The position numbers and the translations under genes were made by a program. Shown in pieces: positions 1 through 62,625 of a stretch of 62,625 nucleotides of DNA; the stretch's first letter is position 1, and every line of letters begins with the position of its first letter. This DNA comes from a virus, in IMG/VR virus record IMGVR_UViG_3300042475_004015, positions 1 through 62,625 of that record. The stretch is one strand, 5' to 3'. Below the pieces are notes generated by a model. That model was given only the letters and a program-made list of their open reading frames with translations. It was not told where the DNA came from and did not search any database.

Positions 1-127
1 ATCAGAGAATAAAGGGTTTGAGACACTACAGGGTGCCGGTCATAAATAACTGACCGTTTATCCTGTAGGTATTTTTTTACTCTTTCGTTAATCTCGCCTG
101 GGTATTTTTCTCTACCTTCACTAGCCC
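1..127. repeat. Left copy of 127-bp terminal overlap
   Basis: Bases 1-127 are identical to 62499-62625. The copy lies inside one gene whose reading frame continues across the join. The length of 127 is a common maximum k-mer of short-read assemblers, so I read it as the overlap of a circular assembly, not as a biological terminal repeat. The molecule is then 62,498 bp, either circular or circularly permuted. Confidence 0.95.
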
Positions 128-215
128 TAATCGGCATATTAAAGGCTTCAGACAAGACTTTAGCTAGAGTGGATTTACCAGAATTGTCTGGGCCTTCAAG
201 TACGATAGTAGTCAT
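1..215 (-). CDS. Nucleotide kinase-pyrophosphohydrolase fusion, 5' part (continues at window end)
   Basis: This is the amino-terminal part of a 306-residue protein. The ATG is at 215-213 and the frame runs leftward off base 1, continuing in frame at 62498. Residues 8-16 are a P-loop (GPDNSGKST) and residues 59-65 read DRHPVVS, which fits the DRxxxS pattern of thymidylate-kinase-type dNMP kinases. The start follows an AGAGAG ribosome site. It would phosphorylate a deoxynucleoside monophosphate with ATP; the base is not predictable by eye. A minus-strand promoter candidate lies just upstream. The carboxy-terminal domain is described under the 61793 entry. Confidence 0.85.
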   Translation of the reverse strand, partial: MTTIVLEGPDNSGKSTLAKVLSEAFNMPIRASEGREKYPGEINERVKKYLQDKRSVIYDRHPVVSQTLYSL

Positions 216-247
216 GTAAAACTCTCTGTTGATTTTGGTTTGATTAT

Positions 248-276
248 TATTTAATAGTAAACACTCAACAAGTCAA
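248..276 (-). promoter_or_regulatory. Candidate sigma70-type promoter for the replication operon
   Basis: On the minus strand TTGACT (276-271) is followed by 17 bp and TAAATA (253-248), about 30 bp before the kinase start at 215. The -35 is good and the -10 poor. It is the only divergent gap from which the long minus-strand operon ending at 52715 could be transcribed. Confidence 0.4.
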
Positions 277-290
277 TCGAAAGGTTCAAC

Positions 291-485
291 ATGCTTTCTG
301 AGTATCTTACGGTAAAGGAAGCAGCTGATTTACTAGGTCTCAAACCCCCTACATTAAGTGCAAGAATAAGAAAAGGCCTTATAAAAAGTGAGAAAAAAGG
401 CTGGAACGTATTCATTCACCTAGATGAGATAAAGAGGCTTAAGTCAGATGCTGATACTACAAATATGGGCAAAACAACCCGGTGA
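291..485 (+). CDS. Small helix-turn-helix protein (excisionase/MerR-like fold)
   Basis: 64 residues. Residues 6-48 read as a winged helix-turn-helix of the HTH_17 type: LTVKEAADLLGLKPPTLSAR, then a basic wing (KGLIKSEKKGWNVFIH). Such proteins bind DNA as excisionases or small regulators. With no integrase visible, a replication or regulatory role next to the primase gene is more likely. Its end overlaps the primase-helicase start by 38 bp, suggesting translational coupling. Confidence 0.7.
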   Translation: MLSEYLTVKEAADLLGLKPPTLSARIRKGLIKSEKKGWNVFIHLDEIKRLKSDADTTNMGKTTR

Positions 486-2322
486 CTACTTCTTTATCAG
501 CACAAAATCAGCCGATAAGAAGTGGTATGATAAAGCCTTTCATAGGAGTGAGTTAAAAAAGGTAAGAGAATACATAGAGGATAATCTAGACAAAGACGTT
601 TATTGGTGTCCTCATGGTTTTTCTAAACCTTTTCGTCAAAAGAGGTTTTCAGTACCGCCTTTCCTATTATGGGCTGACCTAGATGAGGCTAATCCTAGCG
701 AAATACCAGTAAAGCCATCGGTAGCTTGGGAGTCTTCACCTGGTAGATATGCCTGTGTTTGGCTTGTAGATGAAAAAATAACCGACACTGTTAATCAAAG
801 ACTTACACAGTTTGTAGGGGCAGATCCCGGTGGGTGGGATTACACTCAGGTGCTTAGGGTACCTGGCACTAGGAATTATAAATACAGTAGCTCACCAAAA
901 GTTAGGTATATACTAAAAGATGGACCCTCTTATAGCTATAAAGAATTAATTAAGAGTATACCAAAAGCTAAAGAGGTCAAAAAAGAAGAACATGACTCAT
1001 CTGCTATCTTTAAAAAATATGAAAAGCAACTATCACCATTCGTTAGAAAAGAGTTGCTTAATGGTAAGCCGCAAATAGGTAAGAGAAGTGAAGTCTTCTG
1101 GAAATTAGCTAACGAATTAGTAGAAAGTGGTGTATCACGAGAAGAGACTAAAATACTATTAGCCAATTCTGTATGGAATAAATTTAAAGGTCGAAATGAC
1201 GAAGATCGCCAACTAAATGATGCTATAGAAAAAGCAGTGGAAGAAAAATTCAGTAAAAAAGATACTGAAGAAGAGCCCTATAAGTACCTATCAAAAACTT
1301 TAGAAGACTATGACGACGAAGAGACGGATTGGATAATACCGGGGTGGCTAGCAGCGAGTGAAGTAAATATACTACAGGGTGACCCCGGTATCGGAAAAAG
1401 CCAGTTAGCTCAGTACTTTGCAGGATGTATAGCTGATGGTAGAACTTTCCCTACAGATAAAAGGATGAAGCCTGTAGTAGGCTCTGTAGCATTGTTTGAT
1501 CCAGAAAATAGTCCATCTATAGTTACACGAAAGAGGATGAGGAATAATGGCTTTAAGTGCCTTAATAAGATCTTCTGTGAGGTTCAATCCTTTCAGCTAG
1601 ATGATGAAGCTACAGTAAATTATGTGATGGAGAGGCTTGATTCTGTAAAGGACTTAAAGCTTGTTATTTTTGATACCATCGGAAACTTTACTGGCTCTGT
1701 AGATACTCATAAAGGTTCCGATGTTACCAAAATGTTTTATGTTTTAAAACAGATAGCTATAAGGAAAAGGTGTTCAGTTTTAGTGCTTGCTCACCTTAAC
1801 AAGAGTAAAGGTAACTCTGCACTCTACAAAGGTATGGGAAGTATAGCATCAGCCGGTGCCGCAAGGATCGTAAACCAAGTAGCAAAACACCCTGTAGATG
1901 AGAATGTTTTAGTATTATCACAAGTTAAAAATAACCTAGGGCCTCACCAAAAGAGTAGGGTTTTTACTATCGAAAATTTACCGGATTTATTAAATGAAAC
2001 AGATAGATGTAAGATTATAATAGGTGACACAATAGATTTAAGTGCGGATGATGTTCTTAACTCAGATAAACACAAGGAGCAAAAGCCGGATGATCTACAG
2101 CAAAAAATAGAGGCCTGTATTGATTGGTTAGACATGATTTTAGGTGAAGGGCCCGTTGAGGCAGTGAAAGTTCAAACTGCATCTGATAAGAAAGGTTTTA
2201 GCAAGAGAGTACTACAATCCGCTTGCGAGACTATGGGTGTTATAAAAGATAAGAAAGGTTTTGGCGGTAAATCCTACTGGGGTTTACCAGGCAGTACTGC
2301 TAAAAAAGATAACCTTGAGTAG
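448..2322 (+). CDS. Primase-helicase fusion (RepB-like primase plus RecA-fold helicase)
   Basis: 624 residues. The amino-terminal third looks like an archaeo-eukaryotic-type primase: catalytic DxD in LLWADLDEA (residues 74-81) and RVPGTRNYKY (137-146), as in RepB-family primases. The second half is a RecA-fold ATPase of the AAA_25/RepA type, with Walker A GDPGIGKS near 311-318, Walker B LKLVIFDT near 404 and LAHLNKSKG after it. It should prime and unwind DNA at the phage fork. The ATG at 448 has AGAGG about 11 nt upstream; the 38-bp overlap with the HTH gene is unusual but no better start is visible. It ends at a strong terminator. Confidence 0.85.
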   Translation: MLILQIWAKQPGDYFFISTKSADKKWYDKAFHRSELKKVREYIEDNLDKDVYWCPHGFSKPFRQKRFSVPPFLLWADLDEANPSEIPVKPSVAWESSPGRYACVWLVDEKITDTVNQRLTQFVGADPGGWDYTQVLRVPGTRNYKYSSSPKVRYILKDGPSYSYKELIKSIPKAKEVKKEEHDSSAIFKKYEKQLSPFVRKELLNGKPQIGKRSEVFWKLANELVESGVSREETKILLANSVWNKFKGRNDEDRQLNDAIEKAVEEKFSKKDTEEEPYKYLSKTLEDYDDEETDWIIPGWLAASEVNILQGDPGIGKSQLAQYFAGCIADGRTFPTDKRMKPVVGSVALFDPENSPSIVTRKRMRNNGFKCLNKIFCEVQSFQLDDEATVNYVMERLDSVKDLKLVIFDTIGNFTGSVDTHKGSDVTKMFYVLKQIAIRKRCSVLVLAHLNKSKGNSALYKGMGSIASAGAARIVNQVAKHPVDENVLVLSQVKNNLGPHQKSRVFTIENLPDLLNETDRCKIIIGDTIDLSADDVLNSDKHKEQKPDDLQQKIEACIDWLDMILGEGPVEAVKVQTASDKKGFSKRVLQSACETMGVIKDKKGFGGKSYWGLPGSTAKKDNLE

Positions 2323-2336
2323 TAAACTAGAAGAAA

Positions 2337-2370
2337 CCCACTAGATTATTAGTCTAGTGGGCTTATTTTT
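2337..2370. terminator. Bidirectional intrinsic terminator
   Basis: A perfect 9-bp stem, CCCACTAGA (2337-2345) and TCTAGTGGG (2353-2361), has a 7-nt loop and is followed by CTTATTTTT. It lies between the convergent primase-helicase and thyX genes. Confidence 0.85.
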
Positions 2371-2383
2371 AGTATAGGTGTTA

Positions 2384-3169
2384 CTAAACTTTTGGGTATT
2401 TTGAAGTGATAAACTCTTCAGGTGCTACTAGGTCAGCGAAGATAAGGGGGAAGATTTCCTTAGCGTATGGTAGAATACAAAGACTTAGCCTTCTGATTTC
2501 AGCATCAGCACCCTCGCCACCTCTTAATTCTAAAAAGTGTCTTAATGCTCTTAGGTTACAAGTCATTACCAGCCTTGTTTCTGCAGCATTGGGTAGTAAA
2601 GATCTAGCTGTTTCATTGATACGCTTTTTAAGCTTACTAGGTACTTTAACGTCTGAGTTTATATACCCTAAGTCTTTTTGAAGGTTAATGTAAGCCTGTA
2701 AGCTATGGTCACAAGCAGTCTTAAAGTTATTAATAAGACCCTCATCATTCAAGTCAACTAACAAGGGCGGAATAACAAACTTTAGGTCTTTAGCATCTAC
2801 ATACCGTTGGGACTCTTGACTCCATGCAAAGCCAGCTCTATGACGAACAAGCTCGTGACTACAGGAACGTGAGATACCAGAGATAGCGAAGGAGATGCTT
2901 GAGTGCTCAAGAACAGAGCCGTGTCTTTGCTCTAGAATGTTCTCGATATACTGTTTGCTATCACGACCCTTTTCCCAGGACCGGTAGCAGTGTCTACCAG
3001 CAAACTCAACTAGCGCATCTGGTACCTTAGAAGTAAACAACTGATGTAGCGGGGTAGACTCGTTATCAGCTAGATCGCCTAAACTATGATAATCGACCCA
3101 GTAATCCAGGTTTTCATGACTCATCGTAGACCAAGCAATGGGTACTACTGTAGGTTGTGTAAGATACAT
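2384..3169 (-). CDS. thyX: Flavin-dependent thymidylate synthase
   Basis: 261 residues, usual ThyX length. Residues 109-123 (RHRAGFAWSQESQRY) are the ThyX signature, here one residue longer than the common RHRx7-8S form. RHGSVLEHSSISF (82-94) and the TRLVMTCNLRALRHFLELR segment match the family. ThyX makes dTMP from dUMP using FAD, NADPH and methylenetetrahydrofolate. It fits with the phage dCMP deaminase, which would supply dUMP. The two thymidylate-synthase-fold proteins elsewhere are then probably not making dTMP. It shares 25 bp with the upstream ribbon-helix-helix-like gene. Confidence 0.92.
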   Translation of the reverse strand: MYLTQPTVVPIAWSTMSHENLDYWVDYHSLGDLADNESTPLHQLFTSKVPDALVEFAGRHCYRSWEKGRDSKQYIENILEQRHGSVLEHSSISFAISGISRSCSHELVRHRAGFAWSQESQRYVDAKDLKFVIPPLLVDLNDEGLINNFKTACDHSLQAYINLQKDLGYINSDVKVPSKLKKRINETARSLLPNAAETRLVMTCNLRALRHFLELRGGEGADAEIRRLSLCILPYAKEIFPLIFADLVAPEEFITSKYPKV

Positions 3170-3714
3170 AGATTCATAATCCTTTTAAAGTTAGCTTGAA
3201 GAGATATTAATACACTGGCTTGATCCATAGTCAACCCGACATCTTCTGGTAAACCCAGTGTAGAATACTGGCCTTCAACAGCCATATACTTTTTTTCTTT
3301 TTTTAAAGTAGCTTCATAACCCCCTTTATTAAACTCTTTTTTAGCAGCTGCTATAACCTCCCTAATAAAGGTATACGAGCCTATAAGTTTAGCTTTATCC
3401 CAGTGATTACCTATACTAAGAAGATAGTAATTTTTACTTCCACCCCAAAGCCCGCCACGGGTTATCACTAACCTAACATAGTCAACATGATCCGTTACCC
3501 AAAAGCCAAAAACGTAACTCCAACCCTCACCCATAAGAAGCTCGTCAGCTTTAGGTAGATTAGCGATCTGTATTTGATCTAAAAGTAAGTGCCTTAAATA
3601 CTCTGAGCTTGATATACTCAGTTTATGACATTGGTCTTCAATAAAGGCTCTATGATCTTCAGTGATAGAGGTATTGATAGTTACATCTTTATTCTTAAGT
3701 TTCTTGATTGACAT
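3145..3714 (-). CDS. Unknown protein with ribbon-helix-helix-like amino terminus
   Basis: 189 residues. The first ~50 residues (VTINTSITEDHRAFIEDQC, then SSSEYLRHLLLDQI) have the strand-helix-helix pattern of ribbon-helix-helix DNA-binding proteins. The rest (aromatic- and Gly-rich, LVITRGGLWGGSKNYY) is not recognised. It overlaps thyX by 25 bp. A regulatory role is possible but unproven. Confidence 0.6.
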   Translation of the reverse strand: MSIKKLKNKDVTINTSITEDHRAFIEDQCHKLSISSSEYLRHLLLDQIQIANLPKADELLMGEGWSYVFGFWVTDHVDYVRLVITRGGLWGGSKNYYLLSIGNHWDKAKLIGSYTFIREVIAAAKKEFNKGGYEATLKKEKKYMAVEGQYSTLGLPEDVGLTMDQASVLISLQANFKRIMNLCILHNLQ

Positions 3715-3776
3715 AGTGACCTCTTTATTTAGGTTATAGTTAAGTTATTATAGATAAGATAGAGGTGAATGATACT

Positions 3777-4298
3777 TTAGATGCTTTGGATATAAGTACA
3801 CCATTGTGGTGCATTACGTTTTGTCCATTTTGGTAGAAGTTTATCAGCGGGCCAACGGGCGTTTAAATATGTACGATAAGCTTCAATAAGAGGTAGGTGT
3901 TTAAAGTCTAAGTCACGCTTTTTAGAAGCAGCAGCATTATAGAATTGTGGTAGATAACCGATAGGTAAGTTATTAATAAAAAGCTTTTCAAAAGGTTGTT
4001 TCATCTCATCGATAGTTTTATGGGACTTTTCAAACCTGTAGACATACTCATCGCATAATGCTATAAAATGTCTGTAAACCCAATATAGATTATCATAACT
4101 ATCAATAGCTTTTTGAGTTATTTGTGACTTTAGGTGACAGTCTTTATAAAGCTTCATATCACCAGTATCAATTTGTGGGTGACGTTTAATAGCGGTGCAC
4201 AAAAGCTGACAATTCTCAAGCACCATTTTACGGACTCGTTTATCATCGAGTGCCTGAGCGCTAAGTACAGGGCAATAATCGGTTACAAAAAGGTTCAT
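3777..4298 (-). CDS. Phage protein often annotated as pyrimidine-dimer DNA glycosylase-like
   Basis: 173 residues. The start MNLFVTDYCPVLSAQALDDK, KMVLENCQLLCTA (residues 25-37), the central LCDEYVYRFEKSHKT and the end LLPKWTKRNAPQW follow a family widespread in phages, usually with MNIFVxDxDPxxAAqxhcDKHvvKM at the start. The family is often called pyrimidine-dimer glycosylase-like (UV repair), though few members are tested. The usual KHVVKM reads KRVRKM here. It is separate from the ribbon-helix-helix gene by 62 bp. Confidence 0.65.
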   Translation of the reverse strand: MNLFVTDYCPVLSAQALDDKRVRKMVLENCQLLCTAIKRHPQIDTGDMKLYKDCHLKSQITQKAIDSYDNLYWVYRHFIALCDEYVYRFEKSHKTIDEMKQPFEKLFINNLPIGYLPQFYNAAASKKRDLDFKHLPLIEAYRTYLNARWPADKLLPKWTKRNAPQWCTYIQSI

Positions 4299-4425
4299 AA
4301 AAAAACTCCTATCAAGAGTTGAATCTTAATAGGAGTCAAGTTATAACACAACACCTTTACACTGGTATTCATTTAAGACACAACCCTTAAATGAACAACA
4401 CGATTTATCATAAACACAGGCATGA

Positions 4426-4740
4426 TTAATTGATACTATTATTTAATGAGTTTTTAATGGCTTCATAGTCGGTATTTAACTGTTCTACAGTTCCTTCATC
4501 TAAGGCCATTTTGCATGATAGCATAAGGTTTAACACTACACTAAGAAACATGACCTTGGAGACGTTAGAATCTGGTAGGCACTTAATCAGCTGATCGTGA
4601 GCTATGGTGTTAAGTGTAGACACAGCTTCGATATAGGAAAAGGCTGCTTCGGTAGCTGTATTTTTAACAGAGGCTTCTACGGCTATACTGTTAATAAACT
4701 TAATGGCTTCATTTTCAATGTTCATTTTTAAGGTCTCCAA
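4426..4740 (-). CDS. Unknown small protein
   Basis: 104 residues, mostly helical and mildly acidic, with a hydrophobic centre (VMFLSVVLNLMLSCKMAL, residues 64-81). No family recognised. Its start overlaps the exonuclease end by 26 bp, so it is probably co-transcribed. An alternative ATG six codons in (MNIENE) is possible. Confidence 0.55.
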   Translation of the reverse strand: METLKMNIENEAIKFINSIAVEASVKNTATEAAFSYIEAVSTLNTIAHDQLIKCLPDSNVSKVMFLSVVLNLMLSCKMALDEGTVEQLNTDYEAIKNSLNNSIN

Positions 4741-5251
4741 TGATTTTACAGATCAAGTTAATCTGTGATTTACAGTCGTCTACAGCCTTGTGGGCTGTAC
4801 CTACTTTATCAGCGATAGCATCTTTTCTATACCTTATTCTGTAGAGCTCTTGAGCCGTTCGTATATCCATACACTTCTTGTAGTTAATAGGGCTTCTGTA
4901 GCCAAAAGCCTGTAGTAGAGAGTTAAGAAGGGGTATATCAAACGTAGCATGAGACCACACATAAGTATCCCTATCGATCATACTATCAATACAATCAATT
5001 AAAGAGGAGATAGGGTAACTATCCATTTTAAAGATTTCACGAGCTTCATTCGACTGTTTTAACCACCATTTAATAGTGGATGGGTCGGTAGTAAGCCCGG
5101 CTTTTATCTGCTCGGTCATTGATAGGTGTATATGTAGAGTCTTCAGGGGAGTAGGGTTAGGCGGATCAAATAGCACTATAGCAACATGAGTAACTACACA
5201 TCCAGGGGATTTACCCATAGTCTCTAAGTCAAGCATTGCGTGTATTGTCAT
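4715..5251 (-). CDS. DEDD-family 3'-5' exonuclease (Rv2179c/RNase T-like)
   Basis: 178 residues. MLDLETMGKSPGCVVTHVA (residues 6-24) is exonuclease motif I with the catalytic DxE. VWSHATFDIPLLNSLL gives motif II, and KAVDDCKSQINLI near the end gives the DEDDh-like motif III (H-x4-D as AHKAVDD). Related phage proteins are 3'-5' exo(ribo)nucleases of the PF16473 type. It could trim RNA or recycle host nucleic acid. It overlaps the next gene by 4 bp. Confidence 0.8.
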   Translation of the reverse strand: MTIHAMLDLETMGKSPGCVVTHVAIVLFDPPNPTPLKTLHIHLSMTEQIKAGLTTDPSTIKWWLKQSNEAREIFKMDSYPISSLIDCIDSMIDRDTYVWSHATFDIPLLNSLLQAFGYRSPINYKKCMDIRTAQELYRIRYRKDAIADKVGTAHKAVDDCKSQINLICKIIGDLKNEH

Positions 5252-5553
5252 TTTTTTACCCTACTTTCAAGAATGGTTATTTTAGCTTCTAGGACACCTC
5301 TTTCCCTTTCGCAGTGTATCAGGCTAACCTGCAGTGTATTAACCTCTTTCTCTAGGGCAACTATTTGAGACCTAAGGGAATCTACATGGTTCATTAAGCT
5401 TGATTGGAAGCTTAGATTATTCTTCATAGTTTGCTGATTAAGGTCACGCCTTTGGACCTGTATGGTTTTCACAGCAGCAACAACTGAAGCTAATATAGAC
5501 GCAAGTACTATGCCAAGGTCTTTTAGGGTTTGAAGTTCAAGTTCGATAACCAT
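5248..5553 (-). CDS. Membrane-anchored coiled-coil protein, possible inner-membrane spanin
   Basis: 101 residues. Residues 12-29 (LGIVLASILASVVAAVKT) form one membrane segment. From residue 38 onward the protein is a heptad-rich coiled coil (VDSLRSQIVALEKEVNTLQ, then VLEAKITILESRVKK). This is the architecture of an Rz-type i-spanin, but it is far from the holin and endolysin and no nested Rz1 lipoprotein was seen. It overlaps the four-helix membrane gene upstream by 31 bp. Confidence 0.6.
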   Translation of the reverse strand: MVIELELQTLKDLGIVLASILASVVAAVKTIQVQRRDLNQQTMKNNLSFQSSLMNHVDSLRSQIVALEKEVNTLQVSLIHCERERGVLEAKITILESRVKK

Positions 5554-5891
5554 TCGATTATATTAAACCTCCATTTATAAAGTGAGTAAGCTGTGATTGA
5601 AGTAACTAAAAATGTAGCTAACATCACTACGTTTATCATTATAGGTAACTGGTAAAATACGCCTAACACTTCTATAAATCGGTAGAGGCTACACAAGCCA
5701 ACAATTATGCCAAAAAGTGAGATAAAGCCTCTTAGAGGTGAAGGTTTAAGTGAAGAGGATTTTTGTAGTATATAATAGATGATCAGTACTATAGCAAGAT
5801 CTGATAAACCCGTCAGGGTGTTACTTAAAACAAAAAGATGTATGTTAAGGGGGTCTAAATCCCTAACAGTAGTGCACATCGCTAGACTCAT
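5523..5891 (-). CDS. Multi-pass membrane protein, ETR1-like helical pattern
   Basis: 122 residues with three to four hydrophobic segments (about 22-46, 57-72 and 82-105). The pattern resembles the three-helix sensor domain of ethylene-receptor and hybrid-kinase proteins: LSDLAIVLIIYYI, then FGIIVGLCSLYRF, then a third helix. The Cys/His metal ligands (CxxxH) are not kept, as Cys is followed by Tyr at the His position. No kinase is attached. It could equally be an unrelated holin-like protein. Confidence 0.55.
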   Translation of the reverse strand: MSLAMCTTVRDLDPLNIHLFVLSNTLTGLSDLAIVLIIYYILQKSSSLKPSPLRGFISLFGIIVGLCSLYRFIEVLGVFYQLPIMINVVMLATFLVTSITAYSLYKWRFNIIEWLSNLNFKP

Positions 5892-5939
5892 ATTGCCACC
5901 CCATTTATGGCAATATATACCCGCCGCAAATTTAAGTCA

Positions 5940-6434
5940 CTAGGATAATAATCTTTTCACAATACGATTCCTTACAAGATAAAGCTTATCTAGCAAAACA
6001 TCATTGCTAGTATCTGGTTGATTATCAAGCAAATATCCAATTAAGTCAGGATACCCTTTATAGTCCTTACCTAATGAGCCTCTATTAAAGATAGGTTTAA
6101 AATTAGCAGGTTTAAAGAAAAAGACATTAACTAAAATCCAATGTGGAATATCCTTTTGATCAGTGGGTGGTAGCGACCCTATTTGAGGGAACCCTAATTG
6201 TAAACAAAGATCATTATAACGATCTAACAACTTATCATTAAGCGTTATCGGGACCACTTTAAAATCATGAAACTTATTCTTAAGGCATCCTAAAGACTTA
6301 GTCCTACCTGTAGTAAGATTAACTTTTAAAACTTCTTTTGTTAAACCACAGTTACAGCTAACAATAGCTTTTGAGCCTTCTATAGATTTAACTGTCATAC
6401 AACCAAAAGGGTCACCTATATTAACTTTTTTCAT
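5940..6434 (-). CDS. Zinc-ribbon protein related to HNH/AP2 homing-endonuclease amino domains
   Basis: 164 residues. Residues 7-51 (GDPFGCMTVKSI, VSCNCGLTKEV, TGRTKSLGCL) match the short C-x-C ... GxTKSxGC module found at the start of phage AP2/HNH proteins. No HNH nuclease follows; the carboxy-terminal 100 residues are unrecognised. It is the first gene of the left minus-strand operon. Confidence 0.55.
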   Translation of the reverse strand: MKKVNIGDPFGCMTVKSIEGSKAIVSCNCGLTKEVLKVNLTTGRTKSLGCLKNKFHDFKVVPITLNDKLLDRYNDLCLQLGFPQIGSLPPTDQKDIPHWILVNVFFFKPANFKPIFNRGSLGKDYKGYPDLIGYLLDNQPDTSNDVLLDKLYLVRNRIVKRLLS

Positions 6435-6485
6435 CTTATATACTCTATAAATTGGGGTCTAATGTGTTCAGAAACACCAAAATCT

Positions 6486-6513
6486 ATATTAAATAAAATG
6501 ATAACTATATCAA
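6486..6513 (-). promoter_or_regulatory. Candidate promoter for the left minus-strand operon
   Basis: On the minus strand TTGATA (6513-6508) is followed by 16 bp and TAATAT (6491-6486), some 50 bp upstream of the zinc-ribbon gene start. It diverges from the plus-strand promoter at 6552. Confidence 0.5.
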
Positions 6514-6551
6514 ACTATTTCTTGTTGGTTATTTAACCCTTATATAACAGG

Positions 6552-6580
6552 TTGACCTAGTATTACTTTATAAATATCAT
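6552..6580 (+). promoter_or_regulatory. Sigma70-type promoter
   Basis: TTGACC, 17 bp, TATCAT, about 30 bp upstream of the small zinc-ribbon gene at 6614. Good match and spacing. Confidence 0.65.
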
Positions 6581-6613
6581 CTTTTCTATCAAAAACTATC
6601 TATGGGAGGAATC

Positions 6614-6748
6614 ATGGAAGAGGAAAATGAGGGCATAGAGTTTTGCCCATGCTGTGAACAATGGGTTGACGAGTTATTGCCATGCCCTACCGATGACTTT
6701 ACCAGGGTATGTTTTGCATGCCTGGAATCAATGGAAGAAGATGAGTAA
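6614..6748 (+). CDS. Very small zinc-ribbon protein
   Basis: 44 residues. A strong ribosome site (GGGAGGA, 6604-6610) precedes the ATG. Five cysteines (FCPCCEQW, LPCP, VCFACLE) are spaced like a CxxC...CxxC zinc ribbon, and both ends are acidic. Function unknown. It is followed after 3 bp by the next gene. Confidence 0.7.
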   Translation: MEEENEGIEFCPCCEQWVDELLPCPTDDFTRVCFACLESMEEDE

Positions 6749-6751
6749 ACT

Positions 6752-7000
6752 ATGAAAAAGTACACACAAAAAGACCTAGAGGATCACAACTTAATCACTA
6801 ATGTATATGATTTTGTAAGGGATAAATTCCGAACACCTTGGGACCCAGAAAATGATAGCTTTGAAAGCTGTCTTCTTTCAAGATCACAGGTCTCTGAAAT
6901 GTTTAGGCTGATGTCAGATGCGACAGGTGTAGAAAAATCGGATTTAATAATAACCTTTGCAAACCACTACAAAATCCCTAAAAGAGGAGAAAGTCTATGA
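6752..7000 (+). CDS. Unknown small protein
   Basis: 82 residues, no family recognised. SRSQVSEMFRLMSDATGVEKSDLI suggests helices. It overlaps the next gene by 4 bp (ATGA), so the three genes from 6614 likely form an operon. Confidence 0.65.
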   Translation: MKKYTQKDLEDHNLITNVYDFVRDKFRTPWDPENDSFESCLLSRSQVSEMFRLMSDATGVEKSDLIITFANHYKIPKRGESL

Positions 7001-7278
7001 CTACGTTGTTGCTTTATAAAGATAAGTTTGCCTATTACGAAGTAAAACCTCTACAGCCATCTGATATTAAATGGGGGTTAGTCCCCTTTTATCATGATAA
7101 AGAGGCTCAACTTCAAAGAAGGCTATCTGAAGAGCATCAGGTTGAATATGGCTTTACTAAAACTAATATAGGTGTAAGTAAATTCCACGACCATATTATT
7201 GACTTTGGACTTGAGATAGTACCTATTTGCCTATCTAAAAATGGAGAAAAAGTTATTAAGGTCGAGGTAAAAGACTAA
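6997..7278 (+). CDS. Unknown small protein
   Basis: 93 residues, no recognised family. It starts at an ATGA overlap with its neighbour, after a GAGGAGA ribosome site. Confidence 0.65.
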   Translation: MTTLLLYKDKFAYYEVKPLQPSDIKWGLVPFYHDKEAQLQRRLSEEHQVEYGFTKTNIGVSKFHDHIIDFGLEIVPICLSKNGEKVIKVEVKD

Positions 7279-7281
7279 ATC

Positions 7282-7310
7282 TTGATCAGTAATAGTGTAG
7301 CTTTTAGAAT
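7282..7310 (+). promoter_or_regulatory. Candidate promoter
   Basis: TTGATC, 17 bp, TAGAAT, 66 bp upstream of the gene at 7376. Confidence 0.5.
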
Positions 7311-7375
7311 AGAGGTTTTATCTATAAAAAGAAATCATTATTATAAAACTACAACAACTGAAACAGGAGATTTAT

Positions 7376-7612
7376 ATGGTTGATGAAGATGACAGTGACG
7401 TTAAGCAATCAGCGGTTGATCGCTTTCAAGAGATTATGTATACAATCTCTGAATTAGCTCAAGAAGCAGTTGATTTATTGCCTGAACACGCAGTTGCAGC
7501 AGCTAAGTCTTATTGGTACCCCCATATCTTATGTGCTATCGGGGACTCATACCATGACTATCTGGGCGGTAGCATGTGCAGTATGGAGGATTCATTAGAA
7601 ACCTTACAATAA
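7376..7612 (+). CDS. Unknown small acidic protein
   Basis: 78 residues, preceded by AGGAG. Helical and acidic (VDEDDSDV at the start). No family recognised. It lies immediately before the tRNA-Met gene. Confidence 0.6.
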   Translation: MVDEDDSDVKQSAVDRFQEIMYTISELAQEAVDLLPEHAVAAAKSYWYPHILCAIGDSYHDYLGGSMCSMEDSLETLQ

Positions 7613-7622
7613 AGTATCAATG

Positions 7623-7697
7623 GGTCGTCTAGTTCAATGGTAGAACGTCCCGCTCATAACGGGTTAGTTATCGGTTCGAGTCCGGTGGCGACCACCA
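7623..7697 (+). tRNA. tRNA-Met (CAT)
   Basis: 75 nt including an encoded CCA. The acceptor stem GGTCGTC pairs with GGCGACC (one G-T pair), the anticodon loop is CTCATAA and the T arm contains TTCGAGT. The anticodon CAT could be elongator Met, or Ile if C34 is modified to lysidine; I cannot tell which. The outer pair of the anticodon stem is a mismatch. Confidence 0.85.
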
Positions 7698-7705
7698 TAT
7701 AACAG

Positions 7706-7735
7706 TTGAACTTTTTAACAAAACGACATTATAAT
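7706..7735 (+). promoter_or_regulatory. Sigma70-type promoter
   Basis: TTGAAC, 18 bp, perfect TATAAT, about 30 bp upstream of the gene at 7765. It lies directly after the tRNA-Met gene. Confidence 0.7.
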
Positions 7736-7764
7736 CCCTTCTAAACTTAATCAAAGGAGTCTTT

Positions 7765-7998
7765 ATGACAAACAAAAACCCTATCCAAGAAGTACCTGAC
7801 CTTTACGTTCAAAAAGTAGATGGTCTTATTCGCTCCGGCTTCAACTTAAACAAAGTAGCTATGTTTAATGTAGACAGACAGTCTGGTGTGATTAACCTTA
7901 CCTTGACTTTTGTTGTGGGTGTTAGTTATGTGGTTTCTTTAACTACAGAAGCTGAGCTGGAAGCTTTTGTTGCTAAGCTTGAAAAGATCATTAACTAA
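7765..7998 (+). CDS. Unknown small protein
   Basis: 77 residues after an AAAGGAG ribosome site. Beta-rich middle (VINLTLTFVVGVSYVVSLT) and a carboxy-terminal helix (EAELEAFVAKLEKII). No family recognised. It sits between the two tRNA genes. Confidence 0.6.
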   Translation: MTNKNPIQEVPDLYVQKVDGLIRSGFNLNKVAMFNVDRQSGVINLTLTFVVGVSYVVSLTTEAELEAFVAKLEKIIN

Positions 7999-8008
7999 CT
8001 ACTGGTCA

Positions 8009-8085
8009 GACCTCTTAGCTCAACTGGATAGAGCACCTGCCTTCTAAGCAGGATGTTACAGGTTCGAGTCCTGTAGAGGTCGCCA
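8009..8085 (+). tRNA. tRNA-Arg (TCT)
   Basis: 77 nt with encoded CCA. Acceptor GACCTCT/AGAGGTC, anticodon stem CCTGC/GCAGG and loop CTTCTAA give anticodon TCT, which reads AGA. AGA is common in this phage, so the tRNA probably offsets a host shortage of that codon. Confidence 0.93.
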
Positions 8086-8111
8086 ACTTAACTTAACTTA
8101 TAGGAGATAAT

Positions 8112-8285
8112 ATGATACAGCCAAAAATTGGTGACTATGTAAGGGAACGTGCTACTGGTCTTGTATATTTAGTTATAACAGAAGCTCCTTGGCTTTTAGT
8201 AAAACCCGGTCAACTCCCAATAAAACATGCTATAGACCTTTATAACGCTACAGTTATAGAGTTAGTGCAAGTGACGAGTGTTTAG
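8112..8285 (+). CDS. Unknown small protein
   Basis: 57 residues after AGGAGA. Beta-rich (DYVRERATGLVYLVIT). No family recognised. It sits between tRNA-Arg and a strong promoter. Confidence 0.6.
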   Translation: MIQPKIGDYVRERATGLVYLVITEAPWLLVKPGQLPIKHAIDLYNATVIELVQVTSV

Positions 8286-8296
8286 TATCAAGCGCC

Positions 8297-8325
8297 TTGA
8301 CAATGGGTTATTAACCAGTTATAGT
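8297..8325 (+). promoter_or_regulatory. Strong sigma70-type promoter
   Basis: Perfect TTGACA, 17 bp, TATAGT, 28 bp upstream of the repeat protein at 8354. It should drive the two structural-like genes to 10718. Confidence 0.75.
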
Positions 8326-8353
8326 AACTTAAGTAAAGTTATTAAGGTGAGTT

Positions 8354-9157
8354 ATGGCCAATAACATTAGCGTAAAAGATTCCTCTGGAGTTACTCAAGT
8401 AGTTAAAACTACAGAGGTTTCGTCGGTACATACCCCTCACCAAAATGCTCAATTATATGTTAATGGTCAGGATGTTACCAACCTAAATCCTGTCCCGGTA
8501 GATACTGGGCTTACACCTTTAACTAATACTGAGTTAAGGGCTACAGCTGTGCCTGTGTCCGGTCCATTAACTGATGCTCAACTAAGGGCTACAGCAGTAC
8601 CGGTATCTGGCCCATTAACAGATGCCCAGTTAAGGGCTACTTCTATACCTGTAACGACTGGCGGATTAACTGATGCAGAGTTAAGAGCTACTCCAATCCC
8701 CGTTACCAGTAATGGACTAACTAATACTGAATTAAGGGCTACGGCTGTACCTGTAACAGGGCCTTTAACTGATGCTCAATTAAGGGCATCGTCAATCCCC
8801 GTTACTAGTAATGGACTAACTGATGCAGAGTTAAGAGCTGACCCTATCAGTGTAACGAGTGAATCTGCTGTAGCAGTAAGAATGCTTAATGCTTTAATAG
8901 CACCCCTTACTTATGCTTGTAACCAAGCAAACGGTAAACTCCGTGTTGATGTAGCAGGTGAGACTCTGGGTACTGTAACCACAGTATCTACTGTAACTAC
9001 AGTATCTACAGTATCTACTGTAACTACAGTATCTACTGTAAATACAGTATCTACTGTAACAAACCTGGCTCAGATTGGTTCTATAGCTGCTAACTCGCTT
9101 ATCCTTGATGCGATGTATAACCAATACGCAAATGGCGTTCGTGCTAATATAACTTAA
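8354..9157 (+). CDS. Repeat-containing virion-like protein
   Basis: 267 residues. From residue ~51 to ~165 there are seven imperfect 16-17-residue repeats of the form LTDAQLRATAVPV followed by SGP or TSNG. A second low-complexity tract (TVSTVTTVSTVSTV) lies at 210-232. Phage proteins with LTDxELRAxPVPV repeats are usually virion-associated (fibre, decoration or adhesion), though exact roles are unknown. The next gene also looks structural. The repeats could vary in number by recombination. Confidence 0.75.
   Translation: MANNISVKDSSGVTQVVKTTEVSSVHTPHQNAQLYVNGQDVTNLNPVPVDTGLTPLTNTELRATAVPVSGPLTDAQLRATAVPVSGPLTDAQLRATSIPVTTGGLTDAELRATPIPVTSNGLTNTELRATAVPVTGPLTDAQLRASSIPVTSNGLTDAELRADPISVTSESAVAVRMLNALIAPLTYACNQANGKLRVDVAGETLGTVTTVSTVTTVSTVSTVTTVSTVNTVSTVTNLAQIGSIAANSLILDAMYNQYANGVRANIT
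8515..8850 (+). repeat. Coding tandem repeats of about 48-51 bp
   Basis: Seven copies of a unit encoding LTD/NAxLRA-xPV, with synonymous differences between copies. A second tract, 8977-9060, alternates ACTGTA and TACAGT words, giving several small dyads in DNA. Confidence 0.8.
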
Positions 9158-9173
9158 ATAATAGGTCTATGCT

Positions 9174-10718
9174 ATGCCTACTGTATTAAATTTTAAAGAA
9201 ATCATAGATCTTCCTTTATGGAGACCTAATTCGCCGGCTTTTGTAGCTACTGCTGCTGGGGGATCTTTTGCTTATGATATGAGAAACACACAGCGAAATA
9301 GCCCATATAATTATTTCCTACACAACGCTACCTCTCTATATGCCTATGCTCCAAAAAATGATGAGTGGATGCTTATTGGTTCTCCAGCTTTAGCTGGAAC
9401 TTTTGGAGCTGGTGCTACCGCGATATTTCACCCAACTCAAGGCCCAAGAGGCACTATTGCGGCTGGTGCAACAACGACTACCTTTACACTAACTACTGCC
9501 TTACCTGCAGCTGTTGGAGCTAATCAATTAGCTAACAGGGGTGATGGTAAAGGTTTTCGTATAAGGCTTATTGGTAACAGCGCTGGCGGCTCAGGAAGAG
9601 TTGAAGAACGTATTATTATTGCTAATACTGCCGGTACTACACCCACTATTACAGTCGACTCTGCCTTTACCTTTACTCCGGCCTTAGGTAATACCTATGA
9701 GATACTAAGTGGCAGGGTGTTTATGCTTTCAGCGGGTACTCTGGCTGCTGGTATGTGGAAATGGTATGACTTAGCTACTAACTCTTTCAGTGGTAACTTG
9801 ACTACAACCAACTTACCTGCAACTGTGGCAGGGGATTCATCTCTTGTAGCATTGTCTGAGGGCCATATACCTAATAACCGTAATGAATTTACTGGGATGT
9901 TAAACACAATAACGGCCAGTGCAGCAACAGGTACAACCATCGTAGCAGCCACAGGTGTATCAAATGCCTTATTCGCTGATGAATACAGAAACTTTCAAGT
10001 AAGGGTTGTGGAAGATACAACCACACCAACAGCTGTAGGTCAGAGGAGGAGGATTAGTACTCATACCTCTGGTTTAACCCCTACTTTTACAGTAGCTGCT
10101 TGGGCGGTAACACCCTCGGCTACCGCGAAATTTGTGATTGAGAACGATGATGATAAAATTTTGCTATTCACTAACCAAACCGCTGTTTATACTTACAACA
10201 TAACAGCTAACACTTGGGATACTACTACTTTTGCTGCTGCGGCTGCTGCTGGAGCTGCAGGTATTGTTGCTAGCCAAGCTTTTGGCATAACACGTGATAC
10301 TATAGGAAATACTAGGCACTCACAGATTTACCGTATTAGAGGTGGTGCTGTAAACACTATTGACGTATTTGATATAGCCGGGGCTGCTACAGGGCTATGG
10401 TCAGCTGATATAGGTTATGGTAATAAAGGTGGGACAACTTTTACAACTGGTACTTGTGGTGCCTATGATCCTGTAACGCTTGATGGAAGGTATATGTATA
10501 TTAACCCAGGTAGTACTACAGGGCAAAGATTCTTAAGATTCGATGTCCGTAATAGGGTACTTGAGCCATGGGCTTACCTAAGAGTACCGGGTAGTACAGC
10601 AGTTGTTGGTGCAAAATTAGCTCTATCCTACTTTTTTGATGGAGCCACAAAACTTAGCTATTTGTCAGTTTTGCAAAACACAAGCATTAACCAATACTCT
10701 ATAGCTTGTCAAAATTAA
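9174..10718 (+). CDS. Probable structural protein, beta-rich
   Basis: 514 residues, rich in Thr, Ala and Gly with strand-like repeats (FTLTT, TITVDSAF, FTGMLNTIT). The segment KILLFTNQTAVYTYNITANTWDTT is kelch-like, so the second half could be a propeller. It sits 16 bp after the repeat protein. I read it as a virion surface or tail-associated protein with no specific function assignable. Confidence 0.6.
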   Translation: MPTVLNFKEIIDLPLWRPNSPAFVATAAGGSFAYDMRNTQRNSPYNYFLHNATSLYAYAPKNDEWMLIGSPALAGTFGAGATAIFHPTQGPRGTIAAGATTTTFTLTTALPAAVGANQLANRGDGKGFRIRLIGNSAGGSGRVEERIIIANTAGTTPTITVDSAFTFTPALGNTYEILSGRVFMLSAGTLAAGMWKWYDLATNSFSGNLTTTNLPATVAGDSSLVALSEGHIPNNRNEFTGMLNTITASAATGTTIVAATGVSNALFADEYRNFQVRVVEDTTTPTAVGQRRRISTHTSGLTPTFTVAAWAVTPSATAKFVIENDDDKILLFTNQTAVYTYNITANTWDTTTFAAAAAAGAAGIVASQAFGITRDTIGNTRHSQIYRIRGGAVNTIDVFDIAGAATGLWSADIGYGNKGGTTFTTGTCGAYDPVTLDGRYMYINPGSTTGQRFLRFDVRNRVLEPWAYLRVPGSTAVVGAKLALSYFFDGATKLSYLSVLQNTSINQYSIACQN

Positions 10719-10727
10719 CAAGTTAAT

Positions 10728-10784
10728 ATCACCAACACTGTCTTCCTATATATGGTAGAGTTATTCATTAACTCTGCGGGTGAT
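10728..10784. other. Nested hairpin after the structural pair
   Basis: Outer stem ATCACC/GGTGAT and inner stem AGAGTTA/TAACTCT. There is no T run, so this is not a classical intrinsic terminator. It may be an RNA structure or a Rho-type end before the following promoter. Confidence 0.4.
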
Positions 10785-10786
10785 GG

Positions 10787-10814
10787 TTGACATTAATAGT
10801 TAGATAACTATGAT
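10787..10814 (+). promoter_or_regulatory. Strong sigma70-type promoter
   Basis: Perfect TTGACA, 16 bp, TATGAT, 33 bp before the GTG start at 10848. Confidence 0.7.
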
Positions 10815-10847
10815 ACATATAAATCTAAATCTAAATAAGGTGACACT

Positions 10848-11336
10848 GTGTCTACTAAAGAGTTTTTAAGTCAAGAGTACCTAGAGCTGATGATCCTAAG
10901 GGGCATTACTGACTTTACTGGGCTTCACCTAGGCGGTTTAAAAGCCATGGGTGTTGATTTTAGTAAAGCCTTTTTTAATAATACAAACTTAAATGGTGTT
11001 GATTTTAGAGAAGCTAGGTTCTTTAAAAACAAGGATGTTTTTATCGACTGTTTTATGATAGAAACTATCTTTAAAAGCTGTGACTTATCCAAGGTAGGTT
11101 TCTTTCGTAATCAAATGGCTCGTAGCGATTTTCAGTTGGCCGACTTAACGGGCTCAGACTTTGTTGAGTGTGACCTAAGAGGTGCTATTTTTAATAACGC
11201 TACTTTAAAAAAGACCGTATTTAAAGAATGTATTTTAGATGATGTAAACTTTAGTAGGTCGAGTACACTTGAGGATGCTTCTTTTATTAACTGCATTTTA
11301 GGTGGAGTAACCGTCCGTACAATTAAGATGGTGTAA
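10848..11336 (+). CDS. Pentapeptide-repeat protein
   Basis: 162 residues with a GTG start after AAGG. From residue ~20 on, the A(D/N)LxX rhythm is clear (VDFSKAFFNNTNLNGVDFRE, CDLRGAIFNNATL, VNFSRSS). This predicts a right-handed quadrilateral beta helix. Known members include DNA mimics that protect gyrase (Qnr, MfpA), but most have unknown roles. It has its own strong promoter and no domain fusion. Confidence 0.85.
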   Translation: MSTKEFLSQEYLELMILRGITDFTGLHLGGLKAMGVDFSKAFFNNTNLNGVDFREARFFKNKDVFIDCFMIETIFKSCDLSKVGFFRNQMARSDFQLADLTGSDFVECDLRGAIFNNATLKKTVFKECILDDVNFSRSSTLEDASFINCILGGVTVRTIKMV

Positions 11337-11344
11337 TTTAGTGT

Positions 11345-11587
11345 ATGGCTTGGACTGACGAACAAAATAATATACTATTCTACCACGTGTCTCGTGTGTG
11401 CGTTAGGATGAAAGAGCAAAAAAAAGCTAACTATGACCCTAAGGTTACTTGTGATAGTCTTAGGTTATTATTAGAGGATAAATACGATGGGGAAAAAGTT
11501 ATTAAAGCAACTATCGAGATAATTCACAAAAAGAGTCGTATACCATTATCATTAGAGATAGAGAGGTTTATAAATGGAGAACATTGA
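11345..11587 (+). CDS. Unknown small protein
   Basis: 80 residues, helical and basic (RMKEQKKANYDPKVTCDSLR). No family recognised. It overlaps the next gene by 14 bp. Confidence 0.55.
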   Translation: MAWTDEQNNILFYHVSRVCVRMKEQKKANYDPKVTCDSLRLLLEDKYDGEKVIKATIEIIHKKSRIPLSLEIERFINGEH

Positions 11588-11849
11588 ACAGTCTTGCTAC
11601 AGTCAGCATAGGTCGATTAGGCATAAGAGACTAGACTGTGAGGTAGAATTTAAGCTTATAACAAAAAACAAGAAGCCACATCTTTATATTAAGACTTCAA
11701 AGAGATATGAAAAGATTGCTACATTTATTGATAGAGAAGATGCCATACTGATGTTTAGTGTTTTAGAAAGAGCTTTCGTACAAAAAGACCCTAATGCTGC
11801 TATGGAATTTTTATACAGGGATGAAAATTATAGTCAAATACCGTTTTAA
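11574..11849 (+). CDS. Unknown small protein
   Basis: 91 residues, basic. No family recognised. Co-directional and overlapping with the preceding gene. Confidence 0.55.
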   Translation: MENIEQSCYSQHRSIRHKRLDCEVEFKLITKNKKPHLYIKTSKRYEKIATFIDREDAILMFSVLERAFVQKDPNAAMEFLYRDENYSQIPF

Positions 11850-11886
11850 AGGTCAAATAGCCTAACTTAGGCCAGTAAAGACAGGG

Positions 11887-11914
11887 TTGAAAAGAATATA
11901 AATCCATCTACAAT
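11887..11914 (+). promoter_or_regulatory. Sigma70-type promoter
   Basis: TTGAAA, 16 bp, TACAAT, 35 bp upstream of the gene at 11949. Confidence 0.6.
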
Positions 11915-11948
11915 AATAACTACTTCTTAAATAATAAGGTTAATCGCT

Positions 11949-12203
11949 ATGGAACAAAGTAAAACAAAAGATCACTTTAAAGGTATAAACAGGATTGAGA
12001 TTAGCGGCGTACAAGCTATCTTTTTATCTCAAGACAAAGACACTACTGTTAGGGATGAGTATGGTAACAAGATATGGTATGGGGATCAGTGGTATTACTT
12101 TTGTGAGGAAGATCAAAATTATGTATCTTGTTATATACCCAGGGCTTATGGCGGTGGAAGTTTCTACAGTCCCCCTAAGGCGTTCTTCCTTTGTGATAAG
12201 TAG
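11949..12203 (+). CDS. Unknown small protein
   Basis: 84 residues, aromatic-rich (YGDQWYYFCEEDQNYVSCYI). No family recognised. First gene of a four-gene run to 13206. Confidence 0.55.
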   Translation: MEQSKTKDHFKGINRIEISGVQAIFLSQDKDTTVRDEYGNKIWYGDQWYYFCEEDQNYVSCYIPRAYGGGSFYSPPKAFFLCDK

Positions 12204-12212
12204 GGATTAATT

Positions 12213-12494
12213 ATGGAAAAAGTACTCTACGGCCTGTGGCATATTCAGCATGGTGATCTACTAACAGTTACAGCTGAATCTAATAATAGAACCGATTGTG
12301 TAGATATCCATCACGACTTAAGTGTTGGTGATGACAATTATTGGTTAGTAAAGGATAGAACAGTTGCCGAGAAAGCTTCTGTTCATAGCGAAGCTTGGTA
12401 CAATGCTAGCTATGATACGCCTAGTAACAGGTACAAGGGTGAAACAAAAGTAGTTAAAGTAGTAGTATGTGTAGAAGAACAGGAGTTATCATGA
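12213..12494 (+). CDS. Unknown small protein
   Basis: 93 residues. No family recognised. Ends in an ATGA overlap with the next gene. Confidence 0.6.
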   Translation: MEKVLYGLWHIQHGDLLTVTAESNNRTDCVDIHHDLSVGDDNYWLVKDRTVAEKASVHSEAWYNASYDTPSNRYKGETKVVKVVVCVEEQELS

Positions 12495-12805
12495 AAAAAT
12501 CACTACTTATTGGATTAAAATGTATTGTTAGAACATACTCTGCTGGGGTTTGGTTTGGCGAGATTATGGAGAAAAGCGGATCAGAGGTCATTTTAAAAGA
12601 TGCTAGACGTTTATGGTCTTGGAAGACAAATTTTGGAATCTCTTTAAGCGCTGTAGCTGTTTATGGAATAGATCGCCTAGAAAGTAAGGTTACAACACGT
12701 GTACCTCTGGTATGGTTAGAGGCGACTGAGATAATACCAGCATCAGAGGTTGCCATTGAATCTATCTCTGGGTGTCCAGAGGCAAAAGCACAAAAGTATG
12801 TGTAG
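12491..12805 (+). CDS. DUF6948-like conserved phage protein
   Basis: 104 residues from the ATG at 12491, which has AGGAG 6 nt upstream; a longer form from 12467 lacks a ribosome site. The order CIVRTYSAGVWFGEI, LKDARRLWSW, SLSAVAVYG, VPLVWLEATEIIP follows a protein found in many unrelated tailed phages (known to me as DUF6948). Function unknown. Confidence 0.75.
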   Translation: MKKSLLIGLKCIVRTYSAGVWFGEIMEKSGSEVILKDARRLWSWKTNFGISLSAVAVYGIDRLESKVTTRVPLVWLEATEIIPASEVAIESISGCPEAKAQKYV

Positions 12806-12810
12806 TTAAG

Positions 12811-13206
12811 ATGTGTTCTATACAAGCAGAAAAAGCCTACGATGTTGACTCATTTGACAGCGTCCGTGAGATTTTAAGCGGTTACGGCGATGCTTTTGGT
12901 TATGGTTGGGGTTGTGGCTATGATAACCTTCAGGGTATTAATACAATAAGTGGCCCCATAAACCCTGACCCTAGCGCATACCTAGAACCGAAACCGCCAA
13001 TTACTTTTGAGGAACTCGGTAGAGGTGGATACAACTACATGAATGGTACTTATAGAAATAAGACATCGTGTAAGATGGATGGCACCGGCATTACTGTTCT
13101 GAATTGTAGTGAAAAAGACCCTAAAACTATAGAGGATGAAGTTGAGCAATTTATAATTAGAGCTATCAAGGGCAAAACCTCTCTTAAGATAGCCAGAAAG
13201 CTGTAG
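12811..13206 (+). CDS. Unknown protein
   Basis: 131 residues from ATG 12811; an in-frame GTG at 12772 would add 13 and overlap the upstream gene. Neither has a good ribosome site. Contains GYGWGCGYDN and four or more Cys. No family recognised. Confidence 0.5.
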   Translation: MCSIQAEKAYDVDSFDSVREILSGYGDAFGYGWGCGYDNLQGINTISGPINPDPSAYLEPKPPITFEELGRGGYNYMNGTYRNKTSCKMDGTGITVLNCSEKDPKTIEDEVEQFIIRAIKGKTSLKIARKL

Positions 13207-13306
13207 TATCTATAACTAACGTAAGTTATAAGTGTAAGTACAGATGCGGCTCACTTTTTCAATGATAATCAATACGTTAAATAATCACCCGCAGTCCATA
13301 TCATAG

Positions 13307-13337
13307 GTCGTTGAATGCAGTTTTTCCTGTGTTATTG
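13307..13337 (+). promoter_or_regulatory. Recurrent phage promoter-like motif, copy 1
   Basis: GTCGTTGAAT, then TATTG starting 26 bp after the first G. This is the weakest of five similar elements (14673, 16690, 18240, 18948), each a short distance before an accessory gene with a strong ribosome site. Confidence 0.4.
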
Positions 13338-13369
13338 TTCTTTTATGTCAATAAACACAGGAGAACAAC

Positions 13370-13588
13370 ATGACGCAGTCAAGACTAACACCAGTAATTA
13401 ATAAAATCATAAAAGTACTTAATGAATGCGATTTAAACTCGGATGAGGTACTTGCAGTAATCGCTATTTTAGGGCCAATAGTTGCTGATACTTTAGGCAT
13501 AGATATAGAAGAAGCTTATGATAGAGCTATGTGCGTCGTTAGAGAGGAAAACAGAAAGGCAGTCGCTAATGACCTGGCAATATCTTAA
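13370..13588 (+). CDS. Unknown small protein
   Basis: 72 residues, CAGGAG ribosome site. Helical (VINKIIKVLNECDLNSDEVL). No family recognised. It overlaps the next gene by 20 bp. Confidence 0.6.
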   Translation: MTQSRLTPVINKIIKVLNECDLNSDEVLAVIAILGPIVADTLGIDIEEAYDRAMCVVREENRKAVANDLAIS

Positions 13589-14102
13589 CCCCTTTCCTTT
13601 ATCTAATAAGCATATTGGGTTGATTTATGAGACCAAGGAAAATCAACTGGTAGAGCTTATTTGTAAAAAGTTAGTACCAAACCCCTACCAAGGTAACCTA
13701 TCGCCAGTGTGGATTGTGAAGCCCTACCCACACCAGGCAGACAGGTTTTATGAAGTTGACAGCAGAGGTCGTAGCAGAGGTGGAGGTGTCGGACTACAGT
13801 GGTATGCACCTGTAGAGGTCAGGCACCTAAGCGATATTGAGGCCGTTATCTTATCACTTAGTCATAATGTGGTAATTACTGAAACGGGGCAAAGGGTTAG
13901 GTTTCACAATAATCGTTGGCGTGAGGTCAGCGACAAAGGTACTGTACTACTTGAAAGCTATTGGCCAGATAAAGACACTAAGTTTTACCTATGGAACTGT
14001 AGTAAAATCCAGGTGTCGGAGAATATAAGAGCTAAGTTAAGAAAGATATTAAGTGGTAACTACAAAAGCAACTACAACCTAACTGGAGTACAAAATGACT
14101 AA
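13569..14102 (+). CDS. Unknown protein
   Basis: 177 residues. I prefer ATG 13569 (AAGG upstream) over an upstream in-frame start at 13518. A Gly/Arg stretch (SRGRSRGGGVGLQWYAPVEV) lies in the middle. No family recognised. It overlaps the next gene by 8 bp. Confidence 0.55.
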   Translation: MTWQYLNPFPLSNKHIGLIYETKENQLVELICKKLVPNPYQGNLSPVWIVKPYPHQADRFYEVDSRGRSRGGGVGLQWYAPVEVRHLSDIEAVILSLSHNVVITETGQRVRFHNNRWREVSDKGTVLLESYWPDKDTKFYLWNCSKIQVSENIRAKLRKILSGNYKSNYNLTGVQND

Positions 14103-14400
14103 GCACGAACCCAACTATACCCGCCAAGAGTTATTGTCTATCTTAAGGGAGCATGCCTCAACGCCTATTGGTGACCCACTTAGAGGTTTTGCACTACCCA
14201 GTCGTGTTATCTTTAATGGTAGAGAGGGCATGATCGTAGCGCAATACATTAAAGAGGTAGTGAATCTCACCTATTATGATAAGCGAGACGGATCAGCTAT
14301 ACAAGTTAGTTTAAACACTACAGGTGTTATAGCCTTGGTAGAGTTCATAAGAGAGGTTTTTATAGACAAGGTTAACTCTGAAAAATTGGTAGAGGACTAA
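14095..14400 (+). CDS. Unknown protein
   Basis: 101 residues. No family recognised. Coupled to both neighbours. Confidence 0.6.
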   Translation: MTKHEPNYTRQELLSILREHASTPIGDPLRGFALPSRVIFNGREGMIVAQYIKEVVNLTYYDKRDGSAIQVSLNTTGVIALVEFIREVFIDKVNSEKLVED

Positions 14401-14401
14401 T

Positions 14402-14668
14402 ATGATAAAGCTCATACAAGAGTATTTAGCACAAGACAACCATCTTACTGCTGCACCCGTCTTTATTACTACAGATGAATACCCGAGAGCATTTTTACTT
14501 GCCTCGGAGGCAGAGGAGTATGCCAAAAACCGGGGTGTATCGTTTCATATTTGTTCCTTGCCGCCTGGGTCGTCTATTCGCTATCTGTTATATCAGGCAG
14601 TCAATAACCTCCGCAGTCAATTAACCCCCCAAGAGCTTGACCAAGCAAGGAATTTACTTATCCTGTAG
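14402..14668 (+). CDS. Unknown protein
   Basis: 88 residues. No family recognised. It is the last gene before a promoter-like motif. Confidence 0.6.
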   Translation: MIKLIQEYLAQDNHLTAAPVFITTDEYPRAFLLASEAEEYAKNRGVSFHICSLPPGSSIRYLLYQAVNNLRSQLTPQELDQARNLLIL

Positions 14669-14672
14669 AATA

Positions 14673-14703
14673 GTGGTATCAATTTATTGTTGCAATGTTT
14701 ATG
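14673..14703 (+). promoter_or_regulatory. Recurrent phage promoter-like motif, copy 2
   Basis: GTGGTATCAAT, then TATGTTTAA 27 bp after the first G. Matches the copies at 18240 and 18948 over both blocks. Confidence 0.5.
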
Positions 14704-14741
14704 TTTAAAACAACAAACAAACACAACAAAAGGTGAACACT

Positions 14742-15119
14742 ATGAGACTCTCCAACACAAAATTAAGAGACATGTGGGGCATGAAAGCTGTATGCAACCG
14801 TGAACTACAACGAGTGTTAAATAAATACTATAACAATCATGATAGTGTTGTTTATCGTGGCTTGCTTAGTGCAATAAATAGGTTCTTAGGGTATCATGAT
14901 GAATTTGGTCATTATCATCCAGGTGACTACAGAGACTGCGGTATTATTAAAAACGGTATCATCACCTTTGATGAGCTTACCTTAGTGTATTCATACCAAC
15001 AAACCCTAGATGGACCACATGAGCCTACTTATGAACAAGCCTTATCACTTGTTCGCTCAACAGATGCTTTGTATAACCTACAAGCTGTTGTAGAAGCCTA
15101 TCACCTCAACTACATTTAA
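14742..15119 (+). CDS. Unknown protein, paralogue of the gene at 19013
   Basis: 125 residues from ATG 14742 (AAAAGG 8-10 nt upstream). The core VVYRGLLSAINRFLGY, GIITFDELTLVYSYQ, LVRSTDALYNLQAVV aligns with IVYSGLIKCINDFLGH, GFVTIDEDTLVKSHL, VIRDTDAVNKLQQLI of the 19013 protein. Both genes follow a copy of the recurrent promoter-like motif. Function unknown. Confidence 0.7.
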   Translation: MRLSNTKLRDMWGMKAVCNRELQRVLNKYYNNHDSVVYRGLLSAINRFLGYHDEFGHYHPGDYRDCGIIKNGIITFDELTLVYSYQQTLDGPHEPTYEQALSLVRSTDALYNLQAVVEAYHLNYI

Positions 15120-15132
15120 TAGAGAGTTTATC

Positions 15133-15288
15133 ATGACAAAGTACCCTGCAAAGAAAAAGAAAGAACTGTTGCAAACGCTGGAGAAGCTTAGACAAGATTT
15201 AAGCAAGGCAACCGACAAGAGGAGAGTCGAGCTATTAAAACAATCTATTAAAGATTGCGAGAGAATCTTAAAAACCACAAAGGAGTAG
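15133..15288 (+). CDS. Small basic coiled-coil protein
   Basis: 51 residues, almost all helix-forming and charged (KKKKELLQTLEKLRQDLSK). Very basic start. No family recognised. It ends in AAGGAG, which serves as the ribosome site of the following gene. Confidence 0.6.
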   Translation: MTKYPAKKKKELLQTLEKLRQDLSKATDKRRVELLKQSIKDCERILKTTKE

Positions 15289-15292
15289 TAAC

Positions 15293-15496
15293 ATGGTCAC
15301 CCTTATCGTTCTTATCATTAACATGGCTAATCTTGAGCCTCAACAAAGTGTCCATCTACAGAAGTATAAGACTGTAGAGCAATGTCAGCGTGTCGGTGAA
15401 GAGATTATAAAGCTCGAGACCGACGAACTTAAAAAGCGAGATGCCTTAAATAAAAATGGCAAAAGCTACCAGATCACGTTCCGTTGTATTAAGTAG
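15293..15496 (+). CDS. Small protein with hydrophobic amino terminus
   Basis: 67 residues. Residues 1-11 (MVTLIVLIINM) are hydrophobic but short for a membrane anchor. The rest is helical, ending SYQITFRCIK. No family recognised. Confidence 0.55.
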   Translation: MVTLIVLIINMANLEPQQSVHLQKYKTVEQCQRVGEEIIKLETDELKKRDALNKNGKSYQITFRCIK

Positions 15497-15504
15497 AGGT
15501 TAAC

Positions 15505-15864
15505 ATGCAGAGTCAAGAGATAATTATTCTACAGCACATTTTGGCCGAACTACAGGGTATAAGTGCAAGTATCACTAATGCCTTGTCGGTCCAAAGAGTA
15601 AAAATCCCTAGAGCAGCTAAGATCTCTCAGGCACAACAGTTAGTCTATGATACAATGGTAAAACTACATGAGGAAGATATAGCACCCACCCGTAGGATCA
15701 TAGCTGAGCGATCCGGTATGGATATGATACAGACCTCAAATACCGTTCAGTCTATGCTACGAAATGGTCTTATAAACTATACTGGTATAAGTACTTGTAC
15801 TATAACAGGCCGTAGAGTTCAGTCGTTTACAATAAACGCAATAGAACTTAATAAGATAGGCTAA
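15505..15864 (+). CDS. Winged-helix-like protein, paralogue of next gene
   Basis: 119 residues. The amino terminus is a short amphipathic helix (EIIILQHILAELQGI), then a linker, then a winged helix-turn-helix-like half (VYDTMVKLHEEDIAPTRRII, then SNTVQSMLRNGLINYTG). The next protein has the same plan, so this is a local duplication. Possibly a DNA-binding regulator. Confidence 0.65.
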   Translation: MQSQEIIILQHILAELQGISASITNALSVQRVKIPRAAKISQAQQLVYDTMVKLHEEDIAPTRRIIAERSGMDMIQTSNTVQSMLRNGLINYTGISTCTITGRRVQSFTINAIELNKIG

Positions 15865-15891
15865 TCCACAACACTAACTACGGGAGTTAAC

Positions 15892-16269
15892 ATGCAAGAG
15901 ATACCAGTACTACAGGAGATTTTAGCTGAATTAAAAGCTATAAGATCGATTATATCTATCCAAGAAAGGCCTTCAGTTAAGCGAGCTATAGACCCGTTTC
16001 CTGAAGACAGAAGATTACCATTAGCTAAAGCAAGGATGGTAGCTAATGAAAAAAGGCTAATCTTAGAGGCTATAAAACAGCTTAATCATGATAATATAGT
16101 AGCTACTCGTAAATCTATAAGCGAGCTCTCAGGTATAGACGTGATACGAGCCTCAAATAGGCTACAGTCTTTAGTAAGTGATGGCCTTGTAGATAGTGAT
16201 ATATTTGAAAGTAGAGAGACCGCCCACAAAGTTCAATCATTTAAGATAGGAGCAAGAGATGCTAATTAA
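15892..16269 (+). CDS. Winged-helix-like protein, paralogue of previous gene
   Basis: 125 residues. PVLQEILAELKAIRSIIS matches LQHILAELQGISASIT next door. NIVATRKSISELSGIDVIRA and RLQSLVSDGLVDS match its helix-turn-helix half, and both end in VQSF. It overlaps the next gene by 11 bp. Confidence 0.65.
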   Translation: MQEIPVLQEILAELKAIRSIISIQERPSVKRAIDPFPEDRRLPLAKARMVANEKRLILEAIKQLNHDNIVATRKSISELSGIDVIRASNRLQSLVSDGLVDSDIFESRETAHKVQSFKIGARDAN

Positions 16270-16678
16270 AAAGATAAGTATAAATGAGCTTGCAAAGTTA
16301 CTCCATAATACTAACTATGGAGACTGGAGGAATAATAGCGAAGCTTGTTATAAGCTGGCCAAGCACTTGGATGAAGTAGCTACTCTACAGGGTAAGCCTA
16401 TGGAGGTGGACGAGATAAAGTTAGTGCAAGAGTGGGACATCTATAAAAGCCTGAAGCATTGGATGGATGAGCATGGCGTTACGTCTGACAATTTGGAAGA
16501 CCTACCGGGTACTACGTTCATACCTTTAGATAACAGCTTGGGTGGATTGGCAGGCGGATTGATAGCTAAAAACATTAAAAAAGAGCCTTTACGAACTGGT
16601 GATCAGTATTTACTACAGGGTAACCCGACCACTGGTAAATCTTTAAAGGGTCTTTTCATGAGTAGCTTTAAACGATAA
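16259..16678 (+). CDS. Member of a three-copy accessory family, long form
   Basis: 139 residues. NYGDWRNNSEACYKLAKHLD (residues 19-38) and IYKSLKHWMDEHG align with the genes at 18303 and 18626. The pattern W..eaC..L...L......g....v...L......Y.sL resembles a small, very common phage family with YEG..AL..YLE.LE...G..IE.DVVA....EY.SL (function unknown). The carboxy-terminal ~60 residues differ from the two paralogues. Confidence 0.6.
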   Translation: MLIKKISINELAKLLHNTNYGDWRNNSEACYKLAKHLDEVATLQGKPMEVDEIKLVQEWDIYKSLKHWMDEHGVTSDNLEDLPGTTFIPLDNSLGGLAGGLIAKNIKKEPLRTGDQYLLQGNPTTGKSLKGLFMSSFKR

Positions 16679-16689
16679 CTTAAGAACAC

Positions 16690-16720
16690 GTCGTATAAAG
16701 GCATGATTTTTTGTTCTATA
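16690..16720 (+). promoter_or_regulatory. Recurrent phage promoter-like motif, copy 3
   Basis: GTCGTATAAA, then TATATTTAAT starting 27 bp after the first G, 34 bp before the ATG at 16754. Confidence 0.5.
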
Positions 16721-16753
16721 TTTAATTATCAACACAAAACAAAGGAACACAAC

Positions 16754-16912
16754 ATGGAACACAACAATAAATTAGTGCCTTTATTTAAAAACATCATTAT
16801 AGGCACCTTTCAGACGCTTACATTAGCAAAAGCTCATGCTAAAAGGCACTTTCCTAACATGCGAACAGTCATTGTAAAAGATGGCAGTAAATACATCCTA
16901 ATGATAAAGTAG
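16754..16912 (+). CDS. Unknown small protein
   Basis: 52 residues from ATG 16754 (AAAGGAAC upstream); a longer in-frame form begins inside the promoter-like motif. Pattern FQTLTLAKAHAKRHFPN then TVIVKDGSKYILMI. No family recognised. Confidence 0.55.
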   Translation: MEHNNKLVPLFKNIIIGTFQTLTLAKAHAKRHFPNMRTVIVKDGSKYILMIK

Positions 16913-16922
16913 AGAGGATTTT

Positions 16923-17153
16923 ATGGAAGACATCAGAAACCTAATCGACCTTGCTGCTCCTATACTATCACAAGAGGAGCTCAATAACTTTATAGCTTAT
17001 ATAGAAAAAGTGTCTAGTAACTTACACACAATAGTGGATACTGACCTTATTCAAATAAGCAGGGATGAAGCCGAAGCCCTTACTAAAGAGCTGAACTTCA
17101 TCACCTCAGAAGCTAAAAGATACTATCAACACAATACAGGAGATAAGTCATGA
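16923..17153 (+). CDS. Unknown small acidic protein
   Basis: 76 residues, helical. It overlaps the next gene by 4 bp (ATGA). No family recognised. Confidence 0.55.
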   Translation: MEDIRNLIDLAAPILSQEELNNFIAYIEKVSSNLHTIVDTDLIQISRDEAEALTKELNFITSEAKRYYQHNTGDKS

Positions 17154-17491
17154 GTAAGTTAATATGTTATTGTTGGGCTAATGGTAACATTGGGTTCAGT
17201 AAGACTCGTGTACCAAAAGGTGCACTACCTGTTGCTACGGGTGATGGTATAAAATGGAGGGGAGAGATAGAGGTTTTATGCAGGCTTGCCTATGATAATA
17301 AGACCTATATAATCTCTGAGGTTAGGGATGCCGTACTTCATGGCGGGGATGCTCTCGAAGCTTTACGTGATTTTATGACTAAGCTGGAGAAGTTGGGTTT
17401 AAAAGACCCTGATACAGTATTAGGTCAAAAGGTAAGAGAGTTAGCAAAGTCTAACCAAGACTTCGTAGATAAAATAAGGAGTAGTATATGA
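17150..17491 (+). CDS. Protein resembling phage 'host nuclease inhibitor' family
   Basis: 113 residues. CYCWANGNIGFSKTRVPKGA and LPVATGD follow the AWASG.IEFGR.VPDGALPIA.G start of proteins annotated as host nuclease inhibitors in proteobacterial phages, and the AL.AL..F... segment also fits. That annotation is weakly founded. It overlaps both neighbours by 4 bp. Confidence 0.5.
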   Translation: MSKLICYCWANGNIGFSKTRVPKGALPVATGDGIKWRGEIEVLCRLAYDNKTYIISEVRDAVLHGGDALEALRDFMTKLEKLGLKDPDTVLGQKVRELAKSNQDFVDKIRSSI

Positions 17492-17757
17492 GCCGAGTTT
17501 TAGTATATCACAGTTCAGACAAGGGCTTTTGTAGAGCCTATTTTTACTTGTATGAGGATGGCGTTAAGACAAAGGCACTTTATTGCCTACAGGAGGGTGG
17601 TCCTGTACCCGGTGTTTATCTTTATCGCTGTACTAGGGAATGGAATCCGTGCTATATGGTGACAATGAGTTCAGAGACTACAATGGAGCCACCTAAAGCT
17701 GGTGTAGATAGTTATGCAACAGGGTTATATAATACTTATCATGGATTAACGGATTAA
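17488..17757 (+). CDS. Unknown small protein
   Basis: 89 residues. No family recognised. Coupled to the previous gene by ATGA. Confidence 0.55.
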   Translation: MSRVLVYHSSDKGFCRAYFYLYEDGVKTKALYCLQEGGPVPGVYLYRCTREWNPCYMVTMSSETTMEPPKAGVDSYATGLYNTYHGLTD

Positions 17758-17767
17758 GGTGGTATAG

Positions 17768-18235
17768 ATGTTAAAAATAGGACAAAAGGTGGTTTTTAAC
17801 CATTGTGGGAACTATCCATATAAAAAAGACTTTATCTACTGTGGGTTAGATATAAAGCCAATCGACCATCAGGCTGAAAAACCAAAGCTCTTGCTCTGCA
17901 CTGACTTTGATTATGCAAGAGATTCTTGGGAGACAGTTACTTCGTATAACCCTGATAAGAACTTGGCTCTTATACTACCAGACATACATCAGCTAACTAT
18001 TTTATATGAGCTTAAAGACATCATAGGCTGCTTTCGTGACTACTTTTATTGGTCTTCTACTGAAGATACTATAGACACAGCTATAGGTATTCATTTTGGT
18101 AACGGCAAAGTCTCTACAGGGTCTAAACAGAGGATGTGTTACGTGAGGTACGTTTATTTGATAGCTGAGGAGACGTTAAGGCAGAAGTCACCCTTTTCGT
18201 TTTTAGCGTCGTATTTGGAGGACAATGGCTTATAG
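17768..18235 (+). CDS. DUF1566 (Lcl-domain)-like protein
   Basis: 155 residues. LPDIHQLTILYELKD (residues 75-89), then YFYWSSTEDTIDTAIGIHFG and NGKVSTGSKQRMCYVRYV, match the DUF1566 order LPt..EL...., yWSST, aw.v.F.nG, yvRlVR. This is a C-type-lectin-like fold used as a display surface in many bacteria and phages. There is no signal peptide, so it is probably cytoplasmic or virion-borne. No reverse transcriptase or template repeat was seen nearby. Confidence 0.65.
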   Translation: MLKIGQKVVFNHCGNYPYKKDFIYCGLDIKPIDHQAEKPKLLLCTDFDYARDSWETVTSYNPDKNLALILPDIHQLTILYELKDIIGCFRDYFYWSSTEDTIDTAIGIHFGNGKVSTGSKQRMCYVRYVYLIAEETLRQKSPFSFLASYLEDNGL

Positions 18236-18239
18236 ATAA

Positions 18240-18269
18240 GTCGTTTTAATCTTTAAGACTTTGTTTATG
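18240..18269 (+). promoter_or_regulatory. Recurrent phage promoter-like motif, copy 4
   Basis: AAGTCGTTTTAAT, then TTGTTTATGTTTAA with TATG 26 bp after the G. Similarity to copy 5 (18948) extends upstream into the stop codon of the preceding gene, so this is a segmental duplication. Confidence 0.6.
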
Positions 18270-18302
18270 TTTAAACATTATCTTAACAAGAGGAAACAAG
18301 TT

Positions 18303-18608
18303 ATGCTTATTACTATTCACAGTGTTAAAGAAGTTGCTGTTATGTTGCAAAAAGCAAACTACGGTGGGTGGAGTAAAGACCCGGAGGCTTGCTTTGCTCT
18401 TGCTCAATACCTTGAAAACCTATCTCAAGAAACAAAAACAGCTATCCAAGTTAATGTGGTAGACCTTGTTCAAAGATTTAGTATCTACAAAAACCTTAAA
18501 GACTATAATAACACGTTTGTGCCAAGTGTAGAAACGATAGATGAGATTAAAAAAGTGACAACAGTTATAAAGCTAGAAAAGGGCCGCTTCATTATTCAAG
18601 ACTTTTAA
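18303..18608 (+). CDS. Member of the three-copy accessory family
   Basis: 101 residues from ATG 18303 (GAGGAAAC upstream). NYGGWSKDPEACFALAQYLE and VDLVQRFSIYKNLKDYN align with the proteins at 16259 and 18626. The end TTVIKLEKGRFIIQDF is typical of the common phage family ending in T.VI....G..IVQ.F. Function unknown. Confidence 0.65.
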   Translation: MLITIHSVKEVAVMLQKANYGGWSKDPEACFALAQYLENLSQETKTAIQVNVVDLVQRFSIYKNLKDYNNTFVPSVETIDEIKKVTTVIKLEKGRFIIQDF

Positions 18609-18625
18609 ACTGGAGACTATGAACT

Positions 18626-18943
18626 ATGTTTATCCAAACTGTCGAGTTATCTCAACATGAAGCTGCTTTACAACTTTTAAGGTCAGACATCTACCCTTGG
18701 AAGGGAGATATTGAGGCATGTATTGAACTTACCGAATACCTATGGAGTAAAGCAGTAGAGGAAAACAAACCTTTTGACTTTAATGTTAAAAAGTTGGTAG
18801 AGCGTTTTGAAGTCTACTATACGGTTGACCTCTTTAACCGAGAGCACAGTACTGCTTTTGAACACCCGGGCGAAATAGCTGATAAGTTAAATATAGTAAT
18901 TATCCCAATCCGTTATGGCCGTTTTATTGCTGAAGTCTTATAG
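18626..18943 (+). CDS. Member of the three-copy accessory family
   Basis: 105 residues. IYPWKGDIEACIELTEYLWS and KLVERFEVYYTVDLFN, with the end IIPIRYGRFIAEVL, show it is the paralogue of its neighbour at 18303. It lies 17 bp downstream in the same unit. Confidence 0.65.
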   Translation: MFIQTVELSQHEAALQLLRSDIYPWKGDIEACIELTEYLWSKAVEENKPFDFNVKKLVERFEVYYTVDLFNREHSTAFEHPGEIADKLNIVIIPIRYGRFIAEVL

Positions 18944-18947
18944 ACAA

Positions 18948-18978
18948 GTCGTTTTAATGTGTTACTAGATTGTTTATG
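18948..18978 (+). promoter_or_regulatory. Recurrent phage promoter-like motif, copy 5
   Basis: AAGTCGTTTTAAT, then TTGTTTATGTTTAAT with TATG 27 bp after the G, 35 bp before the ATG at 19013. Confidence 0.6.
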
Positions 18979-19012
18979 TTTAATTATCAACACAACAAAT
19001 GGAGCACACAAC

Positions 19013-19372
19013 ATGCAAGTACAAGTCACCACACAGCTGCAAGACCTGTTAGCCGCTAAATACACTAAAACCTTTATGGATGGTGACGTCCATATAATAA
19101 TGACTAAGATAGTCTACAGTGGCCTTATTAAATGTATCAATGACTTTTTAGGCCATGATGGCGAGGATGGTGAGTTCACCGACAACCTACTGGTTAAAAG
19201 CGGGTTTGTTACTATCGACGAAGATACCTTGGTGAAGTCCCACCTACTCTTAGGGAATACTACAACTGATCATGCACGAGCTGTTATACGAGACACTGAT
19301 GCTGTTAATAAACTACAGCAGCTTATCATTGATAACAACCTTACTACACTTGACAATCTTGGAGGAATTTAA
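19013..19372 (+). CDS. Unknown protein, paralogue of the gene at 14742
   Basis: 119 residues from ATG 19013 (GGAG upstream); an in-frame start at 18959 would fall inside the promoter-like motif. Residues ~35-115 align with the 14742 protein as described there. Slightly acidic. Function unknown. Confidence 0.7.
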   Translation: MQVQVTTQLQDLLAAKYTKTFMDGDVHIIMTKIVYSGLIKCINDFLGHDGEDGEFTDNLLVKSGFVTIDEDTLVKSHLLLGNTTTDHARAVIRDTDAVNKLQQLIIDNNLTTLDNLGGI

Positions 19373-19374
19373 CT

Positions 19375-19806
19375 ATGAGCGAGTTTACCGACCTGACTAC
19401 AGCAGTGGTCCATAATAATATCACCTACACGATAAGGCTAGAGTGGACTGGCTTCTCCCCATTGGATAATGATGATGGCTTTTGGCCTTCTAACGACCCG
19501 GAGGATCCTGGCTATGTATTGCCACAACACTATGAGCAAGCATGTCAGCAAGCTCGCCAAAGGTATACTGCTTGGTCTAATGATGAATGGTACTTTGCAG
19601 ATGTTCATATAGATGCGACTATGACTGTAAAGCTTGATCTCTACACCGATAGACAGGTGATCTTCACTAGTGTGGCGATCATAGGCGGTGTAGAGTCAGA
19701 TGATATTGAAAGTATCTGCTGCCTGGCAACTGTGGGTTTACTACCAAATGCTATAGAGTATACCGAGCAACTGATCAACAAAATGGCAACTTTAATACGG
19801 AGCTAA
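19375..19806 (+). CDS. Unknown conserved-looking phage protein
   Basis: 143 residues. WPSNDPEDPGYVLPQHYEQA and NDEWYFADVHIDATMTVKLD suggest a compact alpha-beta protein like those in many proteobacterial phages, without a known function. GGAGG ribosome site. Confidence 0.55.
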   Translation: MSEFTDLTTAVVHNNITYTIRLEWTGFSPLDNDDGFWPSNDPEDPGYVLPQHYEQACQQARQRYTAWSNDEWYFADVHIDATMTVKLDLYTDRQVIFTSVAIIGGVESDDIESICCLATVGLLPNAIEYTEQLINKMATLIRS

Positions 19807-19808
19807 TC

Positions 19809-20066
19809 ATGAAAGTTAAGCTGCATCACTATCTACATATTAAGGAGCAGATCCGCAACTCTGTGACAAAACAGCGAGCTGAAACTCATAAAAAGTTCCT
19901 TATATCAGAGGGCAGATACAAGTGTTTAGAGACTCGTTTAGTCTTTGACATCGCTTATATGGCGGACCTCTCGCGTTTCGTTAGTGATAACATCTACAGT
20001 TATGCAGATGATAGCCATTTAAAAACAGCCTACAGGAGGGCTTGTTTAGAGCTTGGTTTACTGTAA
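19809..20066 (+). CDS. Unknown small basic protein
   Basis: 85 residues, helical. No family recognised. Last gene before the non-coding iteron region. Confidence 0.55.
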   Translation: MKVKLHHYLHIKEQIRNSVTKQRAETHKKFLISEGRYKCLETRLVFDIAYMADLSRFVSDNIYSYADDSHLKTAYRRACLELGLL

Positions 20067-20078
20067 ATAGTTACTTTT

Positions 20079-20220
20079 TATACAGGTTAAGCTTTTTTAA
20101 GACTTACATAATAGCGGTTTTTATACAGGCCAAGGTTTTTTAAGATTTACATAATAGCACTTATTGTAAATCATAAGGTTTTTTAAGGTTTACATAATAT
20201 CACTTATTGTATAGGCTAAG
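20079..20220. repeat. 43-bp tandem repeats (iteron-like)
   Basis: Units start near 20079, 20122, 20165 and 20208. Each contains TATACAGG-like then TTTTTTAAGRYTTACATAAT. Three full units and a partial one, diverged by a few bases. Confidence 0.8.
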
Positions 20221-20221
20221 A

Positions 20222-20254
20222 GTTTTTCAGCATAAAATGTAAATGTTGAAAAAC
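20222..20254. other. 12-bp stem-loop next to the iterons
   Basis: GTTTTTCAGCAT (20222-20233) pairs with ATGTTGAAAAAC (20243-20254) with one G-T pair and a 9-nt loop. No T run follows, so it may serve replication more than termination. Confidence 0.6.
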
Positions 20255-20853
20255 CCTTGGCCTGTATAATAAATATAAACCAAATTTTCTACAGGCTATA
20301 TTTTAGGGTGCTAAAACATGTACAACATGAGGGGTCATTTGGTGATTTACATTTTGCGATTCTATGGATCGAATTTTTTAAAGTTTGCTATTCTATGGAC
20401 GCTTTGCTAGCCTATTTTGATCAAAATGTAAAAAGTAAGGGTTTTTTGGTTTGTATTAGGTTGTTGTTTTTAAAGACTATGTAAATCATAGGAAAATTTG
20501 GGTATCAATGAATCGCAAACACACACATTCGTTTTGCTATTCATTGACGAGTATGGATCGAATGTGTATTTGCTACAGGAAAATTTATAGTAGTATTTTA
20601 TGTTGATTTTTGGTTTTGTCTATTAAATAGCAGAGCATCCATTGTTAAGCAAACGAATAATACTTGGTTTTATACATAATAATATAAATAGTATATATAT
20701 ATCAATGTATTATTATTTTTTAAATGGTTTTTTGTTTACAGTCTGAAGCAAACGAGTGTGTTACGCGAAGGGTTTTTGCTATTTAATGGACGGGTTAGAA
20801 AATGGGTAAGTTAGTCGTACCTGTAGTGATAAGATAAGCCTGTAGATAGGTAG

Positions 20854-20882
20854 TTGATCTTTTGTTGTGAACAAGATAAGAT
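20854..20882 (+). promoter_or_regulatory. Candidate sigma70-type promoter
   Basis: TTGATC, 17 bp, TAAGAT, 30 bp upstream of the gene at 20913. Confidence 0.5.
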
Positions 20883-20912
20883 ATAAATAGATAAATTAAA
20901 TGGAGTACAAGT

Positions 20913-21140
20913 ATGAGCCAGTGTGTATTAAAAGCTATAGCGGGATCGCTGATAACTTTTTATGTAGTTATCGCGACTCCTCGCGAAATAAACGAACAAT
21001 CAGGGGTAAATTATGTTGATAAAAGCCTCGAAAGGGTCGAAAAATTTAAGCCTAGCATACGGGGTTACGAAAGGTTCCTAGGGAATACTAGGCTCGAATG
21101 CAAACCTAGTTCTGATGAACAAAAAATTCAGTGCCGTTAA
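20913..21140 (+). CDS. Small exported or membrane-anchored protein
   Basis: 75 residues, ATGGAG ribosome site. Residues 7-21 (KAIAGSLITFYVVIA) look like a signal peptide or anchor. The rest is charged with two Cys. Function unknown. Confidence 0.5.
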   Translation: MSQCVLKAIAGSLITFYVVIATPREINEQSGVNYVDKSLERVEKFKPSIRGYERFLGNTRLECKPSSDEQKIQCR

Positions 21141-21172
21141 GTCGTCCAACTGTAGTAATAGGGGGTAGTGAT

Positions 21173-21481
21173 ATGATTAAAAATTTAACCCATTTTCGAA
21201 AGTATATTAAAGATGGCGTAAAGTTTAAGGTATATGGATTCTTTAATGGCCTTGATAAAATAAACTCAGATTATGACCCTGTAGTTGGTAAGACTGTGAT
21301 CATAAAACGTCACAATCGAAGAGGTTTTGTTGTAGCAGATAATGATAAGGAGTATTGGGTACCCTATCCTTGGGGCCCTGGTTTTAAATGCGAAAAACGG
21401 CTTAATAAAACAGTAGTAATACTTTTTAGGCCTGGTCATAGTAGTGGTAAACATCTAATCTTGGAGTTAAATGATGAATGA
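21173..21481 (+). CDS. Unknown small basic protein
   Basis: 102 residues from ATG 21173, preceded by GGGGG; an in-frame upstream start at 21131 is weaker. FKVYGFFNGLDKI and EYWVPYPWGPG suggest a small beta domain. Overlaps the next gene. Confidence 0.55.
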   Translation: MIKNLTHFRKYIKDGVKFKVYGFFNGLDKINSDYDPVVGKTVIIKRHNRRGFVVADNDKEYWVPYPWGPGFKCEKRLNKTVVILFRPGHSSGKHLILELNDE

Positions 21482-21749
21482 TTTTGGCTATATAGGTGGC
21501 GAGTTTTGGGAAAGACCTGAAATTAAAGGTTTTAAATTCTATTGGAATGTAGCTGTGATACTTAGACACCCTTTGTTACATAATGGGGCCCTAAGTTTAA
21601 TAGCAGACCATTTTAATATACCTAATTATACATTAGAAACTGTTGAAGATTTAGCAGATTTTATGGTAATCAATGGCTATTGTGATTGGTCCCTTAAAAA
21701 TGTTAGTAAAAATGTCTGGATTTTAAAATATGGAGAGAGAAATGACTGA
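21471..21749 (+). CDS. Unknown small protein
   Basis: 92 residues. GGAG ribosome site. Aromatic-rich start (FGYIGGEFWERPEIKGFKFY). No family recognised. Overlaps both neighbours. Confidence 0.55.
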   Translation: MMNDFGYIGGEFWERPEIKGFKFYWNVAVILRHPLLHNGALSLIADHFNIPNYTLETVEDLADFMVINGYCDWSLKNVSKNVWILKYGERND

Positions 21750-21981
21750 AGTAAGTGAAAGACTGGAGAGCTACATCGAAAGATTAGAGAATCTACATGC
21801 AGAGATTAAAGACCTTAAAGGGGATATAAAGCTTGTATTAAAAGAGGCTAAATCAGAAGGGCTTGAACCAAAGGCTTTAAAAGCGATTGTATCCATGAAG
21901 AAGAAAGGCCTAGAAACGGTCAGGGAAGAGATGACCACCGTAGAGATGTACTGTAGTGCTATTGGGATTGAGATCTCCTAA
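21742..21981 (+). CDS. GapR/DUF2312-like nucleoid protein
   Basis: 79 residues from ATG 21742 (GGAGAG upstream). RLESYIERLENLHAEIKDLK and IKLVLKEAKSEGLEPKALKA match the DUF2312 signature (YIeRIErLeeEkk...DIkdvyaEAKgnGfd.KalR). GapR of alphaproteobacteria binds AT-rich, overtwisted DNA and supports replication. This is one of the better host clues. It lies about 540 bp upstream of the very AT-rich island. Confidence 0.8.
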   Translation: MTEVSERLESYIERLENLHAEIKDLKGDIKLVLKEAKSEGLEPKALKAIVSMKKKGLETVREEMTTVEMYCSAIGIEIS

Positions 21982-22520
21982 AAAGTGCCTTAAGGAAAAG
22001 GGCCTAGCCCTAAAAGGGCCTAAGCTTAAAAGTCCTTTAATAAAGATAACATAAAAGCCTGTAGAAAAAGCTACCATACAAGTAAAGTAAATATGGTTAT
22101 TCTCTACAGGCTTATTAGTAGGTAATCGAGCACTATAGTAGTTTTGTTTAGCACTAATTTATACAAGTTACCATTTGTAATATAGTAAAGATTATTCATC
22201 ACCCATGTTGGATTAACAGTAAATAAGTATAGGTTGTTTCCAGCAAATAGCACTGTTATTAGCTGAAAATAGATAGTACATAAGGATAGTTTTATAAAGG
22301 TATTTAAGTTCTAGTCTCTAGCTATGGATGTTCATTAAACATACCAATAATTATTTTTACTAACAGCAAGTAATTCTTACCAAAAATAAGTTATCAAAAA
22401 AAATCAAAGTACTAGAAGTAAATTGGTAGAGAGCTTTATGCAGGTGTAAGAAAAAATTGGTAGAGACAAATTGGTAGAGACCTTTTGTGGCGGTGACAGA
22501 GATGGCAACATATATGTGGG
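21982..22520. other. Non-coding region with hairpin and direct repeats
   Basis: No credible gene. AAGCCTGTAG (22055-22064) pairs with CTACAGGCTT (22104-22113), and ACCATA/TATGGT can pair inside the loop, giving a large cruciform or RNA hairpin. Three copies of AAATTGGTAGAGA lie at 22420, 22454 and 22468, just before the AT-rich island. They could be protein-binding sites. Confidence 0.55.
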
Positions 22521-22527
22521 TTTAATT

Positions 22528-22604
22528 AAATTCATCATAAATTCATCATAAATTCATCATAAATTCATCATAAATTCATCATAAATTTATCATAAATTTA
22601 TATC
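22528..22604. repeat. 11-bp tandem repeats, left end of island
   Basis: Five perfect copies of AAATTCATCAT, then two degenerate copies (AAATTTATCAT, AAATTTATATC). Period 11 is close to a helical turn, so the A-tracts are phased and may bend DNA. Confidence 0.9.
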
Positions 22605-22794
22605 AATTTTTAATTAAATAATATCCCTAAAATATATATCAAATTTTATATAAAAATAATCATATATCAAAATGAATTTGAATCAACCTTTTTTGTGTGT
22701 TGTGTTGTGTGACATATATATATGTATAAATTTTTTTCACCCCCATACATTTTTTTGTTGCATCATGAAAAAAAATTTTTTAATGTGATTTTAT

Positions 22795-22821
22795 TGATCA
22801 TCACACAACACACAATGATCA
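22795..22821. promoter_or_regulatory. Operator-like inverted repeat before island gene 1
   Basis: TGATCAT (22795-22801) and ATGATCA (22815-22821) form a dyad 35 bp upstream of the ATG. The leader copy of gene 2 has a longer version. Candidate binding site for the HTH protein of gene 1. Confidence 0.45.
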
Positions 22822-22855
22822 TGTTCAACACAACACAAAATGAAATGACACAATC

Positions 22856-23290
22856 ATGAAAAATACACACAACACAAAACAAAAAAAACATTTAAACATT
22901 GTTTCAAATGATGAAACAATTTTAAATGATGTTTCACATGAAACAATTTTAAATGATGTTTCAAATGATGAAACAAAAATCAATTTAAATGAATTTCAAC
23001 AATTTAAACATTTTGAAAATATCAAATTGTTTATTGAAACAAACAAAAATGATTTTTTCAAATTGACACAAATTGCAAAATTAATACAATGTGATGCAAA
23101 AACATTGAGACAAAAATTTAGAAAAATTTATGCAATTTTTGATCAATCAAAATTGACACAAATTGTTGCATCACAAAATGACAATGAAAAATGGTTGTTT
23201 GCATTTAATGAAAAAAATTTATTAAATGTTTTGAAAATGTCATACATGCAAAATATAAAAATTGAAATGCAATTATTAAAAATTGCATAA
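22856..23290 (+). CDS. Island gene 1, helix-turn-helix-like protein
   Basis: 144 residues, no Gly or Pro. Residues ~66-94 (FFKLTQIAKLIQCDAKTLRQ, then KFRKIYA) read as the small phage HTH domain with a ...LAxxLgvdaKtLRxxLRk core. The only two Arg (85, 89) and the only Trp (113) are encoded by the only three rule-breaking sites in 1.3 kb, so the protein appears to be selected. Residues 18-40 hold a repeat (NDETILNDVS, HETILNDVS). No ribosome site is possible with this composition; the leader is A-rich. It may regulate both island genes. Confidence 0.6.
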   Translation: MKNTHNTKQKKHLNIVSNDETILNDVSHETILNDVSNDETKINLNEFQQFKHFENIKLFIETNKNDFFKLTQIAKLIQCDAKTLRQKFRKIYAIFDQSKLTQIVASQNDNEKWLFAFNEKNLLNVLKMSYMQNIKIEMQLLKIA

Positions 23291-23305
23291 TCAATACATG
23301 AAATG

Positions 23306-23344
23306 ATTGTGTGATATGTGAAAATGTATCACACAATTTTTTTT
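23306..23344. terminator. Intrinsic terminator after island gene 1
   Basis: Perfect 11-bp stem ATTGTGTGATA (23306-23316) and TATCACACAAT (23327-23337), 10-nt loop, then seven T. It obeys the CA/TG rule throughout. Confidence 0.85.
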
Positions 23345-23396
23345 CATCATCATTCATTTTTTTGTTGCATGATGAAAAAAAATATGACATGATATA

Positions 23397-23424
23397 AACA
23401 TGATCAAAACAAAATGATCATGTT
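23397..23424. promoter_or_regulatory. Operator-like inverted repeat before island gene 2
   Basis: Perfect 10-bp dyad AACATGATCA/TGATCATGTT around an 8-nt spacer, 33 bp before the ATG. The following leader to the ATG is nearly identical to that of gene 1 (22813-22858 against 23412-23459). Confidence 0.55.
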
Positions 23425-23456
23425 CACAACACAACACAAAATGAAATGACACAATC

Positions 23457-23921
23457 ATGAAAAACACAATACACATAATGAACACAATGAACATAAAACA
23501 CAACATCACATTTGATGTGAATGATGAAAATTTTAATATAAATGATGTTGATTTTTATCATAAAAACATATTTGATGATATGTATAATCAATATAAATTA
23601 AACATTGATAAAATTGAATACAATGAACATGAAAAAAATTTTTTTCATCATTTTATAAATTTATTTGATAAAAAACAATTTAATAAAATTGTTATTGATT
23701 TTTTGTATATTATGAATCAATTTTGTGAACAACACACAAAAAATGATAAAAACATTTTTTTGCAAAATGTTTTATTTGAAAATGATTTTTATGAATATAT
23801 CAATAAAATATGTTTTGACAATTTATGTGATATTGATGATTTGTTTTGTTTGATTGATCATCATGATGATTATAATGATGTTCAATGTGATATATTATTT
23901 AATAACATTGTAAACAATTAA
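23457..23921 (+). CDS. Island gene 2, unknown acidic Asn-rich protein
   Basis: 154 residues with no Ala, Gly, Pro, Arg, Ser or Trp. It is rich in Asn, Asp, Ile, Phe and Lys and likely helical (FFHHFINLFDKKQFNKIVID). The reading frame is intact, starts in a duplicated leader and ends before a perfect terminator, which argues for a real gene. No family recognised; the acidic tail (DIDDLF, HHDDYND) could suit a DNA mimic, but this is speculation. Confidence 0.5.
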   Translation: MKNTIHIMNTMNIKHNITFDVNDENFNINDVDFYHKNIFDDMYNQYKLNIDKIEYNEHEKNFFHHFINLFDKKQFNKIVIDFLYIMNQFCEQHTKNDKNIFLQNVLFENDFYEYINKICFDNLCDIDDLFCLIDHHDDYNDVQCDILFNNIVNN

Positions 23922-23979
23922 ATCAATGTATTCATGATGATGTATATTGTTATATAATGCACATTATGACAAATCAATA

Positions 23980-24018
23980 AATGATGCAACACATAAAAAT
24001 GTTGCATCATTTTTTTTA
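23980..24018. terminator. Intrinsic terminator after island gene 2
   Basis: Perfect 11-bp stem AATGATGCAAC (23980-23990) and GTTGCATCATT (24001-24011), 10-nt loop, then a run of T. It obeys the CA/TG rule. Confidence 0.85.
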
Positions 24019-24091
24019 TTTATATATATCAAATTTTATTTAATCTTTATACACATTTAATGTGTATTGCAACCTTTTAATAATACATACA

Positions 24092-24157
24092 ATTTAATAT
24101 ATATTTAATACATATTTAATACATATTTAATACATATTTAATACATATTTAATATAT
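24092..24157. repeat. 11-bp tandem repeats, right end of island
   Basis: Six units in register: four perfect ATTTAATACAT flanked by two ATTTAATATAT. Same period as the left array but a different sequence. Confidence 0.9.
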
Positions 24158-24320
24158 ATTTTAACCATCACTATCTCCCCATCCATACCACCCCCACACC
24201 TATTTATTGTCAAGCACAGAAATTAGGGGATAGATACAAGAGAAATTATTACTTGGCCAAAGTATTTTCACTTTTAGGTTCAAAAAATTATAAGGGGTAA
24301 ACCTGCTATAGGGAAAAATC

Positions 24321-24349
24321 TTGTATTTCTATATTTCATAGATTATGAT
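24321..24349 (+). promoter_or_regulatory. Sigma70-type promoter for the DUF932 gene
   Basis: TTGTAT, 17 bp, TATGAT, 33 bp upstream of the ATG at 24383. Confidence 0.6.
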
Positions 24350-24382
24350 TATCTATCACTAATCATCAACTAAGGAGTTCTT

Positions 24383-25336
24383 ATGTCACACGAAATCGAA
24401 ACTATCGCATATACGAATGAAGTACCTTGGCACGGCCTTGGGACTTATATCCAAGATGCACCCTCTGTAGACGACATGCTAATAAAAGCAGGACTTGATT
24501 GGACTGTAGTGAAAGCTCCAGTACACGCTGAACACGATACCGGCCTTGTATCAACTAACGAACATTTTGCTCTTGTTCGTAGCACTGACGGCAAAATACT
24601 TGACGTCTGTGGAAAACACTACATCCCAGTACAAAATCGGGACGCTTTAGGGTTCTTTCGATCCTTTGTAGAGGCTGGCGATGCTACTCTTGAAACTGCG
24701 GGTTCACTAAAAGGCGGTAGAAACATTTGGGGACTAGCTAACCTCGGTCAAAACTTCCACCTGAAGAACAACACATCCGACCAATTAAAGTCGTACTTGC
24801 TTATCTCTTCACCTCACGAGGTCGGTAAATCACTACAGATTAAATTTACTTCTGTCCGTGTAGTGTGTAACAACACGCTAACCCTTGCTTTAAACTCGGC
24901 TGCTCAATTCCGTATGTCTCACAGAGTGCAGTTCGACGAGTTCAATCAAGAGCGAGCTCGTGAAGTACTTGGCATTGCAAGAGATGAGTCTAAACAGTTC
25001 GAGCAAACAGCTAATCTACTCTCTACACAAAAATTGTCTCATGATGACATTATCCGAGTGCTACAACCCGTCTATCAACCTGACCATAATCCTGTAGATC
25101 TTATTAATAGTTCCGACAAGTACTTGTCACCAACTATTAAAGCGATCATGTATGCTAACGAAAATGCACCAGGTGCCGACCCCACCACTGCATGGGGACT
25201 GTTAAATGCAGTAACATACTACTCCGACCATGTAGCATCTAGGTCTGTAGATAAACGCATGTATAACGCATGGTTCGGCAAAACTGCTAATCATAAAGAA
25301 AAAATACTTAACACGCTAGTTTCTATGGCTGCATAG
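24383..25336 (+). CDS. DUF932 / phage-plasmid-like protein (TIGR03299 type)
   Basis: 317 residues, AAGGAG ribosome site. PWHGLGTYIQDAPSVDDML, WTVVKAPV, HFALVRSTDGKIL and TSVRVVCNNTLTLAL are the hallmarks of DUF932, which is common on phages and plasmids. Function unknown; the family often sits near replication or recombination genes. It is a monocistronic unit with its own promoter and terminator, and composition returns to normal here after the island. Confidence 0.88.
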   Translation: MSHEIETIAYTNEVPWHGLGTYIQDAPSVDDMLIKAGLDWTVVKAPVHAEHDTGLVSTNEHFALVRSTDGKILDVCGKHYIPVQNRDALGFFRSFVEAGDATLETAGSLKGGRNIWGLANLGQNFHLKNNTSDQLKSYLLISSPHEVGKSLQIKFTSVRVVCNNTLTLALNSAAQFRMSHRVQFDEFNQERAREVLGIARDESKQFEQTANLLSTQKLSHDDIIRVLQPVYQPDHNPVDLINSSDKYLSPTIKAIMYANENAPGADPTTAWGLLNAVTYYSDHVASRSVDKRMYNAWFGKTANHKEKILNTLVSMAA

Positions 25337-25359
25337 CATTCATTACTAACTATTAACTA

Positions 25360-25391
25360 TAGCCTAGTAAACCTTTACTAGGCTATTTTTT
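25360..25391. terminator. Bidirectional intrinsic terminator
   Basis: Stem TAGCCTAGT/ACTAGGCTA (extendable by AAA/TTT), then six T. Lies between convergent genes; the minus-strand stop overlaps the T run. Confidence 0.85.
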
Positions 25392-25716
25392 AAGGGTCGT
25401 TTTGGAAGTCTTCATCGTCTTCGTCATAGTCAGCGGGTAATACTGGAAGGGTTAATCCGCAATTATGACATAGGAGACTTAACGGATCCATGAGTAAATG
25501 GAATAACTGACATCCGCACTGACATTCTCGCCTTACGACCCCGTTACTAGGTGCTACACCGTATAATCTTCTACCTGTAGGTGTTCCACAATCTGGGCAT
25601 TCCACCAAGGCTACTCCGGCTGGTGAACAAGCTACCCATAAACACCCGCACAGGGTACAAATGGCCTCACCTGTTATATGCGGTAGTCGTTCGGTTAAAT
25701 CTACTATGTTAGTCAT
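25390..25716 (-). CDS. Zinc-ribbon protein
   Basis: 108 residues. Cys pairs CTLC (20-23), CPDC, CQCGC and CHNC, with the phrase LPHITGEAICTLCGCLWVAC, follow a known phage family of the form RLPHxxGPVICAxCxHxWxAVxPAG. Acidic tail. Likely binds two zinc ions; role unknown. Confidence 0.7.
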   Translation of the reverse strand: MTNIVDLTERLPHITGEAICTLCGCLWVACSPAGVALVECPDCGTPTGRRLYGVAPSNGVVRRECQCGCQLFHLLMDPLSLLCHNCGLTLPVLPADYDEDDEDFQNDP

Positions 25717-25719
25717 TAC

Positions 25720-25881
25720 TTATCTCTTTACGATTTTACTTAGTAACCCTACTAATGCTAATAGTATTAAGATAAATATAGGTGTAAGTGTAGGTGAAAG
25801 TACCCACAACCAATTCCAGTCTATATAATCAGTAAGTTTAAGCGTTATAAAAACTAAAGTCAAAGCTGTTAGGAAATTCAT
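25720..25881 (-). CDS. Small two-helix membrane protein
   Basis: 53 residues. Two hydrophobic segments (NFLTALTLVFITLKL and PIFILILLALVGLL) flank IDWNWLWVLSP. This is the small W-x-W-x-W-V-x-x-P type of phage membrane protein (Fragile-X-F-like). Role unknown; it starts in a TAATCATG junction with the upstream gene. Confidence 0.65.
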   Translation of the reverse strand: MNFLTALTLVFITLKLTDYIDWNWLWVLSPTLTPIFILILLALVGLLSKIVKR

Positions 25882-25883
25882 GA

Positions 25884-26135
25884 TTACCTCTGTCCTATTT
25901 TAATAGCGATGTAGTAAAAGACTCTGTTACCTGACTTATCCTTAGACTGTGATAACATTGTGACAGACGAAATAAGCCCTTCATTAATTGCTTTATTTAT
26001 GCACCTTATGCTTATAGGAGGGGCTTGATATCCGTAGACAACTTTTTCACCTAGCGGTGCATTGTCTAAAAATTCATTAAAGTCTAATTTTGTTTTAAGT
26101 CTTTTTAGTTTTGTGATGTCGAGTTTTTTTATCAT
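25884..26135 (-). CDS. Unknown small basic protein
   Basis: 83 residues. PISIRCINKAINEGLISSVT resembles the recognition part of a winged helix. No family recognised. Confidence 0.5.
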   Translation of the reverse strand: MIKKLDITKLKRLKTKLDFNEFLDNAPLGEKVVYGYQAPPISIRCINKAINEGLISSVTMLSQSKDKSGNRVFYYIAIKIGQR

Positions 26136-26225
26136 GCCCTGGTCCTAGCTCGTTTGTGTTATGATGTGCTTTAGGTTTTTCATGTGATGTTGTTAAGGAA
26201 AAAATGTTTTAGGTTTTTAAAATGT

Positions 26226-27116
26226 CTAAAACTCATCCATTTTCATCCTTAAAAACACTGGGTGACGAGGTTTATCTTTAACACCTATTGGGAAATGTTT
26301 ATAGGTTACAATCTTACCCATTAAACCTCTACGGTTATCCCAAAAGGTTTGTCTAATCTCGTCAGTAAATCCACTACCGATGCTGAACTCTACATCAGCA
26401 TAGTGTAGTGAATCGGGTAAACCTCGTACTAATAAATTGCCAAGTGTATTGCCGGGTCGCATATTTGCTTTGTGGCTTGAGCGTTCTTGCTTGCCGAGTT
26501 CATTAATAGTAGGAGGATTGTCGTTAATAAGCAATTCGTCATAGCCAATGATGACTGCTTCGCCGTCTAAGAATTTTTTAAGCTTAATCAAGCCATTCTC
26601 GCGAAGTGTTGAGCGACCGTTTTTGTAGGTACCATAGGGGTCACGGAGCATAACACCTTCGTAACCGTCTTGTAGGGTATCATGTTCATATTTTACTAAC
26701 TGTTCTACAGATCTAAGTATAGTATGATCCCATAACTTAACAGGACCATCTGTAGTTAGTCGAGTCTTTACTAAACCCAAGCGGGTGAGGTACTTCTCTG
26801 ATTCGCCTAAAAGGTCGAAAGCATATAAAGTTACATCAGGCTCGCCATCATGACTCATAACACCACTAGAGGTACTCCTGTAGGCATCATGGCTGTTTGG
26901 TTCGCCAACTATTAGTTCACCGTCAAAGCCCTCATATTCAGGTTTAGCGAAAAGTTTTTGCACATAACGATTAGGGATAGGCTTAAGTGATCTGCTGTAT
27001 ACAACACCATTTTGTATTGTGGCTCGTATACCATCTAATTTTGGGCTGGCTAGGTAAGGGAAATTTAAGTCGTTTAGGTCCTCAGCTGTCGCTGATAACA
27101 TCGGCTTCTGTATCAT
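26226..27116 (-). CDS. ATP-dependent DNA ligase
   Basis: 296 residues. Motif I SPKLDGIRA (residues 23-31, adenylated Lys), motif III FDGELIV, motif IV EGVMLRDP and motif V GLIKLKKF are all present, followed by an OB-like domain. It is a short phage ligase that would seal nicks during replication and recombination. Its start overlaps the upstream gene by 35 bp. Confidence 0.92.
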   Translation of the reverse strand: MIQKPMLSATAEDLNDLNFPYLASPKLDGIRATIQNGVVYSRSLKPIPNRYVQKLFAKPEYEGFDGELIVGEPNSHDAYRSTSSGVMSHDGEPDVTLYAFDLLGESEKYLTRLGLVKTRLTTDGPVKLWDHTILRSVEQLVKYEHDTLQDGYEGVMLRDPYGTYKNGRSTLRENGLIKLKKFLDGEAVIIGYDELLINDNPPTINELGKQERSSHKANMRPGNTLGNLLVRGLPDSLHYADVEFSIGSGFTDEIRQTFWDNRRGLMGKIVTYKHFPIGVKDKPRHPVFLRMKMDEF

Positions 27117-27663
27117 CTGTTTCTTCTCCTTTTTGTGGATATTTAGATATTAAATCTATAAGACATTTTTTAATGTCCTCAACGGGTTTTCCCTGTGGCC
27201 ATGACCATCCCACTACAGGTTTATGTATTCCACCACGCTTAAGTAGTCTTCTGGCCCGCTTAGGGGTAATGTTAAGGTCTTGTACTATAGCATGTAGGTC
27301 TACTAAATCTTGCACCTCTTGCTTAGTGGACTGTAGTGATGCTGTTTTAAGTTTGTGAATCTCTTTAGACCTATTAGGGGTGTATTCCTTCTTTTTAGGG
27401 TCTTGTCTCTTATCAGGGGATTGCTCTATATCACTAAATCTACCGCCTTTAATAATAGGTAGGCGTATAGTTGTGTTATCTTCACAGGTTATGGTCTCAT
27501 ATAAATCATGACCAAAACTAGAGATAGTTTTTCTTGAGACCTCAGGGCTATGCTGTAGTAAAGCTTTTAGTGTTTCTTTAGCCTCTGATAGTGTGCCAAA
27601 AACCCATACTTCTTGCTTTTTATCATGGGTTATACAAAACGAACACGCGGGGTTTGGTACCAT
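27082..27663 (-). CDS. Unknown protein with helix-turn-helix-like end
   Basis: 193 residues. Residues ~126-160 (LHAIVQDLNITPKRARRLLK, then RGGIHKPVVGWSWP) resemble the small HTH domain seen in other phage proteins here. The first half is unrecognised, with two Cys near the start. First gene of the operon that includes the ligase. Confidence 0.55.
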   Translation of the reverse strand: MVPNPACSFCITHDKKQEVWVFGTLSEAKETLKALLQHSPEVSRKTISSFGHDLYETITCEDNTTIRLPIIKGGRFSDIEQSPDKRQDPKKKEYTPNRSKEIHKLKTASLQSTKQEVQDLVDLHAIVQDLNITPKRARRLLKRGGIHKPVVGWSWPQGKPVEDIKKCLIDLISKYPQKGEETDDTEADVISDS

Positions 27664-27683
27664 AAATAAATCCTTATATACTG

Positions 27684-27713
27684 TTTACAAGTTATATGTT
27701 ATTATCTTATAAA
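27684..27713 (+). promoter_or_regulatory. Promoter for the packaging and head module
   Basis: TTTACA, 18 bp, TATAAA, 40 bp before the small-terminase start. It overlaps a divergent promoter on the other strand. Confidence 0.5.
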
Positions 27714-27724
27714 GAAAGAGTCAA
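27696..27724 (-). promoter_or_regulatory. Promoter for the ligase operon
   Basis: On the minus strand TTGACT (27724-27719), 17 bp, TAACAT (27701-27696), 33 bp before the gene starting at 27663. Overlap with the plus-strand promoter suggests mutual exclusion. Confidence 0.55.
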
Positions 27725-27752
27725 ACAATGATCTCGTGGTTTGGAGAAAAAT

Positions 27753-28268
27753 ATGCCCGCAAGTAGAGGTTTTCATCAGAAAAGGCTGTCTATTAAAGAC
27801 CCCACTATTAAGGCCAAGTTTTTAAAGGTCTTAGCTGAGACTGGTCTACCAAAATTTGCGTCCACAGCTTGTGGTGTAGTATATCAGCAGGTGAGAAAAG
27901 AGATACGAGAGAATGCCGAGTTTGCTGAAGAGGTCGCTGAAGCCCAGGAGGAGTACAACGACACACTAGAGATGGAGATACACCGTAGGGCTGTAGATGG
28001 TTGGAACGAGCCTGTGTATAGCCAAAAACTTGGGGTTAAAATTGGTACTATTCGTAAATACAGTGATAAGTTACTTGAGCTTAAGGCTAAACGGCATATC
28101 TCTGCTTACCGTGAACGTAAGTTTGAGGATCAAAATGTTATAGCCGGTGTTATGGTTGTGGGTTTAGTACAAAATAGTCCAGACAAGTGGGTTGAACAGT
28201 ATAAAGACGCAGAGGTTCAATCTCTTGTTTTTGATAATAAAATGAAAGAAGTAGATTATGAAGACTAA
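27753..28268 (+). CDS. terS: Terminase small subunit
   Basis: 171 residues from ATG 27753 with GGAG 6 nt upstream; a TTG at 27741 is less likely. RRAVDGWNEPVYSQKLGVKI and RKYSDKLLELKAKRHI, then YRERKF, are typical of small terminases that bind the packaging site and recruit the large subunit. The amino terminus should be the DNA-binding helical domain. It overlaps the next gene by 11 bp. Confidence 0.82.
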   Translation: MPASRGFHQKRLSIKDPTIKAKFLKVLAETGLPKFASTACGVVYQQVRKEIRENAEFAEEVAEAQEEYNDTLEMEIHRRAVDGWNEPVYSQKLGVKIGTIRKYSDKLLELKAKRHISAYRERKFEDQNVIAGVMVVGLVQNSPDKWVEQYKDAEVQSLVFDNKMKEVDYED

Positions 28269-28542
28269 AGTTTCTGTTAAGTTAGTATTTGAGACCGATA
28301 ATGGTGAGACGTCTTACCGGGTGCAAGTGTGGTCTATTATCAGGCCAAAGCTTTCCGCTTATTCCGATATTAGCATAAATGAAAAAAACCTACCATACAA
28401 GATCATGAGCATGGCTGGTATGATCGCTGAAAACTTTTGTATGAAATATAGGGATACACTTGACCCAGATGCTGTCGCTAGAGCCGCTTATGAGGCCTAT
28501 GTAGACTTACAGCTAGACTTGCGTAAACAAGGGATTGCATGA
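28258..28542 (+). CDS. Unknown small protein between terminase genes
   Basis: 94 residues. Helical end (ARAAYEAYVDLQLDLRKQG). It overlaps both neighbours, so it is tightly coupled to packaging genes. No family recognised. Confidence 0.6.
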   Translation: MKTKVSVKLVFETDNGETSYRVQVWSIIRPKLSAYSDISINEKNLPYKIMSMAGMIAENFCMKYRDTLDPDAVARAAYEAYVDLQLDLRKQGIA

Positions 28543-30080
28543 AGTTAGAGTGGAGAGAAGGTAAAGAAGGCGATGGGAAACCGGCGTATTACGCTGTTAT
28601 GGTTCATGAAGACGGTCGTGAGACCGATGTAGTTTGGGCACCACAGAAGGGTTCTCAGGAGGCTTTTTTATCCTGTCCCTTAAGCGAATGCCTGTACGAG
28701 GGTACACGAGGTCCAGGCAAAACTGATGGACTGATAATGGACTTTGCTCAGCACTGTGGCCCTAAAGTACAGCCTACAGATAAGAAAGGCTATGGGCCTG
28801 AGTGGCGAGGTATCCTATTCCGTAGGACGTACCCTGAGCTACAGGATGTTATTGACAAGTCTAAAAGATGGCTGCCTCGTATATTTCCTGGTGTTAGATA
28901 CAACGAGGCTAAAAACTTTTGGGAGTGGCGTACTGGTGAAAAATTGTTCTTTAGACAGTTTGACAAGCAGTCCGACTATTGGTCGTACCATGGTCACGCT
29001 TATCCATGGATTGCTTGGGAAGAGTTAACCACTTGGCCAGATGATAAGTGTTATAAGAGCATGTTCTCTTGTGCTCGTTCTACGGTGCCCGGTATACCAA
29101 TTAAGATTAGGGCTACCACTAACCCTTATGGTGTAGGCCATAACTGGGTTAAAAGAAGATTTAAATTGCCAATAGCTAAAGGTAAAATTATTGGACCTAT
29201 TATTGAAAACGCTAAAGATATTAATGGTGATATTGATCCGCCAAGAGTTGCTATTAGAGGTCATATTAGTGAAAACCTTATCTTGTTAAAAGCTGACCCA
29301 AGCTATGTTCAACGTATTAGAACAGCTGCTCGTAACAAGAGTGAGATGTTGGCGTGGCTTGACGGTAGTTGGGATATTGTCGCTGGCGGTATGTTTGATG
29401 ATATATGGAACACAGAGATTCATGTAGTACCTGACCTACCCTTTGAACTTATACCCAATGGGTGGACTATCGACAGGTCCTACGACCATGGCTCGTCTAG
29501 GCCATTCTCTGTAGGGTGGTGGGCAGAAAGTAACGGCGAGCCTGTGACCTATAAAGGCCATAAATATGGCACAGTAAGGGGTGACCTATATAGGATAGCC
29601 GAGTACTATGGCTGTAGGGCTAATAGTCCGAATGAAGGTTTAAGACTAAGTGGTACTGAGATTGCTAAAGAGATAGTAAAAAGAGAAAAACAATGGGGTA
29701 TATGGGGTCGTGTGAAAGCCGGTCCTGCAGATACTGGTATTTTTGATGAGTATGAGAAACAAAAAACTATCTCTGGTGATATGGCAAAACTTAAGGTTTA
29801 TTGGCTTAAAGCTGATAAGGGCCCTAACAGTAGGGTTCAAGGTTGGGAACAAATAAGGAAGATGTTAAAAGGCTCTAAACCTAAAAAAGGTACACCAAGA
29901 GAAGACCCTGGCTTGTTTATCATGGAACGGTGCGAAGATTGCAGGTTGTTATTTCCAGTTCTCCCGCGAGATGATAAAGTACTTGACGATGTAGACACTA
30001 ACTCTGAAGATCATATTGGAGACGATATACGATACAGGATTAGGGTTAAAAGAAAAACTATGTACAGAGGTAGTTTCTAA
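28539..30080 (+). CDS. terL: Terminase large subunit
   Basis: 513 residues, normal length. Walker A GTRGPGKT (55-62), Walker B YPWIAWEEL (near 152-160) and a C-motif-like RATTNPYG. The nuclease half has DRSYDHGSSRPFSVGWWAE and PADTGIFD, with acidic residues for metal binding. It should drive ATP-powered DNA packaging and cut concatemers. The downstream portal starts on its stop codon. Confidence 0.93.
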   Translation: MKLEWREGKEGDGKPAYYAVMVHEDGRETDVVWAPQKGSQEAFLSCPLSECLYEGTRGPGKTDGLIMDFAQHCGPKVQPTDKKGYGPEWRGILFRRTYPELQDVIDKSKRWLPRIFPGVRYNEAKNFWEWRTGEKLFFRQFDKQSDYWSYHGHAYPWIAWEELTTWPDDKCYKSMFSCARSTVPGIPIKIRATTNPYGVGHNWVKRRFKLPIAKGKIIGPIIENAKDINGDIDPPRVAIRGHISENLILLKADPSYVQRIRTAARNKSEMLAWLDGSWDIVAGGMFDDIWNTEIHVVPDLPFELIPNGWTIDRSYDHGSSRPFSVGWWAESNGEPVTYKGHKYGTVRGDLYRIAEYYGCRANSPNEGLRLSGTEIAKEIVKREKQWGIWGRVKAGPADTGIFDEYEKQKTISGDMAKLKVYWLKADKGPNSRVQGWEQIRKMLKGSKPKKGTPREDPGLFIMERCEDCRLLFPVLPRDDKVLDDVDTNSEDHIGDDIRYRIRVKRKTMYRGSF

Positions 30081-31543
30081 TGGCTGAGTTACCAGACCCT
30101 TCAATACCCAGTAAGCAATACCTTGAGATGTTGCCTAAGTGGGATAAGATCAATACCTTAATAGAAGGTACTGAAGCTATGAGAGCTTCCGGCCCTAAGT
30201 ATCTACCAAAATACCCATTAGAGACCGATGAAGGTTATAATGCTAGACTAGAGTCTGCAGTACTATATAACTTTATTGAACTTACGCTTAACAGTATGAC
30301 TGGTAAGCCTTTTAGTGATTTAATAGACTTAAGTAAAGTATCAGAGGACCTAAAGCCCTACTTAGATAATGTCGACCTACAGGGTAACCACCTGTTAGTT
30401 TTTATAAGGGGCTGGCTAAAGGATTCATTAGCTAAGGGTTTTTCTCACTGCTATGTAGACTTCCCACGAGTAGATAAAGAAAATAGAACACTTGCTGATG
30501 ATCGTGAAGAAGGTGTAAGGCCTTACCTTGTAGCTATTAAACCTGAGGATATTATTTTTGGTCATTCAGACATAGAGAATGGCGAAGAGAAACTTAAGAT
30601 GATACGAATCCGGTCAGTGGAGACCACACTTGACGGATTCGATGTCAAGACTGTAGAGCAAATAAAGGTGATAACACCGGGTCTTGTGCAGATATACCAT
30701 GAGATAAAAGATGATAAAAATAAGAAACCCAGGTGGGAGAAAAAAGAAGAATATACTTATGATTTAGACTTTATACCACTAGTAACTTTCTACAGTGAGC
30801 GGACTGCCTTTATGTTAAGCAAGCCACCCTTGCTTGACCTTGCTGACCTTAACATCCGACACTGGCAATCTACAGCTGACCAACAGTCTATCTTGACTGT
30901 AACACGTTTTCCCATATTAGCTGGGAGTGGTGTTACTCCAGATGAAGCTAAATTAGCTATTGGACCAAAGACTTACCTTATCACAAGTGACCCACAGGGT
31001 AGATTTTATTATGTAGAGCATACGGGTAAAGCTATTGAGGCTGGTCGACAAGAGCTACTTGACCTTGAGGAACGTATGGCTAATTATAGTGCCGAGTTCC
31101 TAAAGAAACGGGTTGGCCGCACAAGTGCTACAGCTAAGGCTATTGATACCGCTGAGTCATTCTCAGTATTACAGGATATTACTTATCGGTTCGAGGATGC
31201 TGTAGCACAAGCATTATATTATATGGCTTTATGGATAAGTAAACAGGATGGTGGCACTGTACAGCTTAATAAGGACTTTGGTCCAGACGTTTCTGATAAA
31301 CAAGACTTGGATGCTATATTAGAAGCTCGTAAAAATGGGGATTTATCAAGAGAAAACTTTTTGAATCAGCTTAAGAGAAGAGGTATACTTGAGCAAGACT
31401 TTAGTATAGAGGAAAATGAAGAGGATCTTGAGGAAGAAGAGTCTATATCCTTAAAACCCATGAGCGGTAACCTTGACCCTAATAATCCAGAGAATGAAGA
31501 CCAAGAGGACGAAGACACTGTAGAAGAGCCTGGTGACGACTAA
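30080..31543 (+). CDS. Portal protein (DUF4055 type)
   Basis: 487 residues. YLPKYPLETDEGYNARLESA, LNSMTGKPFSDLID and the core LNIRHWQSTADQQSILTV match DUF4055 portals. Forms the dodecameric ring for packaging. The tail end is very acidic (EEDLEEEES, then EDQEDEDTVEEPGDD). It overlaps both neighbours by 1 bp. Confidence 0.88.
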   Translation: MAELPDPSIPSKQYLEMLPKWDKINTLIEGTEAMRASGPKYLPKYPLETDEGYNARLESAVLYNFIELTLNSMTGKPFSDLIDLSKVSEDLKPYLDNVDLQGNHLLVFIRGWLKDSLAKGFSHCYVDFPRVDKENRTLADDREEGVRPYLVAIKPEDIIFGHSDIENGEEKLKMIRIRSVETTLDGFDVKTVEQIKVITPGLVQIYHEIKDDKNKKPRWEKKEEYTYDLDFIPLVTFYSERTAFMLSKPPLLDLADLNIRHWQSTADQQSILTVTRFPILAGSGVTPDEAKLAIGPKTYLITSDPQGRFYYVEHTGKAIEAGRQELLDLEERMANYSAEFLKKRVGRTSATAKAIDTAESFSVLQDITYRFEDAVAQALYYMALWISKQDGGTVQLNKDFGPDVSDKQDLDAILEARKNGDLSRENFLNQLKRRGILEQDFSIEENEEDLEEEESISLKPMSGNLDPNNPENEDQEDEDTVEEPGDD

Positions 31544-32760
31544 TGGTTAAAAAAACCAAGAGCCAAGCCTATTTTGATGCTAGCCTTTTACACCAGATAG
31601 CTGTTCGTAGATTTACCTCTATGCAGGTAAAGGAGCTTTTACTTATAGTAGAAAAAGCTGACATTGAGCTATCTAAAGAATTAAGGGCTAAACTACCTGG
31701 TATAAAAAACTATCAATCAAAAAGATTAGAGGCTTTGTTAGCCGATCTTAAGATAGCTAGGCAAGAATTGATGAAGTCGCTGTCTAAAAATATAAGGGCT
31801 ACAGTAGCTGATTTTATTAAATCTGAAGCACAGTTCGAGAATCAGGCTATAGATTTAGCACTTGATGTAGCATTAGTTTCTACTAGTGTTCCGCTTAGTG
31901 TATTAAAAGAAGTAGTATTCAGTAAACCTTTTTCCATAAGTCAAACGGGTGCTCAAACTATCCGTGGTTGGCTAGATCAAATGGAAGCAACCGATATAGA
32001 GAATATCAACAATGCCTTACAGCTTGGCATTATAAATGGCGAATCTGTTAAAACTATCGTCTCCCGCATTGTAGGTACTAAGGATAATGATTATAGCGAC
32101 GGTGTTCTTGGCACCACAAGACGTAACTTGGATGCTATCATTAGAACTGCTATTAATCATGCAAGTAACTCTGCTAGGGAAGAAATCTGGAAGGGTAATG
32201 AAGATATTATCGATGGTCTTCGGTGGACATCCACACTAGACGGCAGGACATCAGCTATCTGTAGGTCAAGGGATGGACTTATAGCACCTGTAGGTAATAA
32301 GAATATACCAGTGGGTTTTAAAAAGCTTAACCCAGTTGATGCTAGGCCGCCCGCCCACCCAAGGTGTCGCTCTATAATGGTTGCTGTATTTGATGGTATT
32401 GGCGTTATTGGTAAAAGACCTTTTGTTTCAGATGCTAGGACTCGTGAAAAAAGAGAAATAGACTTTGAGTCTGAAGCTAAAGCAGCTGGCTTATCATTAA
32501 GAGAGTATAAAAAATTATGGGCTAGCAAGAATGTGGGACAGGTTGAGGCAGCCCTCACTTATGAAGACTGGCTTAAAGGTCAGAGCAATGGTTTTAAAGA
32601 AGAGGTATTAGGTAAGACTAAAGCTAAGCTTTTTAATACTGGTAAGATTAGATTAACTGAGTTTGTGGATATTAAAGGTAAGGAAATAACACTAGAGCAA
32701 TTAGCTAAAAGCCATAGCAGGATTTTTGAATTAGCTGGATTAAATCCAAAAAGCTATTGA
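31543..32760 (+). CDS. MuF-like head morphogenesis protein
   Basis: 405 residues. The MuF core LRWTSTLDGRTSAICRSRDG and PPAHPRCRSIMVAVF lies at about 225-285. These minor capsid proteins are injected or help assembly next to the portal. The last ~100 residues are basic and unrecognised. Confidence 0.88.
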   Translation: MVKKTKSQAYFDASLLHQIAVRRFTSMQVKELLLIVEKADIELSKELRAKLPGIKNYQSKRLEALLADLKIARQELMKSLSKNIRATVADFIKSEAQFENQAIDLALDVALVSTSVPLSVLKEVVFSKPFSISQTGAQTIRGWLDQMEATDIENINNALQLGIINGESVKTIVSRIVGTKDNDYSDGVLGTTRRNLDAIIRTAINHASNSAREEIWKGNEDIIDGLRWTSTLDGRTSAICRSRDGLIAPVGNKNIPVGFKKLNPVDARPPAHPRCRSIMVAVFDGIGVIGKRPFVSDARTREKREIDFESEAKAAGLSLREYKKLWASKNVGQVEAALTYEDWLKGQSNGFKEEVLGKTKAKLFNTGKIRLTEFVDIKGKEITLEQLAKSHSRIFELAGLNPKSY

Positions 32761-32848
32761 GTAATAATTTGGCCTTTGTCATAATGGTTACGCTTGCTAG
32801 TGGGTGAACCATTAGTGGGTGATCCTTAAACAAGCAACGGAGACTAAA

Positions 32849-33610
32849 ATGAATTTCGACTTTGAAAAAAACATGGTAGTGGATACACTCGACGTAGTCC
32901 CTGACCAATTTAAACCGCTTTACGTCGAAAAAGAGGGTAAATACTCTATAGACAATACTGACCCAAGGACTAAGTCTGTAGTTGAGGCTATCCTTGGTTT
33001 TAATAAAGCTTTAAAAGCTTCTAGGGGTGAAGCTGATAACCTTCGTAAAAAATCAGTAGACTTATCATCATTAAGAGAGTTTGGTGATACGCCAGAGGCT
33101 ATTAAAGCTGCCTTTGATGCTAAACTTACTGAGCTATCTAAAAACCCTCAAGTGGATATCGACAAGATCAAGTTAGATATCTCAAAAGGTTTTCTAGCAG
33201 AAAAGGATGGTTTAGCCAAAAAAGCTGAAGCACTACAGAGTCAACTTTATAGCGTACTTGTAGAGAATACTGCGCTGTCCGCTATTAACGAATTAAAAGG
33301 TATACCAGAGTTGATTATGCCTTATGTTAAAAATCAGGTAAAAGCTTTAACTGAAGATGGTAAGTTTAAAGTAGTTGTAGTAGATGCTGATAACAACACC
33401 CGGTATAGTACCACAACTGGTGAGCCTATGACTGTTAAAGAATTTATTGTGGAGATGAAATCCACTGAAAGATTTGGCAGGTTGTTTGAAAGTGAATCCC
33501 GTAGTGGTGCAGGTATTAAACCCACCACCGGCAAAGCTAGCCCTAATACAACCCCATTAAATTCTGTAGATAAAATTGCTATGGGATTAAAAGCTGGTTT
33601 AAGACAATAA
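32849..33610 (+). CDS. Probable scaffolding protein
   Basis: 253 residues from ATG 32849 (CGGAG upstream). Charged helical middle (ALKASRGEADNLRKK, KKAEALQSQLYSVLVENTAL) and position just before the capsid gene fit a scaffold. No protease is visible nearby, so it may be removed by a host protease or fused to other functions. Confidence 0.75.
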   Translation: MNFDFEKNMVVDTLDVVPDQFKPLYVEKEGKYSIDNTDPRTKSVVEAILGFNKALKASRGEADNLRKKSVDLSSLREFGDTPEAIKAAFDAKLTELSKNPQVDIDKIKLDISKGFLAEKDGLAKKAEALQSQLYSVLVENTALSAINELKGIPELIMPYVKNQVKALTEDGKFKVVVVDADNNTRYSTTTGEPMTVKEFIVEMKSTERFGRLFESESRSGAGIKPTTGKASPNTTPLNSVDKIAMGLKAGLRQ

Positions 33611-33616
33611 ATACTA

Positions 33617-33645
33617 TTGACGTAGTAGGTAAGCGATGGTAAAGT
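33617..33645 (+). promoter_or_regulatory. Candidate promoter for the major capsid gene
   Basis: TTGACG, 17 bp, TAAAGT, followed by a hairpin (GTGGGTGTGT...ACACACTCCAC, about 33644-33674) and a short palindrome, CCAGGTGACCTGG. The leader could set capsid mRNA level or stability. Confidence 0.45.
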
Positions 33646-33751
33646 GGGTGTGTGGTTAATCTACACACTCCACTTAAAGTGATTTTTTGATGGGGTAAGG
33701 CCATCCAGGTGACCTGGCTCAAACTCAAAATCATTTTAATGGAGAAAAACG

Positions 33752-34720
33752 ATGCCTACAGTTACTCTTGCAGAGTCGGCAAAACTCACCCAAAACCTGC
33801 TAGTCCAGGGTGTTATTGAAAACGTCATCACCGTAAACCGGATGTTTGAAGTTCTACCTTTTATGGGTATTGAAGGAAACGCACTTAGTTATAACCGTGA
33901 GAACGCACTTGGACATGTTGCTACTACTGGTGTTGGTGATGCTGATGGTACTATTGGTGCCGGTGCTACTGGTACTAACTCGGCTGAGCGGTTGTTAGCT
34001 AAGGATGCAGCTACGTTTACTAACATTACGGCTTCTCTAACCACTATTGTTGGTGATGCTGAGGTTAACGGTTTAATCCAGGCTACCCGTGGTAACTCTG
34101 GTAACGATCAGGCTGCTGTTCAGATTGCTTCTAAAGCAAAATCTGCTGGACGTAAATACCAACAGATGTTAGTTACTGGTGATGGTACTTTGTTTACCTT
34201 CCCAGGGTTACTATCCTTGGTTGTAGCTGGTCAACAGGTTGCTACTGGTGCTAACGGCGGTGCTTTATCCTATGCGTTCTTGGATGAATTGCTTGACCTG
34301 GTTGTAGATAAAGATGGCCAAGTTGACTACATCACTATGCACGCCCGTACCATCCGTTCATACAAAGCCTTGTTAAGAACCGCTGGTGGTGCCATGATTA
34401 ACGAAGTTGTTGAATTACCTTCTGGTAATTCAGTGATGGCTTACTCTGGTGTACCTATCTTTAGGAATGACTACTTACCTATTAACCAGGTTAAAGGTAC
34501 TGGATCAGCACAGACTACTATTGTCGCTGGTACTTTTGATGACGGGTCTATGACTCACGGTATTGCTGGTCTTACTGCTTCTAGTGAAGCCGGTATCCAT
34601 GTAGTTGATGTTGGTGAATCTCAGACTAAAGATGAGCACATCTGGCGTGTTAAATGGTACGCTGGGTTAGCCTTGTTTTCTGAAAAAGGTATTTCCTTTG
34701 CAAACGGTATCACTAACTAA
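33752..34720 (+). CDS. Major capsid protein
   Basis: 322 residues, HK97-fold type. ENVITVNRMFEVLPFMGIEG, an AAVQIASKAKSAGRKYQQML spine helix, MHARTIRSYKALLR, and GVPIFRNDYLP near the P-domain are characteristic. ATGGAG ribosome site. A perfect hairpin follows. Confidence 0.9.
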   Translation: MPTVTLAESAKLTQNLLVQGVIENVITVNRMFEVLPFMGIEGNALSYNRENALGHVATTGVGDADGTIGAGATGTNSAERLLAKDAATFTNITASLTTIVGDAEVNGLIQATRGNSGNDQAAVQIASKAKSAGRKYQQMLVTGDGTLFTFPGLLSLVVAGQQVATGANGGALSYAFLDELLDLVVDKDGQVDYITMHARTIRSYKALLRTAGGAMINEVVELPSGNSVMAYSGVPIFRNDYLPINQVKGTGSAQTTIVAGTFDDGSMTHGIAGLTASSEAGIHVVDVGESQTKDEHIWRVKWYAGLALFSEKGISFANGITN

Positions 34721-34725
34721 TATAA

Positions 34726-34753
34726 TAGGGGTAACGATAAAAAGTTACCCCTA
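34726..34753. other. Hairpin after the capsid gene
   Basis: Perfect 10-bp stem TAGGGGTAAC/GTTACCCCTA with an 8-nt loop and no T run. It may protect the capsid mRNA 3' end or reduce read-through. Confidence 0.65.
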
Positions 34754-34768
34754 ACCTATGAGGATGCT

Positions 34769-35173
34769 ATGTCTGAACCTATCACGCTTACCCTAGTACT
34801 AGTTGGGGCTCATGCCGGAAAAGATATTACACTTAACCATCGCGTATTCCGCAAAGGTGAGTGTGTCTTTTCTGGTCAACCCGAGCAAATTTGGGGTGCA
34901 GTAGCCTACTTAAGAAATTACTACGGTGCTTATATTAAAGATAGTGCCGAGCATCTAGCTGCACAAGAAGCTTATGATAGTTCTGTAGGTAAACCTGTAG
35001 TACCAGACTTAGAGAAACTTAAAAAAAAGCTAGCTTCACTAGACCACTCTGATGATCTTCAATGGACTAAAAATGGTAAGCCATCTTTAGCTTTTCTTGA
35101 AGAAGCTCTTAACTTTCCAGTTACTAAAGAGATGGTTGAGTCTGTTGGCCCTGTTATCAAAAGATCAATCTAA
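34769..35173 (+). CDS. Unknown head-region protein
   Basis: 134 residues. LVGAHAGKDITLNHRVFRKG begins a small beta domain; the rest is helical. Its position suggests a decoration or connector protein. Confidence 0.6.
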   Translation: MSEPITLTLVLVGAHAGKDITLNHRVFRKGECVFSGQPEQIWGAVAYLRNYYGAYIKDSAEHLAAQEAYDSSVGKPVVPDLEKLKKKLASLDHSDDLQWTKNGKPSLAFLEEALNFPVTKEMVESVGPVIKRSI

Positions 35174-35190
35174 CCATAAAGGAGAAAACA

Positions 35191-35400
35191 ATGGGACCTA
35201 AAGGTAAATTGGATGTTGCGGCTTCGTTTATGTTTAATAAAAGTACTACTATGACTGGTACACCGGCCACTGCACAAGGCCCGGCTATTAGTATGGTAAA
35301 AGCTAGTCCTATGGACTCTAACATTTTTAAGGGTACTGGTCGTAAATTACCTATTAATAACTCTTATATTAAGTCCACCAGCTTATCCTACTCAAAATAA
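35191..35400 (+). CDS. Small head-region protein
   Basis: 69 residues, AAGGAG ribosome site. Ser/Thr-rich, no family recognised. May be a minor virion protein. Confidence 0.6.
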   Translation: MGPKGKLDVAASFMFNKSTTMTGTPATAQGPAISMVKASPMDSNIFKGTGRKLPINNSYIKSTSLSYSK

Positions 35401-35424
35401 GGTTGTTATTATAGGTAAATTAGT

Positions 35425-35457
35425 TAAAGGCTATTGCTTTAAAATCAGTAGCCTTTA
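35425..35457. other. Hairpin with short T/A tail
   Basis: Perfect 9-bp stem TAAAGGCTA/TAGCCTTTA with a 15-nt loop and weak T content after it. Possible leaky terminator. Confidence 0.55.
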
Positions 35458-35490
35458 TTAAATATACCCATAATATCGCTGGTATAAGCT

Positions 35491-35844
35491 ATGGCTATAA
35501 CTTACTACACCGAAGAAGATGTTGAAGTTACTAAAGGCGATGACTGGGCCCCTGTATACGTTTATCTAGATGGCGATGGTCAAGCTGTAGATATTACCGG
35601 CTATACATTTAAACTTTCTATTAAAGAATCAAAGTCTAGTACAAGCACCATTATTGGACCTATTACAGGTACTATAATAAGTGCCCCCCAAGGAAAATTC
35701 TCCTTTTTAGTTACTTCTTCTCAAACCAATACCTTATTAGAAAGATCATACGTTTATGACATACAAGTTACTGATAACAATAACGTCATAACCACACGTA
35801 GAAAAGGGTTACTAACCATAAGCCATCAGGTGACCCCCTTATGA
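35491..35844 (+). CDS. BppU-like immunoglobulin-fold protein
   Basis: 117 residues. VTKGDDWAPVYVYLDGDGQA, VDITGYTFKLSIKES and YVYDIQVTDNNNVITTRRKG follow the BppU amino-terminal domain pattern (GDt..f...l.d..G.p.DltG.t....i+). Usually virion-associated. Confidence 0.7.
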   Translation: MAITYYTEEDVEVTKGDDWAPVYVYLDGDGQAVDITGYTFKLSIKESKSSTSTIIGPITGTIISAPQGKFSFLVTSSQTNTLLERSYVYDIQVTDNNNVITTRRKGLLTISHQVTPL

Positions 35845-36026
35845 TAATCCTTACTGAGCAAGATAGGGATTATATTAAACATGATAGTCAGCTAGTTATG
35901 TCTACTATAGTAGATCTTTATACTATAAAAAGGTTGAGTATTTTGGGTACAAAACCTATAATCCTTTTATTCGGTACCTGGGATTTCTCTAGTGAAGACA
36001 ATAGTGCTTTAATCTTAACTATTTAG
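35841..36026 (+). CDS. Unknown small protein
   Basis: 61 residues, ATGA overlap with the previous gene. No family recognised; retained because of coupling and position. Confidence 0.5.
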   Translation: MIILTEQDRDYIKHDSQLVMSTIVDLYTIKRLSILGTKPIILLFGTWDFSSEDNSALILTI

Positions 36027-36036
36027 TAGGTGCATG

Positions 36037-36663
36037 ATGGCATTTATAGTAGAAATTGGTCAACAAAGCCCATACTCCAACGCTTATGTTTCTACAGCCT
36101 TTGTGGACGATTATCAGTCGTCTAGGGGTAGGGTTGACTGGTCAAATGAGTTAACCTCAATAAAAGAGGCGGCCATTATTAGGGCTACTGATTATATTGA
36201 ACAAAGGTTTGGTAAAAGGTTTAGAGGTTATAAAAGGTCTAAAATACAGGCGCTTGAGTGGCCAAGGAATAATGCCTGGGATAATGATAATTGGTTTTTT
36301 ATGGGTGAGGATGAGATACCGCCCCAGCTTAAAAAAGCCTGCGCTGAGTATGCTCTTATAGCATTAAGGATAGGTGAACTATTGCCCAATCCGCCTTTAC
36401 CAGTCAATCAACAGGGTTTAACTGCTAACTCATCCCAAACTATACTACCTACTGGTGTAGTGGTTAATAAAAGGGAAAAGGTTGGACCGATAGAGGAAGA
36501 AACTAAGTATCAAAGTTCTGCTGAGTCTCAAAAGCTCAGCGGTATCTTACCTTCTAAGTCAAGCCTAGTTAACAGCTTTTTTATACCTGAGTACCCTATT
36601 GCCGATTTATGGATGGAAGAACTACTAACTAACCCATATAGTAGAACCTTTGAGAGAGCATAA
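36037..36663 (+). CDS. Head-tail connector (DnaT-like family)
   Basis: 208 residues from the second ATG at 36037; the ATG at 36034 is too close to the AGGT ribosome site. SNAYVSTAFVDDYQSSRG, KEAAIIRATDYIEQRFGKRF and QALEWPRNNAW match the DnaT-like adaptor family. It would bind beneath the portal. Confidence 0.8.
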   Translation: MAFIVEIGQQSPYSNAYVSTAFVDDYQSSRGRVDWSNELTSIKEAAIIRATDYIEQRFGKRFRGYKRSKIQALEWPRNNAWDNDNWFFMGEDEIPPQLKKACAEYALIALRIGELLPNPPLPVNQQGLTANSSQTILPTGVVVNKREKVGPIEEETKYQSSAESQKLSGILPSKSSLVNSFFIPEYPIADLWMEELLTNPYSRTFERA

Positions 36664-37082
36664 TGGCTGACTACGCTAAGTTTAAAGCCCTTGCTAAAAG
36701 ACTAATAGAGTCTAATGGCCGGCCGATAACCTTACTTAAATCCGGGACCACAGCTGTAGATGTTACTAAGCCTTGGAGGGGTTCTACTAATCAAGCTACT
36801 AATTCTACTACGTCGTCTATAAGTACTATAGGGCTTTTTGTTCACCCATTCTTAGATAGTGACTTGTTATCCCTTGTATCTGCTATTAACGTACCCTATA
36901 ACGATACTAGTGATTCTGTAAGTGTACTTTTACATGCTGATTTATTGGACGGTACAGGTGAAGCCCGGGTAGAGCTTTTTGACCTTTTAAAAGATGGTAC
37001 TACTCTGTATAAAGTAAACAAAGTTAAGTTACTATCCCCTGGGAATATAAGAATAGCTTATGCGTTAGAGGTATCACAATGA
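36663..37082 (+). CDS. Probable head-tail stopper
   Basis: 139 residues. GRPITLLKSG, then a beta-rich body ending in DGTTLYKVNKVKLLSPGNIR, suggests the stopper fold. Position between adaptor and terminator supports this. Confidence 0.65.
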   Translation: MADYAKFKALAKRLIESNGRPITLLKSGTTAVDVTKPWRGSTNQATNSTTSSISTIGLFVHPFLDSDLLSLVSAINVPYNDTSDSVSVLLHADLLDGTGEARVELFDLLKDGTTLYKVNKVKLLSPGNIRIAYALEVSQ

Positions 37083-37516
37083 CCTCTATCACTACAGCAA
37101 GAAACGATATCCTAACACTTTTTTCTACTGCCTGGAATGCTGGGCCGCCTTCACAGGGTATTGCTGTCCTATACGATGATTCTATAGGTATAAAACCTAA
37201 ATCCGGTCAACCTCTATTACCCTGGGTCAGGGCTGTCGTAAGGCACCTAAGCGGTGGTCAAGCTAGCCTATCTAATTTTAATGGTGTTAGTAGGTATAGA
37301 AGGTCTGGTATTTTTACAGTTCAAGTTTTTACCCCTTATGGAGGTGGTTTAAGTTTGTCAGATTCCCTGGTTAGTGTTATTGTAAATGCGTTCGAAGGGA
37401 AAGCCTCAGCTAATGGGGTTTGGTTTAGACAAATAAGAGTTAATGAGATAGGTCAAGATGGTGTTTGGTATCAAACTAATGTCTTGATTAATTTTGAGTA
37501 CGATGAAGTAAAATAG
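37079..37516 (+). CDS. Probable tail terminator / completion protein
   Basis: 145 residues. WVRAVVRHLSGGQASLSNF, RSGIFTVQVFTPYGGGLSLS, then VRVNEIG-like strands fit the DUF4128/gpU-like terminator. ATGA overlap with the stopper. Confidence 0.7.
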   Translation: MTSITTARNDILTLFSTAWNAGPPSQGIAVLYDDSIGIKPKSGQPLLPWVRAVVRHLSGGQASLSNFNGVSRYRRSGIFTVQVFTPYGGGLSLSDSLVSVIVNAFEGKASANGVWFRQIRVNEIGQDGVWYQTNVLINFEYDEVK

Positions 37517-37525
37517 GAGATAGTA

Positions 37526-39055
37526 ATGCCCCAGGTAAGTAAGATTGATAGCAATATCACCGGCCTAAGGTACGCAGAGGAGCTTACCCTAAAGGTTTTG
37601 CCAGGATCGCCTGTATGGATACCACTAGAGCCTAATAGCTATAGTGATTTCGGTGCAAACATCACCACTGTAGCAAGGAACCCTATTAACCCCTCTAGGC
37701 AAAAGAAAAAAGGTGTTGTAACTGACCTTGATGCCTCAGGGGGTTTTAACACAGACCTTACTTCTACTAACGTTCAAGAGCTATTTCAAGGCTTCCTGTT
37801 TGCAAACATGAGGAGAAAAGATGAATTAACTGTAGCCACTATTGATGGTGTAGGTGAAGCTTTCCAGCCTACCTCCGGTGGACTTGGCTACCGTGCTAAC
37901 GATCTTCTATTCGCTAAAAACTTTGTTGCTACTGCTAACAATGGTTTACACCTCGTAAGTGGTACACCCACGGCCACTAACATCGTTGTGACTACTAACC
38001 TTACAGCTGCCACCTCTCAGACTGGCACCATAAGCCGTGTAGGTTTTCAGTTTGCCTCAGGTGATGCTGTTATCACAAACAGCGGTTCTGCTTACCCTAC
38101 CCTAACTACTACTACTAAAGACTTGACACAGCTTGGGCTTATCCCTGGTGAATGGGTGTTTATTGGTGGGGATATTGCTGCCCAACAGTACAACACTGTA
38201 GCCAATAACGGGTTTGCTAGAGTTAGGTCTATTGCTACCAATACTATTGTTTTTGATAAAACTCAAAATACTATGGTAACAGATGCTGGTGCCGCTAAAA
38301 CCATTAGGATCTTCTTCGGAAGGGTTCTTAAGAATGAATCAGCAAGTAACCTTATTGTAAGAAGAAGTTACCAGCTCGAGAGAACTCTTGGTGCACCCGA
38401 TGACTCATTCACGTCTCAAATACAATCAGAGTATCTTGTAGGTTCTATCCCTAATGAACTTACTGTTAATATACCTACAGCGGAGAAGGTCACTGTTGAC
38501 TTATCCTTTGTAGCACTAGATAGTGAGTTAAGAACAGGTCCCACTGGTGTAAAATCTGGGACAAGGCCAGCGCTTGTGGAAAGCGATGCACTAAATACCT
38601 CTTCTGATATAAGCCGTATGTCTATGTCTGTAGTGTCACCTATTAATGGTAATCCTACTAACCTGTTTGCTTATTTAACTGAAGCGACTATCTCTATAAA
38701 CAATAATGTTTCACCAAATAAAGCAGTGGGTGTACTAGGTGCTTTTGATGCTACAGCTGGTACCTTTGAGGTTACTGGAAGTGTGACTGCCTACTTTGGT
38801 AATATAACAGCCATACAGGCTGTAAAGGATAACTCCGATGTTACTATTGACATACAGTTAGTAAAGTCTAATACTGGAATAACTATCGACTTACCCTTAC
38901 TAGCACTTGGTGATGGAAGAGTAAACATCGAGCAAGACCAACCTATTACGATACCATTATCATTGGATGCTGCTACTGGTGCTAAACTTAACAGCGCATT
39001 AGACCATACTTTAATGATGGTATTTTATGACTATTTACCAAACTTAGCAGGTTAA
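37526..39055 (+). CDS. Tail tube protein
   Basis: 509 residues, long for a tube protein. RYAEELTLKVLPGSPVWIPL, TDLDASGGFNTDLTSTNVQE and VDLSFVALDSELRTG fit the long-tube family of phages with GTA-like tails, with extra domains that may project from the tube. 9 bp after the terminator gene. Confidence 0.8.
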   Translation: MPQVSKIDSNITGLRYAEELTLKVLPGSPVWIPLEPNSYSDFGANITTVARNPINPSRQKKKGVVTDLDASGGFNTDLTSTNVQELFQGFLFANMRRKDELTVATIDGVGEAFQPTSGGLGYRANDLLFAKNFVATANNGLHLVSGTPTATNIVVTTNLTAATSQTGTISRVGFQFASGDAVITNSGSAYPTLTTTTKDLTQLGLIPGEWVFIGGDIAAQQYNTVANNGFARVRSIATNTIVFDKTQNTMVTDAGAAKTIRIFFGRVLKNESASNLIVRRSYQLERTLGAPDDSFTSQIQSEYLVGSIPNELTVNIPTAEKVTVDLSFVALDSELRTGPTGVKSGTRPALVESDALNTSSDISRMSMSVVSPINGNPTNLFAYLTEATISINNNVSPNKAVGVLGAFDATAGTFEVTGSVTAYFGNITAIQAVKDNSDVTIDIQLVKSNTGITIDLPLLALGDGRVNIEQDQPITIPLSLDAATGAKLNSALDHTLMMVFYDYLPNLAG

Positions 39056-39056
39056 T

Positions 39057-39458
39057 ATGAGTATCTATTCCGCTTTTAAAACAGACAAACAACTAGAAGA
39101 AACTGGTATCTGGCTTAATTATGGCGATTTTAAAATCAAAATAGCTAGAGCAGGTGGTAGTAATAAGAGATTTGAGAACTCTTGTAAAAACAGGCTTAAA
39201 GGTTATGAAAGAGCCCTACAGATAGGTGCTTTAAGTAATGATAAAGCTAATGAACTAATGCAAGAGATTTACGCCGAATCTGTAATCCTTGATTGGGAGG
39301 GTGTTAAAGATGAAGAAGGGAATACGCTTGAATGCAATAAAGAAAATGTTCTTAAAGTACTTAAAGACTTACCTGAACTCTTTAAAGACCTTGAAGATAA
39401 CTCCAAAAAAATTGCTCTCTTTCGTCAAGACATTCTGGAAAAAGACCTAAAAAATTAA
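39057..39458 (+). CDS. Tail assembly chaperone, frame 0 (gpG-like)
   Basis: 133 residues. Position between tube and tape measure, and a following open -1 frame, identify it as the G part of the GT pair that coats the tape measure during tail assembly. It ends right after the slippery site at 39449. Confidence 0.8.
   Translation: MSIYSAFKTDKQLEETGIWLNYGDFKIKIARAGGSNKRFENSCKNRLKGYERALQIGALSNDKANELMQEIYAESVILDWEGVKDEEGNTLECNKENVLKVLKDLPELFKDLEDNSKKIALFRQDILEKDLKN
39449..39455 (+). other. Programmed -1 ribosomal frameshift site
   Basis: A AAA AAT in frame 0, one codon before the UAA stop. Slipping -1 re-pairs AAA on AAA and joins the downstream open frame. A clear downstream pseudoknot was not identified by eye. 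Confidence 0.75.
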
Positions 39459-39787
39459 TTAGCTTCCTGCTTTATAGCCTTGAGCAGGGGGCTGTTGAGT
39501 CTAAAATAATTAAGGCTGCATTAAGCTGTGGTCACCCTATACCCCAAAAAATACAGAATGCTCCCACACTTACTGAAGGTCTATACTTTTACTACCTAGC
39601 TTTTATTGATCTACACACCTGTAGGTCTTTTAATGGTTTTGATGAGGGTCCTATTCCCTGGCACTACGTCGACCAATATGCCGTTAGGCATAACTTTTCA
39701 GATGACGAATATCAGGAATTATGGTATTTTATAAAGGAGATGGATCGAGCCTATCTAAGTTTTAATAGAGCTAGGAAAACCAAATAA
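39455..39787 (+). CDS. Tail assembly chaperone T extension, made by frameshift
   Basis: 110 residues in the -1 frame relative to the gpG-like gene, with no start codon of its own near the 5' end. Begins LISFLLYSLEQGAVESK and includes LTEGLYFYYLAFIDLHTC. The GT fusion would span 39057-39787. Its stop overlaps the start of the next gene. Confidence 0.75.
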   Translation, partial: LISFLLYSLEQGAVESKIIKAALSCGHPIPQKIQNAPTLTEGLYFYYLAFIDLHTCRSFNGFDEGPIPWHYVDQYAVRHNFSDDEYQELWYFIKEMDRAYLSFNRARKTK

Positions 39788-40221
39788 TGGCAAAAGCTAA
39801 TGAGTTCATCCGTAGAATAAATCTTAAGGCTTCAAAGATACCTGAGAATGCTAATAAGATAAAACGTAAAGCTGCATTAGCTATAGACCAAACTGTGGTA
39901 CTAGCTACACCTGTGGACACTGGCCGTGCTAGGTCTAACTGGTTAGTACAACTTAATTCCCCAGAGACTTCGCCCATAGAACCCTATTCACCTGGTAAAA
40001 AATTGGGTAAAAGTGATAGCGCTAATGCTTCTGCTGCCATAGCACAAGGCTTATCCGTTATTGCCCAGGCTAAACCCGGTGATACTATCTATATATCAAA
40101 TAACCTAGACTATATTGCTAAATTGAATGCCGGGTCCTCTCAACAGGCACCCTCTATGTTCGTAGAAAAGTCAATCGATGCAGCTATTCAAGCTATCTCC
40201 GGTGAAAGGTTATTAAAATGA
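39787..40221 (+). CDS. HK97 gp10-like / minor tail protein
   Basis: 144 residues. ATPVDTGRARSNWLVQLNSP and DTIYISNNLDYIAKLNAGSS, then QAPSMF, match the HK97-gp10-like virion assembly proteins. Here it lies between chaperone and tape measure. Confidence 0.75.
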   Translation: MAKANEFIRRINLKASKIPENANKIKRKAALAIDQTVVLATPVDTGRARSNWLVQLNSPETSPIEPYSPGKKLGKSDSANASAAIAQGLSVIAQAKPGDTIYISNNLDYIAKLNAGSSQQAPSMFVEKSIDAAIQAISGERLLK

Positions 40222-42917
40222 CCACAGAGAGATTTGATATTACGGTTAGAGAAGATGGCTCTAAGGAAGTTGATAGAAAAATAAGAAAAATTGGTACTGG
40301 TGCTAAGGAAACTGAAAGCGCAGTAGCCAAACTTAATACATTACTTAAAAGCCTTATAGGTGTTGGTATAATAGAAAGGTTAAGGCAATATGCGGATACT
40401 TATACTAACCTACAAAACCGTTTAAAATTGGTTACAAATAGTACAGCTCAACTGTCTGTAGTTCAACAAAAACTGTTTGACATATCACAGAAAACCAGAT
40501 CCTCGTTACCAGCTAACGTTGAGCTATTTACTAGACTGTCTTTTGCAACAAAAGAGTTAGGCACTTCACAGGCTGAGCTGTTAACCTTAACAGAAAGAAT
40601 TAACAAGGCTATCGTTATTTCAGGGGCTAATACTCAAGAAGCCCAAAACGCCCTTATTCAGTTTGCTCAGGGTTTATCATCTGGTGCACTTCAAGGTGAA
40701 GAGCTTAGATCAGTTTTAGAGCAATTACCTAGAGTAGCTGATGTTATTGCTAAACAGTTTGGTGTGCTTAATCCAGATATAGAAGTTACAAGGGCAGCTT
40801 TAAAAGAGCTTGGTAAACAAGGCAAGATTACCCCAGAGGTAATCCTAACTGCCTTTAGAAACTTTGGTGGCACATTAGATCAAGAGTTTGGTTTAACTAC
40901 AGCCACAATCGGTCAAGCATTTTTAAAACTTAACAACTCTATACTTAAGAGCTTTGGTGAACTGGATGCTAAATTGGGTATCTCGAGTACCATAGTTGCT
41001 GGTGTAGATTTTTTAAGAGAAAATCTTGAACTACTTGGCCGTGTAGCGATAGCAACAGGTATAGCCTTTGCAGTAGGTTTAGTAGCTAAAGGTATAAATA
41101 AAGCAATAACTGGCCTCAAAGATTTAGCTGCCTATATCCTTAAAAACCCCTTCACCTTTTTGGCACAGTCACTTACTGTAGTGATTAGTCTATTAACAGC
41201 TTTCTCTGACAGGATTACTATTAGTAAAGATGGCTTAGTAACATTAGAGGATTTTGGAAAAGCTGCTTTTGATGTGCTTATTAATGGCGGTACTAATGCT
41301 GCTAAAGCTACTGATACTTCTACTAATGCAATTAATAACTTAGCTATAGATGGTCAAACTGCTTTTGATGCTATAACTAAAGGTATTATTAACGTGATTG
41401 CTGCCTTGGCTAATGCGGGAGACTCAGCTGAAATCTTTTATCAAACCTTAGTATTAGGTTATAGAGAAATAATTATAAGCTTTAGTAATTTACCCCAAGA
41501 TTTTAGTATTATCTTTGCTAAAGCCCTTAATGGTGCTATACAAATTGTAGAAGATGGTGTAAATAAGATAACAAAATCACTAAGCTCAGTAACTGAGTTT
41601 GTTGGTGCTGGCCGTATAAGCGATGTAGCACTAGGTCGCTTAAATGAGAACTTTCCTAAGACTGACCCAAAGACTGACCCAGAGGTTATTGAGGCTACTA
41701 ATAGAATAAAAGAGTTAGAGGCTAGCAGAGATGCTAGAGTAGCTAATCTTACTAAGTTGCTTGAGAGTATAAAGAGTGCAGCTAAGGAGATTAGTGATAA
41801 ACGTATTGCTGATAAAGCAAAAGCTGATGCTGAAGAAGCTGCAGCACTTAAAGCCTTAGAAGAAGCTTCTGATAAAGCTAGTAAACTAGCTGCTGCAAGC
41901 GATAGTTCAGGTAGTGGAAAAGGTGCAGCTAATGATAATCAAAAAATTAGCTTAAAGGAGATTTTAAGTGACCTAGAGCAACAAGGTAAGTTGCTACAGT
42001 TAAACAACCGGGAACGTGAAATCCAAAACCAGTTAATTGGTATAGAGAATGAGTTTAAGCGTGAAGGTATACCGCTTAATCAGGCTGAGAAAGATTTACT
42101 TGAAAGCCGTCTTAGTAACCTACAGGCTTTAAACGATCAAGCTCAGATTTATGATCAGATTAAAGGTCCTTTGATCGAGAATCAAAGAAGTCAAGAGGCT
42201 TTAAATGCCCTATATGAACAGGGTAAGATTTCTATAGATGAGTATAACCAGGCACTTAATAACCTTCAAACACAAGCACTAGAAACTGATAGAACCTTAG
42301 AAGGTGGTCTATCAAGAGGGCTGGGCAGGGTAGCAGAAGAGTTTGGTAATGTATCCACTGTAGCTGAAGACCTTGTAGTAAACGCTTTTGGTAAAGCTGA
42401 AGACGCCCTAGTTGACTTTGTAGAAACAGGTAAGCTTAGCTTCAAAGATTTAGTAAACAGTATTCAGGCGGACCTTACCAGGCTTGCTGTACGTCAACTT
42501 GTAACTGCACCTCTCGCTGGTTTATTAGGTGGTGCTAGTGGTGGTCTTAGCGGCTTATTTGGAGGGGCTGCTGGTGGTGCTAGTGGTACATCGCCACTTA
42601 CCGCTTCTTCACCTGCTGGTAATGTAAGCTATAGTCCAGCTGGTAGTTCAGGAGGCTTTTTCTCCGATTTGTTTGGCTTTGCTAACGGCGGTCAGTTTCA
42701 AGTAGGTGGCCAAGGCGGTACAGATAGCCAATTAGTAGCCTTTAGAGCTAGTCCTAATGAGACAGTAACAGTTAATAAACCAGGCCAGTCTCAGGGTGGT
42801 GGAAACATCGTCATAAACATACAGACACAGGATGTAGCTTCTTTTAAAAGATCTGAGGGTCAGATATTGGGTCAGTTTGCTCAAAACCTATCAAGACAAA
42901 AGAAGAGAATGACCTAA
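40218..42917 (+). CDS. Tail tape measure protein
   Basis: 899 residues. The tape-measure amino domain is at about 60-200 (QKLFDISQKTRSSLPANVEL, then FAQGLSSGALQGEELRSVLE). Hydrophobic stretches lie near 270-325, and the lambda-type carboxy end has FVETGKLSFKDLVNSIQADL and LAVRQLVTAPLAGLLG. It sets tail length; 899 residues suggest a moderate tail. Confidence 0.93.
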   Translation: MTTERFDITVREDGSKEVDRKIRKIGTGAKETESAVAKLNTLLKSLIGVGIIERLRQYADTYTNLQNRLKLVTNSTAQLSVVQQKLFDISQKTRSSLPANVELFTRLSFATKELGTSQAELLTLTERINKAIVISGANTQEAQNALIQFAQGLSSGALQGEELRSVLEQLPRVADVIAKQFGVLNPDIEVTRAALKELGKQGKITPEVILTAFRNFGGTLDQEFGLTTATIGQAFLKLNNSILKSFGELDAKLGISSTIVAGVDFLRENLELLGRVAIATGIAFAVGLVAKGINKAITGLKDLAAYILKNPFTFLAQSLTVVISLLTAFSDRITISKDGLVTLEDFGKAAFDVLINGGTNAAKATDTSTNAINNLAIDGQTAFDAITKGIINVIAALANAGDSAEIFYQTLVLGYREIIISFSNLPQDFSIIFAKALNGAIQIVEDGVNKITKSLSSVTEFVGAGRISDVALGRLNENFPKTDPKTDPEVIEATNRIKELEASRDARVANLTKLLESIKSAAKEISDKRIADKAKADAEEAAALKALEEASDKASKLAAASDSSGSGKGAANDNQKISLKEILSDLEQQGKLLQLNNREREIQNQLIGIENEFKREGIPLNQAEKDLLESRLSNLQALNDQAQIYDQIKGPLIENQRSQEALNALYEQGKISIDEYNQALNNLQTQALETDRTLEGGLSRGLGRVAEEFGNVSTVAEDLVVNAFGKAEDALVDFVETGKLSFKDLVNSIQADLTRLAVRQLVTAPLAGLLGGASGGLSGLFGGAAGGASGTSPLTASSPAGNVSYSPAGSSGGFFSDLFGFANGGQFQVGGQGGTDSQLVAFRASPNETVTVNKPGQSQGGGNIVINIQTQDVASFKRSEGQILGQFAQNLSRQKKRMT

Positions 42918-43516
42918 TGGCTTTTCATGACATAAGATTTCCTGAAGACCTTAGCTACGGTGCTCAGGGTGGACCTGAGTTTAATACTACTGTAGTAATC
43001 ATGAAGTCAGGTCAAGAAAGTAGGAATCAAAACTGGCTAGAGTCTAGGGTAAGGTGGGATGTTAGCACCGCTATTAAAGATAAAGGGGATGCTGAAATAC
43101 TTATAGCTTTCTTTAGACTTAGAAAAGGTAGATTCCATGCTTTTAGGTTCAAAGACCACTTGGACTATATTGCTACTCTACAACCCATTGGTACTGGTAC
43201 AGGGGCCCTAACCACCTTTCAGCTATCAAAAACATACAATGATGGTTTGATCTCGACAAACAGGGTTATAACAAGGCCTGTAGATAATACTACTAAAATC
43301 TATTTTAATGGTGTTCAACAGACGACCGGCTGGACTGTTAATATCACTACAGGTGTAGTAACTTTTTCGGTCGCCCCTGGTGCTGGTGTAGCTATAACAG
43401 CTTCTTTCGAGTTTGACATACCAGCACGTTTTGATATAGATCAACTTAGGGTTACTATACAAGGTTATGATGCTTTTATAGCTGACTCTGTAAATATCGT
43501 GGAGATAAGAGAATGA
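42917..43516 (+). CDS. Distal tail protein (DUF2460)
   Basis: 199 residues. FHDIRFPEDLSYGAQGGPEF, RWDVSTAIKDKGDAEILIAF and FRLRKGRFHAFRFKDHLDY are the DUF2460 signature, equivalent to gp12 of RcGTA. It begins the GTA-like tail tip block. Confidence 0.92.
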   Translation: MAFHDIRFPEDLSYGAQGGPEFNTTVVIMKSGQESRNQNWLESRVRWDVSTAIKDKGDAEILIAFFRLRKGRFHAFRFKDHLDYIATLQPIGTGTGALTTFQLSKTYNDGLISTNRVITRPVDNTTKIYFNGVQQTTGWTVNITTGVVTFSVAPGAGVAITASFEFDIPARFDIDQLRVTIQGYDAFIADSVNIVEIRE

Positions 43517-44376
43517 CACTAAGTATACCCTTATCTATACAAGCTACCTTAGATAGCGGATCTACTAGCCTTTGCACGCTTATACTTATTATCAGAGAGG
43601 ATACTCAAGAGTTTGCCTTCACTGATTTAGATAGGGATGTAGTTTTTAGTGGTAAGACCTATAAAAGTAAAGGCGGGTTTAATGCCTCATCAGTACAATC
43701 CACATCAGGATTATCTGTAGATAACATGGACTTTGACGCAGTTATCGACGACGTAAGCATCACTCAAGATGACCTTAAGCGAGGCCTATTTAATAATGCA
43801 AAGGTGTTTGTATATCTTGTAGACTATAATAACCTAGGTAGTGGTGACAAGGTTATTTTAAGACAAGGTACGCTTGGTGATGTAACAGTTAAAGATAACG
43901 GCTCTTATTATGCTGAAGTAAGGGGTTTAAGTAACAGACTACAAACCCGTATAGGCTTAGTTTATACACCTCTGTGCAATGCCCGACAACTTGGGGATGC
44001 TCGTTGTAAGAAGTCGTTAACGGGTTTAAGTTTTGTGACATCAGTACTAGCAGTTACAAATAACCGCACCTTTACTCACAATACCTCAGTACAGGGTACT
44101 GGTTTTTTTGACTACGGAATTATAGAATGGCTTGCTGGTTCGTCTAATAACGGTGCAAAAATAGAGATTAAAAGCTACACAGTATCAGGAGGTGTTGGGA
44201 CGTTTGTACTACAGTTGCCTATGCCCAAAAACATTATAACCGGTAATAGTTTTAGAGCTATAGCCGGGTGTGATCGTAAGTTGCAGACTTGTAGGGATAG
44301 GTTTAATAATGTGGTTAATTTTAGAGGCTTCCCTAGTTTACCTGGACTCGATGAGATGTTAAAGTCTGGATCATGA
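43513..44376 (+). CDS. Tail hub protein (DUF2163)
   Basis: 287 residues. CNARQLGDARCKKSL and GCDRKLQTCRDRFNNVVNF, then RGFPSLPG, hold the four conserved Cys of DUF2163; in the RcGTA hub (gp13) such Cys bind an iron-sulfur cluster. ATGA overlap with DUF2460. Confidence 0.92.
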   Translation: MTLSIPLSIQATLDSGSTSLCTLILIIREDTQEFAFTDLDRDVVFSGKTYKSKGGFNASSVQSTSGLSVDNMDFDAVIDDVSITQDDLKRGLFNNAKVFVYLVDYNNLGSGDKVILRQGTLGDVTVKDNGSYYAEVRGLSNRLQTRIGLVYTPLCNARQLGDARCKKSLTGLSFVTSVLAVTNNRTFTHNTSVQGTGFFDYGIIEWLAGSSNNGAKIEIKSYTVSGGVGTFVLQLPMPKNIITGNSFRAIAGCDRKLQTCRDRFNNVVNFRGFPSLPGLDEMLKSGS

Positions 44377-44810
44377 TATACTCAACCGACATTGTTAAAG
44401 TTGCAAGAGAATGGATTGGTACACCTTATCATCACCAAGCTGCACTTAAAGGTATAGGCTGTGACTGCATAGGGTTACTTATAGGTGTCTGGAGGGAAAT
44501 TATTGGTAACCTGCCTGTAGAGCCGCCTGTCTACTCACCTCAATGGCACTTACACCAAAAAGAGAGCCAGTTAATCTCTGTATTAGAAAATTCTTATGGC
44601 TTTAAACGTATAAACTGTAGTAATCCACCCAGTGGTTCAGTTTTATGTATGGGTCTTAGAAAGGGGCCAGCCCACCATGCTGGTATAGCTACCGGTGATA
44701 ATACTTTTATACACTCCTTTATGACCGCCAAAAAAGTTGTAGAGGTTACTTTAGATAATGATTGGAGAAGTAGAACACACGCCGTGTTAGTATACCCGGG
44801 GGTAATCTAA
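44373..44810 (+). CDS. NlpC/P60 cell-wall peptidase of the tail tip
   Basis: 145 residues. GCDCIGLLIGVW carries the catalytic Cys and GPAHHAGIAT the His. Equivalent to RcGTA gp14; it should open peptidoglycan during DNA entry. Confidence 0.9.
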   Translation: MIYSTDIVKVAREWIGTPYHHQAALKGIGCDCIGLLIGVWREIIGNLPVEPPVYSPQWHLHQKESQLISVLENSYGFKRINCSNPPSGSVLCMGLRKGPAHHAGIATGDNTFIHSFMTAKKVVEVTLDNDWRSRTHAVLVYPGVI

Positions 44811-45436
44811 TGGCTCAATTAGGTATAGGGTTAGCTGGTAGTGCAGTTGGTGCTTTTTTTGGTGGCCCAGTTGGAGCAAGAATAGGGTTTGCAGCTGGTT
44901 CACTATTAGGGGGTATATTATTTCCAGGAGATGGCCCGCCTGATCAGGTTAATGAAGGTCCAAGAATTAGTGATACACGAGTACAGACTAGTGCCTATGG
45001 TCAATATATGTTAAAGCCGTATGGTACTGTAAGATTAGCTGGTAACCTAATATGGGCTAGCCCTATCAGGGAAGTAATACAAGAGTCTAACCAAGATGTA
45101 GGCGGTAAAGGCGGGGGAGGTGCAACTTTAACTACAAGAACCTATCTTTATTATAGGTCTTTTGCTATAGGGGTATGTTTAGGCCCAATAACCTCTTACA
45201 AAAAGATATGGGGTAATACAGAGCTTATTTATGATTCGACTACTGGTAACTCATCCTATGCTAATACTCGGTATTTAGGTAATGAGACTCAAATGCCAGA
45301 CTCGATTATACAATCCTTTGGCGATCCTAGTTATATCCCAGCTTATAGGGGTTTAGCTTATGTAGTTTTTAATGATATGCTTCTCTCTAACTTCGGTAAT
45401 TCTATACCATCACTTAGTTTTGAGGTAGAGGTATAA
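44810..45436 (+). CDS. Tail tip protein, megatron amino-domain-like, copy A
   Basis: 208 residues. A Gly-rich hydrophobic start (GIGLAGSAVGAFFGGPVGAR, then LFPGDGP) is followed by TSAYGQYMLKPYGTVRLAG, NLIWASPI and SIIQSFGDPSYIPAYRGLAY. This matches the first domain of GTA-like megatron tail proteins, here as a stand-alone gene. The next gene begins with a second copy. Confidence 0.75.
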   Translation: MAQLGIGLAGSAVGAFFGGPVGARIGFAAGSLLGGILFPGDGPPDQVNEGPRISDTRVQTSAYGQYMLKPYGTVRLAGNLIWASPIREVIQESNQDVGGKGGGGATLTTRTYLYYRSFAIGVCLGPITSYKKIWGNTELIYDSTTGNSSYANTRYLGNETQMPDSIIQSFGDPSYIPAYRGLAYVVFNDMLLSNFGNSIPSLSFEVEV

Positions 45437-47176
45437 ATGGCTATACTTGCAATAGGTATCGTTGGCGCTGGTATTGGCTCTAGTGTAGGCATGACCGCAC
45501 TTGGGTTTGGTTTAGGCACAGCTATTGGCTCACTTTTATTTCCCGGTAATGAGCCTAACTCTGCTAAACCAGAGGACGGTAAGTTAAGAATAACCGACAA
45601 TGTTTTACAGACCAGTTCTTACGGAGCCTATATGGCTGTAGGGTATGGCTTATATAAAGTGTCAGGTAATGTTATATGGGCTACTCCGATTGAAGAAGTT
45701 ACAGAAGAAACGACAAACTCTACATTAAGTTCAGGCAAGGGTATCGGCGGTGATGGTGATACTAGGGCCCCAATAATCTCTGCAAGAACTTTTTTTAGAT
45801 CAAGTATAGCGGTAGCTTTTGCTGAGGTTCCGCAACATAGACTCGAACCCGTAGTTTATAACACTACTCAGGAAAGCCAAGAAGATGGTGATATGGTGAA
45901 TATCACAGAAAGAAAAAGCTTTGTTGGTATTAGAAGGTTATGGCTTAATAATTATTTGGTAAGAGATGGGCGCTCGAGTCAGTTTGAGCCACCCAGTATA
46001 CTTAACGTTGAGGAGTATTTAGGTGATGAGAGTCAAGTACCAAGCCCTATAATTCAATCTTTTGATGGGGTAAATAACGTACCTGCTTATCGAGGTGCAT
46101 GTTATGTAGTAATACCAAACTTAGATTTAACCCCGTTTGGAAATACGCTACCTTCAGCTAGTGCTGAACTTTATGAAAGAGCTGATAGGATAGATGACCT
46201 AGAGGAAGGCGTAGAGGGGCTTGCTTTAAGTCCAGATGAGAAATACCTTTGGGTTACTAGTCATACTAAAAGAGTTGTTCAAAAAGTTGATACAAAAACT
46301 CTTGAGGTTGTTGCTCGTATTGGAAGAGACACTCAAGACCCAAATGAATATCTTGGGCTTTTACCTGCTCATCCTTGGAGATGTGCAACAAGCCTAGATG
46401 GTGCCTATGTTTGGGTTGTTCACAAAGGCGCAAAAAAGCTTACTAGAATCACAGTATCAGATAATACTTGGGTTAGTTATGATGTGGATAAAAAGTATGC
46501 TACAGACGTAGCAGTTGATGGTAGTGGTAATGTTTGGGTAACTTATCCTTTTTATGATAAGGTAACAAAATACAATTCTAGTGGTGTTAAACAACTAGAT
46601 ATAACTATATATAGTGCACCCTGGTGCATTGGATATGACCGTGAGTATAACTATCTTTGGGTAAGTACTAATAAGTCTGTTGATAGAATTAACCCTATTG
46701 ATAATACTACTTTTTCACTAAATCTTGGAGGAAATTCTACTTTAAGTAGTGGACCAGATCGAGGTCGATATTTTCATAGTGATCAGGCTTTTGTAAGAAG
46801 AAATAGTGATATGTGGGTTGCAACAACTGGTAATGATGTTGCAACTATAATAAATAGAACAGGTTTCCTTCCTTCGTATGACCCTTCATATAGAAGAACA
46901 AGGAATGTACCAACTTATCCAACAGGTGCTGATTGTAATTATAATGATATTCCTGATTTTATCCCTAATGTTCCCAATGATCCCACCCGTGGATATGGAA
47001 CAATTTACATAAGTGGCTTTGCTGGAAATAGGTTACGGGCGTTTAGTTATCAAGCAAGAGGTCATTTAAATGCAGGAACGATAGCTTTTCCTGGACAATG
47101 TGTTGCAATGCCGGATGGAAAGTGTTTTGTTACCAACACAAGACTTGGAATTGTTCAGCGAATAGATACGAGGTAA
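45437..47176 (+). CDS. Tail tip protein, megatron amino-domain copy B fused to a beta-propeller
   Basis: 579 residues. Residues 1-250 repeat copy A (GLGTAIGSLLFPGNEP, TSSYGAYMAVGYGLYKVSGN, SPIIQSFDGVNNVPAYRGAC). After a short linker, residues ~255-579 are YVTN/NHL-like propeller blades (GLALSPDEKYLWVTSHTKRV, VAVDGSGNVWVTYPFYDKVT, CVAMPDGKCFVTNTR). The propeller has fewer of the phage's typical CTACAG words and may be a later acquisition; it could bind a surface glycan. Confidence 0.75.
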   Translation: MAILAIGIVGAGIGSSVGMTALGFGLGTAIGSLLFPGNEPNSAKPEDGKLRITDNVLQTSSYGAYMAVGYGLYKVSGNVIWATPIEEVTEETTNSTLSSGKGIGGDGDTRAPIISARTFFRSSIAVAFAEVPQHRLEPVVYNTTQESQEDGDMVNITERKSFVGIRRLWLNNYLVRDGRSSQFEPPSILNVEEYLGDESQVPSPIIQSFDGVNNVPAYRGACYVVIPNLDLTPFGNTLPSASAELYERADRIDDLEEGVEGLALSPDEKYLWVTSHTKRVVQKVDTKTLEVVARIGRDTQDPNEYLGLLPAHPWRCATSLDGAYVWVVHKGAKKLTRITVSDNTWVSYDVDKKYATDVAVDGSGNVWVTYPFYDKVTKYNSSGVKQLDITIYSAPWCIGYDREYNYLWVSTNKSVDRINPIDNTTFSLNLGGNSTLSSGPDRGRYFHSDQAFVRRNSDMWVATTGNDVATIINRTGFLPSYDPSYRRTRNVPTYPTGADCNYNDIPDFIPNVPNDPTRGYGTIYISGFAGNRLRAFSYQARGHLNAGTIAFPGQCVAMPDGKCFVTNTRLGIVQRIDTR

Positions 47177-47177
47177 T

Positions 47178-48566
47178 ATGGCTGGTGTTGCAGAAGCTTA
47201 TTTTGGTTTAGAAGAGGATCAACCAATTCCTAGTCTTGATAGGGCAACGCTGTTCATAGAAGACAATGATGAGCTGTTAAACTTCTATGATACCCAAAGA
47301 AAGAGGGTGCAAAAGTTCGCTGATAGCTATCTACAGGATGCGGCCAACCCTGTAGTTACAATGATCTCAGCAGGGTCTACTACACTCACCCCTGAGGTAG
47401 CTAAAACCCGGTTAGGTTTTCAAGATTTTAGACGTATGCAAGTGTTAGTTCAGGGTTGGAAAACCTTTAACAATACTGACTATCGAGATCATGCAATGCA
47501 GATGATTCTAGATTGGGCTGATACTAATATACCTAATGGTCACCCGATTAACCAGACCCATCTAGAGGGATTGCATTATGCTCTTAAAGACTTAGCCCCT
47601 AACGGTACACCCGGACAATTTACTACCACTGATTATAATACTAGGGTTAAACCATGGCTACAGGCTATTCGCGATGCTACAGTAGCTTGGGCTTTTCCGC
47701 CGGAGCCAGGCGGGGGCACACTTTTATATGGGAATCACTATACTCACCATTATATGCAACTGTATATGTGTTATTTATCTTTGGGCGATACCACATCCGC
47801 CTCTAATTTATTAACCGCTGTAGATACACATGCTACACAAAACTTCCCCTTCGGCAATGCGGCAATAACCTACCCTCAAGTTTTTGCAGTAACTGCACTT
47901 AATCAAGGGAGTAAGTGGTATGAGATAACAGGGGATTTTACCACTCGGTTTTTAACAGGTGTAACCTTTAATATAGTTAGCTCTACAGGTAATAATGGTT
48001 TATATACTTGCTCAGCTAACTCTACCTTAGTTTTAGGAAGGACACGGATCACCGTTGTAGAGTCAATACCTTCAGCTGTAGCAAATGGTTCTGTAAGTGA
48101 GGTTTTTCAAACACCTCCCCACCAGATGCCCCGTGCTGCAACCAATGTCGGTGAAAGTATAGATTTTATTCGGCGGGATTCTTTTCATTATCATACCTAT
48201 GATATGCAGCCATGGTTAACCTTGGCTATAGCAGAGGGAACAAACCGCTATCAAACCAAGATGACTCAGGCATGGGACTGGTGGTGGGATAAGGTTCTTG
48301 ATGTTAATGATTTACACACAGAATTTACAAACAGCTCTGATGATTTTGACCAACTCCGGTGGGAGGGATCTCGGTCCGAGTATCTTCAGCCAGGGACCTT
48401 TTGGATGCCGGATGAAGCAGCAAGAACTATTTGCCTTTATTATCAATATCAATTAACATTAAATCCAAGCTATCCTATCAATGACGCTATACTTGCAATG
48501 GCCTTACGAAGTGATAGAATCTCTACTGAATGGGCATACTGGTTCCGGTTTACGTTAGGTGTTTGA
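47178..48566 (+). CDS. Tail-associated alginate-lyase-like (PL5-type) protein
   Basis: 462 residues. Helical barrel pattern with LLYGNHYTHHYMQLYMCYLS (catalytic-type Asn-His) and IRRDSFHYHTYDMQPWLTLA (Arg...Tyr-His-x-Tyr), parallel to NNHSYW and YHNYAL of PL5 alginate lyases. About 70 beta-rich residues (FLTGVTFNIVSSTGNNGLYT to SVSEVF) interrupt the barrel between the two motifs; similar modules occur in other phage virion proteins. Likely a depolymerase for a polyuronate-like capsule; the substrate is not predictable. Confidence 0.6.
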   Translation: MAGVAEAYFGLEEDQPIPSLDRATLFIEDNDELLNFYDTQRKRVQKFADSYLQDAANPVVTMISAGSTTLTPEVAKTRLGFQDFRRMQVLVQGWKTFNNTDYRDHAMQMILDWADTNIPNGHPINQTHLEGLHYALKDLAPNGTPGQFTTTDYNTRVKPWLQAIRDATVAWAFPPEPGGGTLLYGNHYTHHYMQLYMCYLSLGDTTSASNLLTAVDTHATQNFPFGNAAITYPQVFAVTALNQGSKWYEITGDFTTRFLTGVTFNIVSSTGNNGLYTCSANSTLVLGRTRITVVESIPSAVANGSVSEVFQTPPHQMPRAATNVGESIDFIRRDSFHYHTYDMQPWLTLAIAEGTNRYQTKMTQAWDWWWDKVLDVNDLHTEFTNSSDDFDQLRWEGSRSEYLQPGTFWMPDEAARTICLYYQYQLTLNPSYPINDAILAMALRSDRISTEWAYWFRFTLGV

Positions 48567-50198
48567 ATGGCTTTACTTTCTAATGTTATAATTGATATTT
48601 GTCAAAGGGCCGGATATGACGTATCCGAGATAGATGTCACACAGATCACTGGAACTGTAGACGGCTTTGTACTTTCTAACCGATCAACTGCTAGATCTAT
48701 GATCGAAGAGCTACAAAAAGCTTTTCTGTTTGAGGGTATTGAGAGCGGATCTACTATTAAGTTTGTACCTATAAACCAGCCATCCATAGCATCTATTAGT
48801 GTAAATGAGCTATTACCTATAGGCTCAGATGAGGACCCTAAATACCTAGAGATAGGTCAAATAGATACTAATGACTTACCAAAAACACTTTCTATAAACT
48901 ATATAGCCAAGACCGCTGACTATCAACAAGGGACCCAAGAGGCTATAAGGCAGATAGCTGATGCTGGTGAAGCCGAGACTATATCAGTCGCTGTAGTAAT
49001 GGATAATGATACTGCTAGGCAGTTAATTGAAAAGATAATGTATATTAGGTGGACTAAAAGTGTATCTTTTAATTTTTCTTTACCTATTAAGTATTTAAGG
49101 CTAGAACCTGGTGATGTTATATCCTTAGTAGATACTACTATCACTCACAATATCCGGATTATAAAAAAACAGTTTTCTGGTCAGACTATACTCTTTGAGG
49201 GTGAAAAAATCGATACTGAAGCCTTTAACCAAACAATATCAGGCGGCCCTATATCTGTTATAGGCGGTGTAGTGTTTGACCCAGGTGATACCTCGTTATT
49301 CAACTTGGATATACCCCTATTAAGAGAAACTGATAATAATGCTGGTTTTTATATTGCTGCTGGTAGGGTAAAGACCACTTGGAGGGGTGCTCAGATCTAT
49401 AGATCTAATGATAATATAACCTACAGCTTGATGTCAAGTTTACCGGTCCCTACAGTCTCTGGCTCGGCACTTACCGCATTAGCTAATGGTCCACATAATT
49501 ATATGGACAGAATTAATACCGTGGATGTTCAGTTATTGTACGATGACCAGTTAACCTCTACTACCTTAGATAACCTATTAAACTCAGTTAACAGTTGTGT
49601 ACTTGGCGATGAGATAGTCCAATTTCAAACTGCTACCCTTATTGGTACTCGCACTTATAGGTTGTCTAATCTATTAAGGGGAAGGCTTGGTAGTGAGCAG
49701 TTTAAAGCCTCTCATATAATAGGGGATAGGTTTGTCATGCTGCAACCAGGCGGTAACCTTGATAGGGTATTAGACTCGGCCGGCTCACTAAATATCTCTA
49801 AATACTATAAGCCTGTATCTGTAGGTCAAGATATTATTGATGTTACTGCTTCTACATTTACGAATACTGGTAGAGGTTTAAAGCCTTATTCACCTTGTCA
49901 ATTTAAATCAGCTAAACAGGTATCTGGTGATTTTATACTTACTTGGGTAAGACGTACTAGATTCAACGGCGGATGGCTTAGTAACTCCGATGTACCACTT
50001 AACGAGGAAAGGGAAGAGTACACCATAAATATCTATAATGGTTTAGTAATAGTAAGGACTGCTATTGTAAGTTCACCCATTTTTACTTATACTGCTGCTA
50101 TGCAAGTTACTGATTTTGGCTCAACGCAGTCGACTATTAATGCTAAGGTTGCTCAGAATAGTGCGATCATTGGGCCAGGTTATTATGAAAGCTTATAG
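48567..50198 (+). CDS. Tail tip protein (Phage-tail_3, megatron carboxy half)
   Basis: 543 residues. LRLEPGDVISLVDTTI near 195, and TYRLSNLLRGRLGSEQF near 355, are the hallmarks of the carboxy-terminal part of GTA-like megatron proteins. In RcGTA this is one large protein with the amino domains; here the parts are separate genes with the propeller and lyase genes between them. Confidence 0.85.
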   Translation: MALLSNVIIDICQRAGYDVSEIDVTQITGTVDGFVLSNRSTARSMIEELQKAFLFEGIESGSTIKFVPINQPSIASISVNELLPIGSDEDPKYLEIGQIDTNDLPKTLSINYIAKTADYQQGTQEAIRQIADAGEAETISVAVVMDNDTARQLIEKIMYIRWTKSVSFNFSLPIKYLRLEPGDVISLVDTTITHNIRIIKKQFSGQTILFEGEKIDTEAFNQTISGGPISVIGGVVFDPGDTSLFNLDIPLLRETDNNAGFYIAAGRVKTTWRGAQIYRSNDNITYSLMSSLPVPTVSGSALTALANGPHNYMDRINTVDVQLLYDDQLTSTTLDNLLNSVNSCVLGDEIVQFQTATLIGTRTYRLSNLLRGRLGSEQFKASHIIGDRFVMLQPGGNLDRVLDSAGSLNISKYYKPVSVGQDIIDVTASTFTNTGRGLKPYSPCQFKSAKQVSGDFILTWVRRTRFNGGWLSNSDVPLNEEREEYTINIYNGLVIVRTAIVSSPIFTYTAAMQVTDFGSTQSTINAKVAQNSAIIGPGYYESL

Positions 50199-50206
50199 GG
50201 TTTAAA

Positions 50207-51832
50207 ATGGTAAGTTATAGCGTTAGACATCAGGTACCATTCTTAGAGATTGCTCAAGCCCAAAAAGAAACAACGCATAATGAAGCGTTAAGGATTATAG
50301 ACGTCTTAGCAAACCTACTTATTAAGGACCGTGATCTTGCAACACCCCCAGGGTCACCAGTTAATGGCGATACTTACCTTATTGCAGCTTCACCTACAGG
50401 TGCTTGGGCTGGTCAAGCTGGCAAGATTGGTTTTTACTATGACGGCTGGACTTTTATTACTGCCTTTGAGGGGCTTCAGGGTTGGGTAGATGATGAAGAA
50501 CGGCAGATTATTTTTAGTGATGGTATTTGGCGTGAATCTTCAGGTGCTTGGGCTGTAGGTATAGGCACAAGCGCAGTCACCGATCAAGTAAATCTTTTAA
50601 CTGCCGACACAGGGTCGATTAAACCTGTAGGTACAGGGACTGATAGTGGTATTGTTATACTTCCACAGCTATCTACAGTTGATAGCCGTGGCATGATAGG
50701 GGTAAAAAAGACAAACGCAGATGACACTGCTTTGATTATCCACGGTTTCCCACTTAACCTTTTAACCTATGCTAACGATCAGAGCAATGCAGCTTGGGTA
50801 AAGACCTTTACTACAATTAGCGCAAACACCGGAACTGACCCAAGCGGGGGAACCACACTAGATAAACTACAAGAGGACAACACCACAAACTTACATGAGA
50901 TAGCTCAAGTATATGCTAAACCTTTCGGTGTTACTAGGCTTGTGGCAAGCTTTGTAGTTCAAGCCGTTGAGCGTAACACGGTGATGTTAATGCTTGATCG
51001 TGGAAGCTCTGCAAACCGGGCAGAGATGCGTGTTGCTTTATCGACTAATACGGTAAGTAACACAGCAAGTGCCGGTGATGGTACCTATGTTAGTGGTACA
51101 TGCACAGATTTGCCAAACGGTAACAAGCTTATTACTCTTGTTGCTGATGTCACAGCAGCAGCCAACAACTGGTCAACTCGTCTAAGACTTTTTAATGCTA
51201 CTTCCACATACCTTGGTGTAACAGGTAGTGGTGTTTTTATGGGCCGTGCTCAACTGGGATTCTATAACCCATTACCAGCCTGGAGTGCAGCACAAGACAC
51301 TGTAGCAACCAATGCTATCGAGACCATAGACGGAGTAACAACCCGTGAGTTAAGAAGCCAGGGTTCGACCTTTGTTGCTTTTAAGGGTGCGACTGAATGG
51401 GCTATCTTGAGGGCAGAGCCCGATATCGACTCAGGTACATGGACCCCTACAGTAAGTGGATCAACTACAGGTGGCTCACAGACCTATGGTACTCGTGTGG
51501 GTCATTGGACTAGAAGGGGCAGGTTTGTAGACTTCTTTTGTAGTGTAAACGTCTCTACACTTGATGCTGCTACTGCTGGTAACTTAAGGATTACGGGGTT
51601 ACCCTTTGCTGCGTTAAATACTACTGGTTTTCAACAACCCTTAACTATAAACGTACGAAGTAACCTAACTTTAACTGCTGGTTATACTATGTACTCTGCA
51701 TATATGGCCAATAACAGCGCTATTATAAACTTAGCTCAGATGGGTAGTAACGTAGCTCAAGCTTTACTACAAGCGACGGCTGCTGCTAGTGGATTAACTA
51801 TTGACATACAAGGTACAATAAGGATCAACTAA
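50207..51832 (+). CDS. DUF2793 tail protein, probable receptor-binding fibre
   Basis: 541 residues. RHQVPFLEIAQAQKETTHNE and DGDTYLIAASPTGAWAGQ-like segments give DUF2793 (residues 1-125). A jelly-roll domain follows (LLTYANDQSNAAWVKT to FMGRAQLGFYN), then a fibre end (GTWTPTVSGSTTGGSQTYGT, GHWTRRGRFVDFF). DUF2793 is typical of alphaproteobacterial phages. Likely host recognition. Confidence 0.8.
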   Translation: MVSYSVRHQVPFLEIAQAQKETTHNEALRIIDVLANLLIKDRDLATPPGSPVNGDTYLIAASPTGAWAGQAGKIGFYYDGWTFITAFEGLQGWVDDEERQIIFSDGIWRESSGAWAVGIGTSAVTDQVNLLTADTGSIKPVGTGTDSGIVILPQLSTVDSRGMIGVKKTNADDTALIIHGFPLNLLTYANDQSNAAWVKTFTTISANTGTDPSGGTTLDKLQEDNTTNLHEIAQVYAKPFGVTRLVASFVVQAVERNTVMLMLDRGSSANRAEMRVALSTNTVSNTASAGDGTYVSGTCTDLPNGNKLITLVADVTAAANNWSTRLRLFNATSTYLGVTGSGVFMGRAQLGFYNPLPAWSAAQDTVATNAIETIDGVTTRELRSQGSTFVAFKGATEWAILRAEPDIDSGTWTPTVSGSTTGGSQTYGTRVGHWTRRGRFVDFFCSVNVSTLDAATAGNLRITGLPFAALNTTGFQQPLTINVRSNLTLTAGYTMYSAYMANNSAIINLAQMGSNVAQALLQATAAASGLTIDIQGTIRIN

Positions 51833-52255
51833 ATGTTTGATATAATTAACCTGGCTACTAGTGTTATCGACAAGCTATTCCCAGATAAAACTGAGGCTGC
51901 TGCACAAAAGGTGAAGCTTGTAGAGCTTCAACAAAGCGGCGAATTAAAAGACTTAGAGCTGTTTTTACAGGATGTAAAGAGTGCTAGAGAAAGGGAGATA
52001 GCTGTTAAAGACAGTATGCCAGCAATCCTATCCCTATTATCTCTTGCCTTGTTTGCTTTCACCCTTTATGCACTCTTCAGTAACATGATTAGTCATGATA
52101 CAAGCGAGGTAGCTTATATGTTATTAGGTACTGTTACAAGCCTTATAACTACAGTCTTTGGCTATTATTTTGGGACTACACGGGGTAGTAATCTTAAGAC
52201 AACCATGATGGTTGATATGCAAAAAGCAGCAGACTATAGGAAAAAAGATGTTTAA
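51833..52255 (+). CDS. Three-TM-type holin
   Basis: 140 residues. Cytoplasmic helix (LVELQQSGELKDLELFLQDV), then hydrophobic segments at about 61-81 and 91-113. The pattern fits the GTA-type holin family. It overlaps the endolysin start by 8 bp, forming a lysis cassette. Confidence 0.75.
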   Translation: MFDIINLATSVIDKLFPDKTEAAAQKVKLVELQQSGELKDLELFLQDVKSAREREIAVKDSMPAILSLLSLALFAFTLYALFSNMISHDTSEVAYMLLGTVTSLITTVFGYYFGTTRGSNLKTTMMVDMQKAADYRKKDV

Positions 52256-52718
52256 ATTATCTAATAGCTCTTTATCAAAACTTAAAGGGGTTAACCCGCT
52301 CTTGGTAAACCTAATCAAAGACGGTATTAAAATTACCAGGGTTGACTTCGGTGTAACCTACGGCTTAAGAACAAAAGAGCAACAAGAAGAGTTAGTCAAG
52401 GCAGGCAAAAGCAGGACTATGAACTCTAGGCATTTAACTGGCCACGCTGTAGACTTAGCAGCTTATATCTACAACGTATTATCATGGGATACTAAGTATT
52501 ACTATGAAATAGCTAGGGCTATAAGGCTAGTAGCTATACAACAGAATACGCCTGTAGTATGGGGCGGTGTATGGGATAAACTACTTAATGAATTATCTGA
52601 AGATTTAGAATCTGAAGTAAAAGCTTACCATGATAGATACAAAGTAACAAACCCTAAGAAAAAGCCCCTCTTTGATGGTCCACATTTTGAACTATCTCGA
52701 GGGGCTTTTCCAGCTTAG
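52248..52718 (+). CDS. Endolysin, M15 peptidase (VanY/L-Ala-D-Glu type)
   Basis: 156 residues from ATG 52248 (AGGA upstream). YGLRTKEQQEELVKAG, SRHLTGHAVDLAAY (zinc ligands His and Asp) and DGPHFEL (third ligand) are the M15 motifs. It cuts peptidoglycan cross-peptides. No signal peptide, so it needs the holin. Its stop overlaps the stop of the convergent gene. Confidence 0.92.
   Translation: MFKLSNSSLSKLKGVNPLLVNLIKDGIKITRVDFGVTYGLRTKEQQEELVKAGKSRTMNSRHLTGHAVDLAAYIYNVLSWDTKYYYEIARAIRLVAIQQNTPVVWGGVWDKLLNELSEDLESEVKAYHDRYKVTNPKKKPLFDGPHFELSRGAFPA
52661..52708. terminator. Bidirectional terminator embedded in the endolysin 3' end
   Basis: Perfect 10-bp stem AAAGCCCCTC (52661-52670) and GAGGGGCTTT (52699-52708), with a 28-nt loop that is coding sequence. 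TTTT follows on the plus strand and, read the other way, a pyrimidine-rich TTTTTCTT on the minus strand. It would end both convergent operons although no intergenic space exists. Confidence 0.6.
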
Positions 52719-53047
52719 TATTCGTCGCTAGAGTCATCGAAAAAGGTGGTTTCTTCCTCTTCTTCGGTACCTTCAGAGACAGGCTCAGCAGCAGCTTTAA
52801 GCTTTTTAGCCTTAGTTTTTACTGGCTTTGCTTCTTCAGGTGCTTCAGCTTGAAGCTCAGCTACCACATTATCAAACTCTTCTTGGGTCCATTCATAAGA
52901 ACGGCCAGCTTTTTTAATGCTAGCTGCACGCAGTCTTACTCGTGCTGAGGCTGGCTTAATGTTCAATACTTCTGAAAGGTCATTAATACCTAGTTTCTTT
53001 TCAGTTTCTACTTCTTGAACTACTTCTTTAGTTTTAGCTTTTGCCAT
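52715..53047 (-). CDS. Small HTH protein with acidic tail
   Basis: 110 residues. Residues 19-50 (LGINDLSEVLNIKPASARVR, then LRAASIKKAGRSYEW) form the same type of small HTH domain as island gene 1. The carboxy half is Ala/Lys-rich then highly acidic (EGTEEEEETTFFDDSSDEY). Last gene of the replication operon. Confidence 0.65.
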   Translation of the reverse strand: MAKAKTKEVVQEVETEKKLGINDLSEVLNIKPASARVRLRAASIKKAGRSYEWTQEEFDNVVAELQAEAPEEAKPVKTKAKKLKAAAEPVSEGTEEEEETTFFDDSSDEY

Positions 53048-54359
53048 AAGTTACTCCTTTGAGGCTTTTAAGTACAGTGTCACTGATTGACTTTTTGGAT
53101 AATATAGCTTCATAGATCGCTTCGTCAATAGTATTCTTTGCGTAGACCAAGTATATTTTGACATCCCTAGTCTGACCATACCTATGAACCCGTGCTAGGG
53201 CCTGCTCATAGTCTATAAAACTATACGTCAAGGAGTAAAAGATGGCATTGCAAGAACTGTAGAGGTCTATACCAACACCTCCGGTTTTTATTTGACATAT
53301 TATCACGTCATATAGCCCGGCTTGAAAGTCTTCAATCATCTTACTTCTATTCCTAGTTTGGCCATTTAATACCGCTACTTTTAAATGAGATAGCTCATCA
53401 GCCACTATTTTTATTTCTTCAAGGTATTTACAGAAGACTACTATAGGTGTGGTCATATTTTTTATGAGTGAACTTATACGACGTACCTTAGCCCGACCTA
53501 TTGAGAAGGTTTCTTGGTCTTCATTTATGATAAAACCTCCACATATTTGTTGAAGTTTGGCTATCTGGGTTATTTTAAGCTCTACAGCAACAGTCTCACC
53601 TTCTAAGGAGGTTATCATCTCATTGCTCATCTCTTCATATACCCGTAGTTGCTTACCAAGTAACTCTACAGGGGATAATACTACTTCCATTTTTGGTAAG
53701 TCTAGTACATCGGCCTTTACTACACGGATGCAGTACGGTTTAAGCTTTTCTAAGAACTCGGGTAACTTTTTGAGCCTAAACTTTATCTCTTTACCCATAA
53801 AGCCGGTCTTGTAACAATACTCATCTTCAAAGTCTTTCCACCGTGTGCCAAAAACCCCAGGGGCTACAAACCTAAATTGGGCCCACATATCTATAGGTGA
53901 CTTATCAATAGGCGTCCCTGATAGGATTACCTTATGGTCTGCTAACTTTAGCCTTGCTGCACGTTTTGATTGTTGAGTATTGCGGCCTTTTATTCTCTGA
54001 CTTTCATCCATTGCAATCAAAGTCCAGTGAACCTTGCATAGCTTATCTATAAACTTTGGGAGACCCTCATAATGAGTAAGGAATAATTTTGGCCCATCTC
54101 TGTAGGCTTTATACTCATTGAAATCTTTAAAGATAGCCAGGTCTTTAAACTGTGATAAGGTTTTTAGCCAAGTTGTATCTATATTTGTTAGGGGTACTAT
54201 AAGTAGATACTCAGACTTAGCGTGAAGTAGTTTCTCAATTATACCAGCAGTAACCCAGGTTTTGCCAGTACCCTGGTCGAATAATAGTGCAGTACTGGGC
54301 TGAGTACAGATAGTATCAACTGCGGCTTTTTGATAATCGAATAGCTTTTCGTACAGCAT
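53034..54359 (-). CDS. SNF2-family DNA helicase/translocase
   Basis: 441 residues. Motif I LLFDQGTGKTWVTAGI (28-43), motif II AMDESQR (DESQ box), motif III LSGTPIDKSP, motif V KTGGVGIDLYSS and motif VI QALARVHRYGQTRDV. This is the minimal two-lobe SNF2 core used by many phages in replication or repair. Overlaps both neighbours. Confidence 0.92.
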   Translation of the reverse strand: MLYEKLFDYQKAAVDTICTQPSTALLFDQGTGKTWVTAGIIEKLLHAKSEYLLIVPLTNIDTTWLKTLSQFKDLAIFKDFNEYKAYRDGPKLFLTHYEGLPKFIDKLCKVHWTLIAMDESQRIKGRNTQQSKRAARLKLADHKVILSGTPIDKSPIDMWAQFRFVAPGVFGTRWKDFEDEYCYKTGFMGKEIKFRLKKLPEFLEKLKPYCIRVVKADVLDLPKMEVVLSPVELLGKQLRVYEEMSNEMITSLEGETVAVELKITQIAKLQQICGGFIINEDQETFSIGRAKVRRISSLIKNMTTPIVVFCKYLEEIKIVADELSHLKVAVLNGQTRNRSKMIEDFQAGLYDVIICQIKTGGVGIDLYSSCNAIFYSLTYSFIDYEQALARVHRYGQTRDVKIYLVYAKNTIDEAIYEAILSKKSISDTVLKSLKGVTYGKS

Positions 54360-54624
54360 CTATGGCCTCCTCAGCTGTAGTAATAGTCATGGAGACTCCC
54401 CCATTTTCTATGACTAACTCTATCTCGTATAATTGTCTGGCTGTAGGCTGTTCGCCTGGCTCTTTTACCTCGAACTCAAAATATAGGCCCTTAACACAAC
54501 CTACTAAATCAAGCATACAAGGCTGAAAAGGGCCGCCATGAATCTTTTTCCAGCGGCCCCCAACAGTAGCTTCCAATGCCTTACGGATTTTTAATTGCCG
54601 TTTTGACTCTGGTTTTTTAGGCAT
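54316..54624 (-). CDS. VRR-NUC nuclease
   Basis: 102 residues. KKIHGGPFQPCMLDLVGCVK, then LYFEFEVKEPGEQPTARQLY: the GxPDl...E.K...G..t..Q pattern of VRR-NUC, with D and ExK (EVK) metal ligands. The usual G-x-P-D reads C-M-L-D. Adjacent to SNF2, a frequent pairing in phages. Confidence 0.8.
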   Translation of the reverse strand: MPKKPESKRQLKIRKALEATVGGRWKKIHGGPFQPCMLDLVGCVKGLYFEFEVKEPGEQPTARQLYEIELVIENGGVSMTITTAEEAIDAVRKAIRLSKSRS

Positions 54625-55339
54625 CTTCTTCCATAAAGCCAGCAGTAATCAGTGCCTCGATAACCACATTGATCTTTTTACGGAGTGTGGTGTATTCAGA
54701 CAAGGTTACATCTAAGCCAAGTTTTTCAACTAAGGTTTCCAGCTCATCAGCGTCCATGTCCATAATATCATCAGAGGTGTATTCTACCTTTGCTTTACTA
54801 GTTTTCTTGGCAACTGGTGCTTCTTCCTCTTCAACCTTAGTACTTTTCTTAGCAGCTTTAGGGGCTTCTTCCTCGTCTTCATCATCCTCAACTTTAGTAG
54901 CTTTTTTCTTTACTACAGTGGGTTGTTCATCAGAGTCATCATAAAAGGTGTAACCAGTGATACGGTGATTATTTTTACCGTCATAAGAGTTATCTTCTAC
55001 TGTAGCACTGAATCTTCTACCGATCAACTCATCTAAGTCTAACTCAAATGCACCTGATGGGATCTCAACCTCCACAGCTTCCAGTAACTGTCTTAAAACC
55101 CATAAGCTTTGAGGTTGAAGGTTTAAAACGACATTTAAAGATTTATCAACAAACTTAGGGTATGGTGAGTCAATAATTGTAGTCTTAAGTTGTATTTGAT
55201 CTTGACCTGACTGACTGCTTTTACCGAAAATTGCTGAGGTAATTTGGAAAGCATACTGACCGCTAAATCCGTGAAGATTAAGACGACTATCAATAGCTGA
55301 TAAGTCAAGTCTAACAGTATTCTTTTTAGTTTTAGCCAT
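54617..55339 (-). CDS. SSB-like single-strand DNA-binding protein
   Basis: 240 residues from the ATG at 55339, which has AAAGGAG upstream; a longer in-frame form would overlap the recombinase. Amino-terminal OB-like beta domain (1-140), then an acidic/Lys-rich linker (DDEDEEEAPKAAKKS) and a helical end. It resembles DUF669/gp2.5-like proteins by position with a Sak4-like recombinase. It likely coats single-stranded DNA. Confidence 0.65.
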   Translation of the reverse strand: MAKTKKNTVRLDLSAIDSRLNLHGFSGQYAFQITSAIFGKSSQSGQDQIQLKTTIIDSPYPKFVDKSLNVVLNLQPQSLWVLRQLLEAVEVEIPSGAFELDLDELIGRRFSATVEDNSYDGKNNHRITGYTFYDDSDEQPTVVKKKATKVEDDEDEEEAPKAAKKSTKVEEEEAPVAKKTSKAKVEYTSDDIMDMDADELETLVEKLGLDVTLSEYTTLRKKINVVIEALITAGFMEEDA

Positions 55340-55340
55340 A

Positions 55341-56126
55341 TTATTCTCCTTTGATGATGGCGTTGAGTTCCTCAAAACTTGGGTTCTTTATGAACTTAGG
55401 TACTGAGAAGTTTTTAGGTTTTCTTACCTTAGTTGTATACACTGAATTGGGCGCTAACCTTAAACAAAAGTCATAAACTTCCTCCTCTATTTTTTTACCT
55501 TTAATTTCCTTAACTTTTACCCTAGAGCGGATAAAAGTATTGGCAATCACTGAAGCTACAGAGTTCAGGTGATCTTTTACTGCTGGTGATAAACGAGCCC
55601 CTACTTCAGGGTTAAGATTATCACCGTCGAGCTCAGCTTCTTCACCAGCATTAAACACTCTCTCTTGAGCTAAAAAGACTACGTGCATCTTTAAGTTTCT
55701 TAAGCGAGTTATCCAATCTTTCATGAGTGAGCTTACTTCACCCCATTCTTTTTTGGTCATAGTTCCCCATTCACCAGCATTTTCTACCCTTTTATTCTTT
55801 TTAGCTAATATGTGTTCAAGCGCTAATCCCTGGAGTTGTGTAACCGTGTCTATAGTAAGTGTTTGATACTCATGGTTTTTGTTAGCTAATAACCACCAAT
55901 AAACGTCTTCAAACTCTTCCCAACTATCGATCCTAATAAGATCAATACCCTCTACATCAGCTATACTTTCTGTGCCATCATCTCTTATATCAAGATGTAA
56001 CAGCTTTTTAGGGAATGTAGATGATAGTGTAGTCTTACCTGTACCGCTTCTACCATAAATAGCATAGCTCCTAAAACCTCTACTATCAGAGATGGGTAAT
56101 ATGGGTAACTTACTTGGTGTTTTCAT
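55341..56126 (-). CDS. Sak4-like RecA-fold recombinase (AAA_24)
   Basis: 261 residues. Walker A IYGRSGTGKTTL (24-35), Walker B YQTLTIDTVTQLQG, then HVVFLAQER. This short RecA core matches phage Sak4 annealing proteins, which act with an SSB-like partner, encoded next. It overlaps the nuclease by 17 bp. Confidence 0.85.
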   Translation of the reverse strand: MKTPSKLPILPISDSRGFRSYAIYGRSGTGKTTLSSTFPKKLLHLDIRDDGTESIADVEGIDLIRIDSWEEFEDVYWWLLANKNHEYQTLTIDTVTQLQGLALEHILAKKNKRVENAGEWGTMTKKEWGEVSSLMKDWITRLRNLKMHVVFLAQERVFNAGEEAELDGDNLNPEVGARLSPAVKDHLNSVASVIANTFIRSRVKVKEIKGKKIEEEVYDFCLRLAPNSVYTTKVRKPKNFSVPKFIKNPSFEELNAIIKGE

Positions 56127-57084
56127 TTTTAAGACCTTTGTTTTCTACTTTATACTGACCTTTTATTATCATGTCTACGTCCGAGCCAGTCAGTTCAGCT
56201 CTACAGATAGATTCATAGTCACAAAATTTGCAGTGCATTCCGATGTTTTTTACCTTTTTCTTTCCATGATTCTCCACTAATTCCTGGGCGCTGTCAATAA
56301 AATCTTTATAGACAGACTCCACTATACTCTGGTTAATTGGAGTGAATACCCTTATAAAATAGTTAGATAGGTTTTGCTGTGCAGCGTCTATTAGCTTCTT
56401 AGAGAAGTTTGGATCATAGCCCTGTTCTTCAGCATACCTACGGATAACACCCGGCAATGTGTTGAGTTTAGCCTCTGATAATTTACCGCTTTTTAATATC
56501 CTGGGTATCTCAGGTGCACCGCTGTGGATATAATCCCAACACATGCCGTCAGCCTCAGCTAACCCAGTAATCTGTAGAGCTTTTAGGTATACAGCTGACT
56601 GAATGTTTCTCCATCTTTCATCATTAGCGGGCATCCGGTTAAAGGTTTTATGCTCTACTACCCATACTAACTTATTAGCTGTTTTAGCTATAGCATCTAT
56701 CTTACCAGTAAAGATAATACCATCAGCTATCTCTATATTAAACTCATGTTCAGCATACCTACCGCCCCTTCTAAGATAAAAGAGTGAGTCATCACCCCAG
56801 TACTCAAAGTACTCCATCATGATGTTTCGGATATCATTTATAAGATCGCCGTATAACTCATACTCTTCTTGGAACATTTTACCCTTTTCAGCCTCGATAG
56901 CATCCAGTTTTTTAAAGGGATCCCTATTGTTAGCCTGTTCTTCTATTAGTTCATGAATTATTCCACCAAACGTAAAAGGTCTTTTAATAGTCTTTTTTCT
57001 TAAAAGCTCTACATACTTCTGATGATAAGCAAACTGACATTGACGCCAGGTCTTAATTTTTGATTGACTTACTTTGACTTCCAT
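56110..57084 (-). CDS. Cas4/RecB-like PD-(D/E)XK nuclease
   Basis: 324 residues. SKIKTWRQCQFAYHQKYV at the start, GGIIHELIE, then GKIDAIAKTANKLVWVVEHKT (D...ExK) near 127-147, and HCKFCDYESIC at the end. One early and three late Cys suggest an iron-sulfur cluster as in Cas4 and AddB. It should resect DNA ends for the Sak4 pathway. Confidence 0.88.
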   Translation of the reverse strand: MEVKVSQSKIKTWRQCQFAYHQKYVELLRKKTIKRPFTFGGIIHELIEEQANNRDPFKKLDAIEAEKGKMFQEEYELYGDLINDIRNIMMEYFEYWGDDSLFYLRRGGRYAEHEFNIEIADGIIFTGKIDAIAKTANKLVWVVEHKTFNRMPANDERWRNIQSAVYLKALQITGLAEADGMCWDYIHSGAPEIPRILKSGKLSEAKLNTLPGVIRRYAEEQGYDPNFSKKLIDAAQQNLSNYFIRVFTPINQSIVESVYKDFIDSAQELVENHGKKKVKNIGMHCKFCDYESICRAELTGSDVDMIIKGQYKVENKGLKNENTK

Positions 57085-59546
57085 TTTTCTAAACTAACTC
57101 CTTTGCTCCATGGACCAATCTGTGCTTCACCCAGTATGGGGACCCGAAGGTCAACACCAAACTCTTCTAATAGGTCAGGGCCAGACATCACCTGTAGTAT
57201 CCTGTTATAAACTTCTTCTACATACTCATCTTTAACCAAAAACATAGTAGCATCATGAACTGTACCAATAACCCTAACTTTGTCTACACCATATTCTCTA
57301 GAGATCTGCAGGGCAGTCATTAGGTTTAGGTCATTAGCGAATGATTGAACGGGTGAATTAATAGCTTGCCTTTCAGCTTCTTTCTTACCTGGTGTATCAT
57401 AAGTAGCTTTAGCTTCTGGTAATCTTCTCTTTCTACCGATAAGGCTTTCTACATAACCATACCTTTTTGCAAAGCTTTTTTGTTCATTATGCCATTCCAA
57501 AAACTTTGGGTATAGTTCAAAGAAGGCATCTCGGCTAGCTCTAGCTTCATCGTCAGTAACAGTTACCCCATAATTATCACGAGCATAGTCTTTAAACTTT
57601 ACCCACCACATGCCATACAAAAACCCAAAGTTAATAGCTTTAGCTTTTTTTCTTAACTCTTTCCAACCCTTATCAAATTCTTGAGATTTTTCAGGGCCAT
57701 ACTTTAATAGTACCTGTATAGCCTCGCCATAATTAAGGGGCTTATCTGGGAGTACGTCATACTTTTTTAGTAAGCAAGTAGCTGTATGTTTTATTAACTC
57801 AGGTTGACTACCCTGCCTACCTAACTCCCTTATCAAGGTTAACCAGTGAACATCTACACCTGTAGCAAAAGCGTGTAACATAGTTGTCTCATTAGCTACC
57901 TCAGCAGCTACTCTTAACTCAATTTGTGAAAGGTCAGCGTCTATTAATTGCCAACCTTCGGGTGCTGTTATTAAGGACCTTATTCTTGGATCCCGTGGTA
58001 CTTGCTGTAGGTTAGGTCTTTCACAAGATAACCTGCCGGTCACTGTACCATGAAGCTTAAAGCTAGGGTGTAGTGTACTGTCTACAATAAAGGGTTTCCA
58101 GCCTTCAATGAAAGCACTCAGTTGTTTTGATGCCTCTCGGTATCTTAGTAGTGAGGCACACATGGGATGGTCTATTTGTTTAATAACAGACTCGCTTGTA
58201 GCTCTACCGCCTTTAGGTGTGTATGACACTACAGGTATATTAAGCTTATCATAGAGTAGCTCACCAAGCTGTTTAGGTGAATTCCAGTTTGTACCTGGGC
58301 CCCACTTTTCAAGTACTTTTAATGCTTCAGTAAGCTCATTCTTTAGGTAGTCCTCAGCATCCTGCATTTTTGACAGGTCAATATAGATACCGTAGTATTC
58401 TATAGTTATAAATAACCTTACACAGGGCATAATGATTTTATCAAAGACCCTTTTAGTTTTAGGCTCTTTAGCTAACCTTTTGCTAAATATACTATAAAGC
58501 TTTAAAGTGTATAATAAGTCTAGCCCATGATACTTAGATACTACTTCTAAAGTACCGCTAATTTTATCCTCACCACCAATGTCATAACTCGGTGCACCAC
58601 AGTAAATAGTAGCTAAGTATTTTAAACCATGTTGACTATTTTCATCCAATGAATAGTGAGCCATCATAGTATCAAAGTCTAAGTACCAATCTACCTTATA
58701 GTGTACTTTCATCCATAGCATATCAAACTTGCCATTATGAGCAACAAGAATACAGTCTTGAAGTTTGTCGGTTAACTCTCTTACTATCGCTTTTCTGTTA
58801 CGATAACCCCATAAGGAGTATTGTTTGGCTAAAGGGATAGACCATTGAAAATTCTTAGTACCAAAGCCGATAAAGTTTATCTCTGCACCATTATCCCATG
58901 GATAAAGACCAGTAGTTTCTATATCAAAAGACACTACACCCTTAAGGTCATTCATCATCTCGTCAAAGGTTTCGTCATCATTTACGACCCTAAGGTTAAG
59001 TGATTCTTCTTCTAATAATCCGCCGTTTTGAATTAAACTGCTAAAAGTTGATAAGTCAGCCTCAACTACAGAGGATAATGCTGGGTCATATAAAAGGTTA
59101 CTTATAGAATAAGTTGGCATATATACTATATCGTTAACCTTAAGCGGTTTACCTCTAGCTTTCTTTATACCCTTTATCTCAAGTGCCGATTGCAATGCTA
59201 CGTTACCTAGCAGTAGGATAAATTTAGGCTTAACTAACTCTATCTCTTTTTGTAGCCAATACCGACAAGCATTTATCTCAGTCTTTGTAGGGTCTTTATC
59301 ACCAGGTTTTCTACAGTGAACTGCGTAGGTATAATAGTAGTCTTGTATACCTGCACTAGATAACAGATCGTGAACACTCTGACCATACTTGCTACTATAA
59401 GCTCTATCACATTCATCATCCTCCCGAGAAGGCGAGTCAATGATAACCATCACTAATGACTTAACATCTGTAGAGTAGTTACCTAATAAGCATACACTTT
59501 GGCAACCAGAGGACAGTTTACATTTAGTACAGTTTATATCCCTCAT
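57069..59546 (-). CDS. DNA polymerase I family protein with amino-terminal uracil-DNA-glycosylase-like domain
   Basis: 825 residues. Residues 1-175 resemble family 4 UDG: CTKC (6-9), DSPSREDDECDRAY and a later Cys pair (HCRKPGDKDPTKTEINAC) for an iron-sulfur cluster. Residues ~200-345 form the 3'-5' exonuclease (VVSFDIETTGL, AHNGKFDML). The polymerase has NWNSPKQLG, TGRLSCERPNLQQVPR, DADLSQIELR (motif A), KAINFGFLYGM (motif B) and GTVHDATMF (motif C, where the usual HDE is HDA). UDG-polymerase fusions are known in some phages (SPO1-like). Replicative enzyme. Confidence 0.9.
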   Translation of the reverse strand: MRDINCTKCKLSSGCQSVCLLGNYSTDVKSLVMVIIDSPSREDDECDRAYSSKYGQSVHDLLSSAGIQDYYYTYAVHCRKPGDKDPTKTEINACRYWLQKEIELVKPKFILLLGNVALQSALEIKGIKKARGKPLKVNDIVYMPTYSISNLLYDPALSSVVEADLSTFSSLIQNGGLLEEESLNLRVVNDDETFDEMMNDLKGVVSFDIETTGLYPWDNGAEINFIGFGTKNFQWSIPLAKQYSLWGYRNRKAIVRELTDKLQDCILVAHNGKFDMLWMKVHYKVDWYLDFDTMMAHYSLDENSQHGLKYLATIYCGAPSYDIGGEDKISGTLEVVSKYHGLDLLYTLKLYSIFSKRLAKEPKTKRVFDKIIMPCVRLFITIEYYGIYIDLSKMQDAEDYLKNELTEALKVLEKWGPGTNWNSPKQLGELLYDKLNIPVVSYTPKGGRATSESVIKQIDHPMCASLLRYREASKQLSAFIEGWKPFIVDSTLHPSFKLHGTVTGRLSCERPNLQQVPRDPRIRSLITAPEGWQLIDADLSQIELRVAAEVANETTMLHAFATGVDVHWLTLIRELGRQGSQPELIKHTATCLLKKYDVLPDKPLNYGEAIQVLLKYGPEKSQEFDKGWKELRKKAKAINFGFLYGMWWVKFKDYARDNYGVTVTDDEARASRDAFFELYPKFLEWHNEQKSFAKRYGYVESLIGRKRRLPEAKATYDTPGKKEAERQAINSPVQSFANDLNLMTALQISREYGVDKVRVIGTVHDATMFLVKDEYVEEVYNRILQVMSGPDLLEEFGVDLRVPILGEAQIGPWSKGVSLEKWKSK

Positions 59547-60007
59547 GGCATTATTACCTTATTGTTAGAGTGATCGAGTAGATATCCTGATGGGGTAACT
59601 TGGTATACTTCTATACCGCTTTTAATCAATAGTGCTAATGATGTGGTATCTCTGTATGCTACTTCATAATATACAGCTTTAATGCCAGCAGCCATTAGTT
59701 TTTCAGCACACACTAGGCACGGTGAGTGTGTTACATAAATTGACTTATCTTTAGCCCATTCACTATTTGGGATAAACCGTATAGCATTATCCTCGGCATG
59801 AAGACTTTTACTGCATCCACCACTTGTTGATAAAGGGCAGTGATTACCTTTGCAGTGTTCTTCACCTGATGGTGAGCCATTATAGCCAATAGAAACTACA
59901 CGGTTCTCTACAACTATAACACAGCCTACATTTAAGCGATGGCAGGTAGACCGTTTTGAGGCTGAACGGGCCATTTCCATAAACATCTGGTTACGACTTA
60001 TTCTCAT
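59543..60007 (-). CDS. dCMP deaminase
   Basis: 154 residues. LHAEDNAI (zinc His and catalytic Glu) and SPCLVCAEKL (two zinc Cys), plus NVGCVIV and GYNGSPSGEEHC. It makes dUMP from dCMP, the substrate of ThyX. ATGA overlap with the polymerase gene. Confidence 0.93.
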   Translation of the reverse strand: MRISRNQMFMEMARSASKRSTCHRLNVGCVIVVENRVVSIGYNGSPSGEEHCKGNHCPLSTSGGCSKSLHAEDNAIRFIPNSEWAKDKSIYVTHSPCLVCAEKLMAAGIKAVYYEVAYRDTTSLALLIKSGIEVYQVTPSGYLLDHSNNKVIMP

Positions 60008-60016
60008 AGGGTTGCT

Positions 60017-60856
60017 TTATTTAGGTGAACCAAAAAGTGTGATGTAGTCATTTACAAACAAGTGTAGGCTTACGATGTGCATAGTAAAAAGTCCAGGCCT
60101 AATTTTGTTCCAATAGTCTGGGTCCCTTAGTCTTAGTTGGTCAAGTACCCAAAGTTGTAGTAGTACAGTCAAGTAAATGTCATCTCTAAAGTGTCTAACA
60201 AAATCACAAGACCTTAGGTAGTAAGTGATGTGTAACTTATCCTGCCTTACTATAAAATGATACCCTAAACTACATGGTATTCTACCGCCATTAACACAGC
60301 CAGTATCCTCTGGGAAAAAGACTGGTAAATAAGCTTGCCTTGTAAGTGGCTGTTCTTTTAAAAGTTTCACCAAGTCGTTAAGATCACCCAATATCGTATC
60401 AGGCCTTACACCTCTATTAAACTTAAAGTGGTCATGGTATGGACTTGTAGGGTCACATATAGTACCACTAAGCTCACCTTGATCGGTTAACCCAGCATAA
60501 GTCGGCCAATATCTCTCCATATAGTTATGGTTAAATTGACCGTTAGCATCACGGAACTTATCGGCAGAGTGACTGTAGGGCCAGTTTGCCCACTCTTTAC
60601 CAGGGTTAAGGGGCTCACCACATACTCTTTCCTTAAAGTGGTCATCCGCCCACGGTAAGTTTGGCTGTATTGCTTTAGCTAATACCGACCTGTCTTCAGT
60701 CTGAACTTCGCAAGTAAAAGAGTGGTTTAATAACTCATAAGTAGTCATAGCACCTTGTTTTGATATGTCTAAACCTTGCCATTTTTCGGTGTGAACTTTA
60801 TAAGACTTATTTTTAAGCCTTATTTTAGCATCTTCTATATATACTTCAAAACTCAT
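60017..60856 (-). CDS. Thymidylate-synthase-fold enzyme 1, possible dCMP hydroxymethylase
   Basis: 279 residues. RIPCSLGYHFIV carries the TS nucleophile Cys. YYLRSCDFVRHFRDDIYL aligns with the RSxDxxxGxPFNI segment, with Asp at the place of the dUMP-selecting Asn (E. coli N177). TMHIVSLHLFVND parallels the H-x-Y-x-N-H motif. Asn to Asp there is known to favour dCMP, and T4 dCMP hydroxymethylase has Asp. So it may make 5-hydroxymethyl-dCMP. ThyX already supplies dTMP. Overlaps the next family member. Confidence 0.7.
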   Translation of the reverse strand: MSFEVYIEDAKIRLKNKSYKVHTEKWQGLDISKQGAMTTYELLNHSFTCEVQTEDRSVLAKAIQPNLPWADDHFKERVCGEPLNPGKEWANWPYSHSADKFRDANGQFNHNYMERYWPTYAGLTDQGELSGTICDPTSPYHDHFKFNRGVRPDTILGDLNDLVKLLKEQPLTRQAYLPVFFPEDTGCVNGGRIPCSLGYHFIVRQDKLHITYYLRSCDFVRHFRDDIYLTVLLQLWVLDQLRLRDPDYWNKIRPGLFTMHIVSLHLFVNDYITLFGSPK

Positions 60857-61619
60857 TTAGGTAATCCTTTGCTAGTTTTATTATTCTTCTTGTTTCTGCT
60901 GGGTAAAGTAAAGAGCGAGCCCTATCTCTTGTAACAGTAGCTTGTTTAAACTTTAATATACCCCTATCGTCGTCAAGGTATTTTAACGTCCACCTCATAA
61001 CATAACGAGAAAACCTATCACTCTTATCGAGTGCCTTATAAAACTCCATAGGAGAGTCATAGAGTGCAGCTGCCGTAAGAAAATACATAGGATGAAGAGT
61101 GATATTTGCAAAGTGACAATTTACACTCTTTAGCTTAACCTCTTTAAAGTTAAAACCTGGTATCAAATTGTTATAGATAAAGTAAAGATCAGCAGGAAAC
61201 TTTTTAAAAAGTTCGGTAGTCCTGTAGAAGATATCCATCTCAGCATGGTCTTTGTCTAGGTGGGAAATAACCACCGACTGTAAACAGGGCCCTCTTGTGC
61301 TTACTTTTTCTAATGGGGAGGTTGCACCGGGTTTTATCAAGTGATTATAACAATGGAAAGATGTGCTAGAGTATTTACCTCTTTCTACAAAATAATCCCA
61401 CATTTGGATAGCCTTGTCATAACTTTCCTGATGTAGGTACAATTTTTTAAGCATACTGATCTTGGTTTTAGTATAGCCAATATCCAATAGATCAATATCG
61501 GAGGTTGGTGACTCAAAACGAATACTCCTTGAGCGAAAAATCTTCCTTTCGGCAGCGTATAAGTCACCCGGTTGACCCACTAATAATAAACAAGCATTAA
61601 GCCATTGATTAGTTAGCAT
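60846..61619 (-). CDS. Thymidylate-synthase-fold enzyme 2
   Basis: 257 residues. RGPCLQSVVIS holds the Cys, FYRTTELFKKFPADLYF aligns with RSxDxxxGxPFNI and again has Asp at the Asn position, and VNCHFANITLHPMYF parallels the His motif. The first ~100 residues are helical and specific to this protein. It may form a heteromer with enzyme 1 or act on another pyrimidine. Confidence 0.65.
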   Translation of the reverse strand: MLTNQWLNACLLLVGQPGDLYAAERKIFRSRSIRFESPTSDIDLLDIGYTKTKISMLKKLYLHQESYDKAIQMWDYFVERGKYSSTSFHCYNHLIKPGATSPLEKVSTRGPCLQSVVISHLDKDHAEMDIFYRTTELFKKFPADLYFIYNNLIPGFNFKEVKLKSVNCHFANITLHPMYFLTAAALYDSPMEFYKALDKSDRFSRYVMRWTLKYLDDDRGILKFKQATVTRDRARSLLYPAETRRIIKLAKDYLNEF

Positions 61620-61800
61620 TAATTATGCCCCCTTTAAAGATATTGATAAGGTTATCATGGTTATTTTTAACCTCCTCTGGCTCGCTAGCTGTTTCAACTA
61701 CAAACTCGTCACTATATAGTTCAGAGTTAGTATACTCTACTACAGCCAATAAACCTTTAAGTAGGTCATTTTCTGTTATGGTAATTTGTTTATTAGTCAT
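61609..61800 (-). CDS. Unknown small acidic protein
   Basis: 63 residues, Glu/Asp/Asn-rich (FVVETASEPEEVKNNHDNLI). It overlaps both neighbours by a few bp within the nucleotide operon. No family recognised. Confidence 0.6.
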   Translation of the reverse strand: MTNKQITITENDLLKGLLAVVEYTNSELYSDEFVVETASEPEEVKNNHDNLINIFKGGIINAN

Positions 61801-62625
61801 AAGAAGGGTCTTTCAATAAATCTATAAGTACAGGAGCTTTCCAGCCTTGTGGTTTAACTACGTCAAGAACAGAGCCTCTTTTACTTTGAGAACTATCAGT
61901 TGCACGAATTTTAGCCATATTGGCTGCATGAACTCTCTCCCAACCCTTAATAAAAGGAAAACCATGTAGATAAGCAGTACCCAATAATACATAAGCTAAG
62001 TCTACAAGGCCGTCAAATGCCTTTTCTAAATGCTCTAGAGATTCTGGTGACTGATAACCAGGCAAAGCTATTTGATTAATAGTATTATGATAGTTCTTCA
62101 TAGCTTCTACATACTCGTCGAGTTCTTCCTGCATAAACTTTATCCTAAAGTCTTCCATATCACCAGGTAAGGCTCGTGGGCCTGACTCATAATCTAGGCC
62201 AAACTTCTGATGAAAGAGTGCTATGTCTACTACTGGATTAAAAGCATAAATACGACTTATTAAGTCAGGTATACTATCACCTATCCGGTAAATAAGGTGG
62301 GCATTATTAACTGCCCAATCATCATACTCAGCACTAAGTGAGTCGTATTTTTCATCGATTAAGTTTAGATATTCCGGCTCATCATATTCTTTATTTACGT
62401 GGCCTTCCATTCTGTTAAGTGCTTTACAGTAAATAAATATAGGCTTAGAGCTATAAAATTGATCTACAAGCTCATCATCTATTTTTGTATTCTTAACTAT
62501 CAGAGAATAAAGGGTTTGAGACACTACAGGGTGCCGGTCATAAATAACTGACCGTTTATCCTGTAGGTATTTTTTTACTCTTTCGTTAATCTCGCCTGGG
62601 TATTTTTCTCTACCTTCACTAGCCC
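61793..62625 (-). CDS. Nucleotide kinase-pyrophosphohydrolase fusion, 3' part
   Basis: This completes the 306-residue protein that starts at 215. Residues ~165-306 are an all-alpha NTP pyrophosphohydrolase (MazG/PRA-PH-like): FMQEELDEYVEAM with the metal-binding Glu cluster, AFDGLVDLAYVLLGTAYLHG, GWERVHAANMAKI and a basic KRGSVLDVVKPQGW end. Such enzymes cut dNTPs to dNMPs. Fused to a dNMP kinase, the pair could remove an unwanted dNTP and re-phosphorylate a modified dNMP. The last 127 bases repeat the window start. Confidence 0.85.
   Translation of the reverse strand, partial: ASEGREKYPGEINERVKKYLQDKRSVIYDRHPVVSQTLYSLIVKNTKIDDELVDQFYSSKPIFIYCKALNRMEGHVNKEYDEPEYLNLIDEKYDSLSAEYDDWAVNNAHLIYRIGDSIPDLISRIYAFNPVVDIALFHQKFGLDYESGPRALPGDMEDFRIKFMQEELDEYVEAMKNYHNTINQIALPGYQSPESLEHLEKAFDGLVDLAYVLLGTAYLHGFPFIKGWERVHAANMAKIRATDSSQSKRGSVLDVVKPQGWKAPVLIDLLKDPSYD
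62499..62625. repeat. Right copy of 127-bp terminal overlap
   Basis: Identical to 1-127; see the left copy. The coding frame of the kinase fusion passes through unbroken, which supports joining the ends. Confidence 0.95.

Follow-up and report, generated by a model that had tools for sequence, protein, structure and literature searches.

A dinucleotide-restricted island in a viral genome and the RpG/CpY deserts of related phages

The window analysed here (the whole 62,625 nt of IMG/VR virus record IMGVR_UViG_3300042475_004015) contains an island of 1.3 kb in which, with three exceptions, each C precedes A and each G comes after T. The island is one case of a conserved kind of segment, termed here an RpG/CpY desert, which has almost no AG, GG, CC or CT and was detected in 21 of the 46 genomes examined. 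The desert pattern is upheld by selection, not by mutational bias, and CpY is lacking primarily from the template strand of the genes, although many deserts are free of it on both strands. The explanation favoured here, in which the desert is an early transcription unit cleared of template-strand CpY, where transcription would be blocked, is offered tentatively, and as a whole it is given rather less than an even chance of being correct. We know of no earlier case of a phage clearing all CC, CT, AG and GG from one short gene island while the rest of the genome is ordinary, and a literature search covering openly licensed articles found no description of such deserts.

The island of the window and its relatives

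All dinucleotides were recounted over the whole window. Within the core island CT, CC and CG are absent and there are two AG and one GG, against zero-order expectations of 47.6, 14.2, 13.7, 58.2 and 13.2, respectively, and CA (136, expected 60) and TG (128, expected 46) are correspondingly frequent. These three forbidden dinucleotides in 1,301 bases compare with 147 expected from shuffles, and the minimum among 2000 shuffles that kept the island's base composition was 125, which bears out the claim of the preliminary description that the region is not merely low in G+C. That description had reported CT, CC, CG, AG or GG at only three sites, and exactly three were recovered (Table 1). It had also recognised that the 3' neighbour of C (equivalently, the 5' neighbour of G) decides, which proved to be the key clue. 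Outside the island, 70% of the C residues of the window are without a 3' A and 70% of the G residues without a 5' T.

The two halves of the rule differ in reach. 'G only after T' extends over a wider zone on the + strand, and the exceptions at the island edges are all CC or CT on that strand. The DNA on both sides had been thought to behave normally; this stands for 'C only before A', which is confined to the core island, but not for the other half of the rule, which the flanks obey on one strand. Of the three internal exceptions, two fall in Arg codons (AGA) and the third in a Trp codon (TGG), all within ORF1. The Arg/Arg/Trp residues are conserved in the relative L004 (described below), which uses CGA and CGC for the two Arg. 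CpG is also low in the DNA flanking the island (observed/expected 0.56–0.69), and its loss is peculiar to the AT-rich lineage of the window, the general desert rule being 'no AG, GG, CC, CT'.

Table 1. Coordinates (nt) of the features of the window discussed in the text
Feature	Position	Strand	Basis or remark
GapR-like DNA-binding protein, left neighbour of island	21730–21981	+	PF10073, E 1.6e-19
Three TTGGTAGAGA repeats, just outside left edge of island	22423–22482	+	GGTAG enriched upstream of deserts (see text)
Wider one-strand zone, G only after T except in 3 ORF1 codons; CC/CT tolerated at edges	about 22521–24212	+	counts
11-bp tandem repeat TAAATTCATCA, 6.5 copies, left edge	22527–22598		repeat search
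Core island, C restricted to CA and G to TG	22744–24044	both	dinucleotide counts
ORF1, 144 aa, variable tail and C-terminal HTH-like domain (K..LR..FR....W)	22856–23290	+	homologues in deserts of other phages
Three exceptions (AG 23108, AG 23120, GG 23193)	23108–23194	+	ORF1 codons
ORF2, 154 aa	23457–23921	+	translation; comparison with L005
11-bp tandem repeat ATACATATTTA, 6.9 copies, right edge, then C-rich tract	24087–24161		repeat search
DUF932 protein, right neighbour of island	24383–25336	+	same place in L004, L005, L006
dCMP deaminase	59543–60007	-	resembles that of Polewnik
Thymidylate-synthase (TS)-superfamily pyrimidine hydroxymethylase, Asp at TS N229 position (dCMP-type)	60017–60856	-	sequence
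Second TS-fold protein, 257 aa, closest fold phage dCMP hydroxylase AfhB (9iqu)	60846–61619	-	predicted structure
MazG/PRA-PH-like nucleotide pyrophosphohydrolase	61793–62524	-	

In related contigs, three distinct island sequences occupy one and the same place. Contigs L004 (IMG/VR 3300008110_000102) and L006 (3300034010_000700) have 11 kb in common at 99.98% identity, and their island includes a 1,133-base run without any forbidden step. Its genes are partly different from those of the window, ORF1 being 64% and ORF2 about 36% identical, and ORF1 of L004 follows a one-strand version of the rule, in which G on the + strand obeys and C does not (22 CC, 13 CT). A third related contig, L005, has a DUF932 protein 100% identical to that of the window, adjoined by a strongly diverged ORF2 allele that still abides by the rule. 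The islands of diverged relatives thus retain the rule even though their sequences have changed. The same islands, namely the 11 kb found in two contigs and the diverged alleles that keep the rule, exclude a chimera, and with deserts also present in isolate genomes (see below) an assembly artefact of any kind, in favour of which nothing was found, is extremely improbable. Import from a foreign element, one of three sources proposed in the preliminary description, is contradicted by the constant place of the island in related phages and by the deserts of sequenced isolates.

ORF1 is under purifying selection, and its AF2 model is of low confidence (pLDDT 37.7). ORF2, from which Gly, Pro, Arg and Trp are all absent, evolves very fast (dN 0.39 and dS 0.36 against L005), its replacement sites changing as fast as silent ones, and it looks like an arms-race gene. 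Between nt 23457–23921 of the window and nt 60–542 of L005, where there is a tandem duplication, amino acid identity is 47%, directly beside the invariant DUF932 protein. Neither ORF has a confident Pfam or PHROG match; for ORF1 there was no confident match among PDB sequences, no match in the phage collection and none in a scan of bacterial genomes, and the island DNA matched nothing in the phage and plasmid collections. Upstream of the DUF932 gene lies a strongly conserved non-coding leader (nt 24190–24380, and 5530–5690 in L004; AAATTATTACTTGGCCAAAGTATT...), which was seen in related contigs only and has no Rfam match.

The record carries a 127-bp identical direct repeat at both ends, as a complete circular assembly would show. 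Its structural genes resemble those of Mesyanzhinovviridae such as M6 and YuA, and its polymerase, exonuclease, Sak4-like protein, dCMP deaminase and thymidylate-synthase-like gene resemble those of Brevundimonas phage Polewnik. The Rfam search returned tRNAs only, and the window has genes for tRNA-Met and tRNA-Arg (anticodon tct, reading AGA) at nt 7623–7697 and 8009–8085. Elsewhere, an AT-rich segment at nt 20073–20227 has 3.6 copies of a 43-bp tandem repeat, and the coding sequence of a 267-aa gene contains tandem repeats with a unit of about 50 bp (period 48–51, also 99 and 150) at nt 8535–8839.

Deserts in other phages: occurrence, selection and strand

An IMG/VR scan with the 257-aa neighbour of the hydroxymethylase yielded 46 loci, and contigs were scored by maximal-segment log-likelihood, a desert being a maximal segment with an LLR above the shuffle maximum of 16.1 (920 shuffled genomes). 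By this definition the island of the window scores 115 for RpG and 113 for CpY. The strongest desert reaches 194, the weakest calls (G016 and G038, LLR 20) are short, and no genome without a desert, lambda, YuA, M6, Serbin and PMBT14 among them, scores much above 14. The preliminary description had proposed searching related phages for similar segments and had implied that nothing similar exists elsewhere; the search was rewarded, and the implication does not hold. Normally there is one desert per genome, 0.2–3 kb in length. In the cleanest, that of G027 (1.49 kb), not one of 250 G follows a purine and not one of 253 C precedes a pyrimidine, and CpG is frequent in it. Two of the desert genomes come from phages of Brevundimonas that have been isolated and sequenced, Polewnik and Strzyga. 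Polewnik (59% GC) has a one-strand desert of about 2.8 kb, at 4.0–6.8 kb of its genome, with 66 RpG among 632 G versus 435 CpY among 1,023 C, and its relative Strzyga has a one-strand desert in mirror image. Some deserts are rich in G+C (0.59 in Polewnik, 0.63 in G007). The word GGTAG occurs upstream of deserts at 6.5 per kb, compared with 0.79 per kb genome-wide.

In one-strand deserts G declines from about 29% to 22–24% and C rises from 29% to 37–39%, while the shares of A and T in Polewnik and Strzyga remain roughly constant, and the CpG observed/expected ratio increases from 1.1–1.2 to 1.7–1.8 (2.4–3.1 in two-strand, GC-rich deserts). Polewnik and Strzyga differ by isolated substitutions at a rate of 0.056 per base within the desert, as against 0.070 in other parts. 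Only 7% of those in the desert touch RpG, compared with 33% elsewhere, and CpY on the unconstrained strand changes freely. Purifying selection on one strand predicts this pattern of substitution, and a local deaminase does not. A local mutational process, either C-to-T deamination or a repair defect at CpY or else A-to-G change at TpA in the AT-rich lineage, is highly improbable. The change from RpG to RpA does resemble alkylation or deamination signatures, and the counts of the window fit the notion that all C:G pairs come from TpA, but C-to-T deamination cannot yield GC-rich deserts, as CpG is enriched and G is replaced by C, and in-desert mutation is normal apart from RpG. Among the sources first proposed, selection against a set of words is therefore the one that fits, given a normal substitution rate with few RpG changes and exceptions at Shine-Dalgarno sites and some conserved codons, while a deaminase or repair defect fails on the 1.7–3.1-fold rise of CpG in relatives, the replacement of lost G by C and the normal mutation rate of the desert.

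Several more specific candidates were tried and rejected. A deaminase or alkylation signature fits the window alone and is contradicted by the composition and substitutions of relatives. Protection of C by a 3' A is needless, since relatives tolerate CpG, and avoidance of CRISPR PAMs would need a genome-wide effect and leaves the CpG loss of the window unexplained.

Significant strand asymmetry was found in 8 of 19 desert genes, and all eight have less RpG than CpY on the coding strand (p = 0.008), although Polewnik and Strzyga are close relatives, so that there are about seven independent cases. A coding strand (mRNA) cleaner of RpG means a template strand without CpY. Some deserts are misfits to this simple template reading: the clean strand of Polewnik runs on through a convergent annotated gene (6288–6752), the strongest RpG-free block of ctuI7215 is on the strand opposite to the local genes, and there are two-strand deserts such as that of G027, where both strands are clean over about 1 kb of non-coding DNA.

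These observations bear on two other proposals. The island could be a replication origin or partition region, cleared of CpY to prevent priming on one or both strands, since primases typically start at such steps. For an iteron origin of the plasmid or phage kind, the 11-bp repeats at its two edges would be the candidate iterons. The single island per genome, its AT-richness in the window, the flanking 11-bp and GGTAG repeats and the passage of the Polewnik clean strand through the convergent gene, independent of gene direction, are all consistent with such a role. It is nevertheless distinctly unlikely, as several deserts are GC-rich and made mostly of genes, the coding-strand asymmetry follows genes, and no primase specificity is known for these phages. 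Selection could also act on mRNA, with early transcripts avoiding RpG as the target of an endoribonuclease or RNA-binding factor. Coding-strand RpG is indeed the half commonly cleaned, but the Shine-Dalgarno sequence AAGGA, which would be the first target, is retained, and in G027 both strands of the non-coding DNA are clean; this proposal is considered very unlikely.

Desert proteins and neighbouring TS-fold enzymes

Nearly every desert codes for a small protein (about 94–154 aa) in which an HTH-like K..R..LR motif precedes a turn containing tryptophan; most of these proteins also have a tail that is basic or of low complexity. ORF1 belongs to this type. Homology of these proteins was shown by profile search for six deserts and is deduced from the common motif for the others, and the G007 desert codes instead for an acidic protein, with an HTH gene just outside. 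Desert genes have 0–3 Gly, GGN codons being barred by the rule; Trp usually occurs once or twice, and AAA is the predominant Lys codon. At Shine-Dalgarno windows of deserts 23 of 54 G are in RpG, versus 104 of 1,196 in the remaining leader sequence; neither the window nor L004 has an RpG-bearing Shine-Dalgarno site.

The constancy of the motif raises the possibility of self-exemption, in which the desert protein acts on nucleic acid at RpG/CpY, for example as a roadblock to transcription that serves host shutoff, and the target is missing from the gene that encodes it and from adjacent genes, with no DNA modification needed. Besides the presence of one protein motif type in nearly every desert, the strand bias is consistent with an effect on transcription, and the Alc protein of phage T4 is a precedent for a phage-made factor of this kind (PMC8076793). 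Against this, in five genomes with a close partner gene a strong ORF1-type gene sits in nearly ordinary DNA without a desert, several paralogues per genome lie in ordinary DNA, and the desert of G007 encodes the acidic protein; self-exemption is accordingly judged unlikely, and ORF1 as an obligatory desert partner was rejected on the same five genomes. In G022, G025 and G036 there are only desert traces of 77–142 bp beside the ORF1-type gene. Genomes have several copies each of the K..R..LR..GW HTH-like domain (e.g. L019 nt 564–797, 945–1508 and 19772–20212); the domain is also fused to helicase C-termini in P744 and Lebethron, and has no Pfam family above cut-off.

All 21 desert genomes encode a hydroxymethylase-type enzyme that carries Asp where TS has N229 and, adjacent to it, a second TS-fold protein. 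The hydroxymethylase of the window has an RDDI motif, and its best PDB matches are MilA and the TS N229D mutant; Asp at the Asn229 position, as in dCMP- and CMP-specific members, points to the dCMP rather than the dUMP type. A flavin-dependent ThyX (nt 2384–3169) is encoded as well, giving the window two thymidylate-synthase-type genes. The model of the 257-aa TS-fold protein is confident (pLDDT 86.8), and it matches AfhB (9iqu; E 1.7e-5) and next thymidylate synthases and dCMP/CMP hydroxymethylases. This protein falls into a close and a distant subfamily: of the 37 genomes with the former, 21 have a desert, whereas none of the 6 with the latter does, and there are none in M6, YuA or lambda. 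The 16 close-subfamily genomes without a desert include some incomplete contigs, although not obviously all are, and the association is confounded by shared ancestry. A gene-content comparison of desert and other genomes revealed no clear CpY-specific modification enzyme. One HTH-like gene family, about 1.2 kb from the desert, stood out (10 of 17 desert genomes versus 2 of 23 others, p 0.001 uncorrected); its members (G014:5666–6226, G015:30089–30649, G017:32145–32726) have a weak HTH match only.

Proposed mechanism and comparison with known systems

In the favoured explanation, template CpY would be where transcription stops in these phages, either because a modified cytosine at CpY stops the unadapted host RNA polymerase or because an Alc-like termination factor acts there. 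The island would hold genes that need to be transcribed regardless, probably early after DNA entry, and would therefore have evolved without CpY, exceptions staying where translation or protein function demands them (Shine-Dalgarno sites, some conserved Arg and Trp codons). Published work makes both versions plausible. Bulky base modifications block bacterial RNA polymerase, and those on the template strand inhibit T7 RNA polymerase more than those on the non-template strand (PMC11550810), while on DNA with unmodified cytosine, transcription is terminated by T4 Alc (PMC8076793, citing Kashlev 1993). Two observations are not required by a template-only model and count against it, namely the cleaning of coding strands and the 1 kb of clean non-coding DNA in G027. 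The favoured explanation is also weakened by the 16 close-subfamily genomes that have no desert, five of them with a strong ORF1-type gene in nearly ordinary DNA, and by the strand misfits of Polewnik and ctuI7215.

A broader proposal is that the deserts reflect a widespread, undescribed dinucleotide code, in which the CpY-free template island of cytosine-modifying phages is marked for transcription and DNA with CpY, be it that of the host or modified DNA of the phage, is silenced through a modification or factor that the phage makes, the lineage of the window having added CpG; its chances are put only slightly below even. If the island escapes a modification or silencing factor, its sequence directly reveals the context rule of that system, and the small DNA-binding-type proteins and the TS-fold enzyme family would then belong to a pathway of host takeover or DNA modification. 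As Polewnik and Strzyga have been isolated and their host is cultivated, the idea is open to testing now.

The T4 Alc system (PMC8076793) is similar in that cytosine modification by the phage is tied to site-dependent termination on cytosine DNA, from which phage genes are exempt; T4 is exempt through DNA modification and not by clearing dinucleotides from one island, and no homologue of Alc was identified in the present analysis, in which ORF1 gave no confident match in Pfam or among PDB sequences. The cytosine modifications of other phages (T4 5hmC; the pentose of Thanatos, PMC12838424; AfhB, 9iqu) likewise involve a TS-superfamily dCMP enzyme, a dCMP deaminase and a pyrophosphohydrolase, but the cited portion of PMC12838424 mentions no desert or dinucleotide rule, and the second TS-fold protein of the desert phages belongs to an unassigned family. 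In the thymidine hypermodification (TG/TC) of M6, ViI and phi W-14, the base to be modified is chosen by its 3' neighbour (PMC6449724), and M6 is related to the window in structural genes. There, however, T is modified, in the context TS; a desert is absent from M6, and only its structural, polymerase and helicase proteins match those of the window, its modification genes being without a match; TS-context hypermodification was also rejected for the island, where TG is abundant. Finally, the avoidance of restriction sites and CRISPR PAMs by phages also involves short words removed by selection, but in the cited parts of PMC4687349 and PMC4246573 it is genome-wide, whereas here it is limited to one short island with sharp borders and a strand bias.
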